Below, piece by piece: positions 1 to 64,000 of a stretch of 64,000 nt of DNA. Under the pieces are notes generated by a model. That model had not been told where the DNA came from. It was given only the letters and a program-made list of their open reading frames with translations, and made no database searches. Where the stretch lies: NCBI GenBank assembly GCA_014378765.1, contig JACMNA010000069.1, forward strand, positions 1-64,000, given 5' to 3'. The DNA comes from Bdellovibrio sp. (GTDB lineage: Bacteria > Bdellovibrionota > Bdellovibrionia > Bdellovibrionales > Bdellovibrionaceae). How positions within the stretch are numbered: the first letter of the stretch is position 1; every line of letters begins with the position of its first letter. The position numbers and the translations under genes are program-made.

Positions 1-1
1 G

Positions 2-199
2 GCACAAAAGGCTGATATCGTCAAACTGCGAACCGTATTAGCTACCATTCCAGAAGTTCGTAAGAACGGTGCCGCGGCCATTAAAAGTTATATTTTAAGT
101 CAATACAGTCCAGAAGAATATCAAGCCATTAAAACGCGAACGTTTGGTTGTGAGGAAGCAGCGGCCGGTACAAAACCAGCTGTTAAAAAAGTCAAATAA
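2..199 (+). CDS. C-terminal part of an unrecognised protein (5' end outside window)
   Basis: An open frame runs from the left edge to a TAA at 197-199, giving 65 residues with no start codon in view, so this is the 3' end of a longer gene. The visible part has a helical, Lys/Ala-rich stretch, a 'SPEEYQAIK' segment, one Cys and a basic, Pro-containing tail ending 'KPAVKKVK'. I do not recognise the family. It ends 9 nt before the end of the convergent hydrolase gene. Confidence is in its being coding, not in any function. Confidence 0.55.
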   Translation, partial: AQKADIVKLRTVLATIPEVRKNGAAAIKSYILSQYSPEEYQAIKTRTFGCEEAAAGTKPAVKKVK

Positions 200-208
200 G
201 TATTATTA

Positions 209-1180
209 TCAGTGATTATTAGACCGGGGCTTAACCTCAACGATCAGGCCCTCGAACGCAAAGTCCCATTTTAATTTATTTTTTGAGAAATGCTGTTGAA
301 AACTGGCTTCGGCTTTTTTCTTGTGATTCCAAGAGTCCTCAATAGAAAAAGCAGGATCATGATGAGCAAAAAGAATTTGTTGAACACCAAAAGTGGCAGC
401 AACTTGAAAACCTCGATCGCAAGTTCCATGCCCCCAACCTTTCTTTAATGCCATGTCGGCTTCTTCATACTGCGCATCGAAATAGAGTAAGTCGGCTTTT
501 TCAAAAAGGCCTGCATCGGCCCCCAACTGTTCGCGCGTTAAGCGTAACGCCTCATGATCAACCGCGTGGGCATAAACCTTATTATTTTTTTCAATCCGAA
601 AGCCATATGAAGGATCGGGATGATCCATTTTATAAGCCGTAACCTCAAACCCATTGATTGCAGTTTTTTTATAAGGCTGCAATGTATGAAACTGAATATC
701 AGCACTTAAACTTTCAAAGCCCACCGGAAAAATTGGTTTTTTAAATAAGTTTCTAACGATTTGTTCAGTTTCAGGTTGGACCGAATAGTAATGAATTTTT
801 TTACCCTTAATAAAATGGGGCGCAAAGAATGGTAAACCCAAAATATGATCAAAATGGAAATGGGTCATCAAAATATGAAACTCATTATGCAGAGATATTC
901 GCCCTAATTTTTCTAATTGATCACTGAGGTGTTTAAGCCCACTGCCACCATCCACAATTAAAGTATGCGGGCCATCGCTGACTTGCACACAGGTCGTTGC
1001 GGCACCAAAGCCACCGATAGCCGCGGGCGGATTCTGTTTAATAAATTCATTAATATCGCTTTTACTATTAAAGCCAGAATCAAAAAACTGTTTCATCAGT
1101 TTTTCAAAATGCCCAACCCAACCGTATGTATCTAAAGAGCTTGGCAATGAACCACGCACTCCCCAAAATTGAACTTTCAT
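209..1180 (-). CDS. Metallo-beta-lactamase-fold hydrolase
   Basis: A 323-aa cytoplasmic protein with no signal peptide. The hallmark di-metal motif T-H-F-H-F-D-H lies at residues 106-112, preceded by a 'VDGGSG' strand-turn (76-81). Further candidate metal ligands are a DHPDP motif near residue 185, an acidic 'FDAQY' near 235 and 'HHDP' near 275. The order matches the RNase Z/PhnP/cyclic-nucleotide-phosphodiesterase branch of the MBL superfamily rather than true beta-lactamases. An insert of about 40 residues follows the first strand ('GVRGSLPSS'), which is also seen in bacterial relatives of that branch. The substrate (RNA, cyclic nucleotide or phosphonate-type ester) cannot be read from the sequence. 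It is transcribed divergently from the small secreted protein at 1420. Confidence 0.85.
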   Translation of the reverse strand: MKVQFWGVRGSLPSSLDTYGWVGHFEKLMKQFFDSGFNSKSDINEFIKQNPPAAIGGFGAATTCVQVSDGPHTLIVDGGSGLKHLSDQLEKLGRISLHNEFHILMTHFHFDHILGLPFFAPHFIKGKKIHYYSVQPETEQIVRNLFKKPIFPVGFESLSADIQFHTLQPYKKTAINGFEVTAYKMDHPDPSYGFRIEKNNKVYAHAVDHEALRLTREQLGADAGLFEKADLLYFDAQYEEADMALKKGWGHGTCDRGFQVAATFGVQQILFAHHDPAFSIEDSWNHKKKAEASFQQHFSKNKLKWDFAFEGLIVEVKPRSNNH

Positions 1181-1218
1181 GATGGATTTATTTTCGCTTA
1201 TTGTTTACAAGGCGTCAT

Positions 1219-1238
1219 GCAAACTTTCGCAAACTTTC
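1219..1238. repeat. Perfect 10-bp tandem direct repeat in a divergent promoter region
   Basis: GCAAACTTTC occurs twice in immediate succession, a period of about one helical turn. It lies 39 nt upstream of the start of the minus-strand hydrolase gene. Direct repeats with this period are typical of binding sites for response regulators that dock side by side, but no binding protein can be named. Confidence 0.4.
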
Positions 1239-1269
1239 ACTGTGGCTTGACCCGACGTTGGGCTGGATT

Positions 1270-1310
1270 TGTATCGAAACGATACAGCTGTCATTCAAGT
1301 TTTTGACAGC
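1270..1310. promoter_or_regulatory. Two adjacent inverted repeats, operator-like
   Basis: TGTATCG-AAA-CGATACA (1270-1286) is a perfect 7-bp palindrome with a 3-nt centre, the shape of a TetR/GntR-type operator. It is followed at once by GCTGTC (1287-1292) and its complement GACAGC (1305-1310) around a 12-nt centre. A TTGACC at 1247-1252 would place a weak -10 on the first palindrome. The site lies between the hydrolase gene (minus) and the small secreted protein (plus), so it could control either. Inference from symmetry only. Confidence 0.35.
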
Positions 1311-1419
1311 ACCCTAACATTCTTCGCCGAAGCTTTGCTTGCGTCAGACTAGCGCGCATATAGAGCTTATGAATCGGCGAACCTCTTGCAAAATAATAAA
1401 ATGAAAAGAGGATCATAAT

Positions 1420-1761
1420 ATGAAAAATATCTTACTAGCTGGTTTATTAGTTCTTTCAACTTCAATGTCTTTTGCCCAGCAACAAGTCAACACTCAAGGT
1501 AATTTCGAAAGAATAGGCAACCCAACAAAGTTACAATCTCAATATCTTGCAATTGCGGAAAGTTTGAATTTAATGGGAAATGACAATTCGGTGTATATTA
1601 AAATAATTGAACGCGTGCGGTTTACTAATTCTAGAAGTGCGCAATTTCAATCAGACGGAATTATTCAATTAAGTGGTAGAAAATGGTTAGCTACCAATAA
1701 CGAAGGCCGTGCCAATATCGTGAAATCGACTATTCAAATTCTTGAGGCCACTTCCGAGTAA
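1420..1761 (+). CDS. Small secreted protein of unknown function
   Basis: A 113-aa protein with a clear signal peptide: 'MKN', a hydrophobic core, then 'SFAQQQ' with probable signal peptidase I cleavage after Ala19. The mature part of about 94 residues is mixed polar with no Cys. The ATG at 1420 has an AGAGGA ribosome-binding site at 1406-1411. It lies 73 nt upstream of the radical SAM maturase gene on the same strand and could be co-transcribed with it, but there is no overlap to prove that. I do not recognise the family. It is probably periplasmic. Confidence 0.7.
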   Translation: MKNILLAGLLVLSTSMSFAQQQVNTQGNFERIGNPTKLQSQYLAIAESLNLMGNDNSVYIKIIERVRFTNSRSAQFQSDGIIQLSGRKWLATNNEGRANIVKSTIQILEATSE

Positions 1762-1834
1762 TTCTCCTACAACTGGCCCCACCCTTGCTACCTTATTACT
1801 GATTGCCTAAAACAGTGCAAAAAGGGACCAGTCC

Positions 1835-3157
1835 GTGAGTTTAAAAAGGTTTGAAGACATTATCGCCTATAAGTCAGATCAAGGGATTACCGCGTTCCAC
1901 GCGCGTAATTTAGAGGTCGCTGACGTAAGTGAAGAGATCTATAGCCAAATGACTTCCGTCGAACTGAAATCCGCAACTGTGCCTTCTTTCAATGCTTTAG
2001 CTGGTTTAGATGAGTCGGAGTCATTTCGCGCCCTCAAAGCGTGGAGCGATGAGCAAAACCCCGCCGTTTTATCTGGGCATGTTAAATTTGGAATAAAGAG
2101 TTTAACCCTTAATGTGACCCAAATTTGTAACCTAAAATGTAATTATTGCGCCGCGGGTGGTGATGGCACTTACGGCGAAGCGATTAACAAAGTTTCAGTC
2201 GAGAAAACTTTACCACAACTTAAATTTTTTCTAGAAAGCCTTAAAGACGGAAGCGTCTTTAATTTATCTTTCGTTGGCGGTGAACCTTTTCTTTATCCGC
2301 AAGCGATGAAAGTTATTTACGATTACGTCTTAGCCCAAACTGCCGGGCGAAAAATTGAGTGTCGGTTTATGGTAACCACGAATGGAACTTTAATTACCGA
2401 TGCCGTCGTTGAGATGTTAAAAACGATGCGCATCTACGTCACCGTTAGTCTTGATGGAACAAAAGAAATAAACGATATTGTGCGCCCAAGTAAAAGCGGC
2501 CGCAGCTCGACGGATGCGACACTTAAAGGTTTAAAAAAGTTAGTCGCGATTCGACCGTATTTAGAATCTATCGGTATTGCGGCGGTGGTCACAAAACAAA
2601 ATTCAGAAATCAAACAGAATTATTTATTCTTTAAAACTCTTAACGTTGACTGGTGTGAATTCAATTACGCCTACGCCGAGCGTGACGTTGAAACGCAAAA
2701 TAAATACTTACAGCAAATGCAAGAGATCGCCGAAATCGCGTGGCAAAGCGGTGGCGAAGAAGAGCTAAGAAAAATCAGAACCATAAATGCTTACTTTGAC
2801 GTATTAGACTCTCAACAGCGTATTGAAAATTTTTGCGGCGCCGGAAAAAGTTATCTAATGATCGACGCAAAGAATCGCCTTTACACGTGCCCATGGCTGG
2901 TCGGTGAAAAAGATGAGATCGTCGGCGAGAATTCGGTGATCGATTATGACAAATTAGATAAATACCAGAAACCTTTAATAGAATTAAATAACTGTAACAA
3001 CTGCTGGGCGCGGTTTGTGTGCGGCGGAGGATGTATGTACGTGCACCGCGAGCATACAGGCGATAAGCATTTAAAAGACGAATTATTTTGTGAACGAACT
3101 CGGGGCTTGATTCTTTTAAGTATTCTGTACTATAAAAGAGCCAGAGCCGCCGCTTAA
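1835..3157 (+). CDS. Radical SAM/SPASM peptide maturase
   Basis: A 440-aa enzyme. Cys98-x3-Cys102-x2-Cys105 binds the SAM-cleaving [4Fe-4S] cluster and 'GGEP' (148-151) is the SAM-contact motif. A full SPASM domain follows: Cys334 and Cys352, then Cys387-x2-Cys390-x5-Cys396-x3-Cys400, then Cys419, the spacing that holds two auxiliary clusters in anSME- and ScfB-type enzymes. The first ~85 residues precede the barrel and resemble the N-terminal extensions that recognise leader peptides in other maturases (inference). Known members post-translationally crosslink or oxidise peptides or proteins. The GTG start at 1835 is preceded by AAAGGGA (1821-1827). A 46-aa peptide gene lies 23 nt downstream, the obvious candidate substrate, followed by a kinase/regulator pair. 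The family is certain; the chemistry and substrate are not. Confidence 0.9.
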   Translation: MSLKRFEDIIAYKSDQGITAFHARNLEVADVSEEIYSQMTSVELKSATVPSFNALAGLDESESFRALKAWSDEQNPAVLSGHVKFGIKSLTLNVTQICNLKCNYCAAGGDGTYGEAINKVSVEKTLPQLKFFLESLKDGSVFNLSFVGGEPFLYPQAMKVIYDYVLAQTAGRKIECRFMVTTNGTLITDAVVEMLKTMRIYVTVSLDGTKEINDIVRPSKSGRSSTDATLKGLKKLVAIRPYLESIGIAAVVTKQNSEIKQNYLFFKTLNVDWCEFNYAYAERDVETQNKYLQQMQEIAEIAWQSGGEEELRKIRTINAYFDVLDSQQRIENFCGAGKSYLMIDAKNRLYTCPWLVGEKDEIVGENSVIDYDKLDKYQKPLIELNNCNNCWARFVCGGGCMYVHREHTGDKHLKDELFCERTRGLILLSILYYKRARAAA

Positions 3158-3180
3158 TAGCACTGAAAGGCTAGGAACAT

Positions 3181-3321
3181 ATGAAAACAACGACCGTAAA
3201 AAAAGAAGCAACTACCAAGGCTTCTAATCACATTAAAAAGGTAAAGCCTTCTAAGCGCTTACCAACTCGCACGACTGGTATTTCTTGCCCACCCACTGGT
3301 GGACCTGATTCAGCCGGCTAG
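3181..3321 (+). CDS. Putative RiPP-like precursor peptide, 46 aa
   Basis: A short frame starting at ATG 3181 with AGGA (3173-3176) as ribosome-binding site and ending at TAG 3319-3321. The first ~32 residues are Lys/Thr-rich, basic and leader-like. The last ~14 residues switch to a neutral Gly/Pro/Ser segment with a single Cys36: 'GISCPPTGGPDSAG'. Size, leader/core polarity and position 23 nt after a radical SAM/SPASM gene match precursor peptides of ribosomally made, modified peptides. The Cys could be a thioether donor in the SactiPeptide/ranthipeptide manner. It contains no signal peptide or membrane segment. I do not recognise a named precursor family, and the call rests on context and composition. 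Confidence 0.65.
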   Translation: MKTTTVKKEATTKASNHIKKVKPSKRLPTRTTGISCPPTGGPDSAG

Positions 3322-3331
3322 TTTTTAGAAT

Positions 3332-5272
3332 ATGAACAATACGAATTCATCGGCTCGCCCGACGGCGAGCAAAGATGGCAAGCCTCGCCCACCGGCGAGC
3401 AAAGATGATCTAAATGCTTCAGCTCACTTTAGCTTAAGACAAGTCATTACTCGGATTATATTTGCGCTCATTGCGTCTGCGATGATTTCTACTTTGAAAT
3501 TAGACTACATTGAAAGTTACTTGTATGACGTGCGGGTAACACTTAAGGCGATGTTGGGCCTATCGAACCCAACAAATACCCCTATCGTCATGGTTAAAAT
3601 CAGTAACGCCACCGTCGACCAATTTAAAGGATTTCCGGGCTTCCAGCAGCATACTAATTTTTTAAATCAATTAAAAAAAGGCTCACCCCACTTTGTTATT
3701 TACGAATTTCGAAATAAAGATGGAAAAATCGAAGATATCGACGGAACCGAGGCCGAAAGATTAGCCTTCGCAAAAACCGCTGAACAGATTAAAGAATTTT
3801 ACGTACCCACCGATAAAACGGAACTTAAAGCCGAGGCCGGCAAATTGAAATTTGACGAGCCCTTAGAAAATATTAAAATCTTTTCGGGGCCTAAAGCGCC
3901 GGATATGTATTTGTTTGCAAAAGACAGTGTCTACCGCCGCATGTTGATTAATTACCAAGATCAAATTCTACTTCATGCAAATGTCGCGGGCTTCTACAAC
4001 CCCGAAATCGCAGCCTTAAAAAACATTCGTGGCCGTTTTGAATTTTTAGATTCAAGCCAAGTTTATATTCATTATTACAAGCAAGGTTCGTTTCCAACCT
4101 TCAACTTTGAAGACGTTTTAGAAGGAAAAGTCGACCCGGCTGTTTTTAAAGATCGTCTTGTCATCGTTGGCACTGATACCGGAAAATCAGTTCGTGAATA
4201 TGTGCAGACTCCTTATTCGCGCGAGATTACTAGTATGGCTTCGATGGAATTGCACGCCAATATGTTTCAAACTTTAATTGATAACTCGGCCCCTCTCCGC
4301 CTTCCTCCGTGGGTCAATATTCTTTTAACTAGTTTGATTTCAGTTTTAACCGTGCACGTCGTGTTAACGCTGAAGCCTTCGCGCGGATTACTTTTATTAA
4401 TGGCGACTTTACTAGGATTAGCGTTAGTCGCCATTATACTTTACGCTTTATTTACAATTTGGATTGATTTAGCGCACCCGTTCTTGGCTATTTTCTTATG
4501 TTATTATTTCTTTATTCCGTACCGGCTTATTATCGAAAATCGTAAAAGCTGGGAGTACTTTCAAAAAAATAAACTACTTAAGCAAGTTGAAGAGCTTAAA
4601 ACTAATTTTATCTCAATGATGTCTCACGATTTAAAAACGCCCATTGCGCGCATTCAGGGCATGACTGAAATGATTTTAAAAGATGAAGTGGCGCTGAGCT
4701 CACTTCAACGCGAAGCCGTCGATACAATCCGCAGCAGTTCAGACGACCTTTTAAAATTTATAAATTCTATTTTACAATACGGCCGCATTGAAAGCCAGGG
4801 CGTAGAGTTGCATCGCCAATCTAAAGACATCAACCAAATTATTATAGACGTAATTAAAAAACATGAATTTTTAGCGAAGGTAAAAAAAATTAAAATCGTA
4901 AAGGAACTTGAAACTTTATTTCCGGTATCAGTAGACCCTGACTTGATTCGCCAGGCTTTTTCGAACTTGATTGAAAATGCCATTAAGTACAGTGGGGAAG
5001 AATCGACCGTCATTGTGCGTACGCGTGAAGAGCAAAATAAAGTTTTAATCGATGTGATTGACCAGGGGATCGGAATTCCGGCCGTAGACCTACCTAATAT
5101 CTTCATGAAATTTTTTCGTAGTCATAACGTCAAAACTTCAACCATCAAGGGCACGGGGCTTGGGCTGTATTTAGCTCAGTATTTTGTACATCTTCATCGC
5201 GGCGAAATCACCGTAATCAGCAATTCAGATCAGGGATCTCATTTTACGGTGCATTTGCCTATTAATCAGTAG
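3332..5272 (+). CDS. CHASE2-domain sensor histidine kinase
   Basis: A 646-aa membrane kinase. A short polar N-terminus carries a 10-residue tandem duplication (about residues 8-27), then comes a first membrane helix (about 40-56). A large extracytoplasmic region (about 60-320) has the CHASE2 pattern ('DVRVTLK' at its start; 'FKDRLVIVGTD' near its end), followed by three membrane helices (about 327-395). The cytoplasmic part has an HisKA domain with phosphoacceptor His432 in 'SHDLKTP', then an HATPase_c domain with an N box ('NLIENAIKYS'), 'DQGIGIP' and 'GTGLGL'. All catalytic motifs are intact. It starts 10 nt after the peptide gene with a weak ribosome-binding site, suggesting translational coupling, and is followed by its likely partner, the sigma-54 regulator at 5352. 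The ligand is unknown; the modified peptide is an attractive but unproven candidate. Confidence 0.88.
   Translation: MNNTNSSARPTASKDGKPRPPASKDDLNASAHFSLRQVITRIIFALIASAMISTLKLDYIESYLYDVRVTLKAMLGLSNPTNTPIVMVKISNATVDQFKGFPGFQQHTNFLNQLKKGSPHFVIYEFRNKDGKIEDIDGTEAERLAFAKTAEQIKEFYVPTDKTELKAEAGKLKFDEPLENIKIFSGPKAPDMYLFAKDSVYRRMLINYQDQILLHANVAGFYNPEIAALKNIRGRFEFLDSSQVYIHYYKQGSFPTFNFEDVLEGKVDPAVFKDRLVIVGTDTGKSVREYVQTPYSREITSMASMELHANMFQTLIDNSAPLRLPPWVNILLTSLISVLTVHVVLTLKPSRGLLLLMATLLGLALVAIILYALFTIWIDLAHPFLAIFLCYYFFIPYRLIIENRKSWEYFQKNKLLKQVEELKTNFISMMSHDLKTPIARIQGMTEMILKDEVALSSLQREAVDTIRSSSDDLLKFINSILQYGRIESQGVELHRQSKDINQIIIDVIKKHEFLAKVKKIKIVKELETLFPVSVDPDLIRQAFSNLIENAIKYSGEESTVIVRTREEQNKVLIDVIDQGIGIPAVDLPNIFMKFFRSHNVKTSTIKGTGLGLYLAQYFVHLHRGEITVISNSDQGSHFTVHLPINQ
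3353..3407 (+). repeat. Tandem GC-rich hairpin repeats inside the start of the CHASE2 kinase gene
   Basis: Two 24-bp copies (3354-3377 and 3384-3407, 30-bp period) differ at only two bases. Each folds into a compact hairpin: GCTCGCC-CGAC-GGCGAGC at 3353-3370 and CTCGCC-CACC-GGCGAG at 3384-3399. They lie in codons 8-26 of the kinase and encode an imperfect ten-residue duplication, and they are much richer in GC than the surrounding gene. They could damp translation of the kinase relative to the peptide, or be remnants of a small mobile repeat. Confidence 0.6.
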
Positions 5273-5351
5273 ATTTTTGGTGTAAAAGCTTAGAAGGTTG
5301 GCATCCGGCAAGGGGTCGATCGGGGTTTTCGTATTTATCAGGGGGATATCC

Positions 5352-6908
5352 ATGTTAAAAGTTTTAGTTGTTGATGACGACCAAGCATTAAGGCTTTCGG
5401 TTCGCTCAGCGCTTGAAAGCACTAAAAAATTTAGCGTTGAAGAAGCATTTGACGGTATTAACGCCCTCGAAAAAGTAAAGGCCGCGCCGGTCAACACGCG
5501 CGCTTACGATATCGTAATCTTAGATGTTGATATGCCCCGCCTGAATGGTTTGGGCGCCCTGAAAGCAATCAAAGAACATGATCCAGGAATTATCGTACTG
5601 ATATTAACCGCGCACGCCACCGTTGAAGCGGCCGTACAATCAGTACGTGATGGTGCTTATAACTTTTTATCTAAGCCCATTTCAAGCGATGAGTTGATTG
5701 CCTTAATCGATAAAGCTATTACGGCGCATACGTTAATTTCGACTTTAGCAGTTTCGTCTCCGGTGTTTGTGGATGAAGGCCGTAAAATCATCGGTAACAC
5801 TTCACAGATGCAAAAAGTATTTAACGTTATTCATAAGCTAGCAAAAGTGGAAACGCCGGTTCTCATTCGCGGTGCTTCCGGTACGGGTAAAGAGTTAGTT
5901 GCTAAAGCCATTCATTTTAACTCGGCCCGAAAAGATGAAAAGTTTGTGGCGATTAACTGTTCGGCAATTCCAGAAAATTTATTTGAATCTGAATTATTCG
6001 GCCACGAAAAAGGATCTTTCACGGGCGCCAGCGAACGTAAAATCGGAAAATTTCAATACGCCGAGGGCGGCACCCTGTTTTTAGATGAAGTGGGCGACAT
6101 GCCACAACTGATGCAGGTGAAATTACTGCGCGTACTGCAAGAAAAATTATTTATGCCGGTGGGATCGAACCGTGAGATTTGCACGAATGTTCGCATTATT
6201 GCAGCGACGAACCGTCCGTTAGAAGAAATGATGAGAGACGGGCGTTTCCGTGAAGATTTATTTTATCGTTTGAACGTTGTGCCGATTTATTTACCGCAAT
6301 TGAATGAACGTAAAGATGACTTAGAAGTTTTGATTCACATTTTTATGCGAAAGTTCAATCAGATTCATTGTAAACGCGTAACAACCGTTAGCAAAGATGC
6401 GATGTCAGTTTTAAAACGCTACAATTGGCCAGGAAACATTCGTGAATTAGAAAATGTGATTGAGCACGCATTCGTTTTAGAAAATTCAAATTCAATTACG
6501 CTTGGAAGCTTGCCTGAGGCTGTTCTTGAGGCCGTCGGAGTTAATTTAGTTGAATCGATGGAAGCGCTTCGGAGTCAATCTGAAACAATAAAAAAGTCTG
6601 CACAAGTTTTTAGCGAGGATGAAATGAGTGCAGATGAAGATTTAGCTATTGACTCAATTCTTTCGGATGATGATTCAGCAGAATCTGGTGACGAAGATAT
6701 TAGCATGGCGATTCCGAACAATGGGCCCTTAGACTTTAACGTGCAAAAAGAAGAATTTGAAAAACAGTTTATTATCAAGGCCTTGAAGACTTTCAAAGGT
6801 CGAATTAATCAGACTGCGATTCACGCCAATATTCCAAAAAAGACTTTGCTTCGTAAAATTGAAAAGTATGGAATCGTGGCGAAAGAATATGCAGAGCCAA
6901 AATTATAA
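5352..6908 (+). CDS. NtrC-type response regulator, sigma-54 activator
   Basis: A 518-aa regulator. A receiver domain occupies about residues 1-120 (acidic pocket 'VDDD' at 7-10, phosphoacceptor Asp58 in 'ILDVDMP', Lys in 'LSKPIS'). An AAA+ domain spans about 145-385 with Walker A 'GASGTGKE', Walker B 'LFLDEVGD' and the sigma-54 contact loop in the variant form GSFTGA instead of GAFTGA. An acidic linker of about 50 residues is rich in Asp/Glu/Ser, and a Fis-type helix-turn-helix is at the C-terminus ('NIPKKTLLRKIEKYGI'). The ATG at 5352 is chosen because GGGGGA precedes it and the receiver begins there; an upstream in-frame ATG at 5298 would add residues unlike the family. It is the likely partner of the CHASE2 kinase, so this operon probably drives sigma-54 promoters. 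Confidence 0.9.
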   Translation: MLKVLVVDDDQALRLSVRSALESTKKFSVEEAFDGINALEKVKAAPVNTRAYDIVILDVDMPRLNGLGALKAIKEHDPGIIVLILTAHATVEAAVQSVRDGAYNFLSKPISSDELIALIDKAITAHTLISTLAVSSPVFVDEGRKIIGNTSQMQKVFNVIHKLAKVETPVLIRGASGTGKELVAKAIHFNSARKDEKFVAINCSAIPENLFESELFGHEKGSFTGASERKIGKFQYAEGGTLFLDEVGDMPQLMQVKLLRVLQEKLFMPVGSNREICTNVRIIAATNRPLEEMMRDGRFREDLFYRLNVVPIYLPQLNERKDDLEVLIHIFMRKFNQIHCKRVTTVSKDAMSVLKRYNWPGNIRELENVIEHAFVLENSNSITLGSLPEAVLEAVGVNLVESMEALRSQSETIKKSAQVFSEDEMSADEDLAIDSILSDDDSAESGDEDISMAIPNNGPLDFNVQKEEFEKQFIIKALKTFKGRINQTAIHANIPKKTLLRKIEKYGIVAKEYAEPKL

Positions 6909-6922
6909 TCGAACAAAATTTT

Positions 6923-6959
6923 AACATCATCGAACGAAAAATATTCGTTCGATGATGTT
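6923..6959. other. Perfect 16-bp inverted repeat after the regulator gene
   Basis: Left arm 6923-6938 pairs perfectly with right arm 6944-6959 around a 5-nt loop (AAATA). It starts 15 nt after the response-regulator stop. No run of T follows on either strand, so it is not a textbook intrinsic terminator. It may be an RNA stabiliser, a Rho-associated end or a protein-binding palindrome separating the signalling operon from the gene at 6999. Confidence 0.6.
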
Positions 6960-6998
6960 GTTGACTGAATGATGAGGGATAGTTAGCGTGACTTTCCC

Positions 6999-7496
6999 AT
7001 GGCAATGAATCCCCTTCCACCTCAAGCTTATACGAAAGAAACTTTGCAAAAAGCCTATGCTTGGCTTTTGACTCAAAGCCCTTCGATCAAGGATATGGCA
7101 TCAACTCAAGACATGTTGATTAGCCTTTACTTAAAGGCTCAACGTAATGGTGATGCGTCGTTAGAAGCGCCAAGTATTCAGAATTTTAAACAAGAGCTCA
7201 AATCCTTGGCGGGATTGATGGGTGATCTTCAACCCTCAGCTCACGGATACACCCCAAGTAAACCAGCTCCTCAACCTGCTAATGGTCATGCAAATGGTTC
7301 AGCCCCTACGACTGGGCCGGCAATGCCAGCCTTTGTTGCGGGTGATAGCTCGTCATCACTGATGGCTCAGTTAGATCCTAACTCGTTACAAGCGCTTACT
7401 GATGTTAAGAATACGCTTAATTTAAGCGGCGACGCCGAAGCGCTGCGCGCTTTAATTGCCCTAGGTTACAAACAATTCCAAAAAATATACTCTTAA
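6999..7496 (+). CDS. Hypothetical cytoplasmic protein with Pro/Gly/Ala-rich linker
   Basis: A 165-aa protein without signal peptide or membrane helix. Residues about 10-70 are helical ('AYAWLLTQSPSIKDMASTQDML' region). A flexible Pro/Ala/Gly/Asn-rich linker spans about 80-120, and residues 125-165 form a second helical block ('LQALTDVKNTLNLS'). The two-module layout suggests a protein-interaction adaptor, but I know no family. The start is uncertain: ATG 6999 and ATG 7005 both lack a good ribosome-binding site. It sits alone between the signalling operon and an intrinsic terminator upstream of ileS. Confidence 0.65.
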   Translation: MAMNPLPPQAYTKETLQKAYAWLLTQSPSIKDMASTQDMLISLYLKAQRNGDASLEAPSIQNFKQELKSLAGLMGDLQPSAHGYTPSKPAPQPANGHANGSAPTTGPAMPAFVAGDSSSSLMAQLDPNSLQALTDVKNTLNLSGDAEALRALIALGYKQFQKIYS

Positions 7497-7559
7497 TATA
7501 TTGCCAGCCTTGCGACGACGCCAACATTTTCGCCTAGCACAAAAGCCTGCTGCAGTCTT

Positions 7560-7587
7560 AAAGCACTGCCCATGTGCTTTTCTTTTT
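7560..7587 (+). terminator. Intrinsic terminator upstream of ileS
   Basis: AAAGCAC (7560-7566) pairs with GTGCTTT (7574-7580) around a 7-nt loop and is followed by TCTTTTT (7581-7587). It closes the transcript of the 6999-7496 gene and leaves about 54 nt for an ileS promoter. I saw no T-box features in this short leader. Confidence 0.7.
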
Positions 7588-7641
7588 GCTAATCTGTTCA
7601 TCATCCCCAGAGATAGTACAGTTAATTTGAAGGAGCTTTGA

Positions 7642-10425
7642 GTGTCAGGATCATCTTCCCCCGATTATAAAAATACAATTCGTTTACCCCAGACTGAATT
7701 TCCAATGAAGGGTGATCTGCCAATCAACGAACCTAAAATTATCGCGAAGTGGGAAGCCGATAAAATTTACGAACGATTATTAGAAAAAAATAAAAATAAT
7801 GCCGGCTTTACGTTGCCCGATGGGCCGCCGTACGCGAATGGTTCAATACACATTGGGCATGCGCTGAATAAATCACTTAAAGATTTTATTTTAAAATATA
7901 AATCCATGCAGGGTTTGCACGCTCCATTTATTCCGGGGTGGGATTGTCATGGTTTGCCAATCGAACACAAAGTCATGAAAGAACTTTCGGAGAAAAAAAT
8001 TGTTAAAACCGACCAAGAGGTTTTAGCTTTATGCCGAGCTGAAGCCAGTAAGTGGATTGATCATCAACGCGAGCAATTTAAACGTTTAGGAATTTTAGCC
8101 GATTGGCAACACCCTTACTTAACCATGTCGAAAGAGTATGAAGCTGAAGAGGTTCGTGAATTTGCGCGCGCATTCAAGCGCGGCGTGATTTACCAAGGGG
8201 TCAAACCCGTTTACTGGAATTGGACTTTAAAAACAGCCTTAGCGGATGCTGAAATTGAATATCACGATCACAAGTCACCTTCGATTTATGTAAAATTTGA
8301 AGTAACCGATGCCGGTACTTTAAAAAAACTAGGCTCACCCAAAGAAAAAACTTCGTTTGTTATTTGGACGACAACACCTTGGACTCTTCCTGCGAACGTT
8401 GCGATTTCGCTTCACCCAGATTTTGAATATGCCGTATTTAGCACGGGTTCAGAAAATTTAGTGATTGCGAAAACTTTGAAAGAAGCTTTTGAAAAAGAAA
8501 CTGATTTAAAATTAACTGAAAAATTTGTCATTAAAGGTGCTGATCTAGATTTAGGAAAAGCTCGCCACCCGTTTATTGATCGCGATTCGATTTTAGTTTT
8601 AGGACCGCACGTGACGGCAGATGCCGGTACGGGCGCGGTACACACGGCGCCGGGTCACGGGGTTGACGACTTTAGAGTCGGTATGAAATACAATCTTCCC
8701 GTTTTGAATCCGGTTGATGATGCTGGACTTTATAATGAAGATTTTGCCGAGATGAAAGGGACAAACATTTTTAAAGCGAACCCAATCATCGTTGAACGCT
8801 TACGAAATTCAGGGCACTTGATTAAATTTTCTGAATTTATTCATAGCTATCCCCACTGCTGGCGCTCAAAAACTCCATTGATTTTTAGAACGACGGCGCA
8901 GTGGTTTATGGGCATCGATCAAGAGGCGACTCAGATTCGCGCTAAAACTTTAAAGGCTTTAGACGAAATTCAGTTTTTTCCTGAGTGGGGACACGCGCGT
9001 TTCAAAGCGATGATGGAGAATCGTCCAGATTGGTGTTTATCTCGTCAAAGAATTTGGGGCGTGCCGATTCCAATTATTATTTGTATTGCTACCGGTGAAC
9101 CTTTAGCTGACTACGATATAATGATGAAAGCCGCTGATATCGTCGCCGAAGGTGGTATTGAAGCTTACTATAAAACCGATGCGAATGTGTTAGCCGGCAA
9201 AGCTTGGAAAAAGCCTGCGAACGCTAAGCCTGAATTTGGTTCGCAGGGTTTTAAATTAGGTCGTGATATTTTAGACGTTTGGTTTGACTCAGGCGTTTGT
9301 CATGCGGCCGTGCATTCCAAATATGCGAATCGTGGTTATAAGAATACGCAGGCCGATATTTATTTAGAAGGTTCTGATCAACACCGCGGTTGGTTTAATA
9401 CTTCGATGCTTTCTTCGATGGCGACGACGGAAAAGCCGCCGTTTAAGGCGCTGATCACGCACGGTTTTGTTAATGATTCTCAAGGCCGCAAAATGAGTAA
9501 GTCTTTAGGTAACGTGATTGATCCGAATGAAGTGTCTAGTAAAAGCGGGTCAGAAATTGTGCGGCTTTGGGCGTCTTACGGAGATTATGGTAATGATATT
9601 GGTTGCGGCAAAGAAGAATTAACTCGCGTCACTGAAACATACCGCAAAATTAGAAATACAATGCGTTTTTTATTAGGCTCAACTTCAGATTTCGATTTTA
9701 AAACCGAGCAAATTGCGCCCGCGCAAATGACGCAAGTTGATCAATGGATGTTGCATAAAACGAATGAATTGATCACTGAAGTGACAGCCGCTTACGAGCG
9801 CTATGAATTTTACCGCGTTTACCATTTGCTGAATCACTTTTTTACGGTGACGCTGTCGGCGACTTACATGGATATTTTAAAAGATCGACTTTACACTTGG
9901 AAAGCTAACGGACTTCCGCGCAAGAGTTCGCAGACAGTTCTGCACTTAACCACTTCTGCATTAATACGCATGATGGCGCCTATTTTGTCTTTCTTAGCCG
10001 AAGAAACTTACTCTTACTTTAAAGATAAAACCAAAGACTCTGTTTTCTTAGAAGATTTTCCGAAGGCGAATGCGGCTTGGGCCCAACCTGAGTTAGCCAT
10101 TTTATTTGAAAAAGCCCTAACGGTACGAAGCGACGTACAGAAAAAGTTAGAAGAGTTACGCGCTAGCAAAACAATCGGTTCAAGCTTAGAAGCTTCAGTG
10201 GATATTAAAGCCGAAGGAGATATTTTAACTTCGTTAAAATCAATTCAAGATTTACGCGAGTTTTTCATCGTATCAGAAGTAAAGGTAATGCCTGGTACTT
10301 ATTCGGTGGTGGCGCAAAAAGCGAATGGCGAAAAATGCGTACGCTGCTGGGTGTATTCAGATCAAATTTCTACGTCTGAAAAAACTTTGGGCGTTTGCCC
10401 TAAGTGTGTCGAGGCTTTGACGTGA
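7642..10425 (+). CDS. ileS: Isoleucine--tRNA ligase
   Basis: A 927-aa class I aminoacyl-tRNA synthetase that charges tRNA-Ile. The HIGH signature lies at about residues 71-74 ('NGSIHIGHALN') and KMSKS at about 618-622 ('GRKMSKSLGNV'). The inserted CP1 editing domain has the 'TTTPWTLPAN' segment and a downstream 'GTGAVHTAPGHG' motif that clears mischarged Val. The C-terminus carries a zinc-binding Cys cluster ('CVRCW...CPKC'), giving the standard bacterial zinc form and length. It starts at GTG 7642 after AGGAG (7631-7635). Its TGA overlaps the GTG of lspA (GTGA), the conserved ileS-lspA arrangement. Confidence 0.97.
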   Translation: MSGSSSPDYKNTIRLPQTEFPMKGDLPINEPKIIAKWEADKIYERLLEKNKNNAGFTLPDGPPYANGSIHIGHALNKSLKDFILKYKSMQGLHAPFIPGWDCHGLPIEHKVMKELSEKKIVKTDQEVLALCRAEASKWIDHQREQFKRLGILADWQHPYLTMSKEYEAEEVREFARAFKRGVIYQGVKPVYWNWTLKTALADAEIEYHDHKSPSIYVKFEVTDAGTLKKLGSPKEKTSFVIWTTTPWTLPANVAISLHPDFEYAVFSTGSENLVIAKTLKEAFEKETDLKLTEKFVIKGADLDLGKARHPFIDRDSILVLGPHVTADAGTGAVHTAPGHGVDDFRVGMKYNLPVLNPVDDAGLYNEDFAEMKGTNIFKANPIIVERLRNSGHLIKFSEFIHSYPHCWRSKTPLIFRTTAQWFMGIDQEATQIRAKTLKALDEIQFFPEWGHARFKAMMENRPDWCLSRQRIWGVPIPIIICIATGEPLADYDIMMKAADIVAEGGIEAYYKTDANVLAGKAWKKPANAKPEFGSQGFKLGRDILDVWFDSGVCHAAVHSKYANRGYKNTQADIYLEGSDQHRGWFNTSMLSSMATTEKPPFKALITHGFVNDSQGRKMSKSLGNVIDPNEVSSKSGSEIVRLWASYGDYGNDIGCGKEELTRVTETYRKIRNTMRFLLGSTSDFDFKTEQIAPAQMTQVDQWMLHKTNELITEVTAAYERYEFYRVYHLLNHFFTVTLSATYMDILKDRLYTWKANGLPRKSSQTVLHLTTSALIRMMAPILSFLAEETYSYFKDKTKDSVFLEDFPKANAAWAQPELAILFEKALTVRSDVQKKLEELRASKTIGSSLEASVDIKAEGDILTSLKSIQDLREFFIVSEVKVMPGTYSVVAQKANGEKCVRCWVYSDQISTSEKTLGVCPKCVEALT

Positions 10426-10985
10426 ATTTTGCAGTCAGCCGCAAGTATTTATTGTTAATTACTTTGAGTTGCTTGTTGATCGCCATCGATCAACTAACCA
10501 AGATTTACATTCACACTCAATTTCAACTTCATGAATCGCACGCGGTTATTGAAAACTTCTTTAACATTACTTACGTTAGAAATTTTGGTGCGGCCTTCGG
10601 CTTTTTATCGCAGGCTCCGCCCGCCTTTCGGGAAATATTTTTTTTAATGATGCCTCCCCTAGCCTGCCTGATCATTCTTTATATTTTGCGGGGTATCGAT
10701 GAGCGCGATACCAAGCAAGTTCTTTCATTGAGTTCAATATTTGCAGGTGCGCTTGGTAATTACCTAGACCGTCTGCAGTTTCGCTACGTCATTGATTTTT
10801 TAGATTTTCATATTTACGGAAATTATTCGTGGCCCGCCTTTAATGTGGCCGACATGGCCATTGTGATAGGCGTAGCCTTTCTAATGATTTCGATGCTGAA
10901 AGAAAAAAAATTAGCCGAGCAAAATCGGGTCGATACCCCTGTAGCCGCGCCACCCATAAACGATGTAAAGATGAATGAATTATGA
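10422..10985 (+). CDS. lspA: Lipoprotein signal peptidase (signal peptidase II)
   Basis: A 187-aa inner-membrane aspartyl protease that removes signal peptides from diacylglyceryl-prolipoproteins. It has four hydrophobic segments. 'NYVRNFGAAFG'-like sequence is present (here 'ITYVRNFGAAFGF'), and the two catalytic Asp residues lie in 'GNYLDRL' and 'FNVADMA'. GTG 10422 overlaps the ileS stop and is the natural coupled start; the frame could extend 18 nt upstream but that lies inside ileS. It overlaps lgt by four bases. The substrates are the numerous lipobox proteins elsewhere in this window. Confidence 0.95.
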   Translation: MNFAVSRKYLLLITLSCLLIAIDQLTKIYIHTQFQLHESHAVIENFFNITYVRNFGAAFGFLSQAPPAFREIFFLMMPPLACLIILYILRGIDERDTKQVLSLSSIFAGALGNYLDRLQFRYVIDFLDFHIYGNYSWPAFNVADMAIVIGVAFLMISMLKEKKLAEQNRVDTPVAAPPINDVKMNEL

Positions 10986-11764
10986 TTCCGGAGATTGTAC
11001 TGGGAGCCATTCGGATTCCAACTTTCTTTTTGGTTATCAGCCTCAGCTTAAGTATTTTATTAGTTTTTCTTTCCAAACGCGTTGACCAATTTGGAAAATC
11101 TCGAACGCACGCCTTTAATTTGGCTCTTATTCTTATGGCGGCGGGCTTTATCGGTGGCCGGCTTATGCACGTGTTTTATGAAGACTGGGCTTATTACCGC
11201 GCTGACTTGGTGCAAATTTTATTTTTCTGGAATGGCGGCTTCGTATTTTATGGCGGCATGTTGGCCTGCTTAGCAGCCGCTTGGCTTTATGTAAAATTTC
11301 AAAAATTAAATTTTTTCGAGTGGGCTGATTTTTTTACACCTTTATTATCACTCTCGCACGCCTTAGGGCGCGTTGGTTGTTTGCTGGCAGGGTGTTGCTA
11401 TGGCTCGATGTGTTTACTACCTTGGGCACTTGATAATCGCCATCCCACTGCTTTGTACTTAATCGGTGGTGAACTGATTATTTTTGCTTACGTGCGATGG
11501 TGCGAACGCGCGGTCATTAAAGGATCCGCTAAAATTCCACCCCGCGGTCAACTTTTTATTAAATGGGTTTTCTTGCATTCGTTATTGCGCTTTGAAGTAG
11601 AGTATTTCCGCGATGATTTCCGTGGACATTTTTTTACTTTACCCGCGTTTGGGTCGATTTCAATTTCTCAGATGATTTGCTTGATTTTTATGATGCTGGC
11701 GATTGTTTATTTTATTGTGTCGTCTGAATGGTTGAAAAAACTTTATATCCGCCCGCCGTCGTAA
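10982..11764 (+). CDS. lgt: Prolipoprotein diacylglyceryl transferase
   Basis: A 260-aa polytopic membrane enzyme transferring diacylglycerol from phosphatidylglycerol to the lipobox Cys, the step before LspA. It has about seven hydrophobic helices, 'GGRLMHVFYED', 'GGMLACLAAAW' and the signature region 'HALGRVGCLLAGCCYG', where Cys-rich residues replace the Asn-rich form of enterobacterial Lgt, as in many deltaproteobacterial-type sequences. 'HPTALYLIGGE' follows. ATG 10982 overlaps the lspA stop (ATGA). Its last 53 nt overlap a convergent lipoprotein gene. Confidence 0.93.
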   Translation: MIPEIVLGAIRIPTFFLVISLSLSILLVFLSKRVDQFGKSRTHAFNLALILMAAGFIGGRLMHVFYEDWAYYRADLVQILFFWNGGFVFYGGMLACLAAAWLYVKFQKLNFFEWADFFTPLLSLSHALGRVGCLLAGCCYGSMCLLPWALDNRHPTALYLIGGELIIFAYVRWCERAVIKGSAKIPPRGQLFIKWVFLHSLLRFEVEYFRDDFRGHFFTLPAFGSISISQMICLIFMMLAIVYFIVSSEWLKKLYIRPPS

Positions 11765-11990
11765 TACTAGGCTGGTTCACAAAACTTCCCACCGACGTTG
11801 AAACTTTGTAACCCGCTGCGGTCGTCGCCGTTTGCGTCGCGCCCGAAATTAATTCAGCCGAAGTTTTTCCGAAGAACGGAATCAATCCCACTTCAGCATT
11901 AATGGCTTTTAAGTTAAACGGGTTAGCACACGAGCTAAGCCCCGCAAATAAAACAGCTAGTAGTATTTTATTTAATGTACGTCTGTTCAT
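11712..11990 (-). CDS. Small lipoprotein with duplicated TAGGYKV motif
   Basis: A 92-aa protein with a type II signal peptide and lipobox 'GLSSC' (Cys21). The mature region contains two related segments, 'TTAAGYKVSTSVG' and 'TTAGGYKVFSTIQ', about 22 residues apart. The function is unknown. Its 3' end overlaps the convergent lgt gene by 53 nt. The start ATG at 11990 is followed by a classic basic/hydrophobic signal region, which argues that the gene is real despite its size. It lies downstream of the TonB receptor on the same strand and may be read from that transcript. Confidence 0.65.
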   Translation of the reverse strand: MNRRTLNKILLAVLFAGLSSCANPFNLKAINAEVGLIPFFGKTSAELISGATQTATTAAGYKVSTSVGSFVNQPSITTAGGYKVFSTIQTTQ

Positions 11991-12012
11991 AGCTAACTTA
12001 TCGGTATTCGGC

Positions 12013-12056
12013 GACGAAAGTTAAGGGCACTATTTCGAATTGACCCCTCTTTCGTC
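12013..12056. other. Long inverted repeat between lipoprotein and TonB receptor genes
   Basis: GACGAAAG (12013-12020) is complementary to CTTTCGTC (12049-12056), with a 28-nt centre that could pair further through its G- and C-runs. It lies in the 99-nt gap after the TonB receptor stop. There is no strong T-run. It may be a transcript-end structure or an operator for the lipoprotein gene. Confidence 0.35.
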
Positions 12057-12089
12057 ACCAAAAGCGCCTCAGGGTGAGACGGCAAATTT

Positions 12090-13895
12090 CTAAAAACTGT
12101 ATTCAACCCCGGTCATAACATTTAAGCCTTCGTCATAAAATCCATAGTTGGATTCGTAACGTTGATTAAATAAATTTTGAATTCGCGCAAATACCGCGAC
12201 AGATTCGGTTGCCTTAAAGTCAGCGGTTGTGTGAACTAACGTATACGGCTTTAAATTACCGTAAGTGGTCGAACCCGTTCGATCGCGTCGTTCACCCGCA
12301 TGTTGAATTTCTAAACCTAAACCAATTCGGTTAAACTCTTGGCGAATTTTTAAACTGGCGGTTTTTAATGGCCGACGCGGTAACCAGGCGCCTTGATTTA
12401 AATCTTTGGGTTCTTGATACCCAATGCCTAAATTAATATTCATTCCGATGGGCGCAATGTTGTAACCGGTGACAACTTCGACTCCTTGGGTTTTTGCATT
12501 GTAGGTGTCATAAACCGGTGGAAAGCCTCGAGACATGATCAGGTTTTTAAAGTAAGTTTCAAAAATTGAAAACGAGGTGTAAAAATTTGGTGTCACATTC
12601 TTTTCAAAGGAGACCGAGTAGGTGGTTGAAAGTTCGGGTTCTAAATTTGGGTTACCGTAAGAAGAATAAAGTTGAAAAAGGCTGGGGCGTTTAAATCCCG
12701 TTGAATACTCAAGTCTTAGCATCTCGTAAATCGATAAACCAACTTGATGAGTGGTAATAGTGCTTCGGCCCGGTTCAAAATCTAAACGCTCGCCAAGCTC
12801 GAGCAGCCAGTTTTCAGAAAAAATAACTTCGGCCTTGGTGAAGTAACCCTCATATTTAATTTCTTTGTCGGCACTAAGTATATCAGCATCGTTAAAAATC
12901 ATTCGTTCTTGATTCAGCGTACGACCCATTTTCAAATTGAAGTGCGTCGACTCAACCGGGGTAATTTCTAACCGGGCGGCAAACAATTTTCCAATGTAAT
13001 CTTGCTTTGTGGGAAAGCCCTCTGACGCGAAGACATCTTGTTCAAAAAGTCGCGCGTTAAGTTGATTTGTCACAATTAATTTTGGTTTCATAATTATATT
13101 TGAAGCGCCTAAAATTCCGGTCACGGCGTGCATATAAGTAGAAGTTCTAAATTCATCGGCATCGGCCGCCTTAAAAGATGGATTGGCCGTGGTTGAAATT
13201 TTGGTGCGATCAAAAGAGGTTTGTAATTTCAAAATCGCTTCGACGGAATCGCGATACACCAGCCCCAACTCGGCCGAATCAAGACTAGTGGGATATCTTT
13301 GTTCAGAATCAAGCACGGGCGAGCGAGCCTGTTTTTGCGAATGACTGCCGCGAATTAAAACTCCAAACTGATCGTTAACGGCATAAAGGCCGCCAGCATT
13401 TAAAGCGAATTGGTTGTGATTTCCGGCTTGCGCCATGACTTGGCCAGAAGATTTGATCTCTTTCGGAATTGTATCAATTTTTATAACTCCCACCAGCGCT
13501 TGTCCGCCATAAATAACTGACTGACTGCCTTTAATAACTTCAATTCTTTGTACTGATTTTATATCTAAATCATTTAAATCAAAAGTACGTTGCACGGTGG
13601 TTGAGTCATAAAATGGAATTCCATCAACTAAAATTTGAATATGACTGCCGTCACCGCCGCGCATGAAAATCGAGGTGGGCGTAAAGTTAGATTGCACAAT
13701 TGTGATATTGGCTTGCGTCGCAAGTAAAGTTGTTATGTTACGGGCCCGCGATTTTAGGATTTCTGCTTTATCGATGACGATTCGACTAGAAGAATTAAAT
13801 TTAGTTTCTTTGACGACGGTTTCAAAATCTTGAACGGCGCTAGCTTGTTGATAAAAAAACAAAATAGTGCCGAAAGAGATTAAAAAAAATTTCAT
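12090..13895 (-). CDS. TonB-dependent outer-membrane receptor, BtuB-like
   Basis: A 601-aa protein with a signal peptide ending 'ASA' and, right after it, a TonB-box-like 'DFETVVKE'. The plug domain covers about residues 35-150 ('SIFMRGGDGSHIQILVDGIPF' region, 'RIEVIKGSQSVIYG'). The rest is a beta-barrel of alternating amphipathic strands with 'GFKRPSLFQLYSSYGNPNLEPE' near the start of the last third and a terminal Phe ('GVEYSF'). Size and plug resemble vitamin B12 receptors, but the substrate is not proven. The ATG at 13895 is preferred over the GTG at 13901 because AAGGGG sits at the right distance. There is no cobalamin riboswitch in the short leader. Confidence 0.9.
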   Translation of the reverse strand: MKFFLISFGTILFFYQQASAVQDFETVVKETKFNSSSRIVIDKAEILKSRARNITTLLATQANITIVQSNFTPTSIFMRGGDGSHIQILVDGIPFYDSTTVQRTFDLNDLDIKSVQRIEVIKGSQSVIYGGQALVGVIKIDTIPKEIKSSGQVMAQAGNHNQFALNAGGLYAVNDQFGVLIRGSHSQKQARSPVLDSEQRYPTSLDSAELGLVYRDSVEAILKLQTSFDRTKISTTANPSFKAADADEFRTSTYMHAVTGILGASNIIMKPKLIVTNQLNARLFEQDVFASEGFPTKQDYIGKLFAARLEITPVESTHFNLKMGRTLNQERMIFNDADILSADKEIKYEGYFTKAEVIFSENWLLELGERLDFEPGRSTITTHQVGLSIYEMLRLEYSTGFKRPSLFQLYSSYGNPNLEPELSTTYSVSFEKNVTPNFYTSFSIFETYFKNLIMSRGFPPVYDTYNAKTQGVEVVTGYNIAPIGMNINLGIGYQEPKDLNQGAWLPRRPLKTASLKIRQEFNRIGLGLEIQHAGERRDRTGSTTYGNLKPYTLVHTTADFKATESVAVFARIQNLFNQRYESNYGFYDEGLNVMTGVEYSF

Positions 13896-14009
13896 TGGCA
13901 CCCCTTGACGCTGGTTAAGTTGCGCCCGAAATTTTACAAGATCAACTTTTGTATTTTTTTGAGACTGCGCAGTATGGGTGTTGGCCTATTTCAGTATGTG
14001 TTCAAAGTT

Positions 14010-14041
14010 TTGACAGGTAATAGTTACCTCAGTGGTTATAA
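14010..14041 (+). promoter_or_regulatory. Candidate promoter with palindrome in an over-long spacer
   Basis: TTGACA (14010-14015) is followed after 20 nt by TTATAA (14036-14041). The spacer holds AGGTAA-TAG-TTACCT (14015-14029), a perfect 6-bp palindrome. Promoters with 19-20 nt spacers and a central palindrome are typical of MerR-family control. It lies 59 nt upstream of the Asn-rich lipoprotein gene. Confidence 0.35.
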
Positions 14042-14099
14042 GTTCGTTAGTTAATGGTCTTGGGCTTGAATATATAAATTGTTGAAATAAGGAGTTTAT

Positions 14100-14882
14100 A
14101 TGAAAAACCTTTTAGGTTTAGCCGGATTATTACTAGTAAGTGCATTCTTCGTGGGATGCGGTGATAAAGGCAACGACAACAATAACAATAACAATAACAA
14201 CAACGTAGCGGGCCCTTGCCCTGCTGGTAGTTTTTATTCAAGCAGTGGCTGCATCGGTGTCAACGGAGGCCCGCCTACTCAACCCACATTTCAATTAAAC
14301 AATGGTTTTTACGCTGATAACTGGACAAATACGACTGGAATTACAATCGTCAATTCTCAAAAGATGAAAGACTTTTTTAAATTTGGAATGGGTGTTTGTG
14401 ACCGCGCGGCTTACAACGGTGGAACTTCAGCCTGTGATTCTTATACAGGTGGCCGTTTAGATATGATCATTCAATTTCCAAGTAATGGAATTAATATGGC
14501 CATCGCCACTATCATCGCACAGCCGCGACAACAATCTTGGGGCTCATACCAATATCAATTGCCCTCGGGATGGGGATTTTTAGGCGCGGCCCTTGGTTAC
14601 GCCACCGGTATATGGTTGCCTGATCCAAAATACTATCAAGGGGTTGAGCGAAATCCATTGCGAATTGAAAACATGGCCGTTTCTATTATTAATAACTCCG
14701 CCGGTTTTGAAGCTCGCGGTTACGGCCCGGGTGGCAGTGCCATGGCCGGAACATTATTATCAATTCAGGTTCCGCAAGGAAAAATGGAAGACGCCAGCTT
14801 CAAGTTTAATTTTTTAGTGGGTGATACTGCGGCGGCTCGTGGAACAATGAGACGTTGCCAATATCCTAATTGCGGTTTGTAA
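14100..14882 (+). CDS. Lipoprotein with poly-asparagine tract
   Basis: A 260-aa secreted lipoprotein: signal peptide with lipobox 'FVGC' (Cys20), then 'GDKGND' and nine consecutive Asn residues encoded by alternating AAC/AAT (14178-14204). The globular part has paired cysteines ('GPCPAG', 'SGCIG', 'GVCDRAAYNGGTSACDS', 'RRCQYPNCGL'), suggesting disulfides. The ATG at 14100 follows AAGGAG. No recognisable domain; the localisation as a surface or periplasmic lipoprotein is an inference from the lipobox. Confidence 0.8.
   Translation: MKNLLGLAGLLLVSAFFVGCGDKGNDNNNNNNNNNVAGPCPAGSFYSSSGCIGVNGGPPTQPTFQLNNGFYADNWTNTTGITIVNSQKMKDFFKFGMGVCDRAAYNGGTSACDSYTGGRLDMIIQFPSNGINMAIATIIAQPRQQSWGSYQYQLPSGWGFLGAALGYATGIWLPDPKYYQGVERNPLRIENMAVSIINNSAGFEARGYGPGGSAMAGTLLSIQVPQGKMEDASFKFNFLVGDTAAARGTMRRCQYPNCGL
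14178..14204 (+). repeat. AAC/AAT trinucleotide tract encoding poly-Asn
   Basis: Nine Asn codons in tandem, three of them as AACAAT hexamers. Because the unit is a multiple of three, slippage would change linker length without breaking the frame, a flexible spacer right after the lipid anchor of the lipoprotein. Confidence 0.75.
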
Positions 14883-14894
14883 TACTCAATAATT

Positions 14895-15140
14895 ATGACA
14901 ACGATTCGCGAAGTTAAGTGCCCGCTTTGCGGGCGCTTATCGTTATACGCACCAACTAATCCTTACCGCCCCTTTTGCTCCGAGCGCTGCCGCTTGATTG
15001 ATCTTGGCGAGTGGGCTGATGGCAAGTACGCCATCCCCGTTCATAAAGAAGCCCAATCCTATCAAGAAGAATCAGGTGACGAAGACGAAGCTATTTTATC
15101 TAACAATGACGCTGATGGCGACTCTGAGCCCGAATCTTAA
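14895..15140 (+). CDS. yacG: YacG-type zinc protein (DNA gyrase inhibitor family)
   Basis: An 81-aa zinc-ribbon protein: '[12 protein letters not shown]' and '[15 protein letters not shown]' give the four-Cys zinc site (C-x2-C ... C-x3-C) and the conserved LIDLGxW of YacG, which binds GyrB in Escherichia coli. Full length for the family, with an acidic tail rich in Glu/Asp/Ser. The ATG at 14895 lies 13 nt after the lipoprotein stop with no strong ribosome-binding site, so coupling is likely. Confidence 0.88.
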
Positions 15141-15199
15141 GCGCTTGTTTTTAAAAATCACAAGAGTATGCTCAAGCCTCTAAGAGGAAAATTTTCAGC

Positions 15200-17032
15200 A
15201 TGCTAATGACTAAGCTTCGTCGTATTTTAATTGGCTCCCCGTTAGATTCTTCTCATCAGCAACACCAACTGATTCCAAAATGGAAAGCTTTAGCCGTACT
15301 TTCTTCAGACGCTCTGTCTTCAACTGCCTACGCAACTGAAGAAATAATAATTCCTCTATCGCTTGCCGGAATATACCTAGCAACAATGTGGTCTCTGCCA
15401 ATTGCGCTCGCAATTTTAGCGCTTATGATAATAATAACTTTATCATATCGGCAGACAATTGTTGCTTACCCCAATGGAGGCGGTGCTTATATCGTCGCAA
15501 AAGAAAACCTAGGAAGTGGTGCGGGATTAGTCGCGGCCGCCGCCTTAATGATTGATTACATATTAACAGTTTCTGTTTCGGTCTCGGCCGGAATTGAAAA
15601 TTTAATTTCCGCCTTCCCGCAACTTCAAAATGTACAAGTATTTTTTTGCATCTGGATTATTTTAATAATAATGGTATTAAGCCTTAGAGGCGTTAAAGAA
15701 TCGGCCACGGTTTTTGCAATTCCAACTTATCTTTTTATTTTTTCAATTTTGACTTTAATCATCGTCGGTATTGTAAGAGGGCCAATAGAAGGGCATGTCG
15801 CAACAGAGGCAATTAGTAATACTTTACCTAATATCGGCATCATTTTACTTTTGCGAGCCTTTTCTTCTGGTTGTACGGCTCTAACCGGAATTGAAGCTAT
15901 CTCTAACGGCATTCCTCTTTTCAAACATCCACAATCGAAAAATGCGAATCGCACGTTAGTCGCGATGGTACTTATTTTAGGGGTTTTATTTGCCGGAATT
16001 ACGTATTTAGTTAATCAGTTTGGATTAACCCATATTGAAGGCCAAACATTAATTTCTTCACTTTCTAAAGCTGTATTCGGAAATGGTTTTTTCTACTATG
16101 TTGTTCAGGCATCGACTGCGCTTATTTTATTTTTAGCGGCCTCTACAAGTTATGCGGACTTTCCCCGATTGGCATCATTGTTAGCTAGAGATCGGTATGT
16201 ACCTCGTCAATTGGCAAGCATTGGCGACCGACTTGTCTTTTCGAACGGAGTTATCGGACTTACAATTTGTTCAATTTTGCTTGTTATTTTCTTTGGAGGC
16301 AGAACCCATCACTTGATTCCTCTTTACGCGGTTGGTGTATTTTTGTCTTTTACATTGTCCCAAGCTGGAATGGTTGTTCACCATTATCGACTCCGACAAA
16401 AACGATGGGTCGCTTCACTGATTATGAATGCAATTGGCACTGTGACGACTGCGGTTGTTTTAGTTGTTATTGCTGGGTTTAAATTTACCCACGGCGCCTG
16501 GATGGTAATAGTTTTAATTCCTATTATCGTTTACAGCTTTTCGCGCATTCACTATCACTACGTTATGTTTGCTCGCGAACTTTCGCAGTCGCACTACTTA
16601 ATTGATAAATGCGAGAAGATGACCAGCCACGTGGTGATTATTCCAATTTCGGGCCTGCACTTAGGCGTGATGAATGCCATTCGCTACGGGCAAAGTATCG
16701 GTAATGATCTGCGCATTTGTTACGTGAAGATTGGCGACCCTGAAGGCCGCGAGCGATTGCAAGATCAATGGGCCGAAAAATTTCCCGAAATGAAATTGCA
16801 TATTTTAGATTCTCCGTACCGTTCGGTCTCGGGGCCTATTTTAGATTTCATCGATGAAGTCTCTAAAGAAAATCCGGCCGAATTTATTACGGTGATCTTT
16901 CCAGAATTTTTAACGGCTAAATGGTATCATCAACTTCTTCATAATCAGACGGCGTGGTTAATTAAGCTTTCGCTGATCTACAAAAAAAATGTCATCGTTA
17001 CCAGTGTTAAATATCATTTAAAAACTACGTAA
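15200..17032 (+). CDS. kimA: KimA-like potassium transporter (APC superfamily)
   Basis: A 610-aa membrane protein with about 12 transmembrane helices over residues 25-450 and a cytoplasmic C-terminal domain of about 150 residues. 'IGSPL', 'LSSDALSSTAYATEE', 'SYRQTIVAYPNGGGAYIVAKENLG', 'RAFSSGCTALTGIEAISN' and 'HLIPLYAVGVF' match, as I remember it, the Bacillus subtilis proton-coupled K+ importer KimA along nearly its whole length. The C-terminal 'VVIIPISGLHLGVMNAIRYGQS' segment has the USP-like fold of that family. KimA is controlled by c-di-AMP in Firmicutes; no ydaO-type riboswitch fits in the 59-nt gap upstream. The start ATG 15200 follows AGAGGA; ATG 15206 is an alternative. Confidence 0.85.
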   Translation: MLMTKLRRILIGSPLDSSHQQHQLIPKWKALAVLSSDALSSTAYATEEIIIPLSLAGIYLATMWSLPIALAILALMIIITLSYRQTIVAYPNGGGAYIVAKENLGSGAGLVAAAALMIDYILTVSVSVSAGIENLISAFPQLQNVQVFFCIWIILIIMVLSLRGVKESATVFAIPTYLFIFSILTLIIVGIVRGPIEGHVATEAISNTLPNIGIILLLRAFSSGCTALTGIEAISNGIPLFKHPQSKNANRTLVAMVLILGVLFAGITYLVNQFGLTHIEGQTLISSLSKAVFGNGFFYYVVQASTALILFLAASTSYADFPRLASLLARDRYVPRQLASIGDRLVFSNGVIGLTICSILLVIFFGGRTHHLIPLYAVGVFLSFTLSQAGMVVHHYRLRQKRWVASLIMNAIGTVTTAVVLVVIAGFKFTHGAWMVIVLIPIIVYSFSRIHYHYVMFARELSQSHYLIDKCEKMTSHVVIIPISGLHLGVMNAIRYGQSIGNDLRICYVKIGDPEGRERLQDQWAEKFPEMKLHILDSPYRSVSGPILDFIDEVSKENPAEFITVIFPEFLTAKWYHQLLHNQTAWLIKLSLIYKKNVIVTSVKYHLKTT

Positions 17033-17236
17033 ACATAAGGCTTTGCGAGCTTATCATTTTGCTTTTCTGCCGCCAGCAAAGCTTTCGCGTCATTAAGCCT
17101 GTTGACGAAAATGAAAATTTGTTTTCTGATTGGTTTATCAAGGATGATGATTTAGCAACAGGATGTGACAACAACCACCCTCGCTAGGCGTATTAATCTA
17201 CGCAAAAAGCGAATCGTCTCAAGAAGGAGAACGAAA

Positions 17237-17509
17237 ATGAATAAAGCGCAATTGATCGAAAAGATCTCTACAGAAACAAAGATGCCAAAAGCACAATGCG
17301 AAAACATCGTTGACTGTTTTATCACGAACGTGAAAAAAACAGTTAAGAAAGGTGATGACGTGAAACTAGTTGGTTTCGGTACATTCACTAAAGCAAAGCG
17401 TAAAGCTCGCATGGGTCGTAATCCACAAACTGGAAAAGCGATCAAAATTCCTGCTGCTTGGGCTCCAAAGTTCCGCGCTGGCGCAGAATTCAAACACTTA
17501 GTTAAATAA
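17237..17509 (+). CDS. hup: HU-family DNA-binding protein
   Basis: A 90-aa nucleoid protein. 'MNKAQLIEKIS' helix-turn-helix dimer core, 'VGFGTF', and the DNA-bending arm 'RKARMGRNPQTGKAIKIPA' with the conserved Pro at its tip are all present, and the length is typical. The ATG at 17237 is preceded by AAGGAG (17224-17229); an in-frame upstream extension to 17165 is basic but has no ribosome-binding site and is rejected. It is followed by twin hairpins and an intrinsic terminator, implying an abundant monocistronic transcript. A possible TTGACG -35 lies at 17102-17107 in the ~200-nt leader. Confidence 0.95.
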   Translation: MNKAQLIEKISTETKMPKAQCENIVDCFITNVKKTVKKGDDVKLVGFGTFTKAKRKARMGRNPQTGKAIKIPAAWAPKFRAGAEFKHLVK

Positions 17510-17557
17510 TTTTCAGCCGCCCGGCTGAACTGTTATATTTTCAGCCGCCCGGCTGAA
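17510..17557 (+). repeat. Two identical hairpin repeats after the HU gene
   Basis: TTCAGCCG-CC-CGGCTGAA occurs at 17512-17529 and again, with two extra shared 5' T residues, at 17540-17557. Each is a perfect 8-bp stem with a 2-nt loop, directly after the stop codon. They are not terminators themselves because no T-run follows, but could block 3' exonucleases and stabilise the mRNA, as REP elements do. Confidence 0.75.
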
Positions 17558-17587
17558 GTAATTAACTCTGTTAATTTGATTCAATTA

Positions 17588-17619
17588 AAAAGCCTTGGGT
17601 AAAACCAGGGCTTTTTTTA
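17588..17619 (+). terminator. Intrinsic terminator of the HU gene
   Basis: AAAGCCTTGG pairs with CCAGGGCTTT (one G-U) around GTAAAA, followed by a seven-T run ending near 17618. A strong, conventional terminator 30 nt after the twin hairpins. Confidence 0.85.
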
Positions 17620-17847
17620 TATTTAATCCTATATCAAAAAAATGATTACGCATTGAGCAAACACGATTTAAGTCGCGCTTAATATATTCTATTCCTAAAT
17701 CTCCCAATCAAATAAAATCCAGTGCAAATTTTGGCTAATAGGTCCGCTGAATCGAATATCTCGCTTTACATGGCTAAAAATCAATGGGTCAAAGTTTGCA
17801 ACACCCCAGTTGTCGCAAACGATAAATTTTAATGAAAGGACTTAATC
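17620..17847. other. AT-rich intergenic leader of the BON-domain gene
   Basis: No supported gene lies here. The only structure I see is GTTTGC (17794-17799) with GCAAAC (17815-17820), whose centre contains a shorter AAC/GTT pairing, just upstream of the ribosome-binding site AAAGGA (17836-17841). It may hold the promoter and leader of the stress-type gene pair downstream. Confidence 0.4.
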
Positions 17848-18219
17848 ATGTCTTTACGATTCGCAATATCAGCAACGGTTTTACTTTTAGGAATCAGCGT
17901 TTTTGCCGCTGAAAATCCAGTGAATGCCGACAACAGTGCTCGAAATAAACAGCAATTAGAAAATAACGAAATCGATGCTCGTGATCAAGGCTCATCCAAA
18001 TCTGATGTTGAGACTACTCGCAAAATTCGTCAGGCCGTCGTTAAAGAAGATTCTTTATCAACGAATGCAAAAAACGTAAAAATTATTACGATGAAGGGTC
18101 ATGTTACTTTGAAGGGGCCCGTTAAGTCGATGGATGAAAGCAAAAAAGTTGAAATGTTGGCGCGTAAAGTGGCCGGCAAAGCTCATGTCATGAATGAATT
18201 AGAAATCGAAAAACAATAA
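17848..18219 (+). CDS. Periplasmic BON-domain protein (OsmY-like)
   Basis: A 123-aa exported protein: signal peptide ending 'VFAAENP', a polar linker, then one BON domain at about residues 53-122 ('ETTRKIRQAVVKEDSLS', 'VKIITMKGHVTLKGPVKS', 'KVAGKAHVMNELEI'). BON domains bind membranes or phospholipid; OsmY-type proteins are induced by osmotic and envelope stress. The single domain makes it shorter than OsmY, which has two. It lies 28 nt before a glycine-zipper stress protein on the same strand, likely one operon ending at the terminator at 18876. Confidence 0.85.
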   Translation: MSLRFAISATVLLLGISVFAAENPVNADNSARNKQQLENNEIDARDQGSSKSDVETTRKIRQAVVKEDSLSTNAKNVKIITMKGHVTLKGPVKSMDESKKVEMLARKVAGKAHVMNELEIEKQ

Positions 18220-18247
18220 CAACAACAAACAATAGGAGACTATGACT

Positions 18248-18832
18248 ATGGATATCGGAAAAGATGAACACAAAGCAGTTTTTGGAATTTACGGATCACG
18301 TTCTGCGGTTGAAACCGGCGTTGATCGTTTAAAAATGGATGGTTTTATGCCTGCTGAAATTTCAGTTTTATTACCTGAACGCGGAGGCTCTGATAAATTC
18401 GCTCATGAAAATTCAACGAAAGCCCCTGAAGGAGCTTCCGTTGGTGCCGGTACTGGTTTAGCAATCGGTGGTACTTTAGGATGGTTAGTCGGAATCGGTT
18501 CTTTAGCTATTCCTGGAGTTGGTCCTTTCATCGCGGCGGGCCCAATTTTAGCGGCATTAGCTGGTGCCGGTACAGGCGCGGCTTTAGGTGGTATCGCCGG
18601 TGGTCTTATCGGAATGGGCATTCCTGAATACGAAGCAAAACGTTACGAAACTTTCGTAAAAGACGGTGGCATTTTATTATCAGTCCACACTGGTAATGCC
18701 GAAATGATCAAGAAAGCTAAAGTAGCTCTTGAGCAAACTGGTGCACGTGACATTTCTTCGTCTTCAGAAGTTGAAGGTCACATGAAAAATAAAAATGTTG
18801 CTGACGTTAACCACAAGCCAACAACGTTTTAA
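18248..18832 (+). CDS. General-stress-type protein with glycine zipper
   Basis: A 194-aa protein. Residues about 8-40 ('AVFGIYGSRSAVETGVDRL', 'EISVLLPE') and 140-175 ('GGILLSVHTGNAEMIKKAKVALEQTGA') form a ferredoxin-like alpha/beta module split by a central Gly/Ala-rich hydrophobic segment (about 60-125) with many G-x3-G repeats. That pattern is shared with small stress proteins related to GsP-17M/YflT. The glycine zipper probably inserts in or associates with membrane. ATG 18248 is preferred to ATG 18242 because AGGAG (18234-18238) is 9 nt away rather than 3. Exact function unknown. Confidence 0.75.
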   Translation: MDIGKDEHKAVFGIYGSRSAVETGVDRLKMDGFMPAEISVLLPERGGSDKFAHENSTKAPEGASVGAGTGLAIGGTLGWLVGIGSLAIPGVGPFIAAGPILAALAGAGTGAALGGIAGGLIGMGIPEYEAKRYETFVKDGGILLSVHTGNAEMIKKAKVALEQTGARDISSSSEVEGHMKNKNVADVNHKPTTF

Positions 18833-18875
18833 TTTTTAGTAAAATATTATAATAGTGGAACAAAAGGTTCTGTTG

Positions 18876-18910
18876 AAGCGGAAGGCTGAACAAGTCTTCC
18901 GCTTTTTTTT
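18876..18910 (+). terminator. Intrinsic terminator after the stress-protein pair
   Basis: AAGCGGAAG (18876-18884) pairs with CTTCCGCTT (18896-18904) around an 11-nt loop, followed by a T-run to 18910. It ends the BON/glycine-zipper operon and separates it from pfkA. Confidence 0.9.
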
Positions 18911-18963
18911 GCGATGTAATGATCTTCATTGACCTGAATAGGTTTCTTAGAAAAGATCAGTCT

Positions 18964-19953
18964 ATGGTCTCTAATCAAAATGCGATTAAAAAAATTGGTG
19001 TCTATACAAGTGGTGGCGATGCTCCGGGAATGAACCCAGCTATACGAGCCGTGGTTCGATCGGCAATCTCGCAGGGTGTACGCGTTATGGGAATTCTACA
19101 CGGTTACTCGGGCATGATTGATAACGAGATGAAGCCGTTGCAAATGCGTGATATGGCAAACATTATCCAGCGCGGGGGCACGATTTTAAAAACCGGGCGC
19201 TCGAATGATTTTATGAAAGCTGAGTTTCGGGCTAAGGCCGCGCAGAATTTGCGGACGCAAGAGATTGATGGCCTGATCTGCATTGGAGGCGATGGATCGT
19301 TTCGTGGGGCTCAGGCGTTGTACGAAGAACACAAAATTCCGGTGGTGGGCATTGCGGGCACAATTGATAACGATGTTTATGGCACTGATGACACAATTGG
19401 TTTTGATACTGCGATCAACACCGCGATGGAAGCGATTGATAAAATTCGTGATACGGCGGATAGTCACGACCGAATTTTTATTGTTGAAGTGATGGGCCGC
19501 AATTCGGGGTTTATCGCTAGTCACGTTGGTCTGTCTGGCGGAGCGGAAGAGATTTTGACTCCAGAAAATATTATTCCCGTGGATAAAATTGTTGAAAACT
19601 TAAGGAGTTCTCGCGCGCGTGGCAAAACTAGTAGCATTATTGTGACGGCCGAGGGACAAAAACCAGGGCGCGCGTATGATTTGGCCGATGCGATTCGAAA
19701 AAAATCGGGCCTAGACGCAAAAGTTTGTATTTTGGGCCATTTACAGAGGGGCGGAAGTCCTTCGGCGCATGATCGAATTTTAGCTTCTCGTCTTGGCAAT
19801 GCCGCGGTGGAAGCGCTTTTGGGCGGAAAAACTAACACGATGATTGGTGTGCAATCGGATCGATTAATCGAAGCTTCTTTTGAAGTCGTCACCATAAAAG
19901 AGAAACCAGGCGACAAATCATTGATAAATCTTGCCAGACTGCTTTCGGTTTAG
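18964..19953 (+). CDS. pfkA: ATP-dependent 6-phosphofructokinase
   Basis: A 329-aa glycolytic enzyme phosphorylating fructose 6-phosphate. 'TSGGDAPGMN' near the N-terminus and 'IGGDGSFRGA' bind ATP; the Gly after GGD marks ATP rather than pyrophosphate use. 'GTIDNDVYGTDDTIGFDTA' carries the catalytic Asp, and 'VMGRNSGFIA' and 'LGHLQRGGSPSAHDR' bind substrate and effector. Length matches the 320-residue bacterial enzyme. ATG 18964 is chosen because the conserved 'KKIGVYTSGG' begins nine residues later; an upstream ATG at 18919 would start right after the preceding terminator and add residues unlike the family. It ends 34 nt before the ABC importer operon. Confidence 0.95.
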   Translation: MVSNQNAIKKIGVYTSGGDAPGMNPAIRAVVRSAISQGVRVMGILHGYSGMIDNEMKPLQMRDMANIIQRGGTILKTGRSNDFMKAEFRAKAAQNLRTQEIDGLICIGGDGSFRGAQALYEEHKIPVVGIAGTIDNDVYGTDDTIGFDTAINTAMEAIDKIRDTADSHDRIFIVEVMGRNSGFIASHVGLSGGAEEILTPENIIPVDKIVENLRSSRARGKTSSIIVTAEGQKPGRAYDLADAIRKKSGLDAKVCILGHLQRGGSPSAHDRILASRLGNAAVEALLGGKTNTMIGVQSDRLIEASFEVVTIKEKPGDKSLINLARLLSV

Positions 19954-19987
19954 TTCAATTGGGCCTGTAACTATAACAGGAGTACAA

Positions 19988-21124
19988 ATGAAACAATTCA
20001 CATCTATTATCGCGCTTGTATCGTTTACCTTTTTATTTCTAGCGGGTTGCACGAGTAAAAAAAATGATAATGAAATTGTCATCGGCTCTTATAGCTCTAA
20101 TACGGGTGCAACGGCGACCTTCGGTGTTTACCAATTACGTGGTACCGAAATGGCGATTGAAGAGATCAACGCCAAGGGCGGCATCAACGGAAAAAAAATT
20201 AAACATATTAACTACGATAATAAATCAGATGGCGATGAAACTTTAGCGGTGGTAAACCGTTTGATTAGCCAAGATAAAGTGGTCGCGATTTTAGGCGAGG
20301 CGACTTCAGGTCGTTCTAAAATTGGCGCGCAGGTGGCTCAGCAAAATAAAATTCCGATGTTAACGTCATCGGCGACAAATCCCGATGTAACTAAGACCGG
20401 AAATTATATTTTCCGCGCGTGCTTTATCGATCCCTTTCAAGGAATGGTTATGGCGAAGTTCATGACAGAGAATTTGAAATTAAAGCGTGCAGCGGTTATG
20501 CGCGATATTAAGAACGATTATTCGGTTGGTTTGTCTGATATCTTCACTGAAAAGCTAAAAGGTTTTGGCGGCGAAGTTGTAACTGATATTTCTTACCAAG
20601 AAGGTGATATCGATTTCAAATCACAATTAACTTCAATCAAGGCTAAAAACGTTGAAGCAATTTTTGTTCCTGGTTACTACAACGAAGTGGCGCTGATTGC
20701 TAAGCAAGCGCGCGAATTAGGAATGAAGCAACCTTTACTGGGCGGTGACGGTTGGTCTTCACCAAAACTTCACGAAATTGCAAAAGACGCGATCAATGGC
20801 AGTTACTTTTCAAATCACTATACAACTGAGTCAACTGATCCAAAGACCGTTGAATTTGTAAAAGCTTTTAAAGCAAAATATAATGAAGTTCCAGACGTTA
20901 TGGCGGCCTTAGCTTATGATGCGGCCTACATGATGGCCGAAGCGATCAAAAACACGAAAGAAGTTACCTCAGAAAATATTCGTGAAGAGTTAGCGAAAAT
21001 TAAAGATTTTCACGGGGTGACTGGCAAAATGTCGATGGATGCTAACCGCGATGCGGTTAAAAGTGCCGTCGTGGTTCAGGTTCAGGGCGAAGATTACAAA
21101 TTCGTAACCAGCGTTAATCCGTAA
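19988..21124 (+). CDS. Branched-chain amino-acid-type ABC transporter, substrate-binding lipoprotein
   Basis: A 378-aa periplasmic binding protein anchored as a lipoprotein (lipobox 'LAGC', Cys20). It has the Leu/Ile/Val-binding fold of type I receptors: 'IGSYSSNTGATATFGVYQLRGTEMAIEEIN' start, 'ILGEATSGRSKIGA', 'ITSSATNPDVT'-type segment ('LTSSATNPDVTKTGNYIFRACF'), and a C-terminal 'FHGVTGKMSMDANRDAVKSAVVVQV'. ATG 19988 follows ACAGGAG. First gene of a five-gene importer on the + strand. The ligand may be branched-chain or other amino acids, short amides or urea-like compounds; the sequence does not decide. Confidence 0.93.
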   Translation: MKQFTSIIALVSFTFLFLAGCTSKKNDNEIVIGSYSSNTGATATFGVYQLRGTEMAIEEINAKGGINGKKIKHINYDNKSDGDETLAVVNRLISQDKVVAILGEATSGRSKIGAQVAQQNKIPMLTSSATNPDVTKTGNYIFRACFIDPFQGMVMAKFMTENLKLKRAAVMRDIKNDYSVGLSDIFTEKLKGFGGEVVTDISYQEGDIDFKSQLTSIKAKNVEAIFVPGYYNEVALIAKQARELGMKQPLLGGDGWSSPKLHEIAKDAINGSYFSNHYTTESTDPKTVEFVKAFKAKYNEVPDVMAALAYDAAYMMAEAIKNTKEVTSENIREELAKIKDFHGVTGKMSMDANRDAVKSAVVVQVQGEDYKFVTSVNP

Positions 21125-21135
21125 TTTTTTAATCG

Positions 21136-22035
21136 ATGCAAGAGTTTCTCCAGCACACCCTTAACGGCTTAAGCGTTGGTAGCATTTACGCGCTACTAGC
21201 GTTGGGCTATACAATGGTTTATGGAATCTTAGGCATGATCAACTTCGCGCACTCTGAAATCTACATGATGGGTGCGTTTGGTACTTTTTATTTATCAAAA
21301 TGGTTTCATCTTGGTACTCCTTCCTTACTTAATTTTACAATTGGTTTATTAGGCGGAATGATCTTTGCTGCGGTGATCGGCTTTTTGGTAGAGAAACTTG
21401 CTTACAAGCCCTTGCGTGATTCGCCTAAAATGAATGTTTTAATTACCGCGATTGGCGTCAGCATTCTTTTTCAATTTGGTGGTCAAATTATTTTTGGTGC
21501 CGACCCGAAATCTTTTCCGACGCTGATCGAAGATAAAAATTTATTTAGTTTGTTTGATAGCCCGATTCATTTAACGGATTTACTGATTTATTTCGTCAGC
21601 TTTGCTTCACTTGGTATTTTAAGTTTTATTATTTTTAAAACGCAGACCGGTCGCGCCATGCGGGCCGTCAGTACCCGCCCCGACATGACGCCTTTAATGG
21701 GAATTAATAATAATAAGATTATTTCCATGACGTTTATTATTGGTTCAGCTTTAGCCGGTATTGCGGCGGTACTAGTTTCAATTAAATACCCAAAGATTGA
21801 CCCCATGATGGGTGTGCGTATTGGTATGGCTTCATTTGTGGCCGCCGTTTTTGGCGGTATCGGCAGCCTGCACGGAGCGGTTATTGGTGGTTTTTTACTT
21901 GGCCTAGGTGAAACGTACCTTATTGGTTACGGCGCTTCGACTTACAAGGATGCCTTTTCATTCGTAATTTTAATTATCGTACTTCTGTACAAGCCGACGG
22001 GATTATTCGGCACAACTCGAAAAGAGAAAATATGA
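21136..22035 (+). CDS. livH: Branched-chain amino-acid-type ABC transporter permease, LivH-like
   Basis: A 299-aa inner-membrane permease with about eight hydrophobic helices. 'LNGLSVGSIYALLALGYTMVYGILGMINFAHSEIYMMGAF' is the LivH family signature at the N-terminus, and 'AVFGGIGSLHGAVIGGFLLGLGETY' the cytoplasmic coupling (EAA-like) region. It starts 11 nt after the binding-protein gene and its stop overlaps the livM start (ATGA). Forms the translocation channel with LivM. Confidence 0.95.
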   Translation: MQEFLQHTLNGLSVGSIYALLALGYTMVYGILGMINFAHSEIYMMGAFGTFYLSKWFHLGTPSLLNFTIGLLGGMIFAAVIGFLVEKLAYKPLRDSPKMNVLITAIGVSILFQFGGQIIFGADPKSFPTLIEDKNLFSLFDSPIHLTDLLIYFVSFASLGILSFIIFKTQTGRAMRAVSTRPDMTPLMGINNNKIISMTFIIGSALAGIAAVLVSIKYPKIDPMMGVRIGMASFVAAVFGGIGSLHGAVIGGFLLGLGETYLIGYGASTYKDAFSFVILIIVLLYKPTGLFGTTRKEKI

Positions 22036-22991
22036 AAAAATATATTATCTTTTTAGTTTTAGTTGCTGGGTTAGGCGTAGTTTTAAATTCGTTTTTAAAC
22101 TCTTATATTCAAGCCATTTTTATTAGTTTTATTATTAATGCGATCATGGCTTTAAGTCTGAATTTTATTACGGGCCTAGCCGACCAATTTTCGTTAGGCC
22201 ATGCCGGGTTAATGGCATTGGGCGCTTACACGTCGGCTGTGATTAATAAAGAATTCTTAGGCGATCAGTGGATGTTTATTCCGGTCGGGGTGTTAGCCGG
22301 AGCTTGCATCGCGGGGGTCGCTGGTTATTTAGTATCGCTGCCCTCTTTTCGATTGAAGGGTGATTACTTGGCGATTGTGACGTTGGGTTTTGCCGAAATC
22401 GTTCGCGTGGTTATTCTTAATTGGTCGCACGTGGGTGGGGCCCGTGGTTATAACGGCATTCGCAAATTTCCGGATTTTTTATTATCTTACGGTTTCGCGG
22501 TTTTATTACTTTTTATTACTTTTATGGTGATGCACCGTTTGAAAGTGTCGTGGTTCGGGCGAAACTTATGGGCTATTAATGAGGATGATATCGCGGCCGA
22601 AGTGATGGGGCTTGAAATTGCCAAAACAAAACGTTACGCATTTACAATTTCTAGTTTCTTTGCGGGCCTCGGCGGTGGATTCTACGCGCATCATTTAGGT
22701 TATATTAGCCCGGGCTCTTTCGGTTTTATTGTCTCGGTACAAATTTTAATCATTACCGTGTTGGGCGGATTAGGCTCGCTGAGTGGGTCGATTATTGCGG
22801 CCGCACTTTTGACTTTTTTACCCGAAGCCCTTCGCAGTGTTCAATCTGGCGGCCTTGATTTACGCATGATTATCTACCCAATACTTTTAATTTTAATGAT
22901 GATTCTTCGCCCGAAAGGCTTGTTCGGTCGACGTGAAGTTTACGAGTGGCTGCCCGCACGGCTTAAAACCAAGTGGGGAATCAAGCAATGA
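22032..22991 (+). CDS. livM: Branched-chain amino-acid-type ABC transporter permease, LivM-like
   Basis: A 319-aa permease partner of the LivH-like protein, with about eight to ten hydrophobic segments. 'ALSLNFITGLADQFSLGHAGLMALGAYTSA' is the LivM signature, followed by 'LKGDYLAIVTLGFAEIVRVVILN', the EAA-like 'WAINEDDIAAEVMGLEIAKTK' and 'ITVLGGLGSLSGSIIAAALLTFLPEAL'. It overlaps livH by 4 nt at its start and livG by 4 nt at its end. Confidence 0.95.
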   Translation: MKKYIIFLVLVAGLGVVLNSFLNSYIQAIFISFIINAIMALSLNFITGLADQFSLGHAGLMALGAYTSAVINKEFLGDQWMFIPVGVLAGACIAGVAGYLVSLPSFRLKGDYLAIVTLGFAEIVRVVILNWSHVGGARGYNGIRKFPDFLLSYGFAVLLLFITFMVMHRLKVSWFGRNLWAINEDDIAAEVMGLEIAKTKRYAFTISSFFAGLGGGFYAHHLGYISPGSFGFIVSVQILIITVLGGLGSLSGSIIAAALLTFLPEALRSVQSGGLDLRMIIYPILLILMMILRPKGLFGRREVYEWLPARLKTKWGIKQ

Positions 22992-23776
22992 GTGATAAAA
23001 TTATTTTATCGATTCAAGATTTATCGATTCAGTTTGGCGGCTTGAAAGCCGTCGACGCGGTGACGTTTGATATTAAAGAGCATGAACTTTTAGGTTTAAT
23101 CGGGCCCAATGGCGCGGGTAAAACCACCGTCTTTAATATGATCTCAGGGTTCTACCGCGCTGACAGCGGAAACATTATTTTTGCCGACGAAAAAATAAAC
23201 GATCTAACGGCCGCGCAAGTAAATCGCAAGGGTTTAGCGCGTACATTTCAAAATATTCGTTTATTTCGCAGCCTCAGCGTGATTGAAAATGTTTTAATGG
23301 CCCTTCAACAGAAAAAACATAATGGGCATTTAAAAGATTGGCTGCATTCATTATTTAATACTAGTTACCATCAGCAAATTGAAAAAGATTTAGACCTAGA
23401 AGCCCGCGAACTGCTTAATATTTTTCAACTTGATAAATACTGCAGCGAAATGGCGGGTTCACTTTCTTACGGCGCCCAACGTAAATTAGAAATCGTACGC
23501 GCCTTGGCGACTAGGCCACAGCTGCTGATTTTGGATGAGCCGGCGGCCGGAATGAACCACCAAGAAACCGAAGATTTAAAAAAATTAATTCGCTTTATTA
23601 AAGAAAAATTTAATCTGACCATTCTACTGATCGAACATGATATGAAATTAGTAATGACTATTTGTGATCGCATTGTGGTTTTAAATCGCGGTAAAAAAAT
23701 TGCTGACGGACTTCCGCAAGATATTAAAAGTTTGCCTGATGTAATTGAAGCCTATTTAGGAAAAAGACCGGTATGA
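22988..23776 (+). CDS. livG: Branched-chain amino-acid-type ABC transporter ATPase, LivG-like
   Basis: A 262-aa ATP-binding subunit. Walker A 'GPNGAGKTT', Q-loop in 'TFQNIRLF', signature 'LSYGAQRKLEIVRALA' (LSYG in place of LSGG, the LivG norm), Walker B 'LLILDEPAAG' and switch His in 'LLIEHD'. The C-terminal 'VIEAYLG' motif is typical for this subunit. ATG 22988 overlaps the livM stop. Confidence 0.95.
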   Translation: MSDKIILSIQDLSIQFGGLKAVDAVTFDIKEHELLGLIGPNGAGKTTVFNMISGFYRADSGNIIFADEKINDLTAAQVNRKGLARTFQNIRLFRSLSVIENVLMALQQKKHNGHLKDWLHSLFNTSYHQQIEKDLDLEARELLNIFQLDKYCSEMAGSLSYGAQRKLEIVRALATRPQLLILDEPAAGMNHQETEDLKKLIRFIKEKFNLTILLIEHDMKLVMTICDRIVVLNRGKKIADGLPQDIKSLPDVIEAYLGKRPV

Positions 23777-24486
23777 TTAAACCCGTAAAAATTTCCGTAA
23801 AAAATTTAGGTGTTAACTACGGCATGATCAAAGCGATTAAAGGTATTTCGTTTGAATTTAACGCCGGCGAAATCACCGCTTTGATTGGCTCGAATGGCGC
23901 AGGTAAGACAACGACGCTCAAGGCGCTTAGCGGCCTGTTGGGCCACACGGGCGAAGTTTTTTATAATGATCTTAATATATCTTCTTTATCCGCCCCCGAA
24001 AGACTGCAGCACAAGATGGCCTTGTGCCCTGAAGGGCGTGGCATATTTCCGAACTTAACCGTCACCGAAAATTTAATGCTGGGCGCTTATTTAGAAAAAT
24101 CAAAGTCTAAAATTGCCGAACTAATAGATCAGCAATTCTCGATGTTTTCACGTTTAGGAGAAAGACGTGCGCAAGTGGCCGGTACGCTATCGGGTGGCGA
24201 ACAACAAATGCTTGCGATTGCCCGCGCTTTAATGTCTGAGCCTTTGATGTTAATGCTAGATGAGCCATCGCTAGGTTTGGCGCCAGTTATTATCGAACAA
24301 ATTTTTCAAAAATTTGAAGAACTTAAAAATCGAGGTATCGGTTTATTGATCGTCGAGCAGAATGCCCATTTAGCTTTAGAAGTAGCCGCCCGCGCATACG
24401 TTTTAGAAACGGGCACGATTACCCTCAACGGCAAAGGATCAGATTTATTGTCAGATCCTCGCGTTGTCGAGGCTTACTTAACTTAG
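23773..24486 (+). CDS. livF: Branched-chain amino-acid-type ABC transporter ATPase, LivF-like
   Basis: A 237-aa second ATPase of the importer. Walker A 'GSNGAGKTT', 'ALCPEGRGIFPNLTVTENL' (the LivF hallmark), signature 'LSGGEQQMLAIARAL', Walker B 'LMLMLDEPSLG', switch region 'LIVEQNAH'. Starts with a 4-nt overlap of livG. No clear terminator follows; a GCGAAC/GTTCGC hairpin at 24537-24558 has no T-run. The next gene is convergent. Confidence 0.95.
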   Translation: MIKPVKISVKNLGVNYGMIKAIKGISFEFNAGEITALIGSNGAGKTTTLKALSGLLGHTGEVFYNDLNISSLSAPERLQHKMALCPEGRGIFPNLTVTENLMLGAYLEKSKSKIAELIDQQFSMFSRLGERRAQVAGTLSGGEQQMLAIARALMSEPLMLMLDEPSLGLAPVIIEQIFQKFEELKNRGIGLLIVEQNAHLALEVAARAYVLETGTITLNGKGSDLLSDPRVVEAYLT

Positions 24487-24585
24487 TATTGCCTTTTCCG
24501 TCACTCTTCTAATTTTAATGCTTCTATTCTTATTAGGCGAACACTATATACGGTTCGCAGCAGTGCGCGCATCTGTTTAACTAAT

Positions 24586-25413
24586 TTAATTCGGACAAAT
24601 GGCCTTAGCTTCATCAGCCGTTATTTGATATTTTGACTGGTATTTGTACCCTGTAACTAGTTTTTTCACTTTGTCGTAATTACTATCGCCGTCTGTGTTC
24701 TTAATCCAATAATCAAGGGCTTTTGAATCACTGTATCCACAAAACTGTTTAAGCATGATCGATGCCGCTAAACCTGAAGCGTGCCAACCATTCCAACAGT
24801 GACCGTAAATTGGGCCCTTGAGTTGGCCTTTAATTCTTGAAAAAACTGTGGAAAGAATTGAATCATAATTACTAACTTGAAGCACCGACACTTGCTTGTA
24901 ATTAAGTTCGTTATTTAAATTATTACGCGAACGACAGTTAGTTACTTTAGGTGCCGTATTGTAATTAGTAGAATAAAAGTAAAAAGATGTTGAAAAATTT
25001 TCTTTACATAAATTATCTAAACCCGTGTTTGGCAAAGGATTAGAATTTTTTCGCACACCGTCTCGGTTGAAAATATTGTTTGCGCCCCCGCGGTAGTAAA
25101 CTCCGTGTAAAACTACGCGAAAATTTCTTGTACCGTAAAGGTTTTCATATTGATCGCCGCGGTTATCGGTCACCTTTGAAAATACATCATTGTACTTGTA
25201 TCTATTTTTATAAATCTCAGCTTCTTGTTGGATGTATGAAAGTTTGCTTGCAACTTGCTCTTGATCATGATTTTGATTTTGATCTTGGCCACTTGAGGGA
25301 GTTTCGGTTTTAGTTTGCGGCGCTTTCGCGTAATCAGTTTTATTCATGCGTTGCGCACACGCGGCCGCGGTCAGGATTAAAGCCATTGCTAAAAAAATAT
25401 TTTTAAAATTCAA
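24586..25413 (-). CDS. Lipoprotein with degenerate dual-specificity-phosphatase fold
   Basis: A 275-aa protein with a lipobox ending at Cys19 ('LTAAAC') and a Gln/Asn/Asp-rich linker. From about residue 92 the layout resembles dual-specificity/tyrosine phosphatases: 'HGVYYRGGANN', a 'TGLDNLCKEN' helix start, then at 205-213 the P-loop-like 'HCWNGWHAS'. In active enzymes this reads HCxxGxxRS; here the transition-state Arg is replaced by Ala, so phosphatase activity is doubtful although Cys206 is kept. The TTG at 25413 is preferred because GGAGG precedes it by 5 nt; a TTG at 25431 lies upstream of that site. A Pho-box-like repeat lies 50 nt upstream. Probably periplasmic or surface-exposed. Confidence 0.72.
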   Translation of the reverse strand: MNFKNIFLAMALILTAAACAQRMNKTDYAKAPQTKTETPSSGQDQNQNHDQEQVASKLSYIQQEAEIYKNRYKYNDVFSKVTDNRGDQYENLYGTRNFRVVLHGVYYRGGANNIFNRDGVRKNSNPLPNTGLDNLCKENFSTSFYFYSTNYNTAPKVTNCRSRNNLNNELNYKQVSVLQVSNYDSILSTVFSRIKGQLKGPIYGHCWNGWHASGLAASIMLKQFCGYSDSKALDYWIKNTDGDSNYDKVKKLVTGYKYQSKYQITADEAKAICPN

Positions 25414-25462
25414 TTGAACCTCCGTGTTCAAGCGTGTGGTTTTTTCACTGCTTGATATATAG

Positions 25463-25480
25463 GCTTAACGGAATCTTAAT
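25463..25480 (+). promoter_or_regulatory. Pho-box-like direct repeat upstream of the phosphatase-like lipoprotein
   Basis: GCTTAAC-GGAA-TCTTAAT: two 7-bp half-sites separated by 4 nt, an 11-bp period as in PhoB/PhoP operators. It differs by two bases from the box at 60654-60671. It sits 50 nt upstream of the minus-strand start at 25413, reading in the opposite sense to that gene, with a TATATAT on the downstream side (25455-25460 region). Confidence 0.4.
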
Positions 25481-25528
25481 GAAAAAACATAAGTTTCTAG
25501 ACCTATGGCGAGAGCCAGGTCGATGGTG

Positions 25529-26695
25529 TTATTTTAAGAAGTCTTCAACTTCTTGTTTTGATTTAAGTTGTCGCTCTTCACCGAGCGTAGTTTTTAAAAT
25601 TTGTTTTACTTCGGCGGGAACTTTATCACCCTGCCAAACCGGATTAATTCTAAATACGCTGGTGTCATCTTTTACAATTGTGCGTGTGGTAAATAACGGT
25701 AAGTATTTTACATCGACTAACTCTAACCATTTTTGATCCGCGCCATTTTTAAATTTTAGGTAAAGAATCATTGAGGTTTTATTTTGAATAGTTATTTGAT
25801 TACTAACAAAGTTACCCATTGAATAGGCTATGACGGTTTTGCGATTGTCTTTGGTTGTGATTTGTTCAATGGGCTGAACCACGTGAGGATGCGAGCCTAC
25901 GATGGCGGTAGCGCCCAGCTCAAGCATCGTGCGCCCCCAAGCCTTGACGTGTGGTTCTATTTCAAATTTGTCTTCTTCGCCCCAATGTGGCGTGATAATA
26001 ATTGCACCGATCTCGGGATTTTCTTTTAATTGAGTAATAAGCGCTTTTATTTTTTCTCGGTGTTTGAAACAATAAAGTACTAAATCTTCTTTATCTGGAT
26101 TTCCGTTAGTCATCTCGGTACAGGCAATCCAAGCGATCGATCGATTCGAATTAGGGATAGGCATTAAGGTCCACCACGTTTCAAAACCTTGCGTTATTTG
26201 CGATTGGTCGGTGATCGTACCGGCAAATCCTAACTCGTACTTTTTTAAGTTTTCGATTGTTTTTCGAATGCCTTTTGCCTGACGGTCAAGCGCGTGATTG
26301 TTAGCGGTTGAGACAATATCAAAGCCCGAGTTCTTCAGCGCCGGAATAATTTCTTCGGGAAAATTAAACATCGGAAAACCAGTGGGTCCGCCGTACTCGG
26401 GAGCCACGGGGCCTTCAAGGTTGGCGTAAGTGATATGGGCGCGGTCTAAATAATTTTGAACGGGCGCCCAAATTGACTGAAAACCCTCATGAGTTTTTTC
26501 TTCGCGGACGCGTATGCGTTGATGAATAATTACATCGCCCACAAAAGCGATCGTTAAATCGTTACCACGTTTGATAAAGGGCTCGGTATAATAAACGGTT
26601 TTAGGTGAACGCGACTTCAACGCCGTGTCGGCCTTCTTGCCACTTTGGCAAGAGGCTAAAAGGCCTGCAATAAGAAGTAATTTTATCCGTTTCAT
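25529..26695 (-). CDS. CapA-family lipoprotein (poly-gamma-glutamate synthesis type metallophosphatase)
   Basis: A 388-aa lipoprotein (lipobox 'LLASC', Cys16). It carries CapA/PgsA-family motifs in order: 'IAFVGDVIIHQRI', 'YANLEGPVAPE', 'VSTANNHALDR', 'IIITPHWGEE', 'IVGSHPHVVQPIE' and 'IAYSMGNFV', which together form a calcineurin-like metal site. In Bacillus CapA is needed for capsule polymer export; many Gram-negative members are unassigned and no other capsule genes are nearby. It ends 10 nt upstream of nothing on its strand, and starts 10 nt after the bacterioferritin-like gene, so the two are probably co-transcribed. Confidence 0.85.
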   Translation of the reverse strand: MKRIKLLLIAGLLASCQSGKKADTALKSRSPKTVYYTEPFIKRGNDLTIAFVGDVIIHQRIRVREEKTHEGFQSIWAPVQNYLDRAHITYANLEGPVAPEYGGPTGFPMFNFPEEIIPALKNSGFDIVSTANNHALDRQAKGIRKTIENLKKYELGFAGTITDQSQITQGFETWWTLMPIPNSNRSIAWIACTEMTNGNPDKEDLVLYCFKHREKIKALITQLKENPEIGAIIITPHWGEEDKFEIEPHVKAWGRTMLELGATAIVGSHPHVVQPIEQITTKDNRKTVIAYSMGNFVSNQITIQNKTSMILYLKFKNGADQKWLELVDVKYLPLFTTRTIVKDDTSVFRINPVWQGDKVPAEVKQILKTTLGEERQLKSKQEVEDFLK

Positions 26696-26705
26696 TAGAT
26701 TCTAA

Positions 26706-27134
26706 TTACTTCTTTGGATCTTTAATCATTTTTTCAACTTCAGCGATGTGAAGTTCTTCTTCGTAAATCATCTTGCGTGCAAATTCTTCAAGTAATATCG
26801 AGTCGTCTTTAACTATTTTTAAAAGTTTGTGGTAAAGCTCAACTTGAATTTTTTCATGGCTAAGACTTTCTTTTAAGATCGCGGTCACCCCGTGATTATT
26901 TGATTCTAGTAATTTTCCAATTTTTAATGAGGGGTGTCCATCCATTGACGTGATAAGTTCGCCAATTTCATCGGCGTGCGTAAGCGACTCTTTAGCCTGC
27001 CCACGCAACCAAGAACAGATGGGAATGCGGTTATGTCCAAACACCATAAAAGCGTAGTGTGTGTATCGTACTACGCCCGCTAGTTCGTGTTCTAAAAGTT
27101 CGTTCAGACAATCTATTACCTTTTTGTTATCCAT
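26706..27134 (-). CDS. Bacterioferritin-like diiron protein
   Basis: A 142-aa four-helix protein. 'CLNELLEHELAGVVRYTHYAF' gives the first helix with a metal-ligand Glu, 'AKESLTHADEIGELI' the second with the E-x2-H pair, and 'ILKESLSHEKIQVELYHKLL' and 'MIYEEELHIAEVEKMI' the third and fourth. This is the bacterioferritin/ferritin diiron layout, about 15 residues shorter than E. coli Bfr. A haem-ligand Met is not obvious, so it may be a haem-free relative. Iron storage or peroxide protection is the likely role. Located directly upstream of the CapA-like gene. Confidence 0.82.
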   Translation of the reverse strand: MDNKKVIDCLNELLEHELAGVVRYTHYAFMVFGHNRIPICSWLRGQAKESLTHADEIGELITSMDGHPSLKIGKLLESNNHGVTAILKESLSHEKIQVELYHKLLKIVKDDSILLEEFARKMIYEEELHIAEVEKMIKDPKK

Positions 27135-27229
27135 CTTAATCTCCCAGGCGCTTTATTTAAGGCTTAGATAATTAAGACATTGTTCAATTTTCTATTCAAG
27201 TACTTATTGGCCCGCCTTAGTCATTGGGC

Positions 27230-27775
27230 TTATTCAAATTTGTACTCGAGAACCTCACCTTGCAGGTCTAACCAAACGCTGAAAGATTTCTTATTTATGT
27301 CAACCATTCTGACTAAAGCCGCATTCTTTGCCGCATCGAACTCAAGGTGCATCATCGCTACGGTTTCAGCGTAGTCTAGTAATTCTTTTTTATTAGAATC
27401 TAGTAAAACTTCGGCGGCATGATCCATAATTTTAGCGCTTGAGGCGCCGCTAAATTTTGTGGCGGCCGGATTAAAGTAACCAGTCACATTTTCAAACGAT
27501 TGCATTTTTGGCTCCGCCGTATAAATCATGTTTGCGTGCGCCGGTGCTTGCGAATGATCTTCGTTATGGTCAAGAACAACGACCAACTGAAAAGTTCCAT
27601 CGGCATTTTTTTCAACTTTCATCATATGCAATTTGGTAGCGTATTCAGCCGGCAATTTTCCGGTTCTAGCTAACTTTATTAAATCATGTGAAGCCTTTTC
27701 AAATACTAAAGCACGAGGCGCGGCAAAAATATTTAAACTAACTAGCGTAACAAGGGTGAACACTACATTTTTCAT
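27230..27775 (-). CDS. Secreted protein of unknown function
   Basis: A 181-aa protein with a signal peptide ('MKNVVFTLVTLVSLNIFA', cleavage near Ala18). The mature part is mixed alpha/beta with no cysteine and ends in two short strands ('KKSFSVWLDLQGEVLEYKFE'), suggesting a small beta-rich domain. It has its own AGGAGA-type ribosome-binding site (27779-27784). Nothing identifies a family. It faces the secreted protein gene at 27984 divergently across a 208-nt intergenic region. Confidence 0.7.
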   Translation of the reverse strand: MKNVVFTLVTLVSLNIFAAPRALVFEKASHDLIKLARTGKLPAEYATKLHMMKVEKNADGTFQLVVVLDHNEDHSQAPAHANMIYTAEPKMQSFENVTGYFNPAATKFSGASSAKIMDHAAEVLLDSNKKELLDYAETVAMMHLEFDAAKNAALVRMVDINKKSFSVWLDLQGEVLEYKFE

Positions 27776-27983
27776 AAATCTCCTTTTGGTTTTAAAAAAG
27801 TTAAATGTGCAGGTGAATCACTCGAATTACAATAAAATGAAATTCATTATCAGCAAATGAATAGTGCTTGGAAGCGAACTGAGAACCAATTGAGAATTGT
27901 CTCATTCTAAGACACGGAACAGGTTGTGCATTGATAGGATATGTAGCAGGTAAAAGTTTTTAAACGGAAACTACGGGGTTTAC

Positions 27984-28502
27984 ATGAAGTTAGGAATTAC
28001 TTTAATTGTGTTGGTGTTTACTTCTTTGACAACGTTAGCCTGTAACTTAGAAACAGATGCTAGTGCCTGCCTAAGTGGTCGTTGGGAAAGCGCGCCTTGC
28101 CATACTAACTTAAAGGCTTCCGAAGGCTACGTACGTTCGTGGAGTAGCGCGTGGAGCTTTGATGGTACGAATAAAGCTCAAGGAGAGTTTAAGCATTACA
28201 AGAAACCGAATTGTGAAGGGCCGGCCACTTTAAAGGTGCAAGATTACTTTTACAGCGTAACAAAAATCATCTCCGTTAATAATGCAAAAGCCGCGCAAAT
28301 GATGTTTGTTCAAGGTAATGAGGCTGAGCCAATTTATATGAACGATTTAATAACTGTATCGCAAGCGGGTGATGAGTTGTTTTGGGGTAAACCTGCGAGA
28401 GACGGATTTCCGACTGAGATCGATTTTTCGGTTAAGATGACAAAAGTAAAAACTAAAGCCAACCAAGGGCGAAGAGCCTCGCGAGAAGAGAATGCGCCTT
28501 AA
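27984..28502 (+). CDS. Secreted protein of unknown function, lipocalin-like size
   Basis: A 172-aa protein with an N-terminal signal ('MKLGITLIVLVFTSLTTLAC'). The Cys at residue 20 in 'TLAC' could be a lipobox or a disulfide partner with the later 'SACLSGRW', 'SAPCH' and 'PNCEG'. 'LSGRWES...' followed by alternating strands is reminiscent of small beta-barrels in which a GxW opens the barrel, but this is weak. The C-terminus is basic. The upstream region has no clear promoter. Function unknown. Confidence 0.65.
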   Translation: MKLGITLIVLVFTSLTTLACNLETDASACLSGRWESAPCHTNLKASEGYVRSWSSAWSFDGTNKAQGEFKHYKKPNCEGPATLKVQDYFYSVTKIISVNNAKAAQMMFVQGNEAEPIYMNDLITVSQAGDELFWGKPARDGFPTEIDFSVKMTKVKTKANQGRRASREENAP

Positions 28503-28515
28503 GTCGCAATAACAT

Positions 28516-28550
28516 AAAAAGCCTTAAATCAACTTTCGTTAACTTAAGGC
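28516..28550 (-). terminator. Intrinsic terminator of the flagellar operon
   Basis: Read on the minus strand, GCCTTAA pairs with TTAAGGC around a 16-nt loop and is followed by TTTTTATG. It begins 56 nt after the flgE stop codon and closes the long flagellar transcript. The 3' flank on the plus strand is not T-rich, so it mainly serves the minus strand. Confidence 0.75.
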
Positions 28551-28605
28551 CTCTTCGACTATCTTAATGGAGAATCATTTACATTATTTTACTGCCACTA
28601 TTTTA

Positions 28606-29892
28606 CTACCGCTTCAACTGGATTACTTCGTTAAGTAATTCGTCTGAAGTGGTAATTGTTTTCGCATTGGCTTGGAACGCACGTTGATCGGCAATCATCG
28701 TTACGAATTCAGCCGCTAAATCCACCGTTGAACGCTCTAATGACTTAGCCATTACGGTTCCACGACCCGACATACGAGGCGCTCCTACTGAAGGTTCACC
28801 CGAGTCTTTAGATTGTTTAAATAAGTTCCCACCCATTTTAAACATGGCTTCTGGATTTTCGAACTTTGCTAAAACAATTTGGCCTAAGTCTAAAACTTGT
28901 CCGTTGGTGTAAGCTGCCGTTAACACGCCTTCATCATTGAATGATAAACCCGTTACCGTACCGGCAGAATAACCATCTTGGTGCCAAGTGATTACGTCAG
29001 ACTCTTTACCGTACTGTTTAGTACCGTCGCCTTTTCCACCCTTAGAAATATCATCACCGAAGTTCAGCGAGATCTTTTGATCTTGCTTTGCTCCGCCTTT
29101 GAAATTGAAAGCGGCGTTTGTGACTTCTTGTGAATTTAATTTTCCGTCTTCAGTAAAGCTTACTTTACCTTCAACCACTTGCGCTAAATCTTGTCCTTCT
29201 GGTGCGCCTTCAACTTCTTTATGGTCAACCATACCGTGGTAAGACCAAGTGCGATCTTGACCTTTGTTGAAAAACATATTTAATACGTGCTTGTTACCTT
29301 GAGAATCATACATTTCAACCGCGGTTGCGAAGTCTGAAGATTTATATGGGTCTTTAGAATCGAACTTCTTTGCGTCTGCGATAGCGCGTGAATCTAAGTT
29401 TAAATCTAATTTAATTTCTTTTGTTCCGGATGCATTTACTAAAGCTCTTGGAAACTGAATATTTCCCATGCGAGTTTCAATTTTACCTTTTTCATCGGCT
29501 TGGTAACCTTGAACGCGCTGTCCGCTGTTAGTAACTAAGAAACCTTCTTTATCGAATTTAAATGAACCGTCACGCGTGTAAGCCGTGCCTTCAGTTCCTT
29601 TAACTTGAAAGTATCCATCACCGTTAATCGCTAAATCTGTACCGCGATCGGTGTGGTCAATATTACCTTGTGCTAAAATTGGATTAATAGCGCCGACGCG
29701 AACGCCGCGACCCATTTGATTTCCGCCATCAATTCCCTTTAGATTACGCGACATGATGTCGGTAAACTCGGCTCGTGATGCTTTAAAACCAGTTGTGTTT
29801 GCATTGGCAATGTTGTCTGCTACTACGCTTAAACCTTCGCCCTGTGCTTGTAGACCGCTTACGCCAGTCCATAGTGATGAGAGAACTCCCAT
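28606..29892 (-). CDS. flgE: Flagellar hook protein FlgE
   Basis: A 428-aa hook subunit. N-terminal 'LWTGVSGLQAQGEGLSVVADNIANANTTGFKASRAEF' is the flagellar basal-body rod/hook signature, a central 'GDGYFQVKG...YTRDGSF' motif follows, and the C-terminal 'SLERSTVDLAAEFVTMIADQRAFQANAKTITTSDELLNEVIQLKR' forms the coiled coil. The start ATG 29892 has GGAGG five nt upstream; an upstream ATG at 29904 lies before that site. It is the last gene of the flagellar operon and is separated from the preceding gene by 134 nt including a hairpin, so it may also be expressed on its own. Confidence 0.96.
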   Translation of the reverse strand: MGVLSSLWTGVSGLQAQGEGLSVVADNIANANTTGFKASRAEFTDIMSRNLKGIDGGNQMGRGVRVGAINPILAQGNIDHTDRGTDLAINGDGYFQVKGTEGTAYTRDGSFKFDKEGFLVTNSGQRVQGYQADEKGKIETRMGNIQFPRALVNASGTKEIKLDLNLDSRAIADAKKFDSKDPYKSSDFATAVEMYDSQGNKHVLNMFFNKGQDRTWSYHGMVDHKEVEGAPEGQDLAQVVEGKVSFTEDGKLNSQEVTNAAFNFKGGAKQDQKISLNFGDDISKGGKGDGTKQYGKESDVITWHQDGYSAGTVTGLSFNDEGVLTAAYTNGQVLDLGQIVLAKFENPEAMFKMGGNLFKQSKDSGEPSVGAPRMSGRGTVMAKSLERSTVDLAAEFVTMIADQRAFQANAKTITTSDELLNEVIQLKR

Positions 29893-29911
29893 GATAACCT
29901 CCATGTCGTAT

Positions 29912-29936
29912 GAATAAGATTGTCGAGATCTTATTC
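29912..29936. other. Hairpin in the flgE leader
   Basis: GAATAAGAT (29912-29920) pairs with ATCTTATTC (29928-29936) around a 7-nt loop, ending about 10 nt upstream of the flgE ribosome-binding site in the minus-strand transcript. It could mark mRNA processing or tune hook protein output. Confidence 0.45.
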
Positions 29937-30026
29937 GTTTGTTGAAGGGCCCCCTCTGCGAGGACCAGCCCTGTTACTTTCTTTAGATATTCGACCCAAA
30001 GAAAATTAAAAAAATTTACTAAAACC

Positions 30027-30476
30027 TTACATTACGATTGTGCTGTCGATGTTCGTGAACACATTTTCTTTTAATGCGTTCTTGTCCATCACCGTCACGA
30101 CCGTATTATTCTTCACACTGACGATCAGAGCTGAATTATCCATCAACACCAGTGTGTCTTTAGATCCTTTAGCCGCGGCCTTCTGCACCGCTTCGCCTAA
30201 TCGAGTCATGTCTTGCGGCGAATAACTAATTCCGCGTGACTGCATTCTCTCGATCGCGTGATTAGAAAACTTCAACGCTCCTGCTTCTACTTTTGGTGGT
30301 GCGGTTTTAATCTGTGCCGCAACATCTTCAGTTTTCAGCGCTCCGTCTAAAGCTTCCTTAAAGGCCACTCCATCCGCACCTGATTTTTTTAAATCTTGTG
30401 GTTTGGTTGGAATTAGATTTTCGATTCTGTTCAGCCCATTTACTAGCGCCGAATTCATCGTCTTCATCTTATCCAT
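30027..30476 (-). CDS. Flagellar operon protein (TIGR02530-type)
   Basis: A 149-aa soluble protein between flgD and flgE. The C-terminal half ('FSNHAIERMQSRGISYSP', 'LGEAVQKAAAKGSKDTLVLMDNSALIVSVKNNTVVTVMDK') matches the small flagellar-operon family known from Gram-positive and deltaproteobacterial clusters at the same position. Its role is not settled; it may help hook assembly. The start overlaps the flgD stop (TAATG). Confidence 0.82.
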   Translation of the reverse strand: MDKMKTMNSALVNGLNRIENLIPTKPQDLKKSGADGVAFKEALDGALKTEDVAAQIKTAPPKVEAGALKFSNHAIERMQSRGISYSPQDMTRLGEAVQKAAAKGSKDTLVLMDNSALIVSVKNNTVVTVMDKNALKENVFTNIDSTIVM

Positions 30477-31474
30477 TACTTCGTCTCCTTTTGTAGCTTG
30501 TTGTAAACGTCTCTCGACATTGCTACGCCAGTTTTAATATCAACCATGCCTGGTGGCATTGGCGTATTCGAAGTATTTGCCTCTTGCTTAACATTAGCTT
30601 GCCCTACTGGCTCACTGTTTTTCAAGTCGAGGTTACTTACATCGATTGATTTCTGGTCGTTCAGCTTAGCACTTGAGTCTGTAATTTGACGAACGTCGCG
30701 CATTTTTATGCTCTGACTTCCGACTTGCAAGACTGGGCCTTCGGGCGAAAAGCTCATCCCAGTAATAACTCCAGAGAAGTCTGACTTCACCGCTAATTTT
30801 TGTCCGGCCGAATTTTTTGCTTCAACTTTAAATTGGTATTCACCAACTGAAGCCTTGGCGCCTTTATCATTCTGACCATTCCAAGTTAATTTATTATCGC
30901 CCGCTTTTAAATTTGATAATTTATATTCGCGAACCATTTCGCCTTTATCATCAAATATTTTAACGGTCGCTTCACTTGAATCTTGCGGAAGGTTAAAATG
31001 AAAATCATGTGTTTTATCAAATTGCGTACGCACCACTTTTGATGAATCACCTGCAACCGTTTTACCAATCAGAGTCAACGCTTGAAAATTTGCGGGCTCA
31101 GAACTTTTGCCTTCCATTTTCTGTAACGTTGAATTCATATTCGACATCTGCTCTAAGGTTGAGAATTGCGCAAGCTGTGCGGCCATCTCGTGATTCTTAA
31201 GCGGATTCATCGGATCTTGGTTTTTTAATTGCGTCAGCATTAACTTAAAAAAAGCGTCTTTATCTAAATTGGGATTTCCTTTTCCTTTAACTACTTTGCC
31301 GTCATCAACCCAATTTGGATCCATCGTTTTATTAAGTACGGCGCCGATATCATCAGCGCCCAGTTTTGCTTTTTGTTCATCCGTCAGAGCCGTCGCCTTT
31401 TTCAAATCGCGTTCGCCGCCTGGAGCTTCATTCCAAGTTTTGGTTCCAGCTTTTACGTTCATTGATGTTGCCAT
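30476..31474 (-). CDS. flgD: Flagellar hook-capping protein FlgD
   Basis: A 332-aa scaffold that caps the growing hook. N-terminal 'LDKDAFFKLMLTQLKNQDPMNPLKNHEMAAQLAQFSTLEQM' is the FlgD signature (DxFL..L..QL.NQDPxxP). A FlgD Ig-like/Tudor region follows ('VKIFDDKGEMVREYKL', 'NKLTWNGQNDKGAKASVGEY'). It has about 100 extra residues compared with E. coli FlgD, mostly at both ends. AAGGAG precedes the ATG at 31474. Confidence 0.93.
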   Translation of the reverse strand: MATSMNVKAGTKTWNEAPGGERDLKKATALTDEQKAKLGADDIGAVLNKTMDPNWVDDGKVVKGKGNPNLDKDAFFKLMLTQLKNQDPMNPLKNHEMAAQLAQFSTLEQMSNMNSTLQKMEGKSSEPANFQALTLIGKTVAGDSSKVVRTQFDKTHDFHFNLPQDSSEATVKIFDDKGEMVREYKLSNLKAGDNKLTWNGQNDKGAKASVGEYQFKVEAKNSAGQKLAVKSDFSGVITGMSFSPEGPVLQVGSQSIKMRDVRQITDSSAKLNDQKSIDVSNLDLKNSEPVGQANVKQEANTSNTPMPPGMVDIKTGVAMSRDVYNKLQKETK

Positions 31475-31491
31475 CGTTACTCCTTAGTTAA

Positions 31492-33165
31492 TTATGCGAC
31501 TCGGTTAACAGTTGCGCCTTTGGTTCCACCGTACGTTCTAACCGCGGCACTTGTTGCGGCGTCGTTCGTCAAAGTAGCTCCCGAAGTGCCTGCGCCACCT
31601 ACTGATTTATCTGTGCCGTAAGTAGCGCGACCACCGGGTTGTTGCCCCAGATTTTGTTGGAATTGATTCCAAAATTCGCGTTGCTTACCTTCAGATCCGC
31701 CCTGATTTAAGTTTGACTGAAATCCAGCGTTGTTGTCAGTATTTGTTGCGTTCACTGTCTCAATTCTAACATGTTCTACACTTAAACGGTGCGCAGCTAG
31801 ACCCGACTTCAGTTCAGATAGACTGTCTTCGATCATTTTTTTGACAGATTTGTCTTGGGTCTGAATTTCTATGTTCACTTTACCGTCTTGTAAAAGAACT
31901 TTCAGCTGCACTTCGCCCATTCCTTCAGGTGACATCGTTACTTTCATTTCGCCGCCGCCCTTAGTTACCAAAAACTTGGCTTGGCTCATGATTTCTTGAA
32001 TGTTCTTGTCGTGGTTAGCTTCAAGCTTGTTAGCTTGCGCTTCCGCGGCTTTATCTGTTGGCGCGGCGAATGACGTTTTAAAATCGGTGTGTGATTGACC
32101 GGCGTGCTGAGGACCATCGTTTTTCAAAGCGCCTAACTTTAAATCTTTTAACGCCTCTTTGGCGTTTTCGTCTTTAGATTCAAATTGACTTGAACTTTGT
32201 TCGTGTCCTACCGGCTGCGCCATCTGTTTTTTTAGCTGATCTAATACTGATTGCTCGAAAGCTAAGGCTTTCTCGGGCGCAATATTTTTATCGGCTTCAA
32301 ATGATTTCATCTTTTGCAGTAATTCAGTTCCTGACATCTGCTTTTGCGCGTCAGGCTGAAAACCAACGGCAGCCCCCAATTGCTTTTCCATTTCAGCGGC
32401 CGATGTGGCGGCGTCTTGGGCTGGACTAGCGGGCGTTTGGGCGGCCTTCAATTGCTGCTCAAGACGTGAAACCATCTGTTGATCGTAATCAGCTGGGCTT
32501 GCACTGGCCTGAATTTTTTGTTCAGGCATTTCAACTGCTGGCATCTCTGAAACTTCTTCGGGTACGGGAGCGCTTGACGCCTGTATCGACAGTTCTAGAT
32601 TAGCCAACGCTTGCGCTTGCAACTTTGAATTGGCTTCAAGTTGTTGATCAACTTTTTGACCTTCAACTTGCGCTGGGCCTTTAACCAATTGCTCAGCACT
32701 TTGGTTTGATTGCGCGCCGGCCGCTTTTATCTCGGCGTTACCAGCTTGATTTTCTGCTACTTTGTTGATTCCGACTTCGATCTCTGCCAAATCTATCTTA
32801 GATTCGGGGATTTCAATTTCACTCTCGGTTGAGGCCATGATATTTGAAATCATCTTATCGTCGTTATCTTCCGTCATCTTCCTTTTTATTCCCCCAGATG
32901 ACTTCTTTTCTTTCTTAGCAGCGACCAAGTCTTTATCTTCTTTCCGGGCGTCTTTCGCCTGGTTGCTTTCGCTGGATTCTGGCTTCTGTTTGTTTTTTTC
33001 ACTCTGCTTAGCTGCTTCTTTATTTAGGAGCATCTTTTCTTTGAGTGTTTTATCAAACTCTGCTTTAGCATCCGAAGACTCTCGAAAATCTTTTTTGTTT
33101 TCGAGCTTTGACTCAGGCGTCACTCCCTTTTGTGGGGGGCCGACACTGATCATTTTTTCTAGCAC
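31492..33165 (-). CDS. fliK: Flagellar hook-length control protein FliK
   Basis: A 557-aa protein with a long, low-complexity N-terminal part rich in Gln/Ala/Glu/Lys (about 1-390), the molecular-ruler region, and a conserved C-terminal Flg_hook domain ('GGGEMKVTMSPEGMGEVQLKVLLQDGKVNIEIQTQDKSVKKMIEDSLSELKSGLAAH'; about 400-475) that switches export specificity at FlhB. The tail is Gly/Ala/Thr-rich. GTG 33165 has AGGAGG close upstream. Clear by domain and by position between motE and flgD. Confidence 0.9.
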   Translation of the reverse strand: MLEKMISVGPPQKGVTPESKLENKKDFRESSDAKAEFDKTLKEKMLLNKEAAKQSEKNKQKPESSESNQAKDARKEDKDLVAAKKEKKSSGGIKRKMTEDNDDKMISNIMASTESEIEIPESKIDLAEIEVGINKVAENQAGNAEIKAAGAQSNQSAEQLVKGPAQVEGQKVDQQLEANSKLQAQALANLELSIQASSAPVPEEVSEMPAVEMPEQKIQASASPADYDQQMVSRLEQQLKAAQTPASPAQDAATSAAEMEKQLGAAVGFQPDAQKQMSGTELLQKMKSFEADKNIAPEKALAFEQSVLDQLKKQMAQPVGHEQSSSQFESKDENAKEALKDLKLGALKNDGPQHAGQSHTDFKTSFAAPTDKAAEAQANKLEANHDKNIQEIMSQAKFLVTKGGGEMKVTMSPEGMGEVQLKVLLQDGKVNIEIQTQDKSVKKMIEDSLSELKSGLAAHRLSVEHVRIETVNATNTDNNAGFQSNLNQGGSEGKQREFWNQFQQNLGQQPGGRATYGTDKSVGGAGTSGATLTNDAATSAAVRTYGGTKGATVNRVA

Positions 33166-33206
33166 TTGCCTCCTTGGCTTGTTGGTTAATCGTTCTTACT
33201 AACTTC

Positions 33207-33950
33207 CTACTTGCTGGCTGGGACTCTGTACCCAGCAAAGCGTTCGGCAAAAACTTGCGCCTTTTCAGGCTTTATTAAATTTAAAATATCGGCCGCACTT
33301 TTTTTCTTCATGCGTCCTAAAATCTCGATCACTAAATCTTCATCTAAATTTTCAAAAACCTTAGCCGCCTGCTGTGGCTTCATATTGGTATACATCTGAA
33401 CCAAAGTTTCCACTTTGCCATCATCTAACTTAATTTTTTCTTCAAGCGCGGTTGAAATTTTTAAGCGCGTCTCTTCTAACTTTTTAAGCTTCTCTTCGAT
33501 TTCTTCTTTTTGCTTTGCGATCTCACCCGCAAGCTTATTTAAAGCTTCTTCTTTTTGATCAAGCTGCTTTTTTCGTTCTGCCAGTTTAAACAAATAATCT
33601 GAGTCATCGGCAGGCTTTTCTAGTATCGATTTTGACTCTAGCGGGCTGGCCGCAACCGAGTGATCGGCCGAAGTAGCAACGGCGGCTGGCGGCGCGATCG
33701 CTTTTTCTTCGGCTTGCGCCAGACCAACACCAATTTCAATTCGCTTGATCTGCGCTTCAATGACTTCAAAATTATCAACCAAGACAATGCCAAGGCCGGC
33801 CACGATCAAAAAACTAAATAACGATTTAATCGGAAATGCCGATTTCTTCTTGGGCTTTTTAGAATAAGCCGAAGCTTTACCCACGGGCACATACTTCTTT
33901 TGCGAAGTTTGCTTTGCATTTTTAAAAAACTGATCATATCCCGTCTTCAT
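33207..33950 (-). CDS. MotE-like flagellar protein (MgtE N-domain-like)
   Basis: A 247-aa protein with one membrane helix (about residues 34-54), a long coiled coil (about 105-175: repeated Lys/Glu heptads), and a C-terminal MgtE-N-like domain ('LVQMYTNMKPQQAAKVFENLDEDLVIEILGRMKKKSAADILNLI'). This combination defines MotE, a chaperone/stator-associated factor first seen in alphaproteobacteria, and its relatives between fliJ and fliK. ATG 33950 with AAGGGA upstream is preferred to the ATG at 33974; it overlaps the fliJ end by 17 nt. Confidence 0.82.
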   Translation of the reverse strand: MKTGYDQFFKNAKQTSQKKYVPVGKASAYSKKPKKKSAFPIKSLFSFLIVAGLGIVLVDNFEVIEAQIKRIEIGVGLAQAEEKAIAPPAAVATSADHSVAASPLESKSILEKPADDSDYLFKLAERKKQLDQKEEALNKLAGEIAKQKEEIEEKLKKLEETRLKISTALEEKIKLDDGKVETLVQMYTNMKPQQAAKVFENLDEDLVIEILGRMKKKSAADILNLIKPEKAQVFAERFAGYRVPASK

Positions 33951-34410
33951 GACTTCCCTTAAGTGGATTTTCAATCCTTGAAAATCTTAAAACCGATAGC
34001 TCATCCATCTCGGCTTGTTCTTTTTTATCAACTTCAAGTAAGAACTCAGTTTTCTTCTTTTCTTTAAGCTTCTCTATTATCTTAACCTCAATTAGCGCTT
34101 GTCGCAAAATTTCGCGACGAGCCTCGACTAATTTTTCTAATCCAAGCAGACGTTGGTTTTGCTGGCTTATCCGAAGGTCTTGCCCCGTTAGGAACTGATT
34201 GATCTGCTCGACCGATTGAGTCCAGGTGTTCTTGGTCTGTACTTCCTGCGCCCGTTGCTCGAGAGAGGCCGCTTTGAGTTCGATCATGCTCTGTAATTTT
34301 GCTTGCTCGCCGTTCAATACCACTTGCGCTTCAAGAAAATCTTTCTTAGCCAGATCAACTAAAATAGAACGGTGTCTTAAAACTTTTTCTAAAGAAAATT
34401 TAAATTTCAT
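33934..34410 (-). CDS. fliJ: Flagellar export chaperone FliJ
   Basis: A 158-aa, almost entirely helical coiled-coil protein: 'FKFSLEKVLRHRSILVDLAKKDFLEAQ' start and many Lys/Glu/Gln heptads, the size and composition of FliJ, which links the FliI ATPase ring to the export gate. Located between fliI and motE, as in most flagellar operons. Sequence conservation in this family is low, so the call leans on position and coiled-coil form. Confidence 0.85.
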   Translation of the reverse strand: MKFKFSLEKVLRHRSILVDLAKKDFLEAQVVLNGEQAKLQSMIELKAASLEQRAQEVQTKNTWTQSVEQINQFLTGQDLRISQQNQRLLGLEKLVEARREILRQALIEVKIIEKLKEKKKTEFLLEVDKKEQAEMDELSVLRFSRIENPLKGSHEDGI

Positions 34411-34440
34411 GAACTACTTTCAATGTTATTGAATTTATGC

Positions 34441-35760
34441 TTAAGCGCCCATCGTAATCTGTGCGAGTCCGCGCAAACACTGAGTCATATTGGAATGGTC
34501 TTCGGTTTTTTGTTTTAAAAAATCATTGATGGGATCAATCATCTTAATGGCTCTATCAATTTTAGGATTTGCGCCCGCCTTATAAGCTCCCACGTTAATC
34601 AAGTCTTCGGCTTCGCGATACACCGCTAAGGTTTCGCGGAGTTTTTGGGCCATTCGGACGTGATCAGGTGTGGCCACGGCTTTCATAACTCGACTGGCGC
34701 TTTGCAAAATATCAATCGCGGGGTAATGACCTTTTTGGGCCATCGCACGGCTTAAAACAATATGTCCATCCACGATCGAACGAACGGCGTCTCCGATTGG
34801 ATCATTCATATCATCGCCATCCACCAGCGTGGTATAGAAACCTGTTATCGAACCTGAGTTTTCAAAATTTCCGGCACGCTCTAATAATTTAGGTAAAGTT
34901 GAAAATACTGACGGCGTGTAACCTTTGGTACTTGGTGGTTCACCGATGCTTAAACCGATTTCTCGCATAGCCATTGCAAATCGAGTAACTGAATCCATGA
35001 CTAATAAAACATTTTTGCCAAGCCCTGCAAAGTGCTCGGCAATTGCGGTCGCGACGAAAGCGCCACGCATACGCAGTAACGGGCTTTGATCACTGGTCAC
35101 GCAAACGACAACGGTTTTTTTCATTCCGCTTTCGCCCAATTCATTTTCAATAAATTCGCGAACCTCTCGGCCTCGCTCGCCAATAAGCGCAATCACGTTG
35201 ATGTCGGCGTCGGTTTGTTGGGCCATCATTCCCATTAACACGGACTTACCTACGCCCGAACCAGCCATAATTGCGACCCGCTGCCCGCGACCCGCGGTTA
35301 ACGCCGCATTAATCGCCCGCACGCCCACATCTAAAAATTCGCGAATAGGTTGACGCTTTAATGGATTAACTATTTCACTGTATAAAGAAATCTCTTTCAT
35401 TTCTTCCATCGGCGGACCTTCATCTAAAGGTTGACCTAAACCATCGACGACCCGACCTAACAAATCATTACTAACTTTTACGGTCGCAATTGATTTTGAT
35501 AATGTAATTTTAGAACCCATCGAAATGCCGCGCATGCCACCAAGGCTCATCATCAAAACGTGACGATCTTTAAATCCTACGACTTCCGCTAATAACGGCT
35601 TATCCGACACGGCGGTTTGAATTTCGCAAATACTGCCGACACTCACGCCAGGAATAAATCCTTTAATCAGTAAGCCAGTCACCTCAGTGACCTTGCCGCT
35701 GTCTTTAGTTAAATGGGCGGCGTTTAGGATTGTATGATATTTTTCAAAGTTAAGACTCAT
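34441..35760 (-). CDS. fliI: Flagellum-specific ATPase FliI
   Basis: A 439-aa F1-beta-like ATPase powering export. Walker A 'AGSGVGKSVLM' at about residue 165, 'LIGERGREVREFIE', Walker B 'VLLVMDSVTRFAMAMREIGLS', and the export-type motif 'GEPPSTKGYTPSVFS' (PS-K/R-GYPPS relative) that separates it from ATP synthase. Length typical. The start overlaps the fliH stop (ATGA). Confidence 0.96.
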   Translation of the reverse strand: MSLNFEKYHTILNAAHLTKDSGKVTEVTGLLIKGFIPGVSVGSICEIQTAVSDKPLLAEVVGFKDRHVLMMSLGGMRGISMGSKITLSKSIATVKVSNDLLGRVVDGLGQPLDEGPPMEEMKEISLYSEIVNPLKRQPIREFLDVGVRAINAALTAGRGQRVAIMAGSGVGKSVLMGMMAQQTDADINVIALIGERGREVREFIENELGESGMKKTVVVCVTSDQSPLLRMRGAFVATAIAEHFAGLGKNVLLVMDSVTRFAMAMREIGLSIGEPPSTKGYTPSVFSTLPKLLERAGNFENSGSITGFYTTLVDGDDMNDPIGDAVRSIVDGHIVLSRAMAQKGHYPAIDILQSASRVMKAVATPDHVRMAQKLRETLAVYREAEDLINVGAYKAGANPKIDRAIKMIDPINDFLKQKTEDHSNMTQCLRGLAQITMGA

Positions 35761-36545
35761 GGATTTCCAATGGGTGACTTCACTTTAGGTAATGCTTCTT
35801 TTAATTCGGTCCACAATTTGTGAACCCTTTCTTCAATTCGCGCATCTATGACGCCGTAATTTGTTTCAACGATACAGCTTCCCGGAGTGACTTGATCAGA
35901 ATCAACGAATTTAATATTTTTCATAAACTCATTTTCACGCATCGGGTTTTTCTGCATTTGTTCTAAGAATTCTAGCTGCCCCGGATTAATCAAAACGCTA
36001 ACATGCTCTTCAACTTGCGCCGTTTCGATGGCCGCCTTAATAACTTTTAAAACTGAATCCGGATTTTGTTCAATATGATCAAACGCGACCTTACAGGCAA
36101 TATCATAAATCAGGCGCATGATATGAGCCTCGTTTTGATAAATCAGTTCTTCTTTAATATGGTTAATACTTTCAGTTAATTTATAAATTTCTTCGGTGCG
36201 ATCATTAAGTTCGGACGTTTTTTCTTGGTGCGCCTGCTTGAAACCTTCGTCCCTTCCTAATTCGTACGCTTTTTTATAAGCCTCTTCTTGCAGAAGTGCT
36301 AACTTATCTAAAACTTTTTGTTCAACCTTTTGCTCTTCGGAAAGTCTTTCGATTTCTTCTACACCCGTAGTGGTTCTTAAAACTTCACTTAATAAGAAAT
36401 CTGAACCACGTTCTTTTTGTTTTAGGTAATCGACCGCCGCGGCCGGCGTACCAAAATCAAATTGCTTGGGCACGTAATCCAAAACCGAAACATCAGTCGG
36501 AGCTTTGTTGTCCTCTAATTTTTTGAGAACATTAGACCATCGCAT
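35757..36545 (-). CDS. fliH: Flagellar export regulator FliH
   Basis: A 262-aa stator of the export ATPase. N-terminal polar region, a central coiled coil ('LALLQEEAYKKAYELGRDEGFKQAHQEKTSELNDRTEEI' stretch with the G-x3-G-type 'ELGRDEG'), and a C-terminal FliH/HrpE-like alpha/beta domain ('CKVAFDHIEQNPDSVLKVIKAAIE', 'VSVLINPGQLEFL', 'GSCIVETNYGVIDARIEERV'). The start is ambiguous: ATG 36545, ATG 36551 and GTG 36560 are all in frame; 36545 has the best-spaced GGCGG. The start overlaps the fliG end. Confidence 0.88.
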   Translation of the reverse strand: MRWSNVLKKLEDNKAPTDVSVLDYVPKQFDFGTPAAAVDYLKQKERGSDFLLSEVLRTTTGVEEIERLSEEQKVEQKVLDKLALLQEEAYKKAYELGRDEGFKQAHQEKTSELNDRTEEIYKLTESINHIKEELIYQNEAHIMRLIYDIACKVAFDHIEQNPDSVLKVIKAAIETAQVEEHVSVLINPGQLEFLEQMQKNPMRENEFMKNIKFVDSDQVTPGSCIVETNYGVIDARIEERVHKLWTELKEALPKVKSPIGNP

Positions 36546-37566
36546 CTTCATTACCGCCACGTGCTATGATAATTTTTCCTTCAACTTCAAGTCGGCGAGC
36601 TACGTTAACGATCTCTTGCTGAGCGGACTCAACGTCAGATAGACGCGCTGGCCCCATGTTCGACAGATCTTCACGTAACATTTCGGCCGCACGGGCAGAA
36701 ATGTTTTTAAATACTTTATTCTTAATGTCTTCATTGGCGGTTTTAAGGGCCAATAACAGACGATCATTCGGAACTTCTTTAAGTAGAATCTGAATACCGC
36801 GATCATCAATTTTAGCGATATCTTCAAAAACGAACATTAGCTTACGAATTTCTTCGGCCAATAACGGATCTTTTTCTTCAAGGCGCGACATAATCGATTG
36901 CTCGGTATTTTTATCCATAACGTTAAGCATTTCGGCCACCGGTTGTACGCCCCCTAATGACGCTTGTTCAACCGTGTGTGAATTCGCTAATTGGTTTTTT
37001 AAAACTTTATCAATTTCCGCAATCAACTCGGGGTCAACGTTATCTAAGTTAGCCATTCGCAGTACAACTTCAGCTTGTAATGATTCCGGCAAACGACGTA
37101 AAACTTCACCCTTTTTTTCTGGCTCTAAATGCGCCAAAATAACGGCCACCGTTTGGGGGTGCTCGTTCACTAAAAATGTTGATAGCGATTTGGCATCAAC
37201 CATTTCAAGTGACTCTAAAGTACGACCCGAACCGGAATTAATATTTAATCCGCCTAAAATAGCGCGCGCGCGTTCTTCACCTAGCGCATCAACGATAGTT
37301 TCTTTACTAGCCATACTTTCCGAGAAGATATAATCCTCAGATTCACTGACCATCTCGTAATACTCTTCAAGTACCCGCTTAGTAATATGCACGGGTACGA
37401 TTTTAAACTTAGACATCAAATGAATTAATTTACGAATATCACCATCGTCCATTTTTTTAAATAAAACTTTAATTGCATCGCGCCCCAAATAATTGACTAG
37501 AATTGCGGCTTTATCGACGCCGCGCAGAGATTCATAATCAATATTATCATATTTGCTTGCCCGCAT
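36532..37566 (-). CDS. fliG: Flagellar motor switch protein FliG
   Basis: A 344-aa switch/rotor protein. The N-domain binds FliF ('LRGVDKAAILVNYLGRDA'), the middle domain holds 'EHPQTVAVILAHLEPEKKGEVLRRLPE' with the EHPQ motif for FliM, and the C-domain has 'MFVFEDIAKIDDRGIQILLKEVPNDRLLLALKTA' with the charged ridge that contacts the stator, and 'RAAEMLREDL'. Full length. The ATG overlaps the fliF stop by one base. Confidence 0.96.
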   Translation of the reverse strand: MRASKYDNIDYESLRGVDKAAILVNYLGRDAIKVLFKKMDDGDIRKLIHLMSKFKIVPVHITKRVLEEYYEMVSESEDYIFSESMASKETIVDALGEERARAILGGLNINSGSGRTLESLEMVDAKSLSTFLVNEHPQTVAVILAHLEPEKKGEVLRRLPESLQAEVVLRMANLDNVDPELIAEIDKVLKNQLANSHTVEQASLGGVQPVAEMLNVMDKNTEQSIMSRLEEKDPLLAEEIRKLMFVFEDIAKIDDRGIQILLKEVPNDRLLLALKTANEDIKNKVFKNISARAAEMLREDLSNMGPARLSDVESAQQEIVNVARRLEVEGKIIIARGGNEDAMV

Positions 37567-39218
37567 TATGATTCCTTCCTAGAAACCCACATGTTCAGGG
37601 CGCTTGAGGCTTTTTCTTCATCTTTTTGCATTAAATTCATAATTCGATCTTTTAACAATTCGCTCTCCGCTTTTTCTGGATCCACTGACTCTTGTAAGAT
37701 TGGTAACATGCCACCTAAGCCCGGCAGAGAATTATCAATCGAATGCAATTCTTCTAGCTCTTCGATGGTACGCGGTAACATTTCTTCAACTGAATCGGTG
37801 AATGAATCGGTAATCCATTGCATAAACGGTCTGATCACCATGAAGAAGAAAAGCAGTAACGCAAATCCTAACAAGCCCCACTTAAATAAAGACTGTACTA
37901 ATTTCTTTTTTTCTAAGGTCGTTAATATTTTTTCGCTTTCTGAAAAATCTTCAGGTTGAAACTGAATAGATTCAATTCGAACCGCATCACCGCGCCCAGC
38001 AACGTAACCGATCGCGTTCTTTACTAAGGATTCGTATTTTGCAATTTCTTCGGCCGTCCGTGGGGCCCACTTGGTTTCAGTTGTTCCGTCCGGCTTTGTC
38101 GTCGTCGTTGGAACACTGTCAATTAAAACCGCCACACTAATTTTTTCAACTCCGCCGGCAGCTTCTTTAATATTTTTTACGGTTTTTGGTACTTCGTAGT
38201 TAACGGTCTTTAATTCTTTTTTCACATCTTGTCTAAAGCCAACTTGCCCATTGTTATCTTCAGCGCCCGGAATATTTGATCGCGAGCCTGGAACTCCGGT
38301 AGGATTCGTACGTGACCCGTCCAAAGATTCTTCTTGAGAGGTTTGCGATCGGATAGCGGATTTATCGGCATCTACGCTTTCTTCGACGGCCGAAACGACT
38401 TTGTGATTAATTGTCGCATCAACTTTGGCAACAATTTTTCCGTGGCCAACAACTTTTGATAAAATAGTCTCAATGCGATTTTCTAAATCTTTTTCGATAC
38501 TTTGTTTTAATTCGCGAATTTCATTTGAAGCGCCGGTAGCCCCATCGGACTGACGTGAAAGCATTTTGCCGCGCTCATCTAGTACCGTTACGCGTTCTGC
38601 GTCCATGCCTTCAACTGCGTTGGCCACTAAAAATCGAATTCCGCGAACTTGATCAGCGGAAAGCTCTTTACCCGGGTTTAATTCTAAAACAATCGACGCC
38701 GACGGTGGTGATGATTCTTCCATGATCGTCTTTTTTGCCGGCAATGCTAAAATAACTTTCGACTGACGAACCGCCGATAAAGTATTGATCGCGCGCATTA
38801 ACTCACCTTGCAGGGCCCGTTGGTAATTAATTTTTTGTGCGTACGAATTAATTCCAAATTCTTGCTTATCAAATAATTCTAAACCGATGTTGCCCATGCG
38901 TGACGAGCCCACCTCAGCCATTAATTGCATTTGGGTGGCGTGCAGAAGTTCTTTTGGTACCGTGATCGTTTTTCCATCTTCTTTAAGTTGGTAAGGCGTA
39001 TTTTTTGAACTTAGTTTTTCAACGATCGTTGGCATTTGATCAGCCGGAATATTTGTTAACAACACGGCGTAATCTTTGCCTGAAGTCATAAAAACCACTG
39101 CGGCCACCGCTAGCATTCCAATTAATAACGAAGCAACTAGTGCTAAACGTTTGGTAGGACCTAATGATTTATAAAATTCTTGGAACTGACCAAGCAAACC
39201 GCCGAATATCTTCTCCAC
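37566..39218 (-). CDS. fliF: Flagellar MS-ring protein FliF
   Basis: A 550-aa inner-membrane ring protein with two membrane helices (about 24-45 and 440-462). The periplasmic part carries the YscJ/FliF domain ('DYAVLLTNIPADQMPTIVEKLSSKNTPYQLKEDGKTITVP', 'FGINSYAQKINYQRALQGELMRAINTL', 'KVILALPAKKTIMEE'). The C-terminal cytoplasmic tail ends in the acidic FliG-binding segment. Length and topology are standard. Confidence 0.95.
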   Translation of the reverse strand: MEKIFGGLLGQFQEFYKSLGPTKRLALVASLLIGMLAVAAVVFMTSGKDYAVLLTNIPADQMPTIVEKLSSKNTPYQLKEDGKTITVPKELLHATQMQLMAEVGSSRMGNIGLELFDKQEFGINSYAQKINYQRALQGELMRAINTLSAVRQSKVILALPAKKTIMEESSPPSASIVLELNPGKELSADQVRGIRFLVANAVEGMDAERVTVLDERGKMLSRQSDGATGASNEIRELKQSIEKDLENRIETILSKVVGHGKIVAKVDATINHKVVSAVEESVDADKSAIRSQTSQEESLDGSRTNPTGVPGSRSNIPGAEDNNGQVGFRQDVKKELKTVNYEVPKTVKNIKEAAGGVEKISVAVLIDSVPTTTTKPDGTTETKWAPRTAEEIAKYESLVKNAIGYVAGRGDAVRIESIQFQPEDFSESEKILTTLEKKKLVQSLFKWGLLGFALLLFFFMVIRPFMQWITDSFTDSVEEMLPRTIEELEELHSIDNSLPGLGGMLPILQESVDPEKAESELLKDRIMNLMQKDEEKASSALNMWVSRKES

Positions 39219-39219
39219 A

Positions 39220-39543
39220 TTACACCTGCATCTTCATAATTTCTTGGTAAGCATCAATAATTTTATTTCGAACTTGCACCATTGCACGTAAGGCAATGTC
39301 TGCTTTTTCGGCCGCTAGCATTACGCCCGCAATATCATCGGTTTTACCCGTTGAAAGTTCTTGCATTTTTTTATCTGAATCTAAATGTAATTGATTAACA
39401 TTTCCGACCGCTTCTTTTAGTGTGTCTGCGAATGAAGGGCCCGCATCTTTGGTTGATTGCGATGGATCAAGCTTAATTGATTTATTATCAAGACTGCCCG
39501 TTTCAAGAAATTTTTTCGCACTTGAGATCGTAAAACCATCCAT
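39220..39543 (-). CDS. fliE: Flagellar hook-basal body protein FliE
   Basis: A 107-aa junction protein joining the MS ring and rod. 'GPSFADTLKEAVGNVNQLHLDSDKKMQELSTGKTDDIAGVMLAAEKADIALRAMVQVRNKIIDAYQEIMKMQV' is the complete FliE domain (the region after residue 33). AAGGGAG precedes the ATG at 39543. Ends one base before fliF. Confidence 0.94.
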   Translation of the reverse strand: MDGFTISSAKKFLETGSLDNKSIKLDPSQSTKDAGPSFADTLKEAVGNVNQLHLDSDKKMQELSTGKTDDIAGVMLAAEKADIALRAMVQVRNKIIDAYQEIMKMQV

Positions 39544-39583
39544 GGTCTGTACTCCCTTTAAATAAAACTGTTAACTAGTTAAA

Positions 39584-40027
39584 TTATCTACCAATTTCAA
39601 GTGCGCTCAAAGCCATATCTTTGGTTGTTTGAATAGCCTGTACGTTAGCCTCGTAAGAACGAGACGCTTGTATCATGTTGGTCATCTCTTCCATTAAATT
39701 TACATTAGGATAAGCCACGTAACCTTCTTCATTTGCATCCGGATGATTCGGCTCAAATTTTAACAGCGGCGCTTTTTTATCGTAAGTCACATCACTAACT
39801 TGCACTCGATTAAAGTCGGCCTTTGGATCATTTGCGCCAATGATATCGCCGAAGGTCTGGGTATCGGGCACCGATTCAAAAACTACATCTTTTCGGCGGT
39901 ACGGACCACCCTCCGGGGTTTTCGTTGTATTGATGTTTGCGATATTTGAAGAAATAGAATTCATACGCTGCCGTTGTGCCGTCATACCGCTGCCACTAAT
40001 TCTAAACCCTGATAAAAAATCACCCAT
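39584..40027 (-). CDS. flgC: Flagellar basal-body rod protein FlgC
   Basis: A 147-aa proximal rod subunit. N-terminal 'FRISGSGMTAQRQRMNSISSNIANINTTKTPEGGPYRRKDVVFE' is the rod signature with the FlgC-specific GGPYRRK, and 'GYVAYPNVNLMEEMTNMIQASRSYEANVQAIQTTKDMALSALEIGR' closes the protein. Lies 8 nt downstream of flgB. Confidence 0.95.
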   Translation of the reverse strand: MGDFLSGFRISGSGMTAQRQRMNSISSNIANINTTKTPEGGPYRRKDVVFESVPDTQTFGDIIGANDPKADFNRVQVSDVTYDKKAPLLKFEPNHPDANEEGYVAYPNVNLMEEMTNMIQASRSYEANVQAIQTTKDMALSALEIGR

Positions 40028-40035
40028 ATATTAGC

Positions 40036-40440
40036 CTACTTTGTTTCGCTGATGGCGTATTTTAACGAAGCCATTTTTTTATTTATTAACTGTAACGCTG
40101 ATTTGTAAAGAATCGAGTTTTCCTGCAGCGCTGACATTTCTTTTTCCATATCAACCGTATTGCCATCATTGCTAACCGCGATGTCGGGATTTTCATAAAT
40201 ACCCGGTTCGACCGCGGGGTTTCCGCCCACCGAGTAATGTTCGGCACTACTTGTGCTTAAGGCTCCTTTGCCGTCGATATCAAGCGCGCGTGAAAGCGCC
40301 TCTTCGAATTCAACTTTCTTTGCGTGGTAATTTGGAGTTTCCGCATTAGCAATATTCGCCGATGTTACGTTATGGCGAATTTGCCGCATCTTAATCGAGG
40401 TTGCTAAAGCATCCGTTGTTTTATCGAACAGACTACTCAT
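40036..40440 (-). CDS. flgB: Flagellar basal-body rod protein FlgB
   Basis: A 134-aa proximal rod subunit: 'TDALATSIKMRQIRHNVTSANIANAETPNYHAKKVEFEEAL' at the N-terminus and 'NDGNTVDMEKEMSALQENSILYKSALQLINKKMASLKYAI' at the C-terminus match FlgB across its length. It follows the activator-like gene with a 4-nt overlap (ATGA). Confidence 0.94.
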   Translation of the reverse strand: MSSLFDKTTDALATSIKMRQIRHNVTSANIANAETPNYHAKKVEFEEALSRALDIDGKGALSTSSAEHYSVGGNPAVEPGIYENPDIAVSNDGNTVDMEKEMSALQENSILYKSALQLINKKMASLKYAISETK

Positions 40441-41153
40441 AAATAACCTTCCTCTCGGTACTGATTAATTTTATTTCTTAAAGTTCTAATTGAAATGCCA
40501 AGAATATCGGCCGCTTTCGTACGATTCTGGTGAGCGAAGTATAAAGTTTGCAAAATATATCTTCGCTCAATTTCATCTAGTTTCAGGCCGACCGTAAAAT
40601 CGAGACTTTTCGGGTTCAAGTTCAAATTAAGGTGACTCGGTTCGATCCATCCACGAGAATGCTCATCTGCCGCTAGTTGCAAAGCGGCTTCTAAAATAGA
40701 TTCAAATTCATAGAAATTACCGCTCCAATCATATTGACAGATCATTTCAACCGACTTTTCGGTTAATTTATAAACTGGCAAGTTGTGCATCAAACACAAC
40801 ACCTGCAGAAAAAATTTCGCAAGCTTTGGAATATCAGCTTTTCGATCGTTTAAAGTCGGCATCATAATGACTACGGCCGTCTCAAACAAAGGTTTAACTT
40901 GCGCCCATTGTAGTTTAGAAACCATATAAATCGCAGGTTGCGGCAGTGTCTTCATCTCGGGTGTGTAATCTAAGATTTCAACGGGTTGCGATTTAAATAT
41001 GGTTTTTCGAATGTGTTCGGCCATCGTCGATTTACCGCAGCCAACATCACCCACAATTACGAAATTTTTAAAAGGCATCTGCGTATTAAGATCTTGAAGA
41101 ATTAAAATCATTTGCTGGCTAGCAATTTCGATTGAGCCGAATTCGTAATTCAT
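40437..41153 (-). CDS. Truncated sigma-54 activator-like protein with Fis-type HTH
   Basis: A 238-aa protein. It keeps a P-loop ('GDVGCGKST', residues 35-43), a stretch like the arginine-finger region of NtrC-type activators ('MPTLNDRKADIPKLAKFF', cf. P-L-R-x-R-x-x-D-I), a lid-like segment ('YDWSGNFYEFESILEAAL', cf. 'WPGNIRELEN') and a C-terminal Fis helix-turn-helix ('RTKAADILGISIRTLRNKINQY'). It has no receiver domain, no GAFTGA loop and no Walker B, so it can hardly open sigma-54 promoters by itself. It could be an anti-activator, a DNA-binding partner of a full activator or a repressor. Second gene of the flagellar operon, coupled to both neighbours by 1-4 nt overlaps. Confidence 0.8.
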   Translation of the reverse strand: MNYEFGSIEIASQQMILILQDLNTQMPFKNFVIVGDVGCGKSTMAEHIRKTIFKSQPVEILDYTPEMKTLPQPAIYMVSKLQWAQVKPLFETAVVIMMPTLNDRKADIPKLAKFFLQVLCLMHNLPVYKLTEKSVEMICQYDWSGNFYEFESILEAALQLAADEHSRGWIEPSHLNLNLNPKSLDFTVGLKLDEIERRYILQTLYFAHQNRTKAADILGISIRTLRNKINQYREEGYL

Positions 41154-43933
41154 TATTGACCCTCTTCAACTTGAGACATAGCTGGAATGCGCTTGATATG
41201 TTTTTTGTAATCTTCATCCCACAAGGCCTGCTTAAGTTTTTCAGTCGAAAGCTTTTTCCAAATGTCACTGTCTGCACCTTTGATCTGTGACCAAGCTTGC
41301 TCGGCCTTTTTTATTTCACCATTCTTAAAATGCAGATTGCCAAGCAAATATTTTTCTTGGGCCATTGAGTGTTTCTCAGCAAATTTATTGATTAATTGCG
41401 ATAACACTTTGATGGCGTCCTCAGTTTTAGCCTGTCGAATTAAAAGTTCGGGGTAATCTTTTCCTAAAGTATGTAGCATCTGGGCTTCAGTTTCATTAGC
41501 TAACATAATATCAACCGCCCGTTGATAAGTACGAATGGCATCTGAAACATCATTTTTCTTTGTTTGCATTTCGGCTAAGCGAAGTAAGGCGGGCATTAAT
41601 AATTGGGCTTTGCCTTCCCACAACCGAGTTAACTCAGAAAGGTATCGAATTGAAGTTTCATAATCACCTTTTTGCTCATAAAGTTTAGAAGCTAATAAGA
41701 CGCGCTGTAACTGTTCGGTCTCAGGCAAACTTAAAGGATCTTGAATTTTCTCTAAGGCCTGATAAGCATCTTGAAAATTTTTATTTTCAAAGTGGCTAGC
41801 GGCAACCTTTAAATAAAGTTCATCGGTTGAGGGTAAATACTCATTAACTAAAGTGGCCTTTTCGCGCGGAGTTCCCTTCAGAGCCTCTATGCGAGAGAGT
41901 GTTTTATTAAATTTTTCAATCGATACATTGTAGGCGCCCGCGTTTTCATAGGCCAAGCCAATTAAATAATCGGTATCAATTCGATTTTGACCCTTCAGCC
42001 AGTTATCAGAATATCCGCGGTAAGTTTTTAAAACTTCTTTAAATTTTTGGTTATCAACCAAAAATTTTAGTTCATCGTTAATATTGCGTACAATACGTTG
42101 GGTGACTTGCTGGGCATCGGCCCTTAATGGATTTTGTTGATAAAATTTTGATAAAATTTTAATTGCCTGCGGATATTCTTTACGGCGGGCAAAACCATCA
42201 GATATCATAGCAATTTTAAACTGATCAACGTTTTGCAGTTCGCTGCTAACGGCCAACACGTCCATCTTTTTTAAAGTTTCATCAAGTTCATCTTTTTTCA
42301 TCGACTTCATACGCGCACTTAATAGATGCAAACGGGCCACAATTGTTTTCGGACTATCACCATAACGAAAGTGCGTTTCCAGGTAAGAGCCTACTGCTTT
42401 CGATTGATCGGCCCCCATAATATCTAAAAGTTCGCCCACGCGGGTCAATGCGTAAGGAGCAAACGCATGCGCCGGAAAAATTTGAACGAACTCCAATGCA
42501 GCCGCATGTGAGTCTCTATATTTTTTATCCCAAAAATAAGCTTCCATTTTATTAAAATGCAAACTTGGAAACATTTTTGCGACAACTCCATGCTTAACGA
42601 CCGCTTGCTCGTAGGCGCTTATAGCCTCGACGTATTTACGCGCATTAAAGTAAAAGTCACCACGTCGAACGGCTACCTCTGCAAGAATCACCGGATTCTT
42701 AGTTTCTTTTTCGACCAATGCCAATATTTTTAAAGCCTCGTCAACCTTGTTCATTTTTGAATAACAATGCGCTAAACCTAAGTAGGCATACTGTTTTGAA
42801 ATTTTATCGGCGTAACGTTTATTTTCAATGTGATAATTAAGGGCGCGGATGGCGCCCATGTAGTCTTGCTTTTCAACGGCATACATTCCGCTCAATAAGG
42901 AAGTTCTTTCGGCCAAAACCGAATCTGGATACTTTAGTAAAGTTTGACGATAGGCGTTTTGGGCCTGTTCAAAAAACGCCTCGTTTTTTTCGGCCTTCCA
43001 AAGTTCAAGGTACGCATCCGAAGTCATAAATGCAATTGATTCATTATATTCTGATTCGGGAAACTTATTTTTAAACCATTCGGCGGTTTGAATAAAAACT
43101 AAGTAGCGCTTTTTATCAAAGAGTGTCTTCAACAAGCGCGCCTGTTTATTTTCATCGTTATTCTTATGTGCAAATTCATAGACTGGTTTATTTTCTTTAA
43201 TCTTGTTCCAGAAAGAAAACTCAGATTCTAAAATTGGAAATTTTAAATAATAGTTATTTTGACTGCGAATAACAGACTCTTCATTAAAGTCCGTATCACG
43301 CATTGAAAAACGGGCAAATTTTGAGTCTCCACCATCGTAAAGCCCGGCCTTTAAAAAAAGTGAAGTTTCAACATCTGAACTTTTCGCGTCTATGTTAAGC
43401 ACGTCAAAATCAGCGGGCCGACGTGATTTGTTTGCTGTATCTTCAACTGCAGATTTTGGTGATGATGCCACTTTTTCTTTTTTTACCATCTTAGACTTTG
43501 GTACAGGCTTCTTAATAGCCTCAACGGTTGTATCGGCGGCGGGCGTGTCTGACAGATAAAAATCGACAATTAGTTTTGAGGGCTGATCGGTTAAGTAGTC
43601 GAAAGTTTCAACTTGAGCATTTTTTAGTACGAATTCGACTAGCCATTTGCCGTCAACCGATTGCGGAGTCACTTGAATAGATTTTACGAACGGATTTTCG
43701 ATATTTTTAATTTTATCAATAGCCTGCTGATCTAAAGACTTTACGTAAAGCTGAATCTTAGTTTGTGATTTATCTTTCACACGTTTGATGTCATAGTCCC
43801 AATTCTTTTGTCCAGTCAGCTCGAAATTAAAAGTTTCACCCTGTAAAGACACTAGACCTTTTAAGTCAGATGCTTGAGCTGTAATTGCATTTACAATGAG
43901 TGAAGCAATGGTAATTAAAAATATTTTTTTCAT
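41153..43933 (-). CDS. Large exported AMIN/TPR-repeat protein heading the flagellar operon
   Basis: A 926-aa protein with a signal peptide ('MKKIFLITIASLIVNAITAQA'). Residues about 25-130 form an AMIN-like beta domain ('KSIQVTPQSVDGKWLVEFVLKNAQVETFDYLTDQPSKLIVDFYL' pattern), which usually targets proteins to the cell wall or to envelope machines. A Lys/Ala/Ser linker follows, then from about residue 260 to the C-terminus many tetratricopeptide-type helix pairs ('AYLGLAHCYSKMNKVDEALKIL', 'RGDFYFNARKYVEAISAYEQAV', 'LYEQKGDYETSIRYLSEL'). First gene of the operon; probably a periplasmic scaffold for basal-body assembly through the wall (inference). Confidence 0.82.
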   Translation of the reverse strand: MKKIFLITIASLIVNAITAQASDLKGLVSLQGETFNFELTGQKNWDYDIKRVKDKSQTKIQLYVKSLDQQAIDKIKNIENPFVKSIQVTPQSVDGKWLVEFVLKNAQVETFDYLTDQPSKLIVDFYLSDTPAADTTVEAIKKPVPKSKMVKKEKVASSPKSAVEDTANKSRRPADFDVLNIDAKSSDVETSLFLKAGLYDGGDSKFARFSMRDTDFNEESVIRSQNNYYLKFPILESEFSFWNKIKENKPVYEFAHKNNDENKQARLLKTLFDKKRYLVFIQTAEWFKNKFPESEYNESIAFMTSDAYLELWKAEKNEAFFEQAQNAYRQTLLKYPDSVLAERTSLLSGMYAVEKQDYMGAIRALNYHIENKRYADKISKQYAYLGLAHCYSKMNKVDEALKILALVEKETKNPVILAEVAVRRGDFYFNARKYVEAISAYEQAVVKHGVVAKMFPSLHFNKMEAYFWDKKYRDSHAAALEFVQIFPAHAFAPYALTRVGELLDIMGADQSKAVGSYLETHFRYGDSPKTIVARLHLLSARMKSMKKDELDETLKKMDVLAVSSELQNVDQFKIAMISDGFARRKEYPQAIKILSKFYQQNPLRADAQQVTQRIVRNINDELKFLVDNQKFKEVLKTYRGYSDNWLKGQNRIDTDYLIGLAYENAGAYNVSIEKFNKTLSRIEALKGTPREKATLVNEYLPSTDELYLKVAASHFENKNFQDAYQALEKIQDPLSLPETEQLQRVLLASKLYEQKGDYETSIRYLSELTRLWEGKAQLLMPALLRLAEMQTKKNDVSDAIRTYQRAVDIMLANETEAQMLHTLGKDYPELLIRQAKTEDAIKVLSQLINKFAEKHSMAQEKYLLGNLHFKNGEIKKAEQAWSQIKGADSDIWKKLSTEKLKQALWDEDYKKHIKRIPAMSQVEEGQ

Positions 43934-44020
43934 CTATTTGTAACAAAAAGCATTTCAAATGCCATGTTTTTTAATCCTGGTTCGTTGTTATTTTCGAGGC
44001 TAGGAAATTTTGTCCAAAAT

Positions 44021-44041
44021 TTTTGGCTCGTCCTGCCAAAA
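44021..44041. other. Hairpin in the divergent region before the flagellar operon
   Basis: TTTTGGC (44021-44027) pairs with GCCAAAA (44035-44041) around TCGTCCT. It lies between the start of the flagellar operon (minus) and the lipoprotein gene of the MCE system (plus). It may be an operator for either. No convincing sigma-28 or sigma-54 promoter was found around it. Confidence 0.4.
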
Positions 44042-44109
44042 TGATGACAGCCCAACTCTGATTTAAATCTAGACTGAATGCACAATAAACAACATACTAA
44101 ATACACATC

Positions 44110-44610
44110 ATGAAAACACAACTTGCCGCTAGTCTTCTACTAATTACGTTTCCTATAATGATGGTCTCGTGCGTTTCCTCATTATTAAAAGAGGCTCCGC
44201 CTACTTTTTCTAAAGATATAAAATGGACTGAACCCATGACGCCGTTTAAAAAAATGAATACTTCTATTTACCCAACTTGGAAAAATAAGTCGACCGGTAA
44301 CGTGATTTCAATTGTCTCTGACTGTGGTGACCTTGCGGCCGACCAAAACCTGGGCTCATTTCACCAGCTCATTGAAGGTTCTGTTGAAAAATTTAAATTA
44401 GTTAAAGAGCAAAAAATCCTCTTTAAAAATAAGTCAGCCCTTATTCACCATTCACAGGGCGAACTAGACGGACAACCCATTGAAATTCAAGCCATGTCGT
44501 TTAAAAGAAAAAATTGCGGTTACGTTACTTCCCTGACCGGCAAAAAAGGTAATTTAGATCCCGACCGTAGAGCTTATAATCAGTTTAATGAAAGCCTTAA
44601 CTTTGAATGA
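44110..44610 (+). CDS. Lipoprotein linked to the MCE/Mla transporter
   Basis: A 166-aa lipoprotein: signal with lipobox 'MVSC' (Cys17). The mature part ('WTEPMTPFKKMNTSIYPTWKNKSTGNVISIVSDCGD', 'SALIHHSQGELDGQPIEIQAMSFKRKNCGYVTSLTG') is a small alpha/beta domain with two further Cys. Its stop overlaps the mlaE start (ATGA), so it is made with the transporter and may be its periplasmic or outer-membrane partner. Family not recognised. Confidence 0.78.
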   Translation: MKTQLAASLLLITFPIMMVSCVSSLLKEAPPTFSKDIKWTEPMTPFKKMNTSIYPTWKNKSTGNVISIVSDCGDLAADQNLGSFHQLIEGSVEKFKLVKEQKILFKNKSALIHHSQGELDGQPIEIQAMSFKRKNCGYVTSLTGKKGNLDPDRRAYNQFNESLNFE

Positions 44611-45398
44611 ATAATTTAATGGCGATTCCATTTAAAGAGTGGGCCGAAGACCAACTTTATTTTTTAGGTGGCTTGGGTTATCTTATTAAAGATTGCCTGA
44701 AAGAGGGTTTTAAAAAGCCTTACTATGGTTCCTTACTGATCGAACAAATTTATCAAGTAGGTTACCGATCTTTTCCATTAGTACTAGTCACTTCGGGTGC
44801 CATTGGCATGGTGATGGCGCTACAATTTGGTTACGGATTAGAAAAATTCGGTGGCAAACCCTATGTACCCCGGCTAGTGGCTTCAACAATCTTACGTGAG
44901 ATTGGACCCATGTTCACAAGCCTTATGTTTGCGGCGCGCGTGGGGGCCGGCATTGCCAGTGAAATTGGCTCGATGGTTGTGACTCAGCAAATTGATGCGA
45001 TCCGCGCATTGGGCACATCTCCCATTAAAAAAATTGTTATTCCTCGCGTGCTGGCCTGCTTGATCGTACTTCCGCTTTTGGCCGCTTTAGCGAATGTCAT
45101 TGGCAATTTAGGTGGGTTGGTCGTGGGTTCGGTTGAGTTAAATATCGATGCGCAATTTTATTTAAGACGCGTTTTAGAAACTTCTAATATTAAAGACTAC
45201 ATGTCAGGCTTTGGTAAAACTTTTTTCTTCGCTTTATTTATCGCCATACCTTCTTGCTATTTCGGTCTTAACGTTAAAAATGGCACGCAAGAAGTAGGCG
45301 TGGCCACACGGAAGGCCGTCGTGACCTCATCTTTACTTATTTTAGTGGGCGATTTCTTTTTAGCAAAAATATTTTGGATAATTGAAAAATGGCTGTAA
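44607..45398 (+). CDS. mlaE: MlaE-family lipid ABC transporter permease
   Basis: A 263-aa membrane protein with an amphipathic N-terminal helix and about five transmembrane helices. 'YQVGYRSFPLVLVTSGAIGMVMALQFGYGLEKFGG', 'LVASTILREIGPMFTSLMFAARVGAGIASEIGSMVVTQQIDAIRALG' and 'PRVLACLIVLPLLAALANVIGNLGG' are the MlaE/YrbE signatures. With MlaF and MlaD it moves phospholipid between inner and outer membrane. Its end overlaps mlaF by 10 nt. Confidence 0.93.
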   Translation: MNNLMAIPFKEWAEDQLYFLGGLGYLIKDCLKEGFKKPYYGSLLIEQIYQVGYRSFPLVLVTSGAIGMVMALQFGYGLEKFGGKPYVPRLVASTILREIGPMFTSLMFAARVGAGIASEIGSMVVTQQIDAIRALGTSPIKKIVIPRVLACLIVLPLLAALANVIGNLGGLVVGSVELNIDAQFYLRRVLETSNIKDYMSGFGKTFFFALFIAIPSCYFGLNVKNGTQEVGVATRKAVVTSSLLILVGDFFLAKIFWIIEKWL

Positions 45399-46120
45399 TT
45401 GAAGTTAAAAACTTTAAGAAAAGTTTCGGTAGCAAAGTCATTCATGAAGACGTTTCGTTTTACGTCAAAAAAGGCGAATGCCTTGGGTTAGTCGGCGGCT
45501 CGGGAACGGGTAAATCAGTTTTGCTTAGAAGCCTAATTGGATTAGAAAAGCCTGATTCAGGCTCGATCGAAATAAATGGCATTGAGGTTTCAAAGTATAA
45601 AGAGTCTCAATGGGTTCTATTAAGAAAAAAAGTAGCCTACGCATTTCAGGGTGGAGCTTTATTTGACTCGATGACGGTGGCGCAAAACTTGGCCTATCCG
45701 TTACGCGAACACAGTCATTTAACCTCGCACGAAATGAAATTAAGAATTGAATCACAATTGAATGATTTTGGATTGGCGGGAACTGAATTGCTTTACCCCA
45801 GCGAAATATCCGGCGGAATGCAAAAACGCGTGGGCCTTGCGCGCGCCATGATGTTAGAGCCCGAAGTCATTCTTTACGACGAGCCAACGGCGGGACTTGA
45901 CCCTTACAACACCAAGCGTATTCAAGAACTCATTTTGAATTTAAAACGGAAGGGCGTAACCGCCATATTAGTTACGCACGATATGCCGACGGCATTCGCG
46001 GTTTGCGATAAATTTGCTTTCTTAAAAGATAAAGTGATTAAAGAACAAGGAACCCCCGACCAGCTTAAAGGTAAACCTGATAGCTTGATTCAGCAGTTTA
46101 TTGAAGGAAATGTACTATGA
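45389..46120 (+). CDS. mlaF: MlaF-family lipid ABC transporter ATPase
   Basis: A 243-aa ATPase. Walker A 'GGSGTGKSVLLRSLIGLE', Q-loop 'YAFQGGALFDSMTVAQNL' (the MlaF hallmark), signature 'EISGGMQKRVGLARAM', Walker B 'VILYDEPTAGLDP', switch 'LVTHD'. Overlaps mlaE by 10 nt and mlaD by 4 nt. Confidence 0.94.
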   Translation: MAVIEVKNFKKSFGSKVIHEDVSFYVKKGECLGLVGGSGTGKSVLLRSLIGLEKPDSGSIEINGIEVSKYKESQWVLLRKKVAYAFQGGALFDSMTVAQNLAYPLREHSHLTSHEMKLRIESQLNDFGLAGTELLYPSEISGGMQKRVGLARAMMLEPEVILYDEPTAGLDPYNTKRIQELILNLKRKGVTAILVTHDMPTAFAVCDKFAFLKDKVIKEQGTPDQLKGKPDSLIQQFIEGNVL

Positions 46121-46884
46121 AACAAATTAAAGTAGGTGCTTTTTTATTGATTGGGCTTGTTGTTTTAATTGGCTCTATTTTTACCCTTGGTTCTAATAAG
46201 TCTATTTTTCAAGACATGATCGAAGTCAGAAGTTATTTCGATTCGGTGCAAGGCCTTAACTTGGGTGCCATCGTTTCGCTATCGGGACTAAAAGTGGGAA
46301 ACATCGAACGCATTACATTTGATGAAACCAAAAACTTAGTCGAAGTTGTTTGCCGCATTGATCACCAATACAAAACCAAAATCAAAAAAGACAGTCGCAT
46401 CGAAATACGCACGCAAGGCGCCCTGGGCGATAAATTTTTATATATCACGCCCGGCACGACGGCTTCAGACGCCATCGCTAACGGTGATGAGCTTAAAGCC
46501 GACTACGGAAATGACATTTTATCAATTCTTTCAAAGCGTGGAAATGAAAGCGAAAAATTATTCGATGCCATTGGGGACTTTCAAAAGCTAATTCACTCGA
46601 TCGTTGATCAAAATAAAATTCCAAATTTAATTACGCATTTAGATCAGGCCAGCAGCCACTTAGCTGAAGTCAGTGCCAGTTTAGAAAAAACGGTTAAAGC
46701 CGGCAGCCTGGATCGATCGCTTAATAAATTAGAAAATATTATTGATAAAGTAGACCGTGGCGATGGCACCCTAGGAGCTTTGATTAACGATCGCTCAATT
46801 CACGAACGTATTAAAAGTTTATTGGGTGCCGGTCAAAAAGATCAGCAGATTAAAAAGATTTTGAAATCTTCGGTTGAAGAGTAG
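46117..46884 (+). CDS. mlaD: MCE-domain lipid-binding protein MlaD-like
   Basis: A 255-aa protein anchored by one N-terminal membrane helix (about 6-24). The MCE domain (about 37-115) carries 'EVRSYFDSVQGLNLGAIVSLSGLKVGNIERITF' and 'DSRIEIRTQGALGDKFLYITPG'. A helical tail of about 110 residues follows ('LEKTVKAGSLDRSLNKLENIIDKVDRGDGTLGALINDRSIHERI'), longer than in E. coli MlaD and typical of single-MCE proteins that form longer periplasmic tubes. No mlaC, mlaB or mlaA homologue is adjacent. Confidence 0.9.
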   Translation: MKQIKVGAFLLIGLVVLIGSIFTLGSNKSIFQDMIEVRSYFDSVQGLNLGAIVSLSGLKVGNIERITFDETKNLVEVVCRIDHQYKTKIKKDSRIEIRTQGALGDKFLYITPGTTASDAIANGDELKADYGNDILSILSKRGNESEKLFDAIGDFQKLIHSIVDQNKIPNLITHLDQASSHLAEVSASLEKTVKAGSLDRSLNKLENIIDKVDRGDGTLGALINDRSIHERIKSLLGAGQKDQQIKKILKSSVEE

Positions 46885-46913
46885 ATCAAAATTCAGCCTA
46901 CTTCTTATTAAAA

Positions 46914-47294
46914 CTACTCTTTAAAAAACTTTTTTAAATTCTTTTTAAAATCTTCATTAGAAATTTCGGGCGTCATACGGCGGTCTAAAGTCAGGCGCAC
47001 ATCTTTAACAAAACCGGCTTGGTATTTTTGATTCACCTGATTCATGATCGGCTCAAGCATAAACGACATTTGGTGCATCCACACCGAGTTCTTAACCCAC
47101 AGCCACAAAGTTCCGCGATGATAGGCGATTGGCTCAGTGTTTTCGCCGACGGTTTTACCGACAATGTCTTTCCAATTCAGCCAGAGCTTCCAGCGCTTAT
47201 ACTGGTCAGAAACGGGGCCCGCTTTGTCTTCTAACAGCTTTTGTAAAACTTCGGCGCTGGTGTTGAATTTAGAGCGGTAATCTTTTTCCGACAT
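46914..47294 (-). CDS. DciA-like DUF721 protein
   Basis: A 126-aa protein with the DUF721 core: 'WLNWKDIVGKTVGENTEPIAYHRGTLWLWVKNSVWMHQMSFMLEPIMNQVNQKY', where W-x2-IVG, the rGxLxVxv strand and the W-x-x-x-L helix are the family signature. DciA proteins load the replicative helicase DnaB where DnaC is missing. The ATG at 47294 is preferred over an in-frame ATG at 47312 that adds a hydrophobic, Cys-rich extension. Divergent from trmFO with only 56 nt between the starts. Confidence 0.82.
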   Translation of the reverse strand: MSEKDYRSKFNTSAEVLQKLLEDKAGPVSDQYKRWKLWLNWKDIVGKTVGENTEPIAYHRGTLWLWVKNSVWMHQMSFMLEPIMNQVNQKYQAGFVKDVRLTLDRRMTPEISNEDFKKNLKKFFKE

Positions 47295-47350
47295 GCAAAA
47301 TAAGTAGCACAAAAACTTGCGTTTTTCGACAGGAAAGTCTACATCAGGGC

Positions 47351-48673
47351 ATGTCGAAATCTCCTCGTAAAATCACCGTCGTTGGTGCTGGCTTAGCCGG
47401 TAGTGAATGTGCGCTTCAGTTGGCCGATAAAGGTTTTGACGTCGTTCTTTACGAAATGCGCGGCGCTAAACCTACGCCTGCTCATAAAACAACAGATTTT
47501 GCAGAATTAGTTTGCTCAAATTCTTTCGGCAGTCTTTCTGAAGTTTCCGCTACGGGCCAATTAAAATGGGAGGCCGAACTATTAGGCTCGCATATTTTAA
47601 AAGCCGCGAAAGAACACGCCGTGCCCGCCGGCCAAGCGCTAGGAATCGACCGTGAACGTTTCGCCAAACATGTAACTGCAATGGTAGAAGCGCATCCAAA
47701 AATTCAAATTAAACGTGAAGCCGTTACGTCGCTTGAGCAACTTGAACGACCGACTGTGATTGCGACGGGTCCATTAACTGACGAGCCCTTAGCCCTTGAT
47801 TTACAAAAGCATTTTGGCGACGAGTTTCTTTATTTCTTCGATGCGATTGCGCCCATCATTGATGCCGATTCAATTAACACCGACATTGCGTGGAAAGCTG
47901 ATCGTTACGACAAAGGCACGCCTGATTACTACAACTGCCCGTTAGATAAAGAACAGTATTTTAAATTTATTGAAGAAATTAAAAACGCGCGAAAAATTGA
48001 ACCAAAACATTTCGAAACCACTGAATTTTTTGAAGGCTGCATGCCGATCGAAGTAATGGTTGACCGCGGTCCGCAAACTTTACGGTTTGGCCCGATGAAA
48101 CCGGTGGGCTTAACCAATCCCAAGACGGGGCGCTACCCATTTGCGGCCGTGCAGTTACGACAAGATAATAAAGAAGCCACCGCTTACAACATCGTTGGAT
48201 TTCAGACGCGCATGGCTTACGGTGAACAAACTAGAATTTTTAAGATGATTCCTGGTTTAGAGAATGCTGAATTTTTAAAGCTTGGCAGCATTCATCGCAA
48301 TATGTTCATTAATACGCCGAAGCGCTTGAATAAAGATTTATCAAGCAAATCTGACCCTTGGCTTTTTTTCGCCGGGCAAATTACGGGCGTTGAAGGTTAT
48401 TTTGAATCAACTTGTATCGGGCTTCTAGTAGCGGAATTTATCAAGCAAAAGTTGAACGATGAGGTTTTCTGTCCACCCCCGCGCGAGTCGGCGATGGGTT
48501 CTTTGCTTGAGGCAATTACTGATCCTTTCAAAGAAAAAAATTTTCAACCAACAAATATTAATTTTTCGTTGATTCCGCCGTGGCCTGAACCCATCAAAGA
48601 TAAAAAAGAAAAAAAACAGAAGCAAATTGAAAAAGCCCGAACGGTTTTAAGTGCGTGGCAAACTGAAATCTAA
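47351..48673 (+). CDS. trmFO: Folate/FAD-dependent tRNA (m5U54) methyltransferase
   Basis: A 440-aa flavoprotein that methylates U54 in the T-loop of tRNA using methylenetetrahydrofolate. 'ITVVGAGLAGSECALQLADKGFDVVLYEMR' binds FAD, 'FAELVCSNSFGS' holds the catalytic Cys, and 'GTPDYYNCPLDKEQYFKF', 'PQTLRFGPMKPVGL', 'GRYPFAAVQLRQDN' and 'FAGQITGVEGYFEST' are TrmFO-specific blocks. Full length. Its last 27 nt overlap the convergent tdk gene. Confidence 0.96.
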   Translation: MSKSPRKITVVGAGLAGSECALQLADKGFDVVLYEMRGAKPTPAHKTTDFAELVCSNSFGSLSEVSATGQLKWEAELLGSHILKAAKEHAVPAGQALGIDRERFAKHVTAMVEAHPKIQIKREAVTSLEQLERPTVIATGPLTDEPLALDLQKHFGDEFLYFFDAIAPIIDADSINTDIAWKADRYDKGTPDYYNCPLDKEQYFKFIEEIKNARKIEPKHFETTEFFEGCMPIEVMVDRGPQTLRFGPMKPVGLTNPKTGRYPFAAVQLRQDNKEATAYNIVGFQTRMAYGEQTRIFKMIPGLENAEFLKLGSIHRNMFINTPKRLNKDLSSKSDPWLFFAGQITGVEGYFESTCIGLLVAEFIKQKLNDEVFCPPPRESAMGSLLEAITDPFKEKNFQPTNINFSLIPPWPEPIKDKKEKKQKQIEKARTVLSAWQTEI

Positions 48674-49246
48674 TTTATTATCAGTGTGCATAATTTGTTG
48701 TTCAACGGTCGGAGTGAAATGCAATCGGCACCTGGCTTCATAAAAGTCTTGCGCTCCGACTTCAACTTGCGCATTTTCCGACCCACTCGTTTTTTGCGTG
48801 TAAGTGGCTAGCTGACCGCACGACATACAGATCGCGCGTTGTTTCGTTACATCTTCGGCAATGGCCATTAAAGTTGGAATGGGTTCGAACGGTTGCGCCT
48901 TCCAATCCATATCAAGTCCGGCAACAATCACGCGAATTCCGCGCGCCGCTAAATCACGACTGACCTTAACTAAATCCATTGAGAAAAATTGGCCTTCATC
49001 AAAGCCAACGACTTGCGTGCCCTCTTCGAGGTAATCCCAAATATCTAAAATACTTAGTAATGGTACTGCGTGCACTTGCGTTTGATCATGCGAAGTAACA
49101 TGAGTTTCGTGATAGCGCTGATCGATGGCCGGTTTAAAAACTTGAACTTTCATTTTTGCAAATTGCGCACGACGAATTCGACGAATTAATTCTTCGGTTT
49201 TTCCACTGTACATTGAGCCTGCGATGACTTCGATCCAACCTGACAT
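48647..49246 (-). CDS. tdk: Thymidine kinase
   Basis: A 199-aa type II thymidine kinase. P-loop 'GSMYSGKTEELIRRIRR' at residues 11-18, 'QVVGFDEGQFF' (Walker B and catalytic Glu), the lasso region 'DVTKQRAICMSCGQLATYTQK', and zinc ligands in 'CMSCG' and 'RCRLHF'. ATG 49246 is chosen because 'SGWIEVIAGSMYSGKT' starts there; an upstream ATG at 49327 would add 27 residues foreign to the family. It salvages thymidine, useful for a bacterium degrading prey DNA (inference). Confidence 0.95.
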   Translation of the reverse strand: MSGWIEVIAGSMYSGKTEELIRRIRRAQFAKMKVQVFKPAIDQRYHETHVTSHDQTQVHAVPLLSILDIWDYLEEGTQVVGFDEGQFFSMDLVKVSRDLAARGIRVIVAGLDMDWKAQPFEPIPTLMAIAEDVTKQRAICMSCGQLATYTQKTSGSENAQVEVGAQDFYEARCRLHFTPTVEQQIMHTDNKLDFSLPRT

Positions 49247-49403
49247 AGTGTGTATTATTGATAGGCTAAGGAGTTTTGTCCTTAAGAAAATTTTGCACGC
49301 CACGCGCAATTTTTGCCCTCTGAACACATAAAAACGATCTGATTATTTTTTGCACCGTTTTAGGATGACCAGGTTGTCTCATCTAGATAGAAGAGGGACC
49401 AAC

Positions 49404-50147
49404 ATGTTTAAAAAATTAATTATGATGCTAAAAATAGCAATTTTTATGAGTCTGTTTGTTATCATCGGAAATGGCCCCCAGGGCCCTTTTTTGAATGAAT
49501 CTCAGGCTTCGTTCATTAAAAAAAATCGCACATCAAATGCGAATCAATTTCAATTATCGGCTTTAGCAAACCGAAAATTTTTTGAATATTCACAAACACG
49601 TTTACCGAAGTGGCGTAAGCATTTTAAAAAATACGCGCATAAATACGAAATGCCGTGGACCCTACTTGCCGCCGTTGCGTACCAAGAATCGAAGTGGGAT
49701 CACGAAGCGCGCAGCTACACCGGCGTGCGAGGCCTCATGCAAATAACTACTAGTACAGCCAAGCATTTAGGAATTGAAGATCGCGAAGATCCCGAGCAAA
49801 GCATTCACGGGGCCGCAATTTATTTAAAGTACTTATATGACAAAACTCAACCAACATTTTCAACTTACGAGCGCTGGACACACGCCCTGGCTGCCTACAA
49901 CATGGGTTGGGCGCACCTACGTGATGCCCGAAAGCTGGCGGTCGATTTAAATTACAATCCGTATCGCTGGCGTGAATTTAAACGGGTAATTCCAAAGCTT
50001 GAACAAGAAAAGTATTATTCAAAATTAACTTTTGGTTTTGCGCGGGGCCGCGAAACGGTTGATTTTGTCGATAGCGTGCTGGGTTACTACGAATTACTTA
50101 ATGCAACGACATCTACTCGACCGTTACTGACTTCGCGAGATTTCTAG
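49404..50147 (+). CDS. Membrane-bound lytic transglycosylase, MltF/SLT type
   Basis: A 247-aa protein with a hydrophobic N-terminal signal/anchor (about 2-27). The SLT-type lysozyme domain spans about 90-200: 'MPWTLLAAVAYQESKWDHEARSYTGVRGLMQIT' with catalytic Glu in 'QESKW', 'DPEQSIHGAAIYLKYLYD' and 'HALAAYNMGWAHLRDA'. It cleaves the glycan strand of peptidoglycan. Compared with MltF it lacks the N-terminal binding-protein-like domain. ATG 49404 follows GAGGGA; an in-frame upstream ATG at 49350 would give a basic, non-signal N-terminus. The 3' end overlaps glmS by 35 nt. Confidence 0.9.
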   Translation: MFKKLIMMLKIAIFMSLFVIIGNGPQGPFLNESQASFIKKNRTSNANQFQLSALANRKFFEYSQTRLPKWRKHFKKYAHKYEMPWTLLAAVAYQESKWDHEARSYTGVRGLMQITTSTAKHLGIEDREDPEQSIHGAAIYLKYLYDKTQPTFSTYERWTHALAAYNMGWAHLRDARKLAVDLNYNPYRWREFKRVIPKLEQEKYYSKLTFGFARGRETVDFVDSVLGYYELLNATTSTRPLLTSRDF

Positions 50148-51951
50148 GTTGATCGACATCGTAACCTAAGCTGTCGGCTAAATGATAAGACATCAGTTGT
50201 AATGGCACGACCGAAATCAGCGGATGCGCCATCCACGACGAAGCCGGAATTGATAAATAGTATTCACTCATTGATTGCAGCGCCTTATTATCGCCAGTAC
50301 CGATCGAAATAATTTTTCCACCGCGCGCTTTCGCCTCTTGCAAGTTACTAATAGTTTTCTCGATTAAATCATCGGTCGGCGCCACAACGACGATTGCCAT
50401 TGAAGCATCGATCAACGCTAGGGGCCCGTGTTTCATTTCGCCCGCCGCATATCCCTCGGCATGCATATACGCTAATTCTTTTAATTTGAGCGCGCCTTCT
50501 AAAGCGATTGGATAACTTACGCCACGTCCTAAATACAGAAAGCCTTTGAAGGTTTGAAGTTTCTTGGCGGCTTCAGAAAAATATTTATCGTAAGCCAAAA
50601 CGCCTTCAATTTGGCTTGGAGTTGCAAGCAACTGTACGACATAGTTTTTTTCTTGCTCGGGTGTCATGGCGCCGCGGTCTTTTGCAATTTGTAATGCTAA
50701 GACGTTCAATAGGGCAATCGTGCTAGTGAACGCCTTGGTACTGGCCACGCCGATTTCAACACCTGAATTCATGTACAGGTGCCCGTGTGCTTCGCGATCG
50801 ATTGAAGAGCGTTGCACGTTCGTAATACTTAAAGTCAGCGCGCCTTTTTCTTTAGCTAAACGAATGGCGGCTAAGGTATCAGCCGTTTCACCACTTTGGG
50901 AAATTGTTATTAATAAAGTATTTTTAGGTATGATTGGCTTACGATATCGAAACTCACTGGCCACATCGATTTCGACCGGCAATCCGCTAGCTTGCTCAAT
51001 CAAATATTTTCCCAACATCGCGGCGTAGAAACTGGTACCGCACGCCACAAACATGATGCGATCAATGGTTTTAAAAGTTTCGCTATTTGATTTTGCAAAC
51101 CCTAAAGACTCCATCTGCACCGAATGCAATTCGGTATTAATGTGTGGACGAATGGCCGCGGCCACCGCGCGGGGCTGTTCGTAAATTTCTTTAAGCATGT
51201 AATGTTTGAAACCCATTTTTTCGACTTGTTCGGTGTTCCAGTCGACGGTGGTGATTTGCTTTTTTAACGGTGCGCCTAAAGCCGAATAATATTTCAGATC
51301 GTTATTATGAATGTGAACAATTTCACGATCTTCTAGATAGACAAAATTTTTGGTATACTGAAGCGCGGCCTGAACATCGCTGACGATAAAATTTTCTTTT
51401 TCTCCCACGCCCACAATTAAAGGTGGACCATCTTTAAAGGCCACTAATTCATTTGGAGATTTTTCCCACATGACAACGATTGAGAAGGCTCCAATCAATT
51501 TACCCAGAGTTTTTTGTACGGCCAAAAGTAGATTATTAGTGACCTGAATTTCTTCGTTCACTAGGTGAGCAACTAATTCTGAATCAGTATCTGATTTAAT
51601 TTCAGCTCCGCGGGCTATTAAATCTTTTTTAATTTCTAAATAATTTTCGATGATTCCATTATGAACTAAACTGATGGCGCCCACTTGGTGCGGATGTGCA
51701 TTCTTTTCGTTGGGCGCCCCGTGCGTAGCCCAACGCGTGTGCCCAATACCAATGTGACCGTTGAAATTTTCGTTAATTAGTTTCTCTTCCAAATTAATTA
51801 TTTTACCGGCCGCACGCACTCTTTTAGTCTTACCATCATTCAAAATAGCAATTCCGGCGCTGTCGTATCCGCGGTATTCTAATTTTTTTAATCCATCGAT
51901 GATAATCTTTTTTGGATCTTGAAAACCTAAGTAGCCGACAATTCCACACAT
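50113..51951 (-). CDS. glmS: Glutamine--fructose-6-phosphate aminotransferase
   Basis: A 612-aa enzyme making glucosamine 6-phosphate. Cys2 after Met ('MCGIVGYLG') is the glutaminase nucleophile, with 'GHTRWATHGAPNEKNAHPH'. Two SIS domains follow ('MFVACGTSFYAAMLGKYL', 'ISQSGETADTLAAIRLAK', 'GRGVSYPIALEGALKLKELAYMHAEGYAAGEMKHGPLALI') and the protein ends 'DQPRNLAKSVTVE' as in E. coli. Starts immediately after glmU, so the two UDP-GlcNAc genes form one operon. Confidence 0.97.
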   Translation of the reverse strand: MCGIVGYLGFQDPKKIIIDGLKKLEYRGYDSAGIAILNDGKTKRVRAAGKIINLEEKLINENFNGHIGIGHTRWATHGAPNEKNAHPHQVGAISLVHNGIIENYLEIKKDLIARGAEIKSDTDSELVAHLVNEEIQVTNNLLLAVQKTLGKLIGAFSIVVMWEKSPNELVAFKDGPPLIVGVGEKENFIVSDVQAALQYTKNFVYLEDREIVHIHNNDLKYYSALGAPLKKQITTVDWNTEQVEKMGFKHYMLKEIYEQPRAVAAAIRPHINTELHSVQMESLGFAKSNSETFKTIDRIMFVACGTSFYAAMLGKYLIEQASGLPVEIDVASEFRYRKPIIPKNTLLITISQSGETADTLAAIRLAKEKGALTLSITNVQRSSIDREAHGHLYMNSGVEIGVASTKAFTSTIALLNVLALQIAKDRGAMTPEQEKNYVVQLLATPSQIEGVLAYDKYFSEAAKKLQTFKGFLYLGRGVSYPIALEGALKLKELAYMHAEGYAAGEMKHGPLALIDASMAIVVVAPTDDLIEKTISNLQEAKARGGKIISIGTGDNKALQSMSEYYLSIPASSWMAHPLISVVPLQLMSYHLADSLGYDVDQPRNLAKSVTVE

Positions 51952-53331
51952 TTAAGACTCCGATTTTTTCATTAATCTTTTTGCGTAGCCCTCTTTGTTC
52001 ACTTGCGGTGAACGTGATAAGGCTAATGAACCCGATGGTACGGTTTTAGTCACCGTTGTGCCAGACGCAATGATTGAATCACTTTCAACCGTCACCGGCG
52101 CGATAAATTGCGAATCGCTTCCGACGAACACGCGATCGCCAATGATCGTTTTATATTTCTTTTTGTCAGCGGCGTAATTACAGGTAATCGTCCCGCAGCC
52201 AATGTTGACGTCTTCACCAATTTCGGCGTCGCCTAAGTATGTGAGGTGACCGGCTTTTGATTTATTACCAAACTGCACTTTCTTCATTTCAACAAAGTTT
52301 CCGACGTGCGCAGATTCGCCAATAATGGTTTCCGGACGAAGGCGCGCGTAAGGGCCAACCGAAGCATTATTTTTTATTATCACTTGGTCGATGTAACTGC
52401 CCGCTTTCACTTGCACGCTATCGCCAATAATTGAATCGGATAACATACAGTTTGATTCAATCACGGTAAAAGCCCCAATTGCAGATTTACCGCGCAAGAA
52501 CACATTCGGATAAAGCACCGAACCTTGTCCGACCAAAACGGAGTCTTCAACGTAAGTTGTAGCAGGGTCAATTAAGATCACGCCGGCTTCCATCAATTTT
52601 TCAGCGTGACGAATAAAAACCTTTTTAGTAGCTCGAGCTAATTCGGCCTGCGTATTCACCCCGTGCGAGACATCGGCATTTTCCGACAATATGGCTTGAA
52701 CCTTTAAATTACTAGTAAAGGCTAATTCGATTAAATCGGGTAAGTAATATTCTTTCTTAGAATTTTCATTTTTTATTTTTGGAATTAATTTTTGCAAGAC
52801 TTCTGCTTTGGCGATGTAAATGCCGGTCGCCACTTCTTTAATTTTTAAGGTGTCGGCTGAGGCATCTTTGGCTTCAACGATTGAAACTAATTGCTTGTTG
52901 GAATTGCGCACGGCCCGGCCAAATTCAGCCGGGTTTTTTAATTCGACCGTCACGACGGCCAAATCAAGTTTTTGTTCACGAAAGTCTGACATGAAGTTTT
53001 TTATGTCTTGGGCCGAAATCAAAGGATGATCACCGTTCATGATAAGCACGGTTCCTTCAAGCGAATTTAAGTCGGCCGCTTTAACAGCGTCGGCCGTGCC
53101 TAGTTGTTCTTTTTGAACGTAAGTTTGAATGGCTAAGGGTTCTAGAACGGTTTTTACTAAATTCTGACCGTGACCAACAACGATTCGAATATCAGTGACG
53201 TCGGCTTTACGACAACTATCAACAATTCGAACGATCATGGGGCGACCCGCGACGGGATGTAACACTTTTGGAAGCGCGCTCTTCATGCGAGTGCCTTGGC
53301 CTCCGGCTAAAATTATGGCTGTAGATTTCAT
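51952..53331 (-). CDS. glmU: Bifunctional UDP-GlcNAc pyrophosphorylase/GlcN-1-P acetyltransferase
   Basis: A 459-aa enzyme for the last two steps to UDP-GlcNAc. N-terminal 'LAGGQGTRMKSALPKVLHPVAGRPMI' is the nucleotidyltransferase signature, 'EQLGTADAVKAA' and 'IMNGDHPLIS' follow. The C-terminal left-handed beta-helix holds hexapeptide repeats ('GPYARLRPETIIGESAHVGNFVEMKKVQFGNKSKAGHLTYLGDAEIGEDVNIGCGTITCNYAADKKKY', with the catalytic His and Asn). Length matches. First gene of the glmU-glmS operon; divergent from the HAD hydrolase. Confidence 0.97.
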   Translation of the reverse strand: MKSTAIILAGGQGTRMKSALPKVLHPVAGRPMIVRIVDSCRKADVTDIRIVVGHGQNLVKTVLEPLAIQTYVQKEQLGTADAVKAADLNSLEGTVLIMNGDHPLISAQDIKNFMSDFREQKLDLAVVTVELKNPAEFGRAVRNSNKQLVSIVEAKDASADTLKIKEVATGIYIAKAEVLQKLIPKIKNENSKKEYYLPDLIELAFTSNLKVQAILSENADVSHGVNTQAELARATKKVFIRHAEKLMEAGVILIDPATTYVEDSVLVGQGSVLYPNVFLRGKSAIGAFTVIESNCMLSDSIIGDSVQVKAGSYIDQVIIKNNASVGPYARLRPETIIGESAHVGNFVEMKKVQFGNKSKAGHLTYLGDAEIGEDVNIGCGTITCNYAADKKKYKTIIGDRVFVGSDSQFIAPVTVESDSIIASGTTVTKTVPSGSLALSRSPQVNKEGYAKRLMKKSES

Positions 53332-53420
53332 GCTTTTATTTTAAACATTAGCAATGCTCTTCGTCAGTTACTTTTTTTTTAGATCTAGGCAAAATGTGTC
53401 TTTAGCGGCACACTGATTTT

Positions 53421-54098
53421 ATGATTCAAGCGATCGCTTTCGATCTAGACGATACCTTGCTAGACACCACTGGCCTTTTGGTCCCTAAAGCATCGGCCGA
53501 CGCGTTTAATATTTTGATCAAAGCTGGACTTAAACTGTCATTGCCCGAATGTGAAAAATTTCGCTTAGAAATGATCAAAGAAACTTCGCACAAAGAGGTC
53601 ATTGAAAAGTTAGCGGATAATTTCGGAACTGACCAAACTCGGTTGGCCTCAAACGAAGCGGTCCGCATGTTTTATGAGCCTAACCTTCCCGACGTTTTAC
53701 CGTTACTGCCGGGAGCCCGTGAAAACTTAAACTATTTGAAACCAAAGTATAAATTGTTTCTGGTGACCGCCGGTGCCGATCAGGCGCAAAGAAAAAAAGC
53801 ACAAGCATTGGGTATAAACAAAGATTTTGAAAGAATGTACGTAGTGAACAGTCTTGATAAAGAAAGAAAAAAAGCTGTTTTCGAAGACATAATAAAAAAT
53901 TTAGCTATTCCGCCCGAAAATTTACTTTGCGTCGGTAATTCATTATCGTCCGAAATTCACGATGGCCTTCTTGTTGGTGCGAAGACTTGTTACTTTGAAT
54001 TTGGTGAAGACCGCGGACACTTGATAAGTGATCCCCGCTTTAAGCCCCATTTTCATATTCGTCAGCATTCGGAATTGATTTCGACATGTCGATTATAA
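53421..54098 (+). CDS. HAD-superfamily hydrolase
   Basis: A 225-aa protein. Motif I 'FDLDDTLLDTT' holds the nucleophile Asp and general acid Asp, motif II is Thr in 'LFLVTAGADQ', motif III Lys in 'RKKAVFEDII', and motif IV is the unusual 'CVGNSLSSEIHDGLLVG', where the usual Asp pair is replaced by Asn/Glu. A helical cap follows motif I. Likely a small phosphatase; substrate unknown. Its end overlaps the kinase-like gene by 13 nt, so the two are translationally coupled, linking it to a signalling cassette. Confidence 0.85.
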   Translation: MIQAIAFDLDDTLLDTTGLLVPKASADAFNILIKAGLKLSLPECEKFRLEMIKETSHKEVIEKLADNFGTDQTRLASNEAVRMFYEPNLPDVLPLLPGARENLNYLKPKYKLFLVTAGADQAQRKKAQALGINKDFERMYVVNSLDKERKKAVFEDIIKNLAIPPENLLCVGNSLSSEIHDGLLVGAKTCYFEFGEDRGHLISDPRFKPHFHIRQHSELISTCRL

Positions 54099-55906
54099 AA
54101 TCAAAACTTACTTTTTTATGTAAACCTAACGCCGACCTGCATGCGTTTAAAGATTATGATCCATTGTCGTTAAGCACTAACGATTTAAAAAATGATCGTC
54201 ATGCAATTGATTTATTTGTTTGCGATGCTAGTTTGGTCACCGAAAACCAAACCGCCAAATTAATCCATCAAAAAAAATTACGAAATGAAATTTCAAAAGT
54301 TATTTTGGTAGGATTGCAAGATGTCAATCTGCCGGTTGAAAATTATAATTTGATCAGGCCGGACGTTGTGATGGAACTTTCCCAACTGACCGTTGATCGC
54401 CTAATGATTCTATGGGACGAGGTTATTCAGTCGAATCAAGACCAAATCTACCTAAACTTATCGGCCGAGCTGAATTCGGAATACGAAATTATTAAACGCG
54501 AGCTCGAGCGCAAGCTGCAAGAAAAAACCCAGACGCTAATTGAAAGTCGAAAGCAAATTTTCGAAATCAATAACCGGGTCGAATTTTTAAGGCGTACGCT
54601 TTACGTCACTTCGAAAGTAAAAAACTTAGAAGAGGCCGAAAAAGAGCTGAACGCCTTATTAGCCAGTTATAACAAAGTAACCTGGCTTAAAATTGTGCAA
54701 CGCGCCGATAGCGAAAAATTTGAGGCCGACGCCATTCCGCAATTAGAATCTACTTTTTTCAAAACCGAGATGAAGCTACAAAAAGAAATTTATTTTCTCT
54801 TTTTTTTTAAAGGCGATAAAAAAGTTTTCCGCAAAACTGACTTAGAATATTTTAAAAAATTAAGCGAAACTTTAGAAATTAATTTGAGCCGTTCTATTGA
54901 TTTGCAATCGCTGCAACAAAGTGAACGACTTTTTGATTTAGCCTTTCACTCGTCTCCCCATTCTATTTTAGTGATCGATAAAGATTATCATGTCTTACAG
55001 GCTAACTTGGCGGCCGAGCAAAGCCCCCTGGGCAGCGCGCACAAAAGCAAATGCTATGAATTATTATTTAGTAGGCGAAGCCCCTGCCCCGGTTGCCAAC
55101 TGGGCCACAATTTTGAAGTGCAAAATGAGATGAAAACTTTTAGGGTGCAATCCAGCCATTTTAGCCTAGATAACGAAGAAGAGTCTGAATATTATATTCA
55201 CCTTTACGAAGATATCTCTGAACAAAAATCCATGGAGAATAAATTCCAGCAGACGGCCCGGTTAGCCGAGCTGGGCCTGGTCTCAAGTTCAATCGCACAT
55301 GAGCTCAATAACCCGCTGGGCGGAATTTTATCTTATTTGCAAATCATGAAACTGGATTTGCCGAACAGTCATCCCTTTCAAGCCGATATTGAAATGATGA
55401 ATCAAACCGGTTTGCGTATGAAAAAAATTATTGAAGAACTGCTTATTTTTTCTAGAAAAGAAGATTCTTTTCAGCCTGAGTCGCAATCATTGCTTAAACT
55501 TTTGCAGAAAAATTTAGATTTGTTGCAAATGCAGCTCAAAAAAGAAAACCTCAAAGTCGTTATTGCCGACGTTAACTCCGATGCCCAGCATTTGGTTTCG
55601 GCCCTGCATTTTCGTAATTCGATTCACTTAGCGTTTCAGTTTTTTTTGCAAAAATTAAAAATGAAAAGGCTAACCCAGGCTAATTTTACAGGTCTCGTCG
55701 AGGTCAAAATCTTCCAAGACCAAATGAATTCGTATTTAAGTTTTCAGACCAACTTAGGTCCTTATGATATTATGGCGAATAGCAACGATATGACTTTAAT
55801 CACGCTTGAAAAAAGCCTGTTAGATCAAGGCTTTCAGGTCGTTATGAGCGAGCCAAAACCATCGTGGATTCAACTGCTTTTAACCTTACCGCTAGCCAAA
55901 ATTTAG
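54086..55906 (+). CDS. PAS/HisKA protein with degenerate ATPase domain (pseudo-histidine kinase)
   Basis: A 606-aa cytoplasmic protein. Residues 1-125 are alpha/beta without receiver residues. A coiled coil spans about 130-170 and a GAF-like region about 170-275. A PAS domain covers about 285-385 with 'SPCPGC', a CxxC that can bind metal or sense redox. HisKA has His405 in 'SIAHELNNPLGGILSY'. After the dimerisation helices the C-terminal 130 residues keep only the end of the HATPase fold ('WIQLLLTLPLAK'); the N box, DxGxG and GxGLGL are all missing, so it should not autophosphorylate alone. It is followed by an NtrC-type regulator. It may accept phosphate from another kinase, act as phosphatase or hold an inhibited state. 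Confidence 0.8.
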   Translation: MSIIKSKLTFLCKPNADLHAFKDYDPLSLSTNDLKNDRHAIDLFVCDASLVTENQTAKLIHQKKLRNEISKVILVGLQDVNLPVENYNLIRPDVVMELSQLTVDRLMILWDEVIQSNQDQIYLNLSAELNSEYEIIKRELERKLQEKTQTLIESRKQIFEINNRVEFLRRTLYVTSKVKNLEEAEKELNALLASYNKVTWLKIVQRADSEKFEADAIPQLESTFFKTEMKLQKEIYFLFFFKGDKKVFRKTDLEYFKKLSETLEINLSRSIDLQSLQQSERLFDLAFHSSPHSILVIDKDYHVLQANLAAEQSPLGSAHKSKCYELLFSRRSPCPGCQLGHNFEVQNEMKTFRVQSSHFSLDNEEESEYYIHLYEDISEQKSMENKFQQTARLAELGLVSSSIAHELNNPLGGILSYLQIMKLDLPNSHPFQADIEMMNQTGLRMKKIIEELLIFSRKEDSFQPESQSLLKLLQKNLDLLQMQLKKENLKVVIADVNSDAQHLVSALHFRNSIHLAFQFFLQKLKMKRLTQANFTGLVEVKIFQDQMNSYLSFQTNLGPYDIMANSNDMTLITLEKSLLDQGFQVVMSEPKPSWIQLLLTLPLAKI

Positions 55907-56035
55907 TTGTCCAAAGCGTCTCTTAAGTCTGGAAATTGATGGTCGAGTGCAGATTTTTTGACACCTCTGTCAAAAATTGAATTATTCTAATCAAAGCTAG
56001 TTTTGTTATTCGGACCCACCACGGAAGGAAGGTTC

Positions 56036-57439
56036 ATGAAGCCTATTCGAGTTTTGATCTTAGACGATGAGTCCACGTTACGAACTGCCTTATTCAGATT
56101 ACTAGATAGAAAAGGATTTCAAGTTGTAACCGCTCAGCGCATAGACGAAGCCCGCTCTTTCATGTCGCCCGATAAACCTTTCGACATCGCCATTATTGAT
56201 ATGAACTTGCCGGACGGAAATGGTTTAGATTTTGTTTCTGAAATTAAATCGCAATCACCAACAACCCAAGTTGTGGTGCTGACCGGTTTCGCCACCATTG
56301 ATTCAGCAATTCAAGCCACCCAAAAAGGTGCTTACCATTTTTTAACGAAGCCTTTCAACGTTGAAGAGCTAATGGGTTTATTAGACAAAGCCCTTTCACA
56401 CCGCAACTTAGAATTAGAAAACAAGCAACTGCGCAATGAATTAGGCAGCAAATATCAATTTGACCAAATCATCGGTGAAAGTGAAGGCATTAAAAGCTGT
56501 TTATCATTAGTTGAACGCGTCGCCAATTCTGATTCAACCATCTTAGTTATGGGTGAATCCGGCACTGGTAAAGAATTAATCGCCCGCGCGATTCATTATA
56601 ATTCTGACCGCGCTAAAGGGCCTTTCGTCGCCATCAACTGCGGCGCCATTCCATCCGAACTATTAGAGAGTGAATTATTCGGTCACGTAAAGGGCGCATT
56701 TACGGGCGCGATCTCAAACCGCATTGGCCGATTTGAATTAGCCGACGAAGGAACTTTATTTTTAGATGAAATCGGCGACTTAGACCCCAGCATGCAGGTT
56801 AAAATCTTACGCGCTTTGCAAGAGCGAATTTTTGAACCAGTTGGCGCCACAAAATCAGTGCAAGTAAACGTGCGCGTTATTGCGGCGACGAACGTAGACA
56901 TGGATAAAGCGGTCAAAGAAGGCCGCTTCAGAGAAGATCTTTACTATCGTCTGAACGTAATCCCCATTCAAATACCCGCGCTAAGAGAGCGCAAAACAGA
57001 TATTCCTTTGCTGCTCAGTCACTTTATGACGCAGTTTAATCGCACCAAATCTCGCTCATTAACGGGATTCTCGCAAGACGCCCTCAACTGCTTAGTGGGT
57101 TACGCTTGGCCCGGCAACATTCGCGAATTAGAAAATTTAATCGAGCGCCTTAGTATTTTAAAAGGTAACGGACAAGTAGACGTGATCGATCTACCACCGA
57201 AATACAAATCAACCGCAGCAAGTTACGCCGAAACCGGATCCGTTGATATTCCAGAAGCGGGTTTAGATTTTAATACGGCGGTTGATCAATTTGAAAACGC
57301 ACTTATTCTGAAGGCCCTAGAGAAAACGGGCTGGAATAAAAACCAAGCCGCGTTGTTACTGCGGCTAAATCGAACGACGCTGGTTGAAAAGATGAAGAAA
57401 AAAGGCTTGAAGTCGAACGAACCTGAAATGGAAATGTAA
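56036..57439 (+). CDS. NtrC-type response regulator, sigma-54 activator
   Basis: A 467-aa regulator with all parts intact: receiver (about 1-120; Asp10/11, phosphoacceptor Asp55 in 'AIIDMNLP', Lys in 'LTKPFN'), AAA+ domain (about 140-370; Walker A 'GESGTGKE', canonical GAFTGA, Walker B 'LFLDEIGDLD', arginine finger region 'PALRERKTDIPLL') and a Fis-type HTH ('NQAALLLRLNRTTLVEKMKKKG'). ATG 56036 has AAGGAAGG just upstream; an in-frame ATG at 56003 precedes that site. It is 129 nt downstream of the pseudo-kinase gene. A role in flagellar or predation gene control is possible but unproven. Confidence 0.92.
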   Translation: MKPIRVLILDDESTLRTALFRLLDRKGFQVVTAQRIDEARSFMSPDKPFDIAIIDMNLPDGNGLDFVSEIKSQSPTTQVVVLTGFATIDSAIQATQKGAYHFLTKPFNVEELMGLLDKALSHRNLELENKQLRNELGSKYQFDQIIGESEGIKSCLSLVERVANSDSTILVMGESGTGKELIARAIHYNSDRAKGPFVAINCGAIPSELLESELFGHVKGAFTGAISNRIGRFELADEGTLFLDEIGDLDPSMQVKILRALQERIFEPVGATKSVQVNVRVIAATNVDMDKAVKEGRFREDLYYRLNVIPIQIPALRERKTDIPLLLSHFMTQFNRTKSRSLTGFSQDALNCLVGYAWPGNIRELENLIERLSILKGNGQVDVIDLPPKYKSTAASYAETGSVDIPEAGLDFNTAVDQFENALILKALEKTGWNKNQAALLLRLNRTTLVEKMKKKGLKSNEPEMEM

Positions 57440-57506
57440 TCCTAACCAAAACCTGACATTCAACTTCGGCTGGCCATGATATAAAATGGCCAACGAGGAG
57501 TTTTCT

Positions 57507-57995
57507 ATGAAACCAATCTTTTGGGTGTTTGTTGCCATTATTTATTTAGGCTCATTTAATGCTTTTGCAGGCCCTGAAGAGCATCGTGATGCGCAAGTTT
57601 GTTACGTAATTTCAAGTGCCGATTACGCAAAAATTCCAGATGAAGTACCTACCGAAATTTGCCTTGAGTCTATAAAAGTAGATTTATATAAAAAAAAAAT
57701 TGAAGCCTACAGTTTTTTTTCTAACTTTACGGCACTCATTCAAAACCTTAAGTTAACAAGCTTAACTAATAATCATGAGGGCCTTATTCAGTTTCAAGCA
57801 TCAAACGTCATTGAAAATAACTATATGAATATCTGCGGTTCACAAAATGACTTACAATTATTTATTGGTGGCCAAGTTAATAACAATGGCGAAGGCCTTA
57901 TTAACCAGCTGAGTGTGGCGGTGCAATTAACGGCAATTGCCACAAGTTGCCATCGCAATGAAAGCCCGGTTGTTTATAATTATAAGCTTCGCTAA
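57507..57995 (+). CDS. Secreted protein of unknown function
   Basis: A 162-aa exported protein with signal peptide ('MKPIFWVFVAIIYLGSFNAFAG', cleavage near Ala21). The mature part has four cysteines ('AQVCYVI', 'TEICLES', 'MNICGSQ', 'ATSCHRN'), probably disulfides, and mostly beta-strands. ATG 57507 follows GAGGAG; ATG 57486 upstream is rejected. A TGGCCA pair flanks a TATAAA just upstream (57471-57492), perhaps its promoter. No family recognised. Confidence 0.75.
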   Translation: MKPIFWVFVAIIYLGSFNAFAGPEEHRDAQVCYVISSADYAKIPDEVPTEICLESIKVDLYKKKIEAYSFFSNFTALIQNLKLTSLTNNHEGLIQFQASNVIENNYMNICGSQNDLQLFIGGQVNNNGEGLINQLSVAVQLTAIATSCHRNESPVVYNYKLR

Positions 57996-58023
57996 TCAGT
58001 CTGATCCGAGGTAAATTGTATTT

Positions 58024-59010
58024 GTGATATCCATTGATGATTTCATAAAAAATTACTCGGTTTACGCTGACCATGCTAGGGTCAAGGTTCACTCCCAAGT
58101 AGAAAGTGATTCTACTCAATATCCACTCGTATCAATTCACTTCGGTAATCCGAAAGGGCCCACGCTGTTAGTAACAGGCGGCGTGCATGGCCTTGAACGC
58201 ATTGGGGCTCAAGTCACACTCTCATTGCTTTCTAGTTTTCATGAGCGCTTAGCTTGGGATCAAATTTTAAAGCTCATGCTAGAAAAAATCCAGGTGGTAT
58301 TTATTCCGTTGATTAACCCTGTCGGATATATAAATGCCAGTCGTTCGAATGGCAATGGCGTTGATTTAATGAGAAATGCGCCAATTACGGCTGATACCGA
58401 TGTACCTTTTCTTTTAGGCGGACAGTTAATTAGTTCGAAGATCCCGTGGTACCGAGGCCTGACGGTTCAAAAAGAAACTCAATTTGTAATCGATACGGTC
58501 GGCGAAATTTTACTGCAATCAAACTGCCTGATCTCGATTGATTTGCATTCTGGTTTTGGTTTTAAAGATCAACTTTGGTTTCCTTTTGCTAATAGTTATC
58601 AAGAGTTTTCGCAATTAACTGAACTGCACTTATTTTTTGAATTATATAAAAAAACACACCCCTACCACATTTACAAAGTCGAGCCGCAGAGTAAAAACTA
58701 TTTAACCCACGGCGATATTTGGGATTATTGTTTTTTAAATTTAAAAAAGCCTGATCAAGTGTTTTTACCACTAACCCTAGAAATGGGTTCGTGGATTTGG
58801 GTGCGAAAAAATCCGCTGCAAATTTTTTCCAAGATGGGCTTATTTAACCCCATGAAAGCGCACCGTCTTAATCGAACCTTTCGACGGCATCGCCCCCTTT
58901 TTGATTTTTTGACTCACAGTTTAGCCTCGCACGAAATGTGGTCGCAGCCTGACTATCACTTGAGAAAACAAATCGATGGTGAGGCCCGAAAGCTTTATTA
59001 TGGAAATTAA
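58024..59010 (+). CDS. M14-type zinc carboxypeptidase-like protein
   Basis: A 328-aa protein without signal peptide. The zinc site of M14/succinylglutamate-desuccinylase-type enzymes is visible: His55-x2-Glu58 in 'GVHGLERIG', then 'NPVGYINASRSNGNGVDLMRN' (substrate-binding Asn-Arg), third ligand His175 in 'DLHSGFG', and a candidate catalytic Glu in 'LTLEMGSW' near residue 254. Known relatives cut C-terminal residues or amides from peptides or murein peptides. It starts at GTG 58024 with a distant GAGG. It overlaps the next gene by 11 nt. Substrate unknown. Confidence 0.82.
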   Translation: MISIDDFIKNYSVYADHARVKVHSQVESDSTQYPLVSIHFGNPKGPTLLVTGGVHGLERIGAQVTLSLLSSFHERLAWDQILKLMLEKIQVVFIPLINPVGYINASRSNGNGVDLMRNAPITADTDVPFLLGGQLISSKIPWYRGLTVQKETQFVIDTVGEILLQSNCLISIDLHSGFGFKDQLWFPFANSYQEFSQLTELHLFFELYKKTHPYHIYKVEPQSKNYLTHGDIWDYCFLNLKKPDQVFLPLTLEMGSWIWVRKNPLQIFSKMGLFNPMKAHRLNRTFRRHRPLFDFLTHSLASHEMWSQPDYHLRKQIDGEARKLYYGN

Positions 59011-59743
59011 TCATTGGGTCTTAATTAGAGGCCTAACCCGCAGTCGGTTTCATTGGTTGGGCTTTGATTCCCTACTAAAGAATTCACTGGGGTGCCGCCA
59101 AGTGACTTGCATTGAGCTTCCTGGAAATGGTTATTTTTTTGATCAGAACTTTCCTTTGGCACTTGACGATTTGATTAACCAAATTAAAAGCCAAGTCGAT
59201 TCTGCTTCATTACCGATTGGGATAATCGGACTATCGATGGGTGGAATGATTGCCGCGCGCTGGGCCGAAATATTTCCTAATGAGGTTCAAGCCCTTGTTA
59301 TTATCAATTCAAGTATGGCGTTCAGCCCTTTTTACCATCGCTTGTCGCCTCAATTTTATTTTAAATTGTTGTTAACGCTTGTTTGCCCCAGCGCCGAGAT
59401 TATCGAAAATACAATTATGAACATTTCTTCAAACGAAAACCTAAAATGGAAAAATCGAATTGAAGAGTTAATTCAATTTCAGAAAAACCACGCCATCACT
59501 TTTAAAAATTTTTTACGCCAAATAAAAGTAACAAGACAAGCCCGCATCATCAAAAAGCCAATTGAAAAAGTACTCATTCTTACCTCGCAGAAAGATCGTT
59601 TGGTTAATTATCGCTGCAGCCTAAAGTTAGCCGAACTATGGAAAACCCCACTGAAAGTTCACCCGTCGGCCGGGCACGATTTACCGTTAGATGATTCTCA
59701 GTGGGTCATTGAACAAATTAAAAACTTTTTAAGGCCATCTTAG
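59000..59743 (+). CDS. Alpha/beta-hydrolase
   Basis: A 247-aa enzyme of the alpha/beta-hydrolase fold: nucleophile Ser in 'GLSMGGMIAARWAE', acid Asp in 'LTSQKDRLVNY', His in 'AGHDLPLDD'. The 'WVLIRGLTRSRFHWLGF' start is the usual first strand plus oxyanion region. BioH/lipase-like size; ester or thioester substrate cannot be told. ATG 59000 lies inside the end of the peptidase gene, so the two are translated together. Its end overlaps the convergent olsB-like gene by 4 nt. Confidence 0.85.
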   Translation: MEINHWVLIRGLTRSRFHWLGFDSLLKNSLGCRQVTCIELPGNGYFFDQNFPLALDDLINQIKSQVDSASLPIGIIGLSMGGMIAARWAEIFPNEVQALVIINSSMAFSPFYHRLSPQFYFKLLLTLVCPSAEIIENTIMNISSNENLKWKNRIEELIQFQKNHAITFKNFLRQIKVTRQARIIKKPIEKVLILTSQKDRLVNYRCSLKLAELWKTPLKVHPSAGHDLPLDDSQWVIEQIKNFLRPS

Positions 59744-60573
59744 GCATTAAATTTCTTTGCGTATTTTTCATCAAGTTCTGACCGTTTTAACACGGTCATG
59801 AAATCAATGCAGTTAAAGTCCATATCAAGTGCCGGGTAGCTGCAAACTTTAGCTCCGGCCTTAATATATGATTTTAAAAGTGATGGAATTTTTTCTTCTG
59901 CTTCTTCCATTTGATTAGGACTAAGCCCCCTAGAAAAAACCATCATCCAAAACAAGTAATCTTTCATATGATATTTTTCTCGTGGAAAAAATATTTCATC
60001 ATTGGTTGCTCCAGTGAGTTGAAAGTAGCTAAATATTAGGGCCGCTGATCTTGAGTCGGTTACTTTAACACTAGAACAACCAATCAGCTTATCAGCCTCA
60101 AATGATTTCATGTATTCAACGATGCCCCGCCATAATAATGAAATAACCGCTCCGCGCCGGTGTTCTGAATGGATACAGGCCCGCCCTAACTCGATAAAAG
60201 GTTCATTTTGATCATCTAACCATTGCGAAATTTCAAATTCCGAATGCGTGTAAAACTTAAAAGCGGTTCCCGAGTAATTCATTCGGTACGTGCCGACCAC
60301 TTCGTTAGTGCTTCGATGAATAATCATCAGGTGATCACAACTTGAATCGTACTCATCAAAATCTAAACCGCTATTAGTTACTCGGCCGGCCATTTCTTTA
60401 CAGAATATTTCATGTCGTAGGCGAAAACACTGAATTACTTCTGATTTCGTTTCTGCCACCTTTAACAGGTAAGGACCGAATTCAAGGCGTAAAGATATTT
60501 TATTTTTCCAAGTTGAGATGCGGGCCATGTAGATTTGACTTTTAACTATCATCGTATCAATCATTGAAACCAT
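59740..60573 (-). CDS. olsB: OlsB-like N-acyltransferase (hemolysin-type GNAT)
   Basis: A 277-aa acyltransferase of the OlsB/PEP-CTERM-associated GNAT group: 'CFRLRHEIFCKEM', 'GLDFDEYDSSCDHLMIIHRSTNEVVGTYRM', 'FIELGRACIHSEHRRGAVISLLWRGI' and 'KLIGCSSVKVTDSRSAALIFSYF'. OlsB joins a 3-hydroxy fatty acid from ACP to ornithine, giving lyso-ornithine lipid. The ATG at 60573 has AGGAGG 4 nt upstream. It is divergent from an OlsA-like acyltransferase, together a full ornithine-lipid pathway. The amino-acid acceptor could also be another amine. A Pho-box-like element lies upstream, fitting the known phosphate control of such lipids. Confidence 0.75.
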   Translation of the reverse strand: MVSMIDTMIVKSQIYMARISTWKNKISLRLEFGPYLLKVAETKSEVIQCFRLRHEIFCKEMAGRVTNSGLDFDEYDSSCDHLMIIHRSTNEVVGTYRMNYSGTAFKFYTHSEFEISQWLDDQNEPFIELGRACIHSEHRRGAVISLLWRGIVEYMKSFEADKLIGCSSVKVTDSRSAALIFSYFQLTGATNDEIFFPREKYHMKDYLFWMMVFSRGLSPNQMEEAEEKIPSLLKSYIKAGAKVCSYPALDMDFNCIDFMTVLKRSELDEKYAKKFNA

Positions 60574-60618
60574 ATAACCTCCTAAAAATATTGAAACACC
60601 GATTCAAAGATTTAATAA

Positions 60619-60671
60619 GTTAGGATTGCGTTAAGATAGACCTTTGCAATTAGTCTTAACGCAATCTTAAT
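60619..60671. promoter_or_regulatory. Symmetric pair of Pho-box-like repeats between olsB and olsA
   Basis: On the + strand TCTTAAC-GCAA-TCTTAAT (60654-60671) and on the - strand TCTTAAC-GCAA-TCCTAAC (60636-60619) are two inverted copies of the same 7+4+7 direct repeat with an 11-bp period. Together they make a 17-bp-arm inverted repeat with one mismatch. The minus copy is 45 nt upstream of olsB with an AT-rich TATTAAAT next to it; the plus copy ends 20 nt before the olsA start, with TAAGAT at 60683-60688 as a possible -10. The period equals that of PhoB/PhoP operators (inference). Confidence 0.55.
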
Positions 60672-60691
60672 GTGACGAAAGCTAAGATCAA

Positions 60692-61402
60692 GTGAAGCCT
60701 ATTGATGTGTTTCAATTAATTAAAACGACTTCAATTTTTTATATGACATTAATTTATTTAATGAAGTCTTACCGTAAGGGCGCGTGTATTAACCAATTAA
60801 AACAAGATTGGGCCCTAGCCGTTTTAAGAAAGTTTGATTTTCAAATTGAAGTTAAGAATAGGTTATTAAATACAAACCACAACCAAATAATTCTTGGCAA
60901 CCACATTAGCTTTTTAGATATCCTTGTCTTATTAGCGTTACAGCCACAGACAGTTTTTCTTTCTAAAATTGAGGTCGCGCGGTGGCCCATCATCGGCGCC
61001 GGCGCAAAACGAATGGGGACGCTATTTGTGAACCGCGGGTGTTCGCAATCTAGGGCGCACGCTAAGAATCAAATTAAAGATATTTTTGTAAAAGGCCAAA
61101 AACCAATCCACTTGGCAGGTTTTCCATCAGGCACTACTTGTTTAACTGAATCTAAACCTTGGAAAAAAGGACTTTTTGAAATCGCCGAACAAAGCGAAAC
61201 GCAAGTTCAACCTTTCCGAATTTCATACGAACCTTTACGAGAGTGCGCCTACATCGATGACGACAACTTGTTTTTAAGTTTAGCCAAACTATTTAAAACC
61301 CCAAACAAGAAAGTTATCTTCGAATGGGGCGAGGCCTTTTACGTAAATCAATTAGAAACCCAAATGCTTGAATTACAACGATGGACGGCCCGCCAAGTAT
61401 GA
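60692..61402 (+). CDS. olsA: OlsA-like lysophospholipid/lyso-ornithine-lipid acyltransferase (PlsC family)
   Basis: A 236-aa acyltransferase. Catalytic 'NHISFLD' (H-x4-D), 'FLSKIEVARWPIIGAGAKRMGTLFVNRG' and 'QPFRISYE' follow the PlsC order. Motif III reads 'FPSGTT' instead of the usual FPEGTR, losing the Glu. By its position opposite olsB it probably adds the second acyl chain to a lyso-ornithine-type lipid; PlsC-like phospholipid synthesis is the alternative. The GTG start at 60692 has a poor ribosome-binding site, and ATG 60743 or 60761 are possible starts if transcription begins near 60695. Confidence 0.75.
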   Translation: MKPIDVFQLIKTTSIFYMTLIYLMKSYRKGACINQLKQDWALAVLRKFDFQIEVKNRLLNTNHNQIILGNHISFLDILVLLALQPQTVFLSKIEVARWPIIGAGAKRMGTLFVNRGCSQSRAHAKNQIKDIFVKGQKPIHLAGFPSGTTCLTESKPWKKGLFEIAEQSETQVQPFRISYEPLRECAYIDDDNLFLSLAKLFKTPNKKVIFEWGEAFYVNQLETQMLELQRWTARQV

Positions 61403-62022
61403 AAAAAAAGTACTTAGTTGATTTACATATTCACTCAAATTTCAGCGACGGAAAGTTAACTATTGCGGAAATCGTCGACCTGTACGGCGCGCGCGGGTTT
61501 CATTTCATTGCCATTACGGACCACTTAGCAGATTCAAAAACTTTAACGGGCTATGTGACGCAAAAGTTAAAGTTATCATTAACGGCGAACAGTATGGATC
61601 AGTACTTAACAACGATGCGACGCGAAGCTCAAAGGGCTTGGCAACAATATGGAATGATACTTATACCAGGTGCCGAAGTAACGTTGAACTCGTGGTCGCG
61701 CCACTTGGGAGCTCACCTTGTGTTACTGGGAATCGATAAATATATCGATCCAAATTCTTCCGTCGAAAATATTCTAGTAGAAAATTCAGATCTGTTTTCA
61801 ATTGCCGCTCATCCGCTTTGGACAAAAGCCTTCGAATTTAAAACAACCTACCTTTGGCAAAATCGAGAAAAGTTAAGTTTGCTTTTCGATGCTTGGGAAT
61901 GCGGCACCGCCCAACATTTTGCAAAAGAAGTATATTTGTCAGGATTTCCCATCGTAGCATCAAGCGACTTTCATGGCCCAAGCCGCTTCGAATCTTGGAA
62001 GACCGCCGCCTACATAAAATAA
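61399..62022 (+). CDS. PHP-domain phosphoesterase
   Basis: A 207-aa protein of the PHP fold: 'VDLHIHSNFSDGKLTIAEIVDLYGARGFHFIAITDH' gives the first two metal motifs, 'ILIPGAEVTL' the metal-binding Glu, 'FSIAAHPLW' a His and 'ASSDFHGP' the final D-x-H. ATG 61399 overlaps the olsA stop (ATGA), so it belongs to the lipid operon. PHP proteins hydrolyse phosphate esters such as histidinol phosphate or 3',5'-bisphosphates; here it might process a lipid precursor or recycle phosphate, which is inference. It is a little short at the C-terminus for the family. Confidence 0.85.
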   Translation: MKKKYLVDLHIHSNFSDGKLTIAEIVDLYGARGFHFIAITDHLADSKTLTGYVTQKLKLSLTANSMDQYLTTMRREAQRAWQQYGMILIPGAEVTLNSWSRHLGAHLVLLGIDKYIDPNSSVENILVENSDLFSIAAHPLWTKAFEFKTTYLWQNREKLSLLFDAWECGTAQHFAKEVYLSGFPIVASSDFHGPSRFESWKTAAYIK

Positions 62023-62100
62023 TTTTCAGTAGAGGGGCTGTTTGATTCAATTCGAAATCGAAACGTCGAGCCCATATGGATGTAATTCATTTTCTTTTAA

Positions 62101-63105
62101 TTACCGAAAATTATAACCCTTAAAATCATCGTAAAGGCCATCGCGCTTTGCAAACTGCGCAAGATCTTCGCCGCAACGGCCCTGTAAAATTCCTTCTAAA
62201 TAACCGAGCGCGCCTTTGTACGACTGTAAATAGTCGACCGTATCTCCGGAAAGAATCATTCTTAAATTGGGGTTAGCTTTTAAAAGCATGGCCTTAAAAT
62301 GCGTTTCAGAAAAACACGAGAACGAACCATACACTAAGCCGGGGTTTGGATACTTCTTTAAAGTCTCTACCACTTTTTTAATTCCGGGACGTTTCGCCTT
62401 ATAATAACTTTCGTAGTTGGGATGACCGTCGGCCCCTAATTGCGGTGGATTAAAATCAGGTCCGCCACCATTGCGCGAATGTCCGTTATAAAAAACTACG
62501 TCGGCCGCGGCCAAGCCACCAAAAAAATTATCTTCAGATTGCGCGGTCATTTGCGTTTGGCGACTTGCTAGAGATGTTTTATTACGAATGTAATTGCTAG
62601 AGGCCGATGCGTGCGTCAGGCGTAGTTTGATTTCGATGCTTCGGCCCAAAATATTTGCTTGTTTGACGTAGGTGGTATCGCCCACTTCAGGGTCACCGAT
62701 TTCACGGAAGCCGCAGGTCACTCGTGGACCTGAGCAGGGTTCGATTAAAGCGTTACGTAACGCAAAATAAGTTTCGCCATCTAGGCTTGGTGATTGGCCG
62801 ACTGATTTACCGTCCCACAAAACATCTTCGCCGGTGCGTGAGTCATCAAAATACCCGAAGGCGTAGCGTACATCTAAGCGGCCTTTTGCAAAAGACTTGG
62901 CAAACATGGGTGCGCAAACTTGTGGATCATAGATTTCATTTCGTCTTTCACGCGCAATTTCTAGGGGCGAGGGTTGCTCTAAAAGTTTAAAATAATCTTT
63001 CGTAAAAATTGGGAACCAGTGTTCGTAAGCGTAGATGCCAGTGAACCCAGCTGAAGCTTGAATCGAAACTAACGATAATAAAGCTAGAAGCCATTTATTT
63101 TTCAT
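62101..63105 (-). CDS. Secreted protein with caspase/gingipain-like His-Cys pair
   Basis: A 334-aa exported protein (signal peptide 'MKNKWLLALLSLVSIQASA'). After a variable N-terminal half, 'AADVVFYNGHSRNGGG' (His209) and 'PGLVYGSFSCFSETHF' (Cys264) occur with the spacing and flanking strands of clan CD cysteine peptidases: strand-ending YxGHS and strand-ending SC. 'LRMILSGDTVDYLQSYKGALGYL' follows like the last strand and helix. This makes a caspase-fold peptidase plausible, though I know no named family. It starts 3 nt after the trypsin-like gene, so both are one transcript. It may be a protease secreted for prey digestion or a substrate activated by its neighbour. Confidence 0.7.
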   Translation of the reverse strand: MKNKWLLALLSLVSIQASAGFTGIYAYEHWFPIFTKDYFKLLEQPSPLEIARERRNEIYDPQVCAPMFAKSFAKGRLDVRYAFGYFDDSRTGEDVLWDGKSVGQSPSLDGETYFALRNALIEPCSGPRVTCGFREIGDPEVGDTTYVKQANILGRSIEIKLRLTHASASSNYIRNKTSLASRQTQMTAQSEDNFFGGLAAADVVFYNGHSRNGGGPDFNPPQLGADGHPNYESYYKAKRPGIKKVVETLKKYPNPGLVYGSFSCFSETHFKAMLLKANPNLRMILSGDTVDYLQSYKGALGYLEGILQGRCGEDLAQFAKRDGLYDDFKGYNFR

Positions 63106-63108
63106 TTG

Positions 63109-64000
63109 TTATTTCCCCGGTAATTGACTAAGTAAACGTTGCTCTTCGCGCTTAATCCAATCGGCAAAGGCGCCGACCTTGGCAATTTGCGAACGCTCGC
63201 GGCAGCTGTATAGAACATCGCGGTAACTCTTTTGGCTTTCGGGATTACTAGCGTTGTACCTATTATTTTCGATATCGGTGACCTTACGAACCGAGGCTTC
63301 GTTAACGCCTACGCCAGAATTAACGCCGATTATTTTTTTATTACCATTTCTATCGGTGATAAATTGCGGACCGCCCGAATCGCCCTGGCAGACCCAATTC
63401 TTGGAATTTTTTTTGGTGTAAAACCGATCTTCATTTTCAGAAAAATCTGAATCAACAATCGCGGTTCCTTTACGAAGTTGGCCCGTTGAAGTGTCGTAGC
63501 GGCCTTTAGCATCGAAGTAATCGACCGCGCGTCCGTATCCGTAAAATTGAGTTACGAGGCCCGCATAATTTGCGTGGGCATCGGTGTCGATTACGGCCAA
63601 TTCAAACCCCGGGGGCAGGCTTCCATTAAAAACTGCAACGGCTAAATCGTGATCGTTCTGCGGAATCAATTTTATTTCGCCACGGTTGGCACGCGCTTCA
63701 GGATGTTTTTTTAAATCGAAGTATTCGCCATTTGAAAAATACCACTCTTTCGGAGTTGAATCGTACTGTGGATGCTGAGCAAATTTAAATCCCGACCGCC
63801 GAATCGGATCATAAAATTTTGTGCGTGTTTCAAAAACGATATTGAAACCAATTACGCCCGGTAAAAGTTTAGAATTAAAACAATGGGCGGCCGTTAATAC
63901 CGTGTTGGGGCCAATCAACGTACCGGTGCAATAAGTAAGTACGCTTTGGTTTCGATCGAATAGCTCAACGGCAACCACGCTTTTTTCAGTTTGATTTGCA
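63109..64000 (-). CDS. Trypsin-like serine protease (S1), 5' end outside window
   Basis: An S1-family protease whose frame stays open to the right edge, so the signal peptide and start are missing; about 296 residues are seen. 'CTGTLIGPNTVLTAAHCF' holds the catalytic His, 'NDHDLAVAVF' the Asp and 'CQGDSGGPQF' the Ser with oxyanion Gly. A basic C-terminal helix ends 'REEQRLLSQLPGK'. A GTG at 63978 could be read as a start, but the codons above it are in frame and coding-like. It is followed at 3 nt by the caspase-like gene. Secreted trypsin-like proteases are abundant in predatory Bdellovibrionota. Confidence 0.88.
   Translation of the reverse strand, partial: ANQTEKSVVAVELFDRNQSVLTYCTGTLIGPNTVLTAAHCFNSKLLPGVIGFNIVFETRTKFYDPIRRSGFKFAQHPQYDSTPKEWYFSNGEYFDLKKHPEARANRGEIKLIPQNDHDLAVAVFNGSLPPGFELAVIDTDAHANYAGLVTQFYGYGRAVDYFDAKGRYDTSTGQLRKGTAIVDSDFSENEDRFYTKKNSKNWVCQGDSGGPQFITDRNGNKKIIGVNSGVGVNEASVRKVTDIENNRYNASNPESQKSYRDVLYSCRERSQIAKVGAFADWIKREEQRLLSQLPGK

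Follow-up and report, generated by a model that had tools for sequence, protein, structure and literature searches.

Does the 46-residue open reading frame at 3181-3321 of this DNA encode the precursor of a modified peptide and, if so, what would modify it and to what end? The window (the whole stretch analysed, 64,000 nucleotides of a Bdellovibrio sp. contig) had been described in a first-pass annotation, which read at this position a short ORF rich in Lys and Thr at its N-terminus, its single Cys standing before Pro-Pro, and that reading is confirmed. The predicted precursor peptide, MKTTTVKKEATTKASNHIKKVKPSKRLPTRTTGISCPPTGGPDSAG, runs from ATG 3181 to TAG 3321 on the + strand and is preceded by a Shine-Dalgarno-like AGGAAC. 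It contains the conserved leader block NHIKKVKP (3226-3249, + strand), a probable docking strand for the RRE of the neighbouring maturase, and the core peptide GISCPPTGGPDSAG (3277-3318, + strand), which carries a C-x-P motif with the single Cys encoded at 3286-3288.

Upstream of the ORF lies the gene for a 440-aa radical SAM/SPASM peptide maturase with an N-terminal RRE-like domain (1835-3157; Pfam Radical_SAM, 3e-16). Downstream are a 646-aa CHASE2 sensor histidine kinase (3332-5272; Pfam CHASE2 2e-26, HisKA 4e-18, HATPase_c 1e-26) and an NtrC-type response regulator with receiver, sigma-54 AAA+ and Fis-type HTH domains (5352-6908, likely starting at ATG 5352; Response_reg 1e-26, Sigma54_activat 8e-72, HTH_8 5e-6). 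All four genes are on the + strand, and the successive gaps between maturase, precursor, kinase and regulator are 23, 10 and 79 nt.

A single-Cys precursor family

The first-pass annotation had taken the ORF for a precursor-type peptide beside a SPASM enzyme, a reading to be given up if no homologues lay next to SPASM genes. Homologues do lie there: in 79 loci a short precursor gene adjoins the orthologous SPASM maturase gene. These loci hold 80 precursors, 78 of them distinct, and a small ORF is present in each locus whose contig spans the gap. The 78 distinct sequences are 27-78 aa long, and the precursor matches no Pfam or NCBIfam model, in agreement with the earlier impression that it resembles no familiar core. 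The single Cys, which had seemed unusual, is the norm for the family (75/78). In every one of the 78 precursors its distance from the C-terminus is 3-12 residues, and in 46 a Gly precedes it.

What is conserved in these peptides is distributed the other way round from what had been expected, namely an invariant SCPPTGG behind a variable leader. Few parts are as well conserved as the leader block (H)IKKxKP: 46/78 precursors have HIKK, and 74 have a block of the related form (H/S/N/F/Y)-I-x-K. The tail is variable, keeping only the Cys and, as a rule, a Pro at +2. A family defined by an invariant SCPPTGG is ruled out by this variable tail. C-terminal motifs are C-x-P in 71 of the 78, C-P-E in 6 and C-E-I in 1, and the precursor of B. 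bacteriovorus is MTQQTHIKKIKPLKPKPSSTTKLAGPGGGTGEGCIPVR. The core motif varies by lineage: precursors at five loci of family f4 (L084, L087, L240, L244 and L245) end in C-P-E rather than C-x-P, and that of L241 has C-E-I-V-Y-T at its tail. At one further locus (L032, G010:C37) two tandem precursors follow the maturase at offsets +16 and +134; they share the leader block and both have CIP, and their tails differ, GLSCIPIG in one and GLACIPSGLPNSSSN in the other.

The closest relative of the window locus, L031, has a maturase 81% identical to that of the window and, in the same place, a 37-aa small ORF whose last 14 residues are identical to the window's. Over these last 14 codons there are 7 synonymous and 0 non-synonymous differences, a codon pattern by which the core is judged to be under purifying selection. 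A hold-out of 12 loci fetched later had the leader motif and the C-terminal Cys in 12/12 and the Pro in 11/12. In 6 of 7 genomes checked that carry the gene, the exact leader pattern is unique to the locus; the genome with tandem precursors (G010) has it once exactly and once with one mismatch, and the leader of L031, HIVKVKP, departs from the exact pattern.

A short ORF sitting between two genes could also have arisen by chance, or its translation could serve to regulate the kinase, as a leader that has nothing to do with the maturase. We give this reading almost no credence: the protein is under purifying selection by the above comparison, the hold-out prediction was right every time for leader and Cys, a tandem duplicate of the precursor exists, and a genome without the maturase (G019, below) has at this place only a Cys-less ORF with no leader block. 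The codon pattern and the hold-out contradict a chance ORF outright. Judged by its sequence, then, the 46-residue ORF is a real gene, and there is very little doubt that precursor and maturase form a pair.

The maturase and its likely chemistry

Ten Cys are invariant in 52 maturase orthologues: three form the radical SAM triad (98/102/105), and the other seven belong to the SPASM domain (C334, C352, C387, C390, C396, C400 and C419). The spacing C334-X17-C352 is as in CteB, and so is the seven-Cys SPASM domain with a three-ligand Aux I. Of the two auxiliary clusters in CteB, Aux I has an open site, and the leader of the CteB precursor extends the RRE beta-sheet (PMC6231123). The best PDB profile match of the window maturase was CteB 5wgg (E 1e-49, 172 bits), and anSME scored 3e-23 (86 bits). 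A Foldseek search with an AlphaFold2 model likewise gave CteB 5wgg as the best match (E 6e-25, TM 0.77/0.81 over 451 columns) and anSME as the second best; since the alignment extends over 451 columns, the fold match to CteB includes the N-terminal domain. A CteB-like active site is supported by this model.

The resemblance does not extend to membership in a named family. The best NCBIfam models for the window maturase were the nif11 (TIGR04064, 172 vs a cut-off of 518.7 bits), PapB (NF047865, 169.3 vs 340 bits) and SCIFF (TIGR03974, 141.5 vs 425 bits) maturases, all far below cut-off. The PapB and nif11 models match 49 and 48 of the 52 maturases, and no stronger call was obtained among the 52, so membership in the known radical SAM families was rejected. 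The enzyme would thus appear, from its sequence and its model, to work like a CteB/PapB-type thioether synthase outside those named families.

The CteB/CteA system (PDB 5wgg, 5why) shares with the Bdellovibrio system the RRE-radical SAM-SPASM architecture, an adjacent precursor gene and a leader beta-strand, here a modelled one. The two maturases are 18% identical in the structural alignment. CteA has six Cys in forty-five residues, whereas the Bdellovibrio-type precursors normally have one and are unrelated in sequence; unlike CteB, the maturase family occurs in Bdellovibrionales and belongs to a sigma-54 two-component operon. PapB joins Cys to an Asp or Glu of its substrate, whereas in the precursors here no acidic residue keeps a constant spacing to the Cys. 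In nif11 systems the precursor has a nif11 leader, and the Bdellovibrio-type precursor matches no such model.

How the leader may be held was approached through locus L109, where the precursor is in frame after the maturase and the maturase stop and a few codons lie between them. With Ser put in for this stop, the two form one natural chain, which was modelled with AlphaFold2 using 40 rows (mean pLDDT 88.5). The N-terminus of the chain folds as beta-beta-beta-beta-alpha-alpha, and IKKI of HIKKIKP forms a beta-strand (pLDDT about 70, a moderate confidence); the core is disordered. The model gives tentative support to docking of the leader block on the RRE-like domain of the maturase, and by analogy with CteB we infer which part of the RRE the leader strand would pair with. 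The N-terminal RRE of the maturase is accordingly predicted to hold the precursor through the (H)IKKxKP block.

The maturase would then alter the single C-terminal Cys, and we regard a covalent change at this residue as quite probable. The most likely product would be one thioether ring from the Cys to a near neighbour within the C-x-P core. This preference follows from the CteB-like cluster ligands of the maturase, and we lean towards it by a modest degree.

The main rival to the thioether arises from the core itself, which is C-x-P in most precursors and exactly C-x-P-x-R in 19/78 (for example GCIPVR; the window core has CPPTG instead). C-x-P-x-R is the sulfatase signature, the substrate motif of the anaerobic sulfatase-maturating enzymes, so the maturase might oxidise the Cys to Calpha-formylglycine in the manner of anSME, with a peptide aldehyde as the product. 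The second place of anSME in the structural matching speaks for such a reaction, and so does the lack of a conserved ring-acceptor residue: among the precursors only the Cys and the Pro at +2 are near-constant. The enzyme, however, lacks features of anSME. Aligned with anSMEcpe, which has two Cys (C255 and C261) and then Asp277 after Cys276, the maturase family has one Cys in place of the first two, the second Aux I Cys being missing and the C-X17-C spacing being that of CteB. Asp277 is the catalytic base of anSME, and the family has Pro, Val, Gln or Asn at its position. The CteB profile match is also far stronger, and position +4 of the core is Gly more often than Arg (29 vs 19 of 78 precursors). 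anSME (PDB 4k36-4k39) has the SPASM fold in common with this system, and its substrate motif, Cys-x-Pro(-x-Arg), resembles the core. It differs in lacking an RRE and in carrying Asp277 and eight SPASM Cys, where the family here has an RRE-like domain, seven Cys and no Asp. Going by the cluster ligands and the missing Asp, formylglycine formation is disfavoured, and we consider it improbable.

The sigma-54 operon and its inheritance

A sigma-54 (-24/-12) promoter, TGGCCCCACCCTTGCT, is predicted upstream of the maturase at 1774-1789 (+ strand), with 1 mismatch to TGGCAC-N5-TTGCW. Most of 64 loci have such a site, 30-80 nt ahead of the maturase start: with at most 1 mismatch it was found in 28/64 against 0.07 expected from shuffles, and with at most 2 mismatches in 42/64 against 0.54 expected. 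At the loci examined no terminator was found directly after the maturase, while 11 other loci, that of B. bacteriovorus included, have a T-tailed terminator behind the regulator. The terminators after the regulator, their absence after the maturase and the sigma-54 site before it define the operon as maturase-precursor-kinase-regulator, and that it is driven by sigma-54 is highly probable. Because the locus has both an NtrC-type activator and, in most cases, a -24/-12 promoter before the maturase, the regulator probably activates its own operon; a search upstream of the sigma-54 site showed no palindrome or regulator-binding site common to the loci. The first-pass annotation of the ORF had noted neither this operon, with its kinase and regulator, nor that the locus belongs to the core of the family.

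In the window a perfect 16-bp inverted repeat lies 3' of the regulator (6923-6959, no strand assigned) and is a possible operon terminator. The hairpin has no clear T-run on the + strand, and it could be a terminator or a regulator site. It is followed by a gene for a 165-aa protein, hyp165 (6999-7496), with no Pfam match above cut-off, which lies downstream of the kinase/regulator pair throughout the order, with or without the maturase.

A maturase search of 100 relatives gave 83 matches at E<=0.001, some of them weak matches to other radical SAM genes. Among 369 genomes of the phylum 81 matched at E<=1e-60, all in Bdellovibrionaceae, the sister family f10 and part of the sister family f4, and the maturase was found in no other family of this sample. 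Almost all Bdellovibrionaceae carry maturase, small ORF, kinase and regulator in that order, B. bacteriovorus included; named records with the locus include Bdellovibrio bacteriovorus strain kdesi and Bdellovibrio sp. qaytius, and genome G045 has the maturase at 3272168-3273451 with the precursor at 3273460-3273576. The gene order in the neighbourhood of 68 orthologues hardly changes, running maturase, small ORF, CHASE2 kinase, regulator, hyp165, (ileS), lspA, and across loci the regulator is 56-89% identical and in the same order. One contig titled as a Streptomyces griseus MAG (L125, CALQIT020000002.1) has a Bdellovibrionaceae maturase locus and is probably mislabelled.

Maturase distances correlate with those of the kinase (r=0.87) and the regulator (r=0.83), which is consistent with vertical co-inheritance and points to a vertically inherited core locus rather than a mobile gene cluster. 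Members of the order without the maturase still have the block kinase-regulator-hyp165-ileS, and in several of them a sigma-54 site directly precedes the kinase; the maturase-precursor module is therefore embedded in an older sigma-54/two-component circuit. The only high-quality Bdellovibrionaceae genome with an unbroken locus and no maturase, G019, keeps the kinase and a sigma-54 site and has between them only a Cys-less small ORF without a leader block. (Genome G230, whose contig ends inside the kinase, was left out of this judgement.) The Gly/Pro-rich ORF of G019, MKKMNQENQAPSFAQSWNGNGKPPFNLDPNGNGGGGTKPPFT (L216), stands at the precursor's place and is possibly a degenerate precursor.

This distribution bears on whether the peptide might be a diffusible secondary metabolite, antimicrobial or directed at competitors, that is co-regulated with the kinase yet not sensed by it. 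Antimicrobial activity is common among radical-SAM RiPPs, and the kinase pair is older than the peptide and occurs without it. Against this, the peptide comes from a single core-genome locus that is inherited vertically, genes for immunity, protease and transporter are absent from the conserved unit, and the position between promoter and kinase is fixed across families. We think a diffusible metabolite of this kind rather unlikely.

A proposed path from precursor to kinase

Taken as a whole, the explanation that we favour with moderate confidence is a single-Cys radical-SAM RiPP made from a sigma-54 operon, the mature peptide of which serves the kinase as signal or feedback. Its first step, a short peptide under selection that is co-encoded with a maturase, can be seen in the sequence. 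After docking and modification as proposed above, a general protease and an exporter would remove the leader and release the core; the conserved operon contains no protease or exporter gene. The CHASE2 kinase would then sense the mature peptide, with feedback on the sigma-54 operon and on other targets. Signal or feedback for this kinase seems the most likely role of the peptide, and that it acts through the kinase at all we put forward tentatively.

The CHASE2 kinase is the gene following the precursor in nearly all loci. An AlphaFold2 model of its sensor part (CHASE2 and membrane helices, window 3422-4546) has a pLDDT of 91 and found no PDB match below E 0.001, and lacking a solved relative it gives no hint of a ligand. 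In other families the kinase pair exists without the peptide, so the kinase does not depend on it in general.

The modified peptide might instead stay in the cell, as a protein-bound group or as a redox or metal ligand (for example through its Cys), and never be released as a signal. Signal peptide, protease and exporter are all unlinked, the precursors are very short, and QhpD-type relatives (related model TIGR03906) modify a protein subunit in place. The precursors nevertheless show the usual layout of a RiPP, with a leader block predicted to dock on an RRE and a variable Gly/Pro-rich spacer, and an intracellular role strikes us as distinctly improbable.

Parts of the proposed circuit have known counterparts. 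In NtrC-family systems with a CHASE2 kinase the kinase and sigma-54 activator domains and the upstream sigma-54 promoter are alike; unlike in those systems, a RiPP maturase and its precursor are here inserted between promoter and kinase. Streptococcal RaS-RiPPs (Rgg/SHP quorum sensing) are likewise radical-SAM peptides tied to signalling, but their RiPP genes are under the control of the SHP/Rgg circuit, whereas the Bdellovibrio RiPP lies within the operon of a membrane kinase and a sigma-54 activator. RiPP-type clusters are known to occur in the phylum from a genome survey (PMC8067016). In the open-access literature we found no description of this Bdellovibrio locus, nor of a RiPP maturase and precursor inside an NtrC/CHASE2 operon. 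Radical SAM RiPPs are a known kind of product; a single-Cys C-x-P precursor family in a core-genome sigma-54 two-component operon appears to be new.

For RiPP chemistry, the locus offers a maturase paired with precursors in which a single Cys is the norm and C-x-P is near-constant. A bolder and more doubtful extension is a core-genome RiPP circuit in which the peptide is the CHASE2 ligand or a quorum or feedback signal, the NtrC-type partner switches on, through sigma-54, its operon as well as a predation- or growth-phase regulon, and C-x-P may carry a modification new to RiPPs. If the signalling proposal is true, it would supply a candidate ligand for CHASE2, a domain for which no close solved structure was found. 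It has long been asked what makes B. bacteriovorus, the model bacterial predator, switch between attack, growth and exit. The locus, whose parts can all be knocked out in a laboratory strain, gives this predator a nearly family-wide, unannotated peptide together with a modifying enzyme, linked to a kinase.
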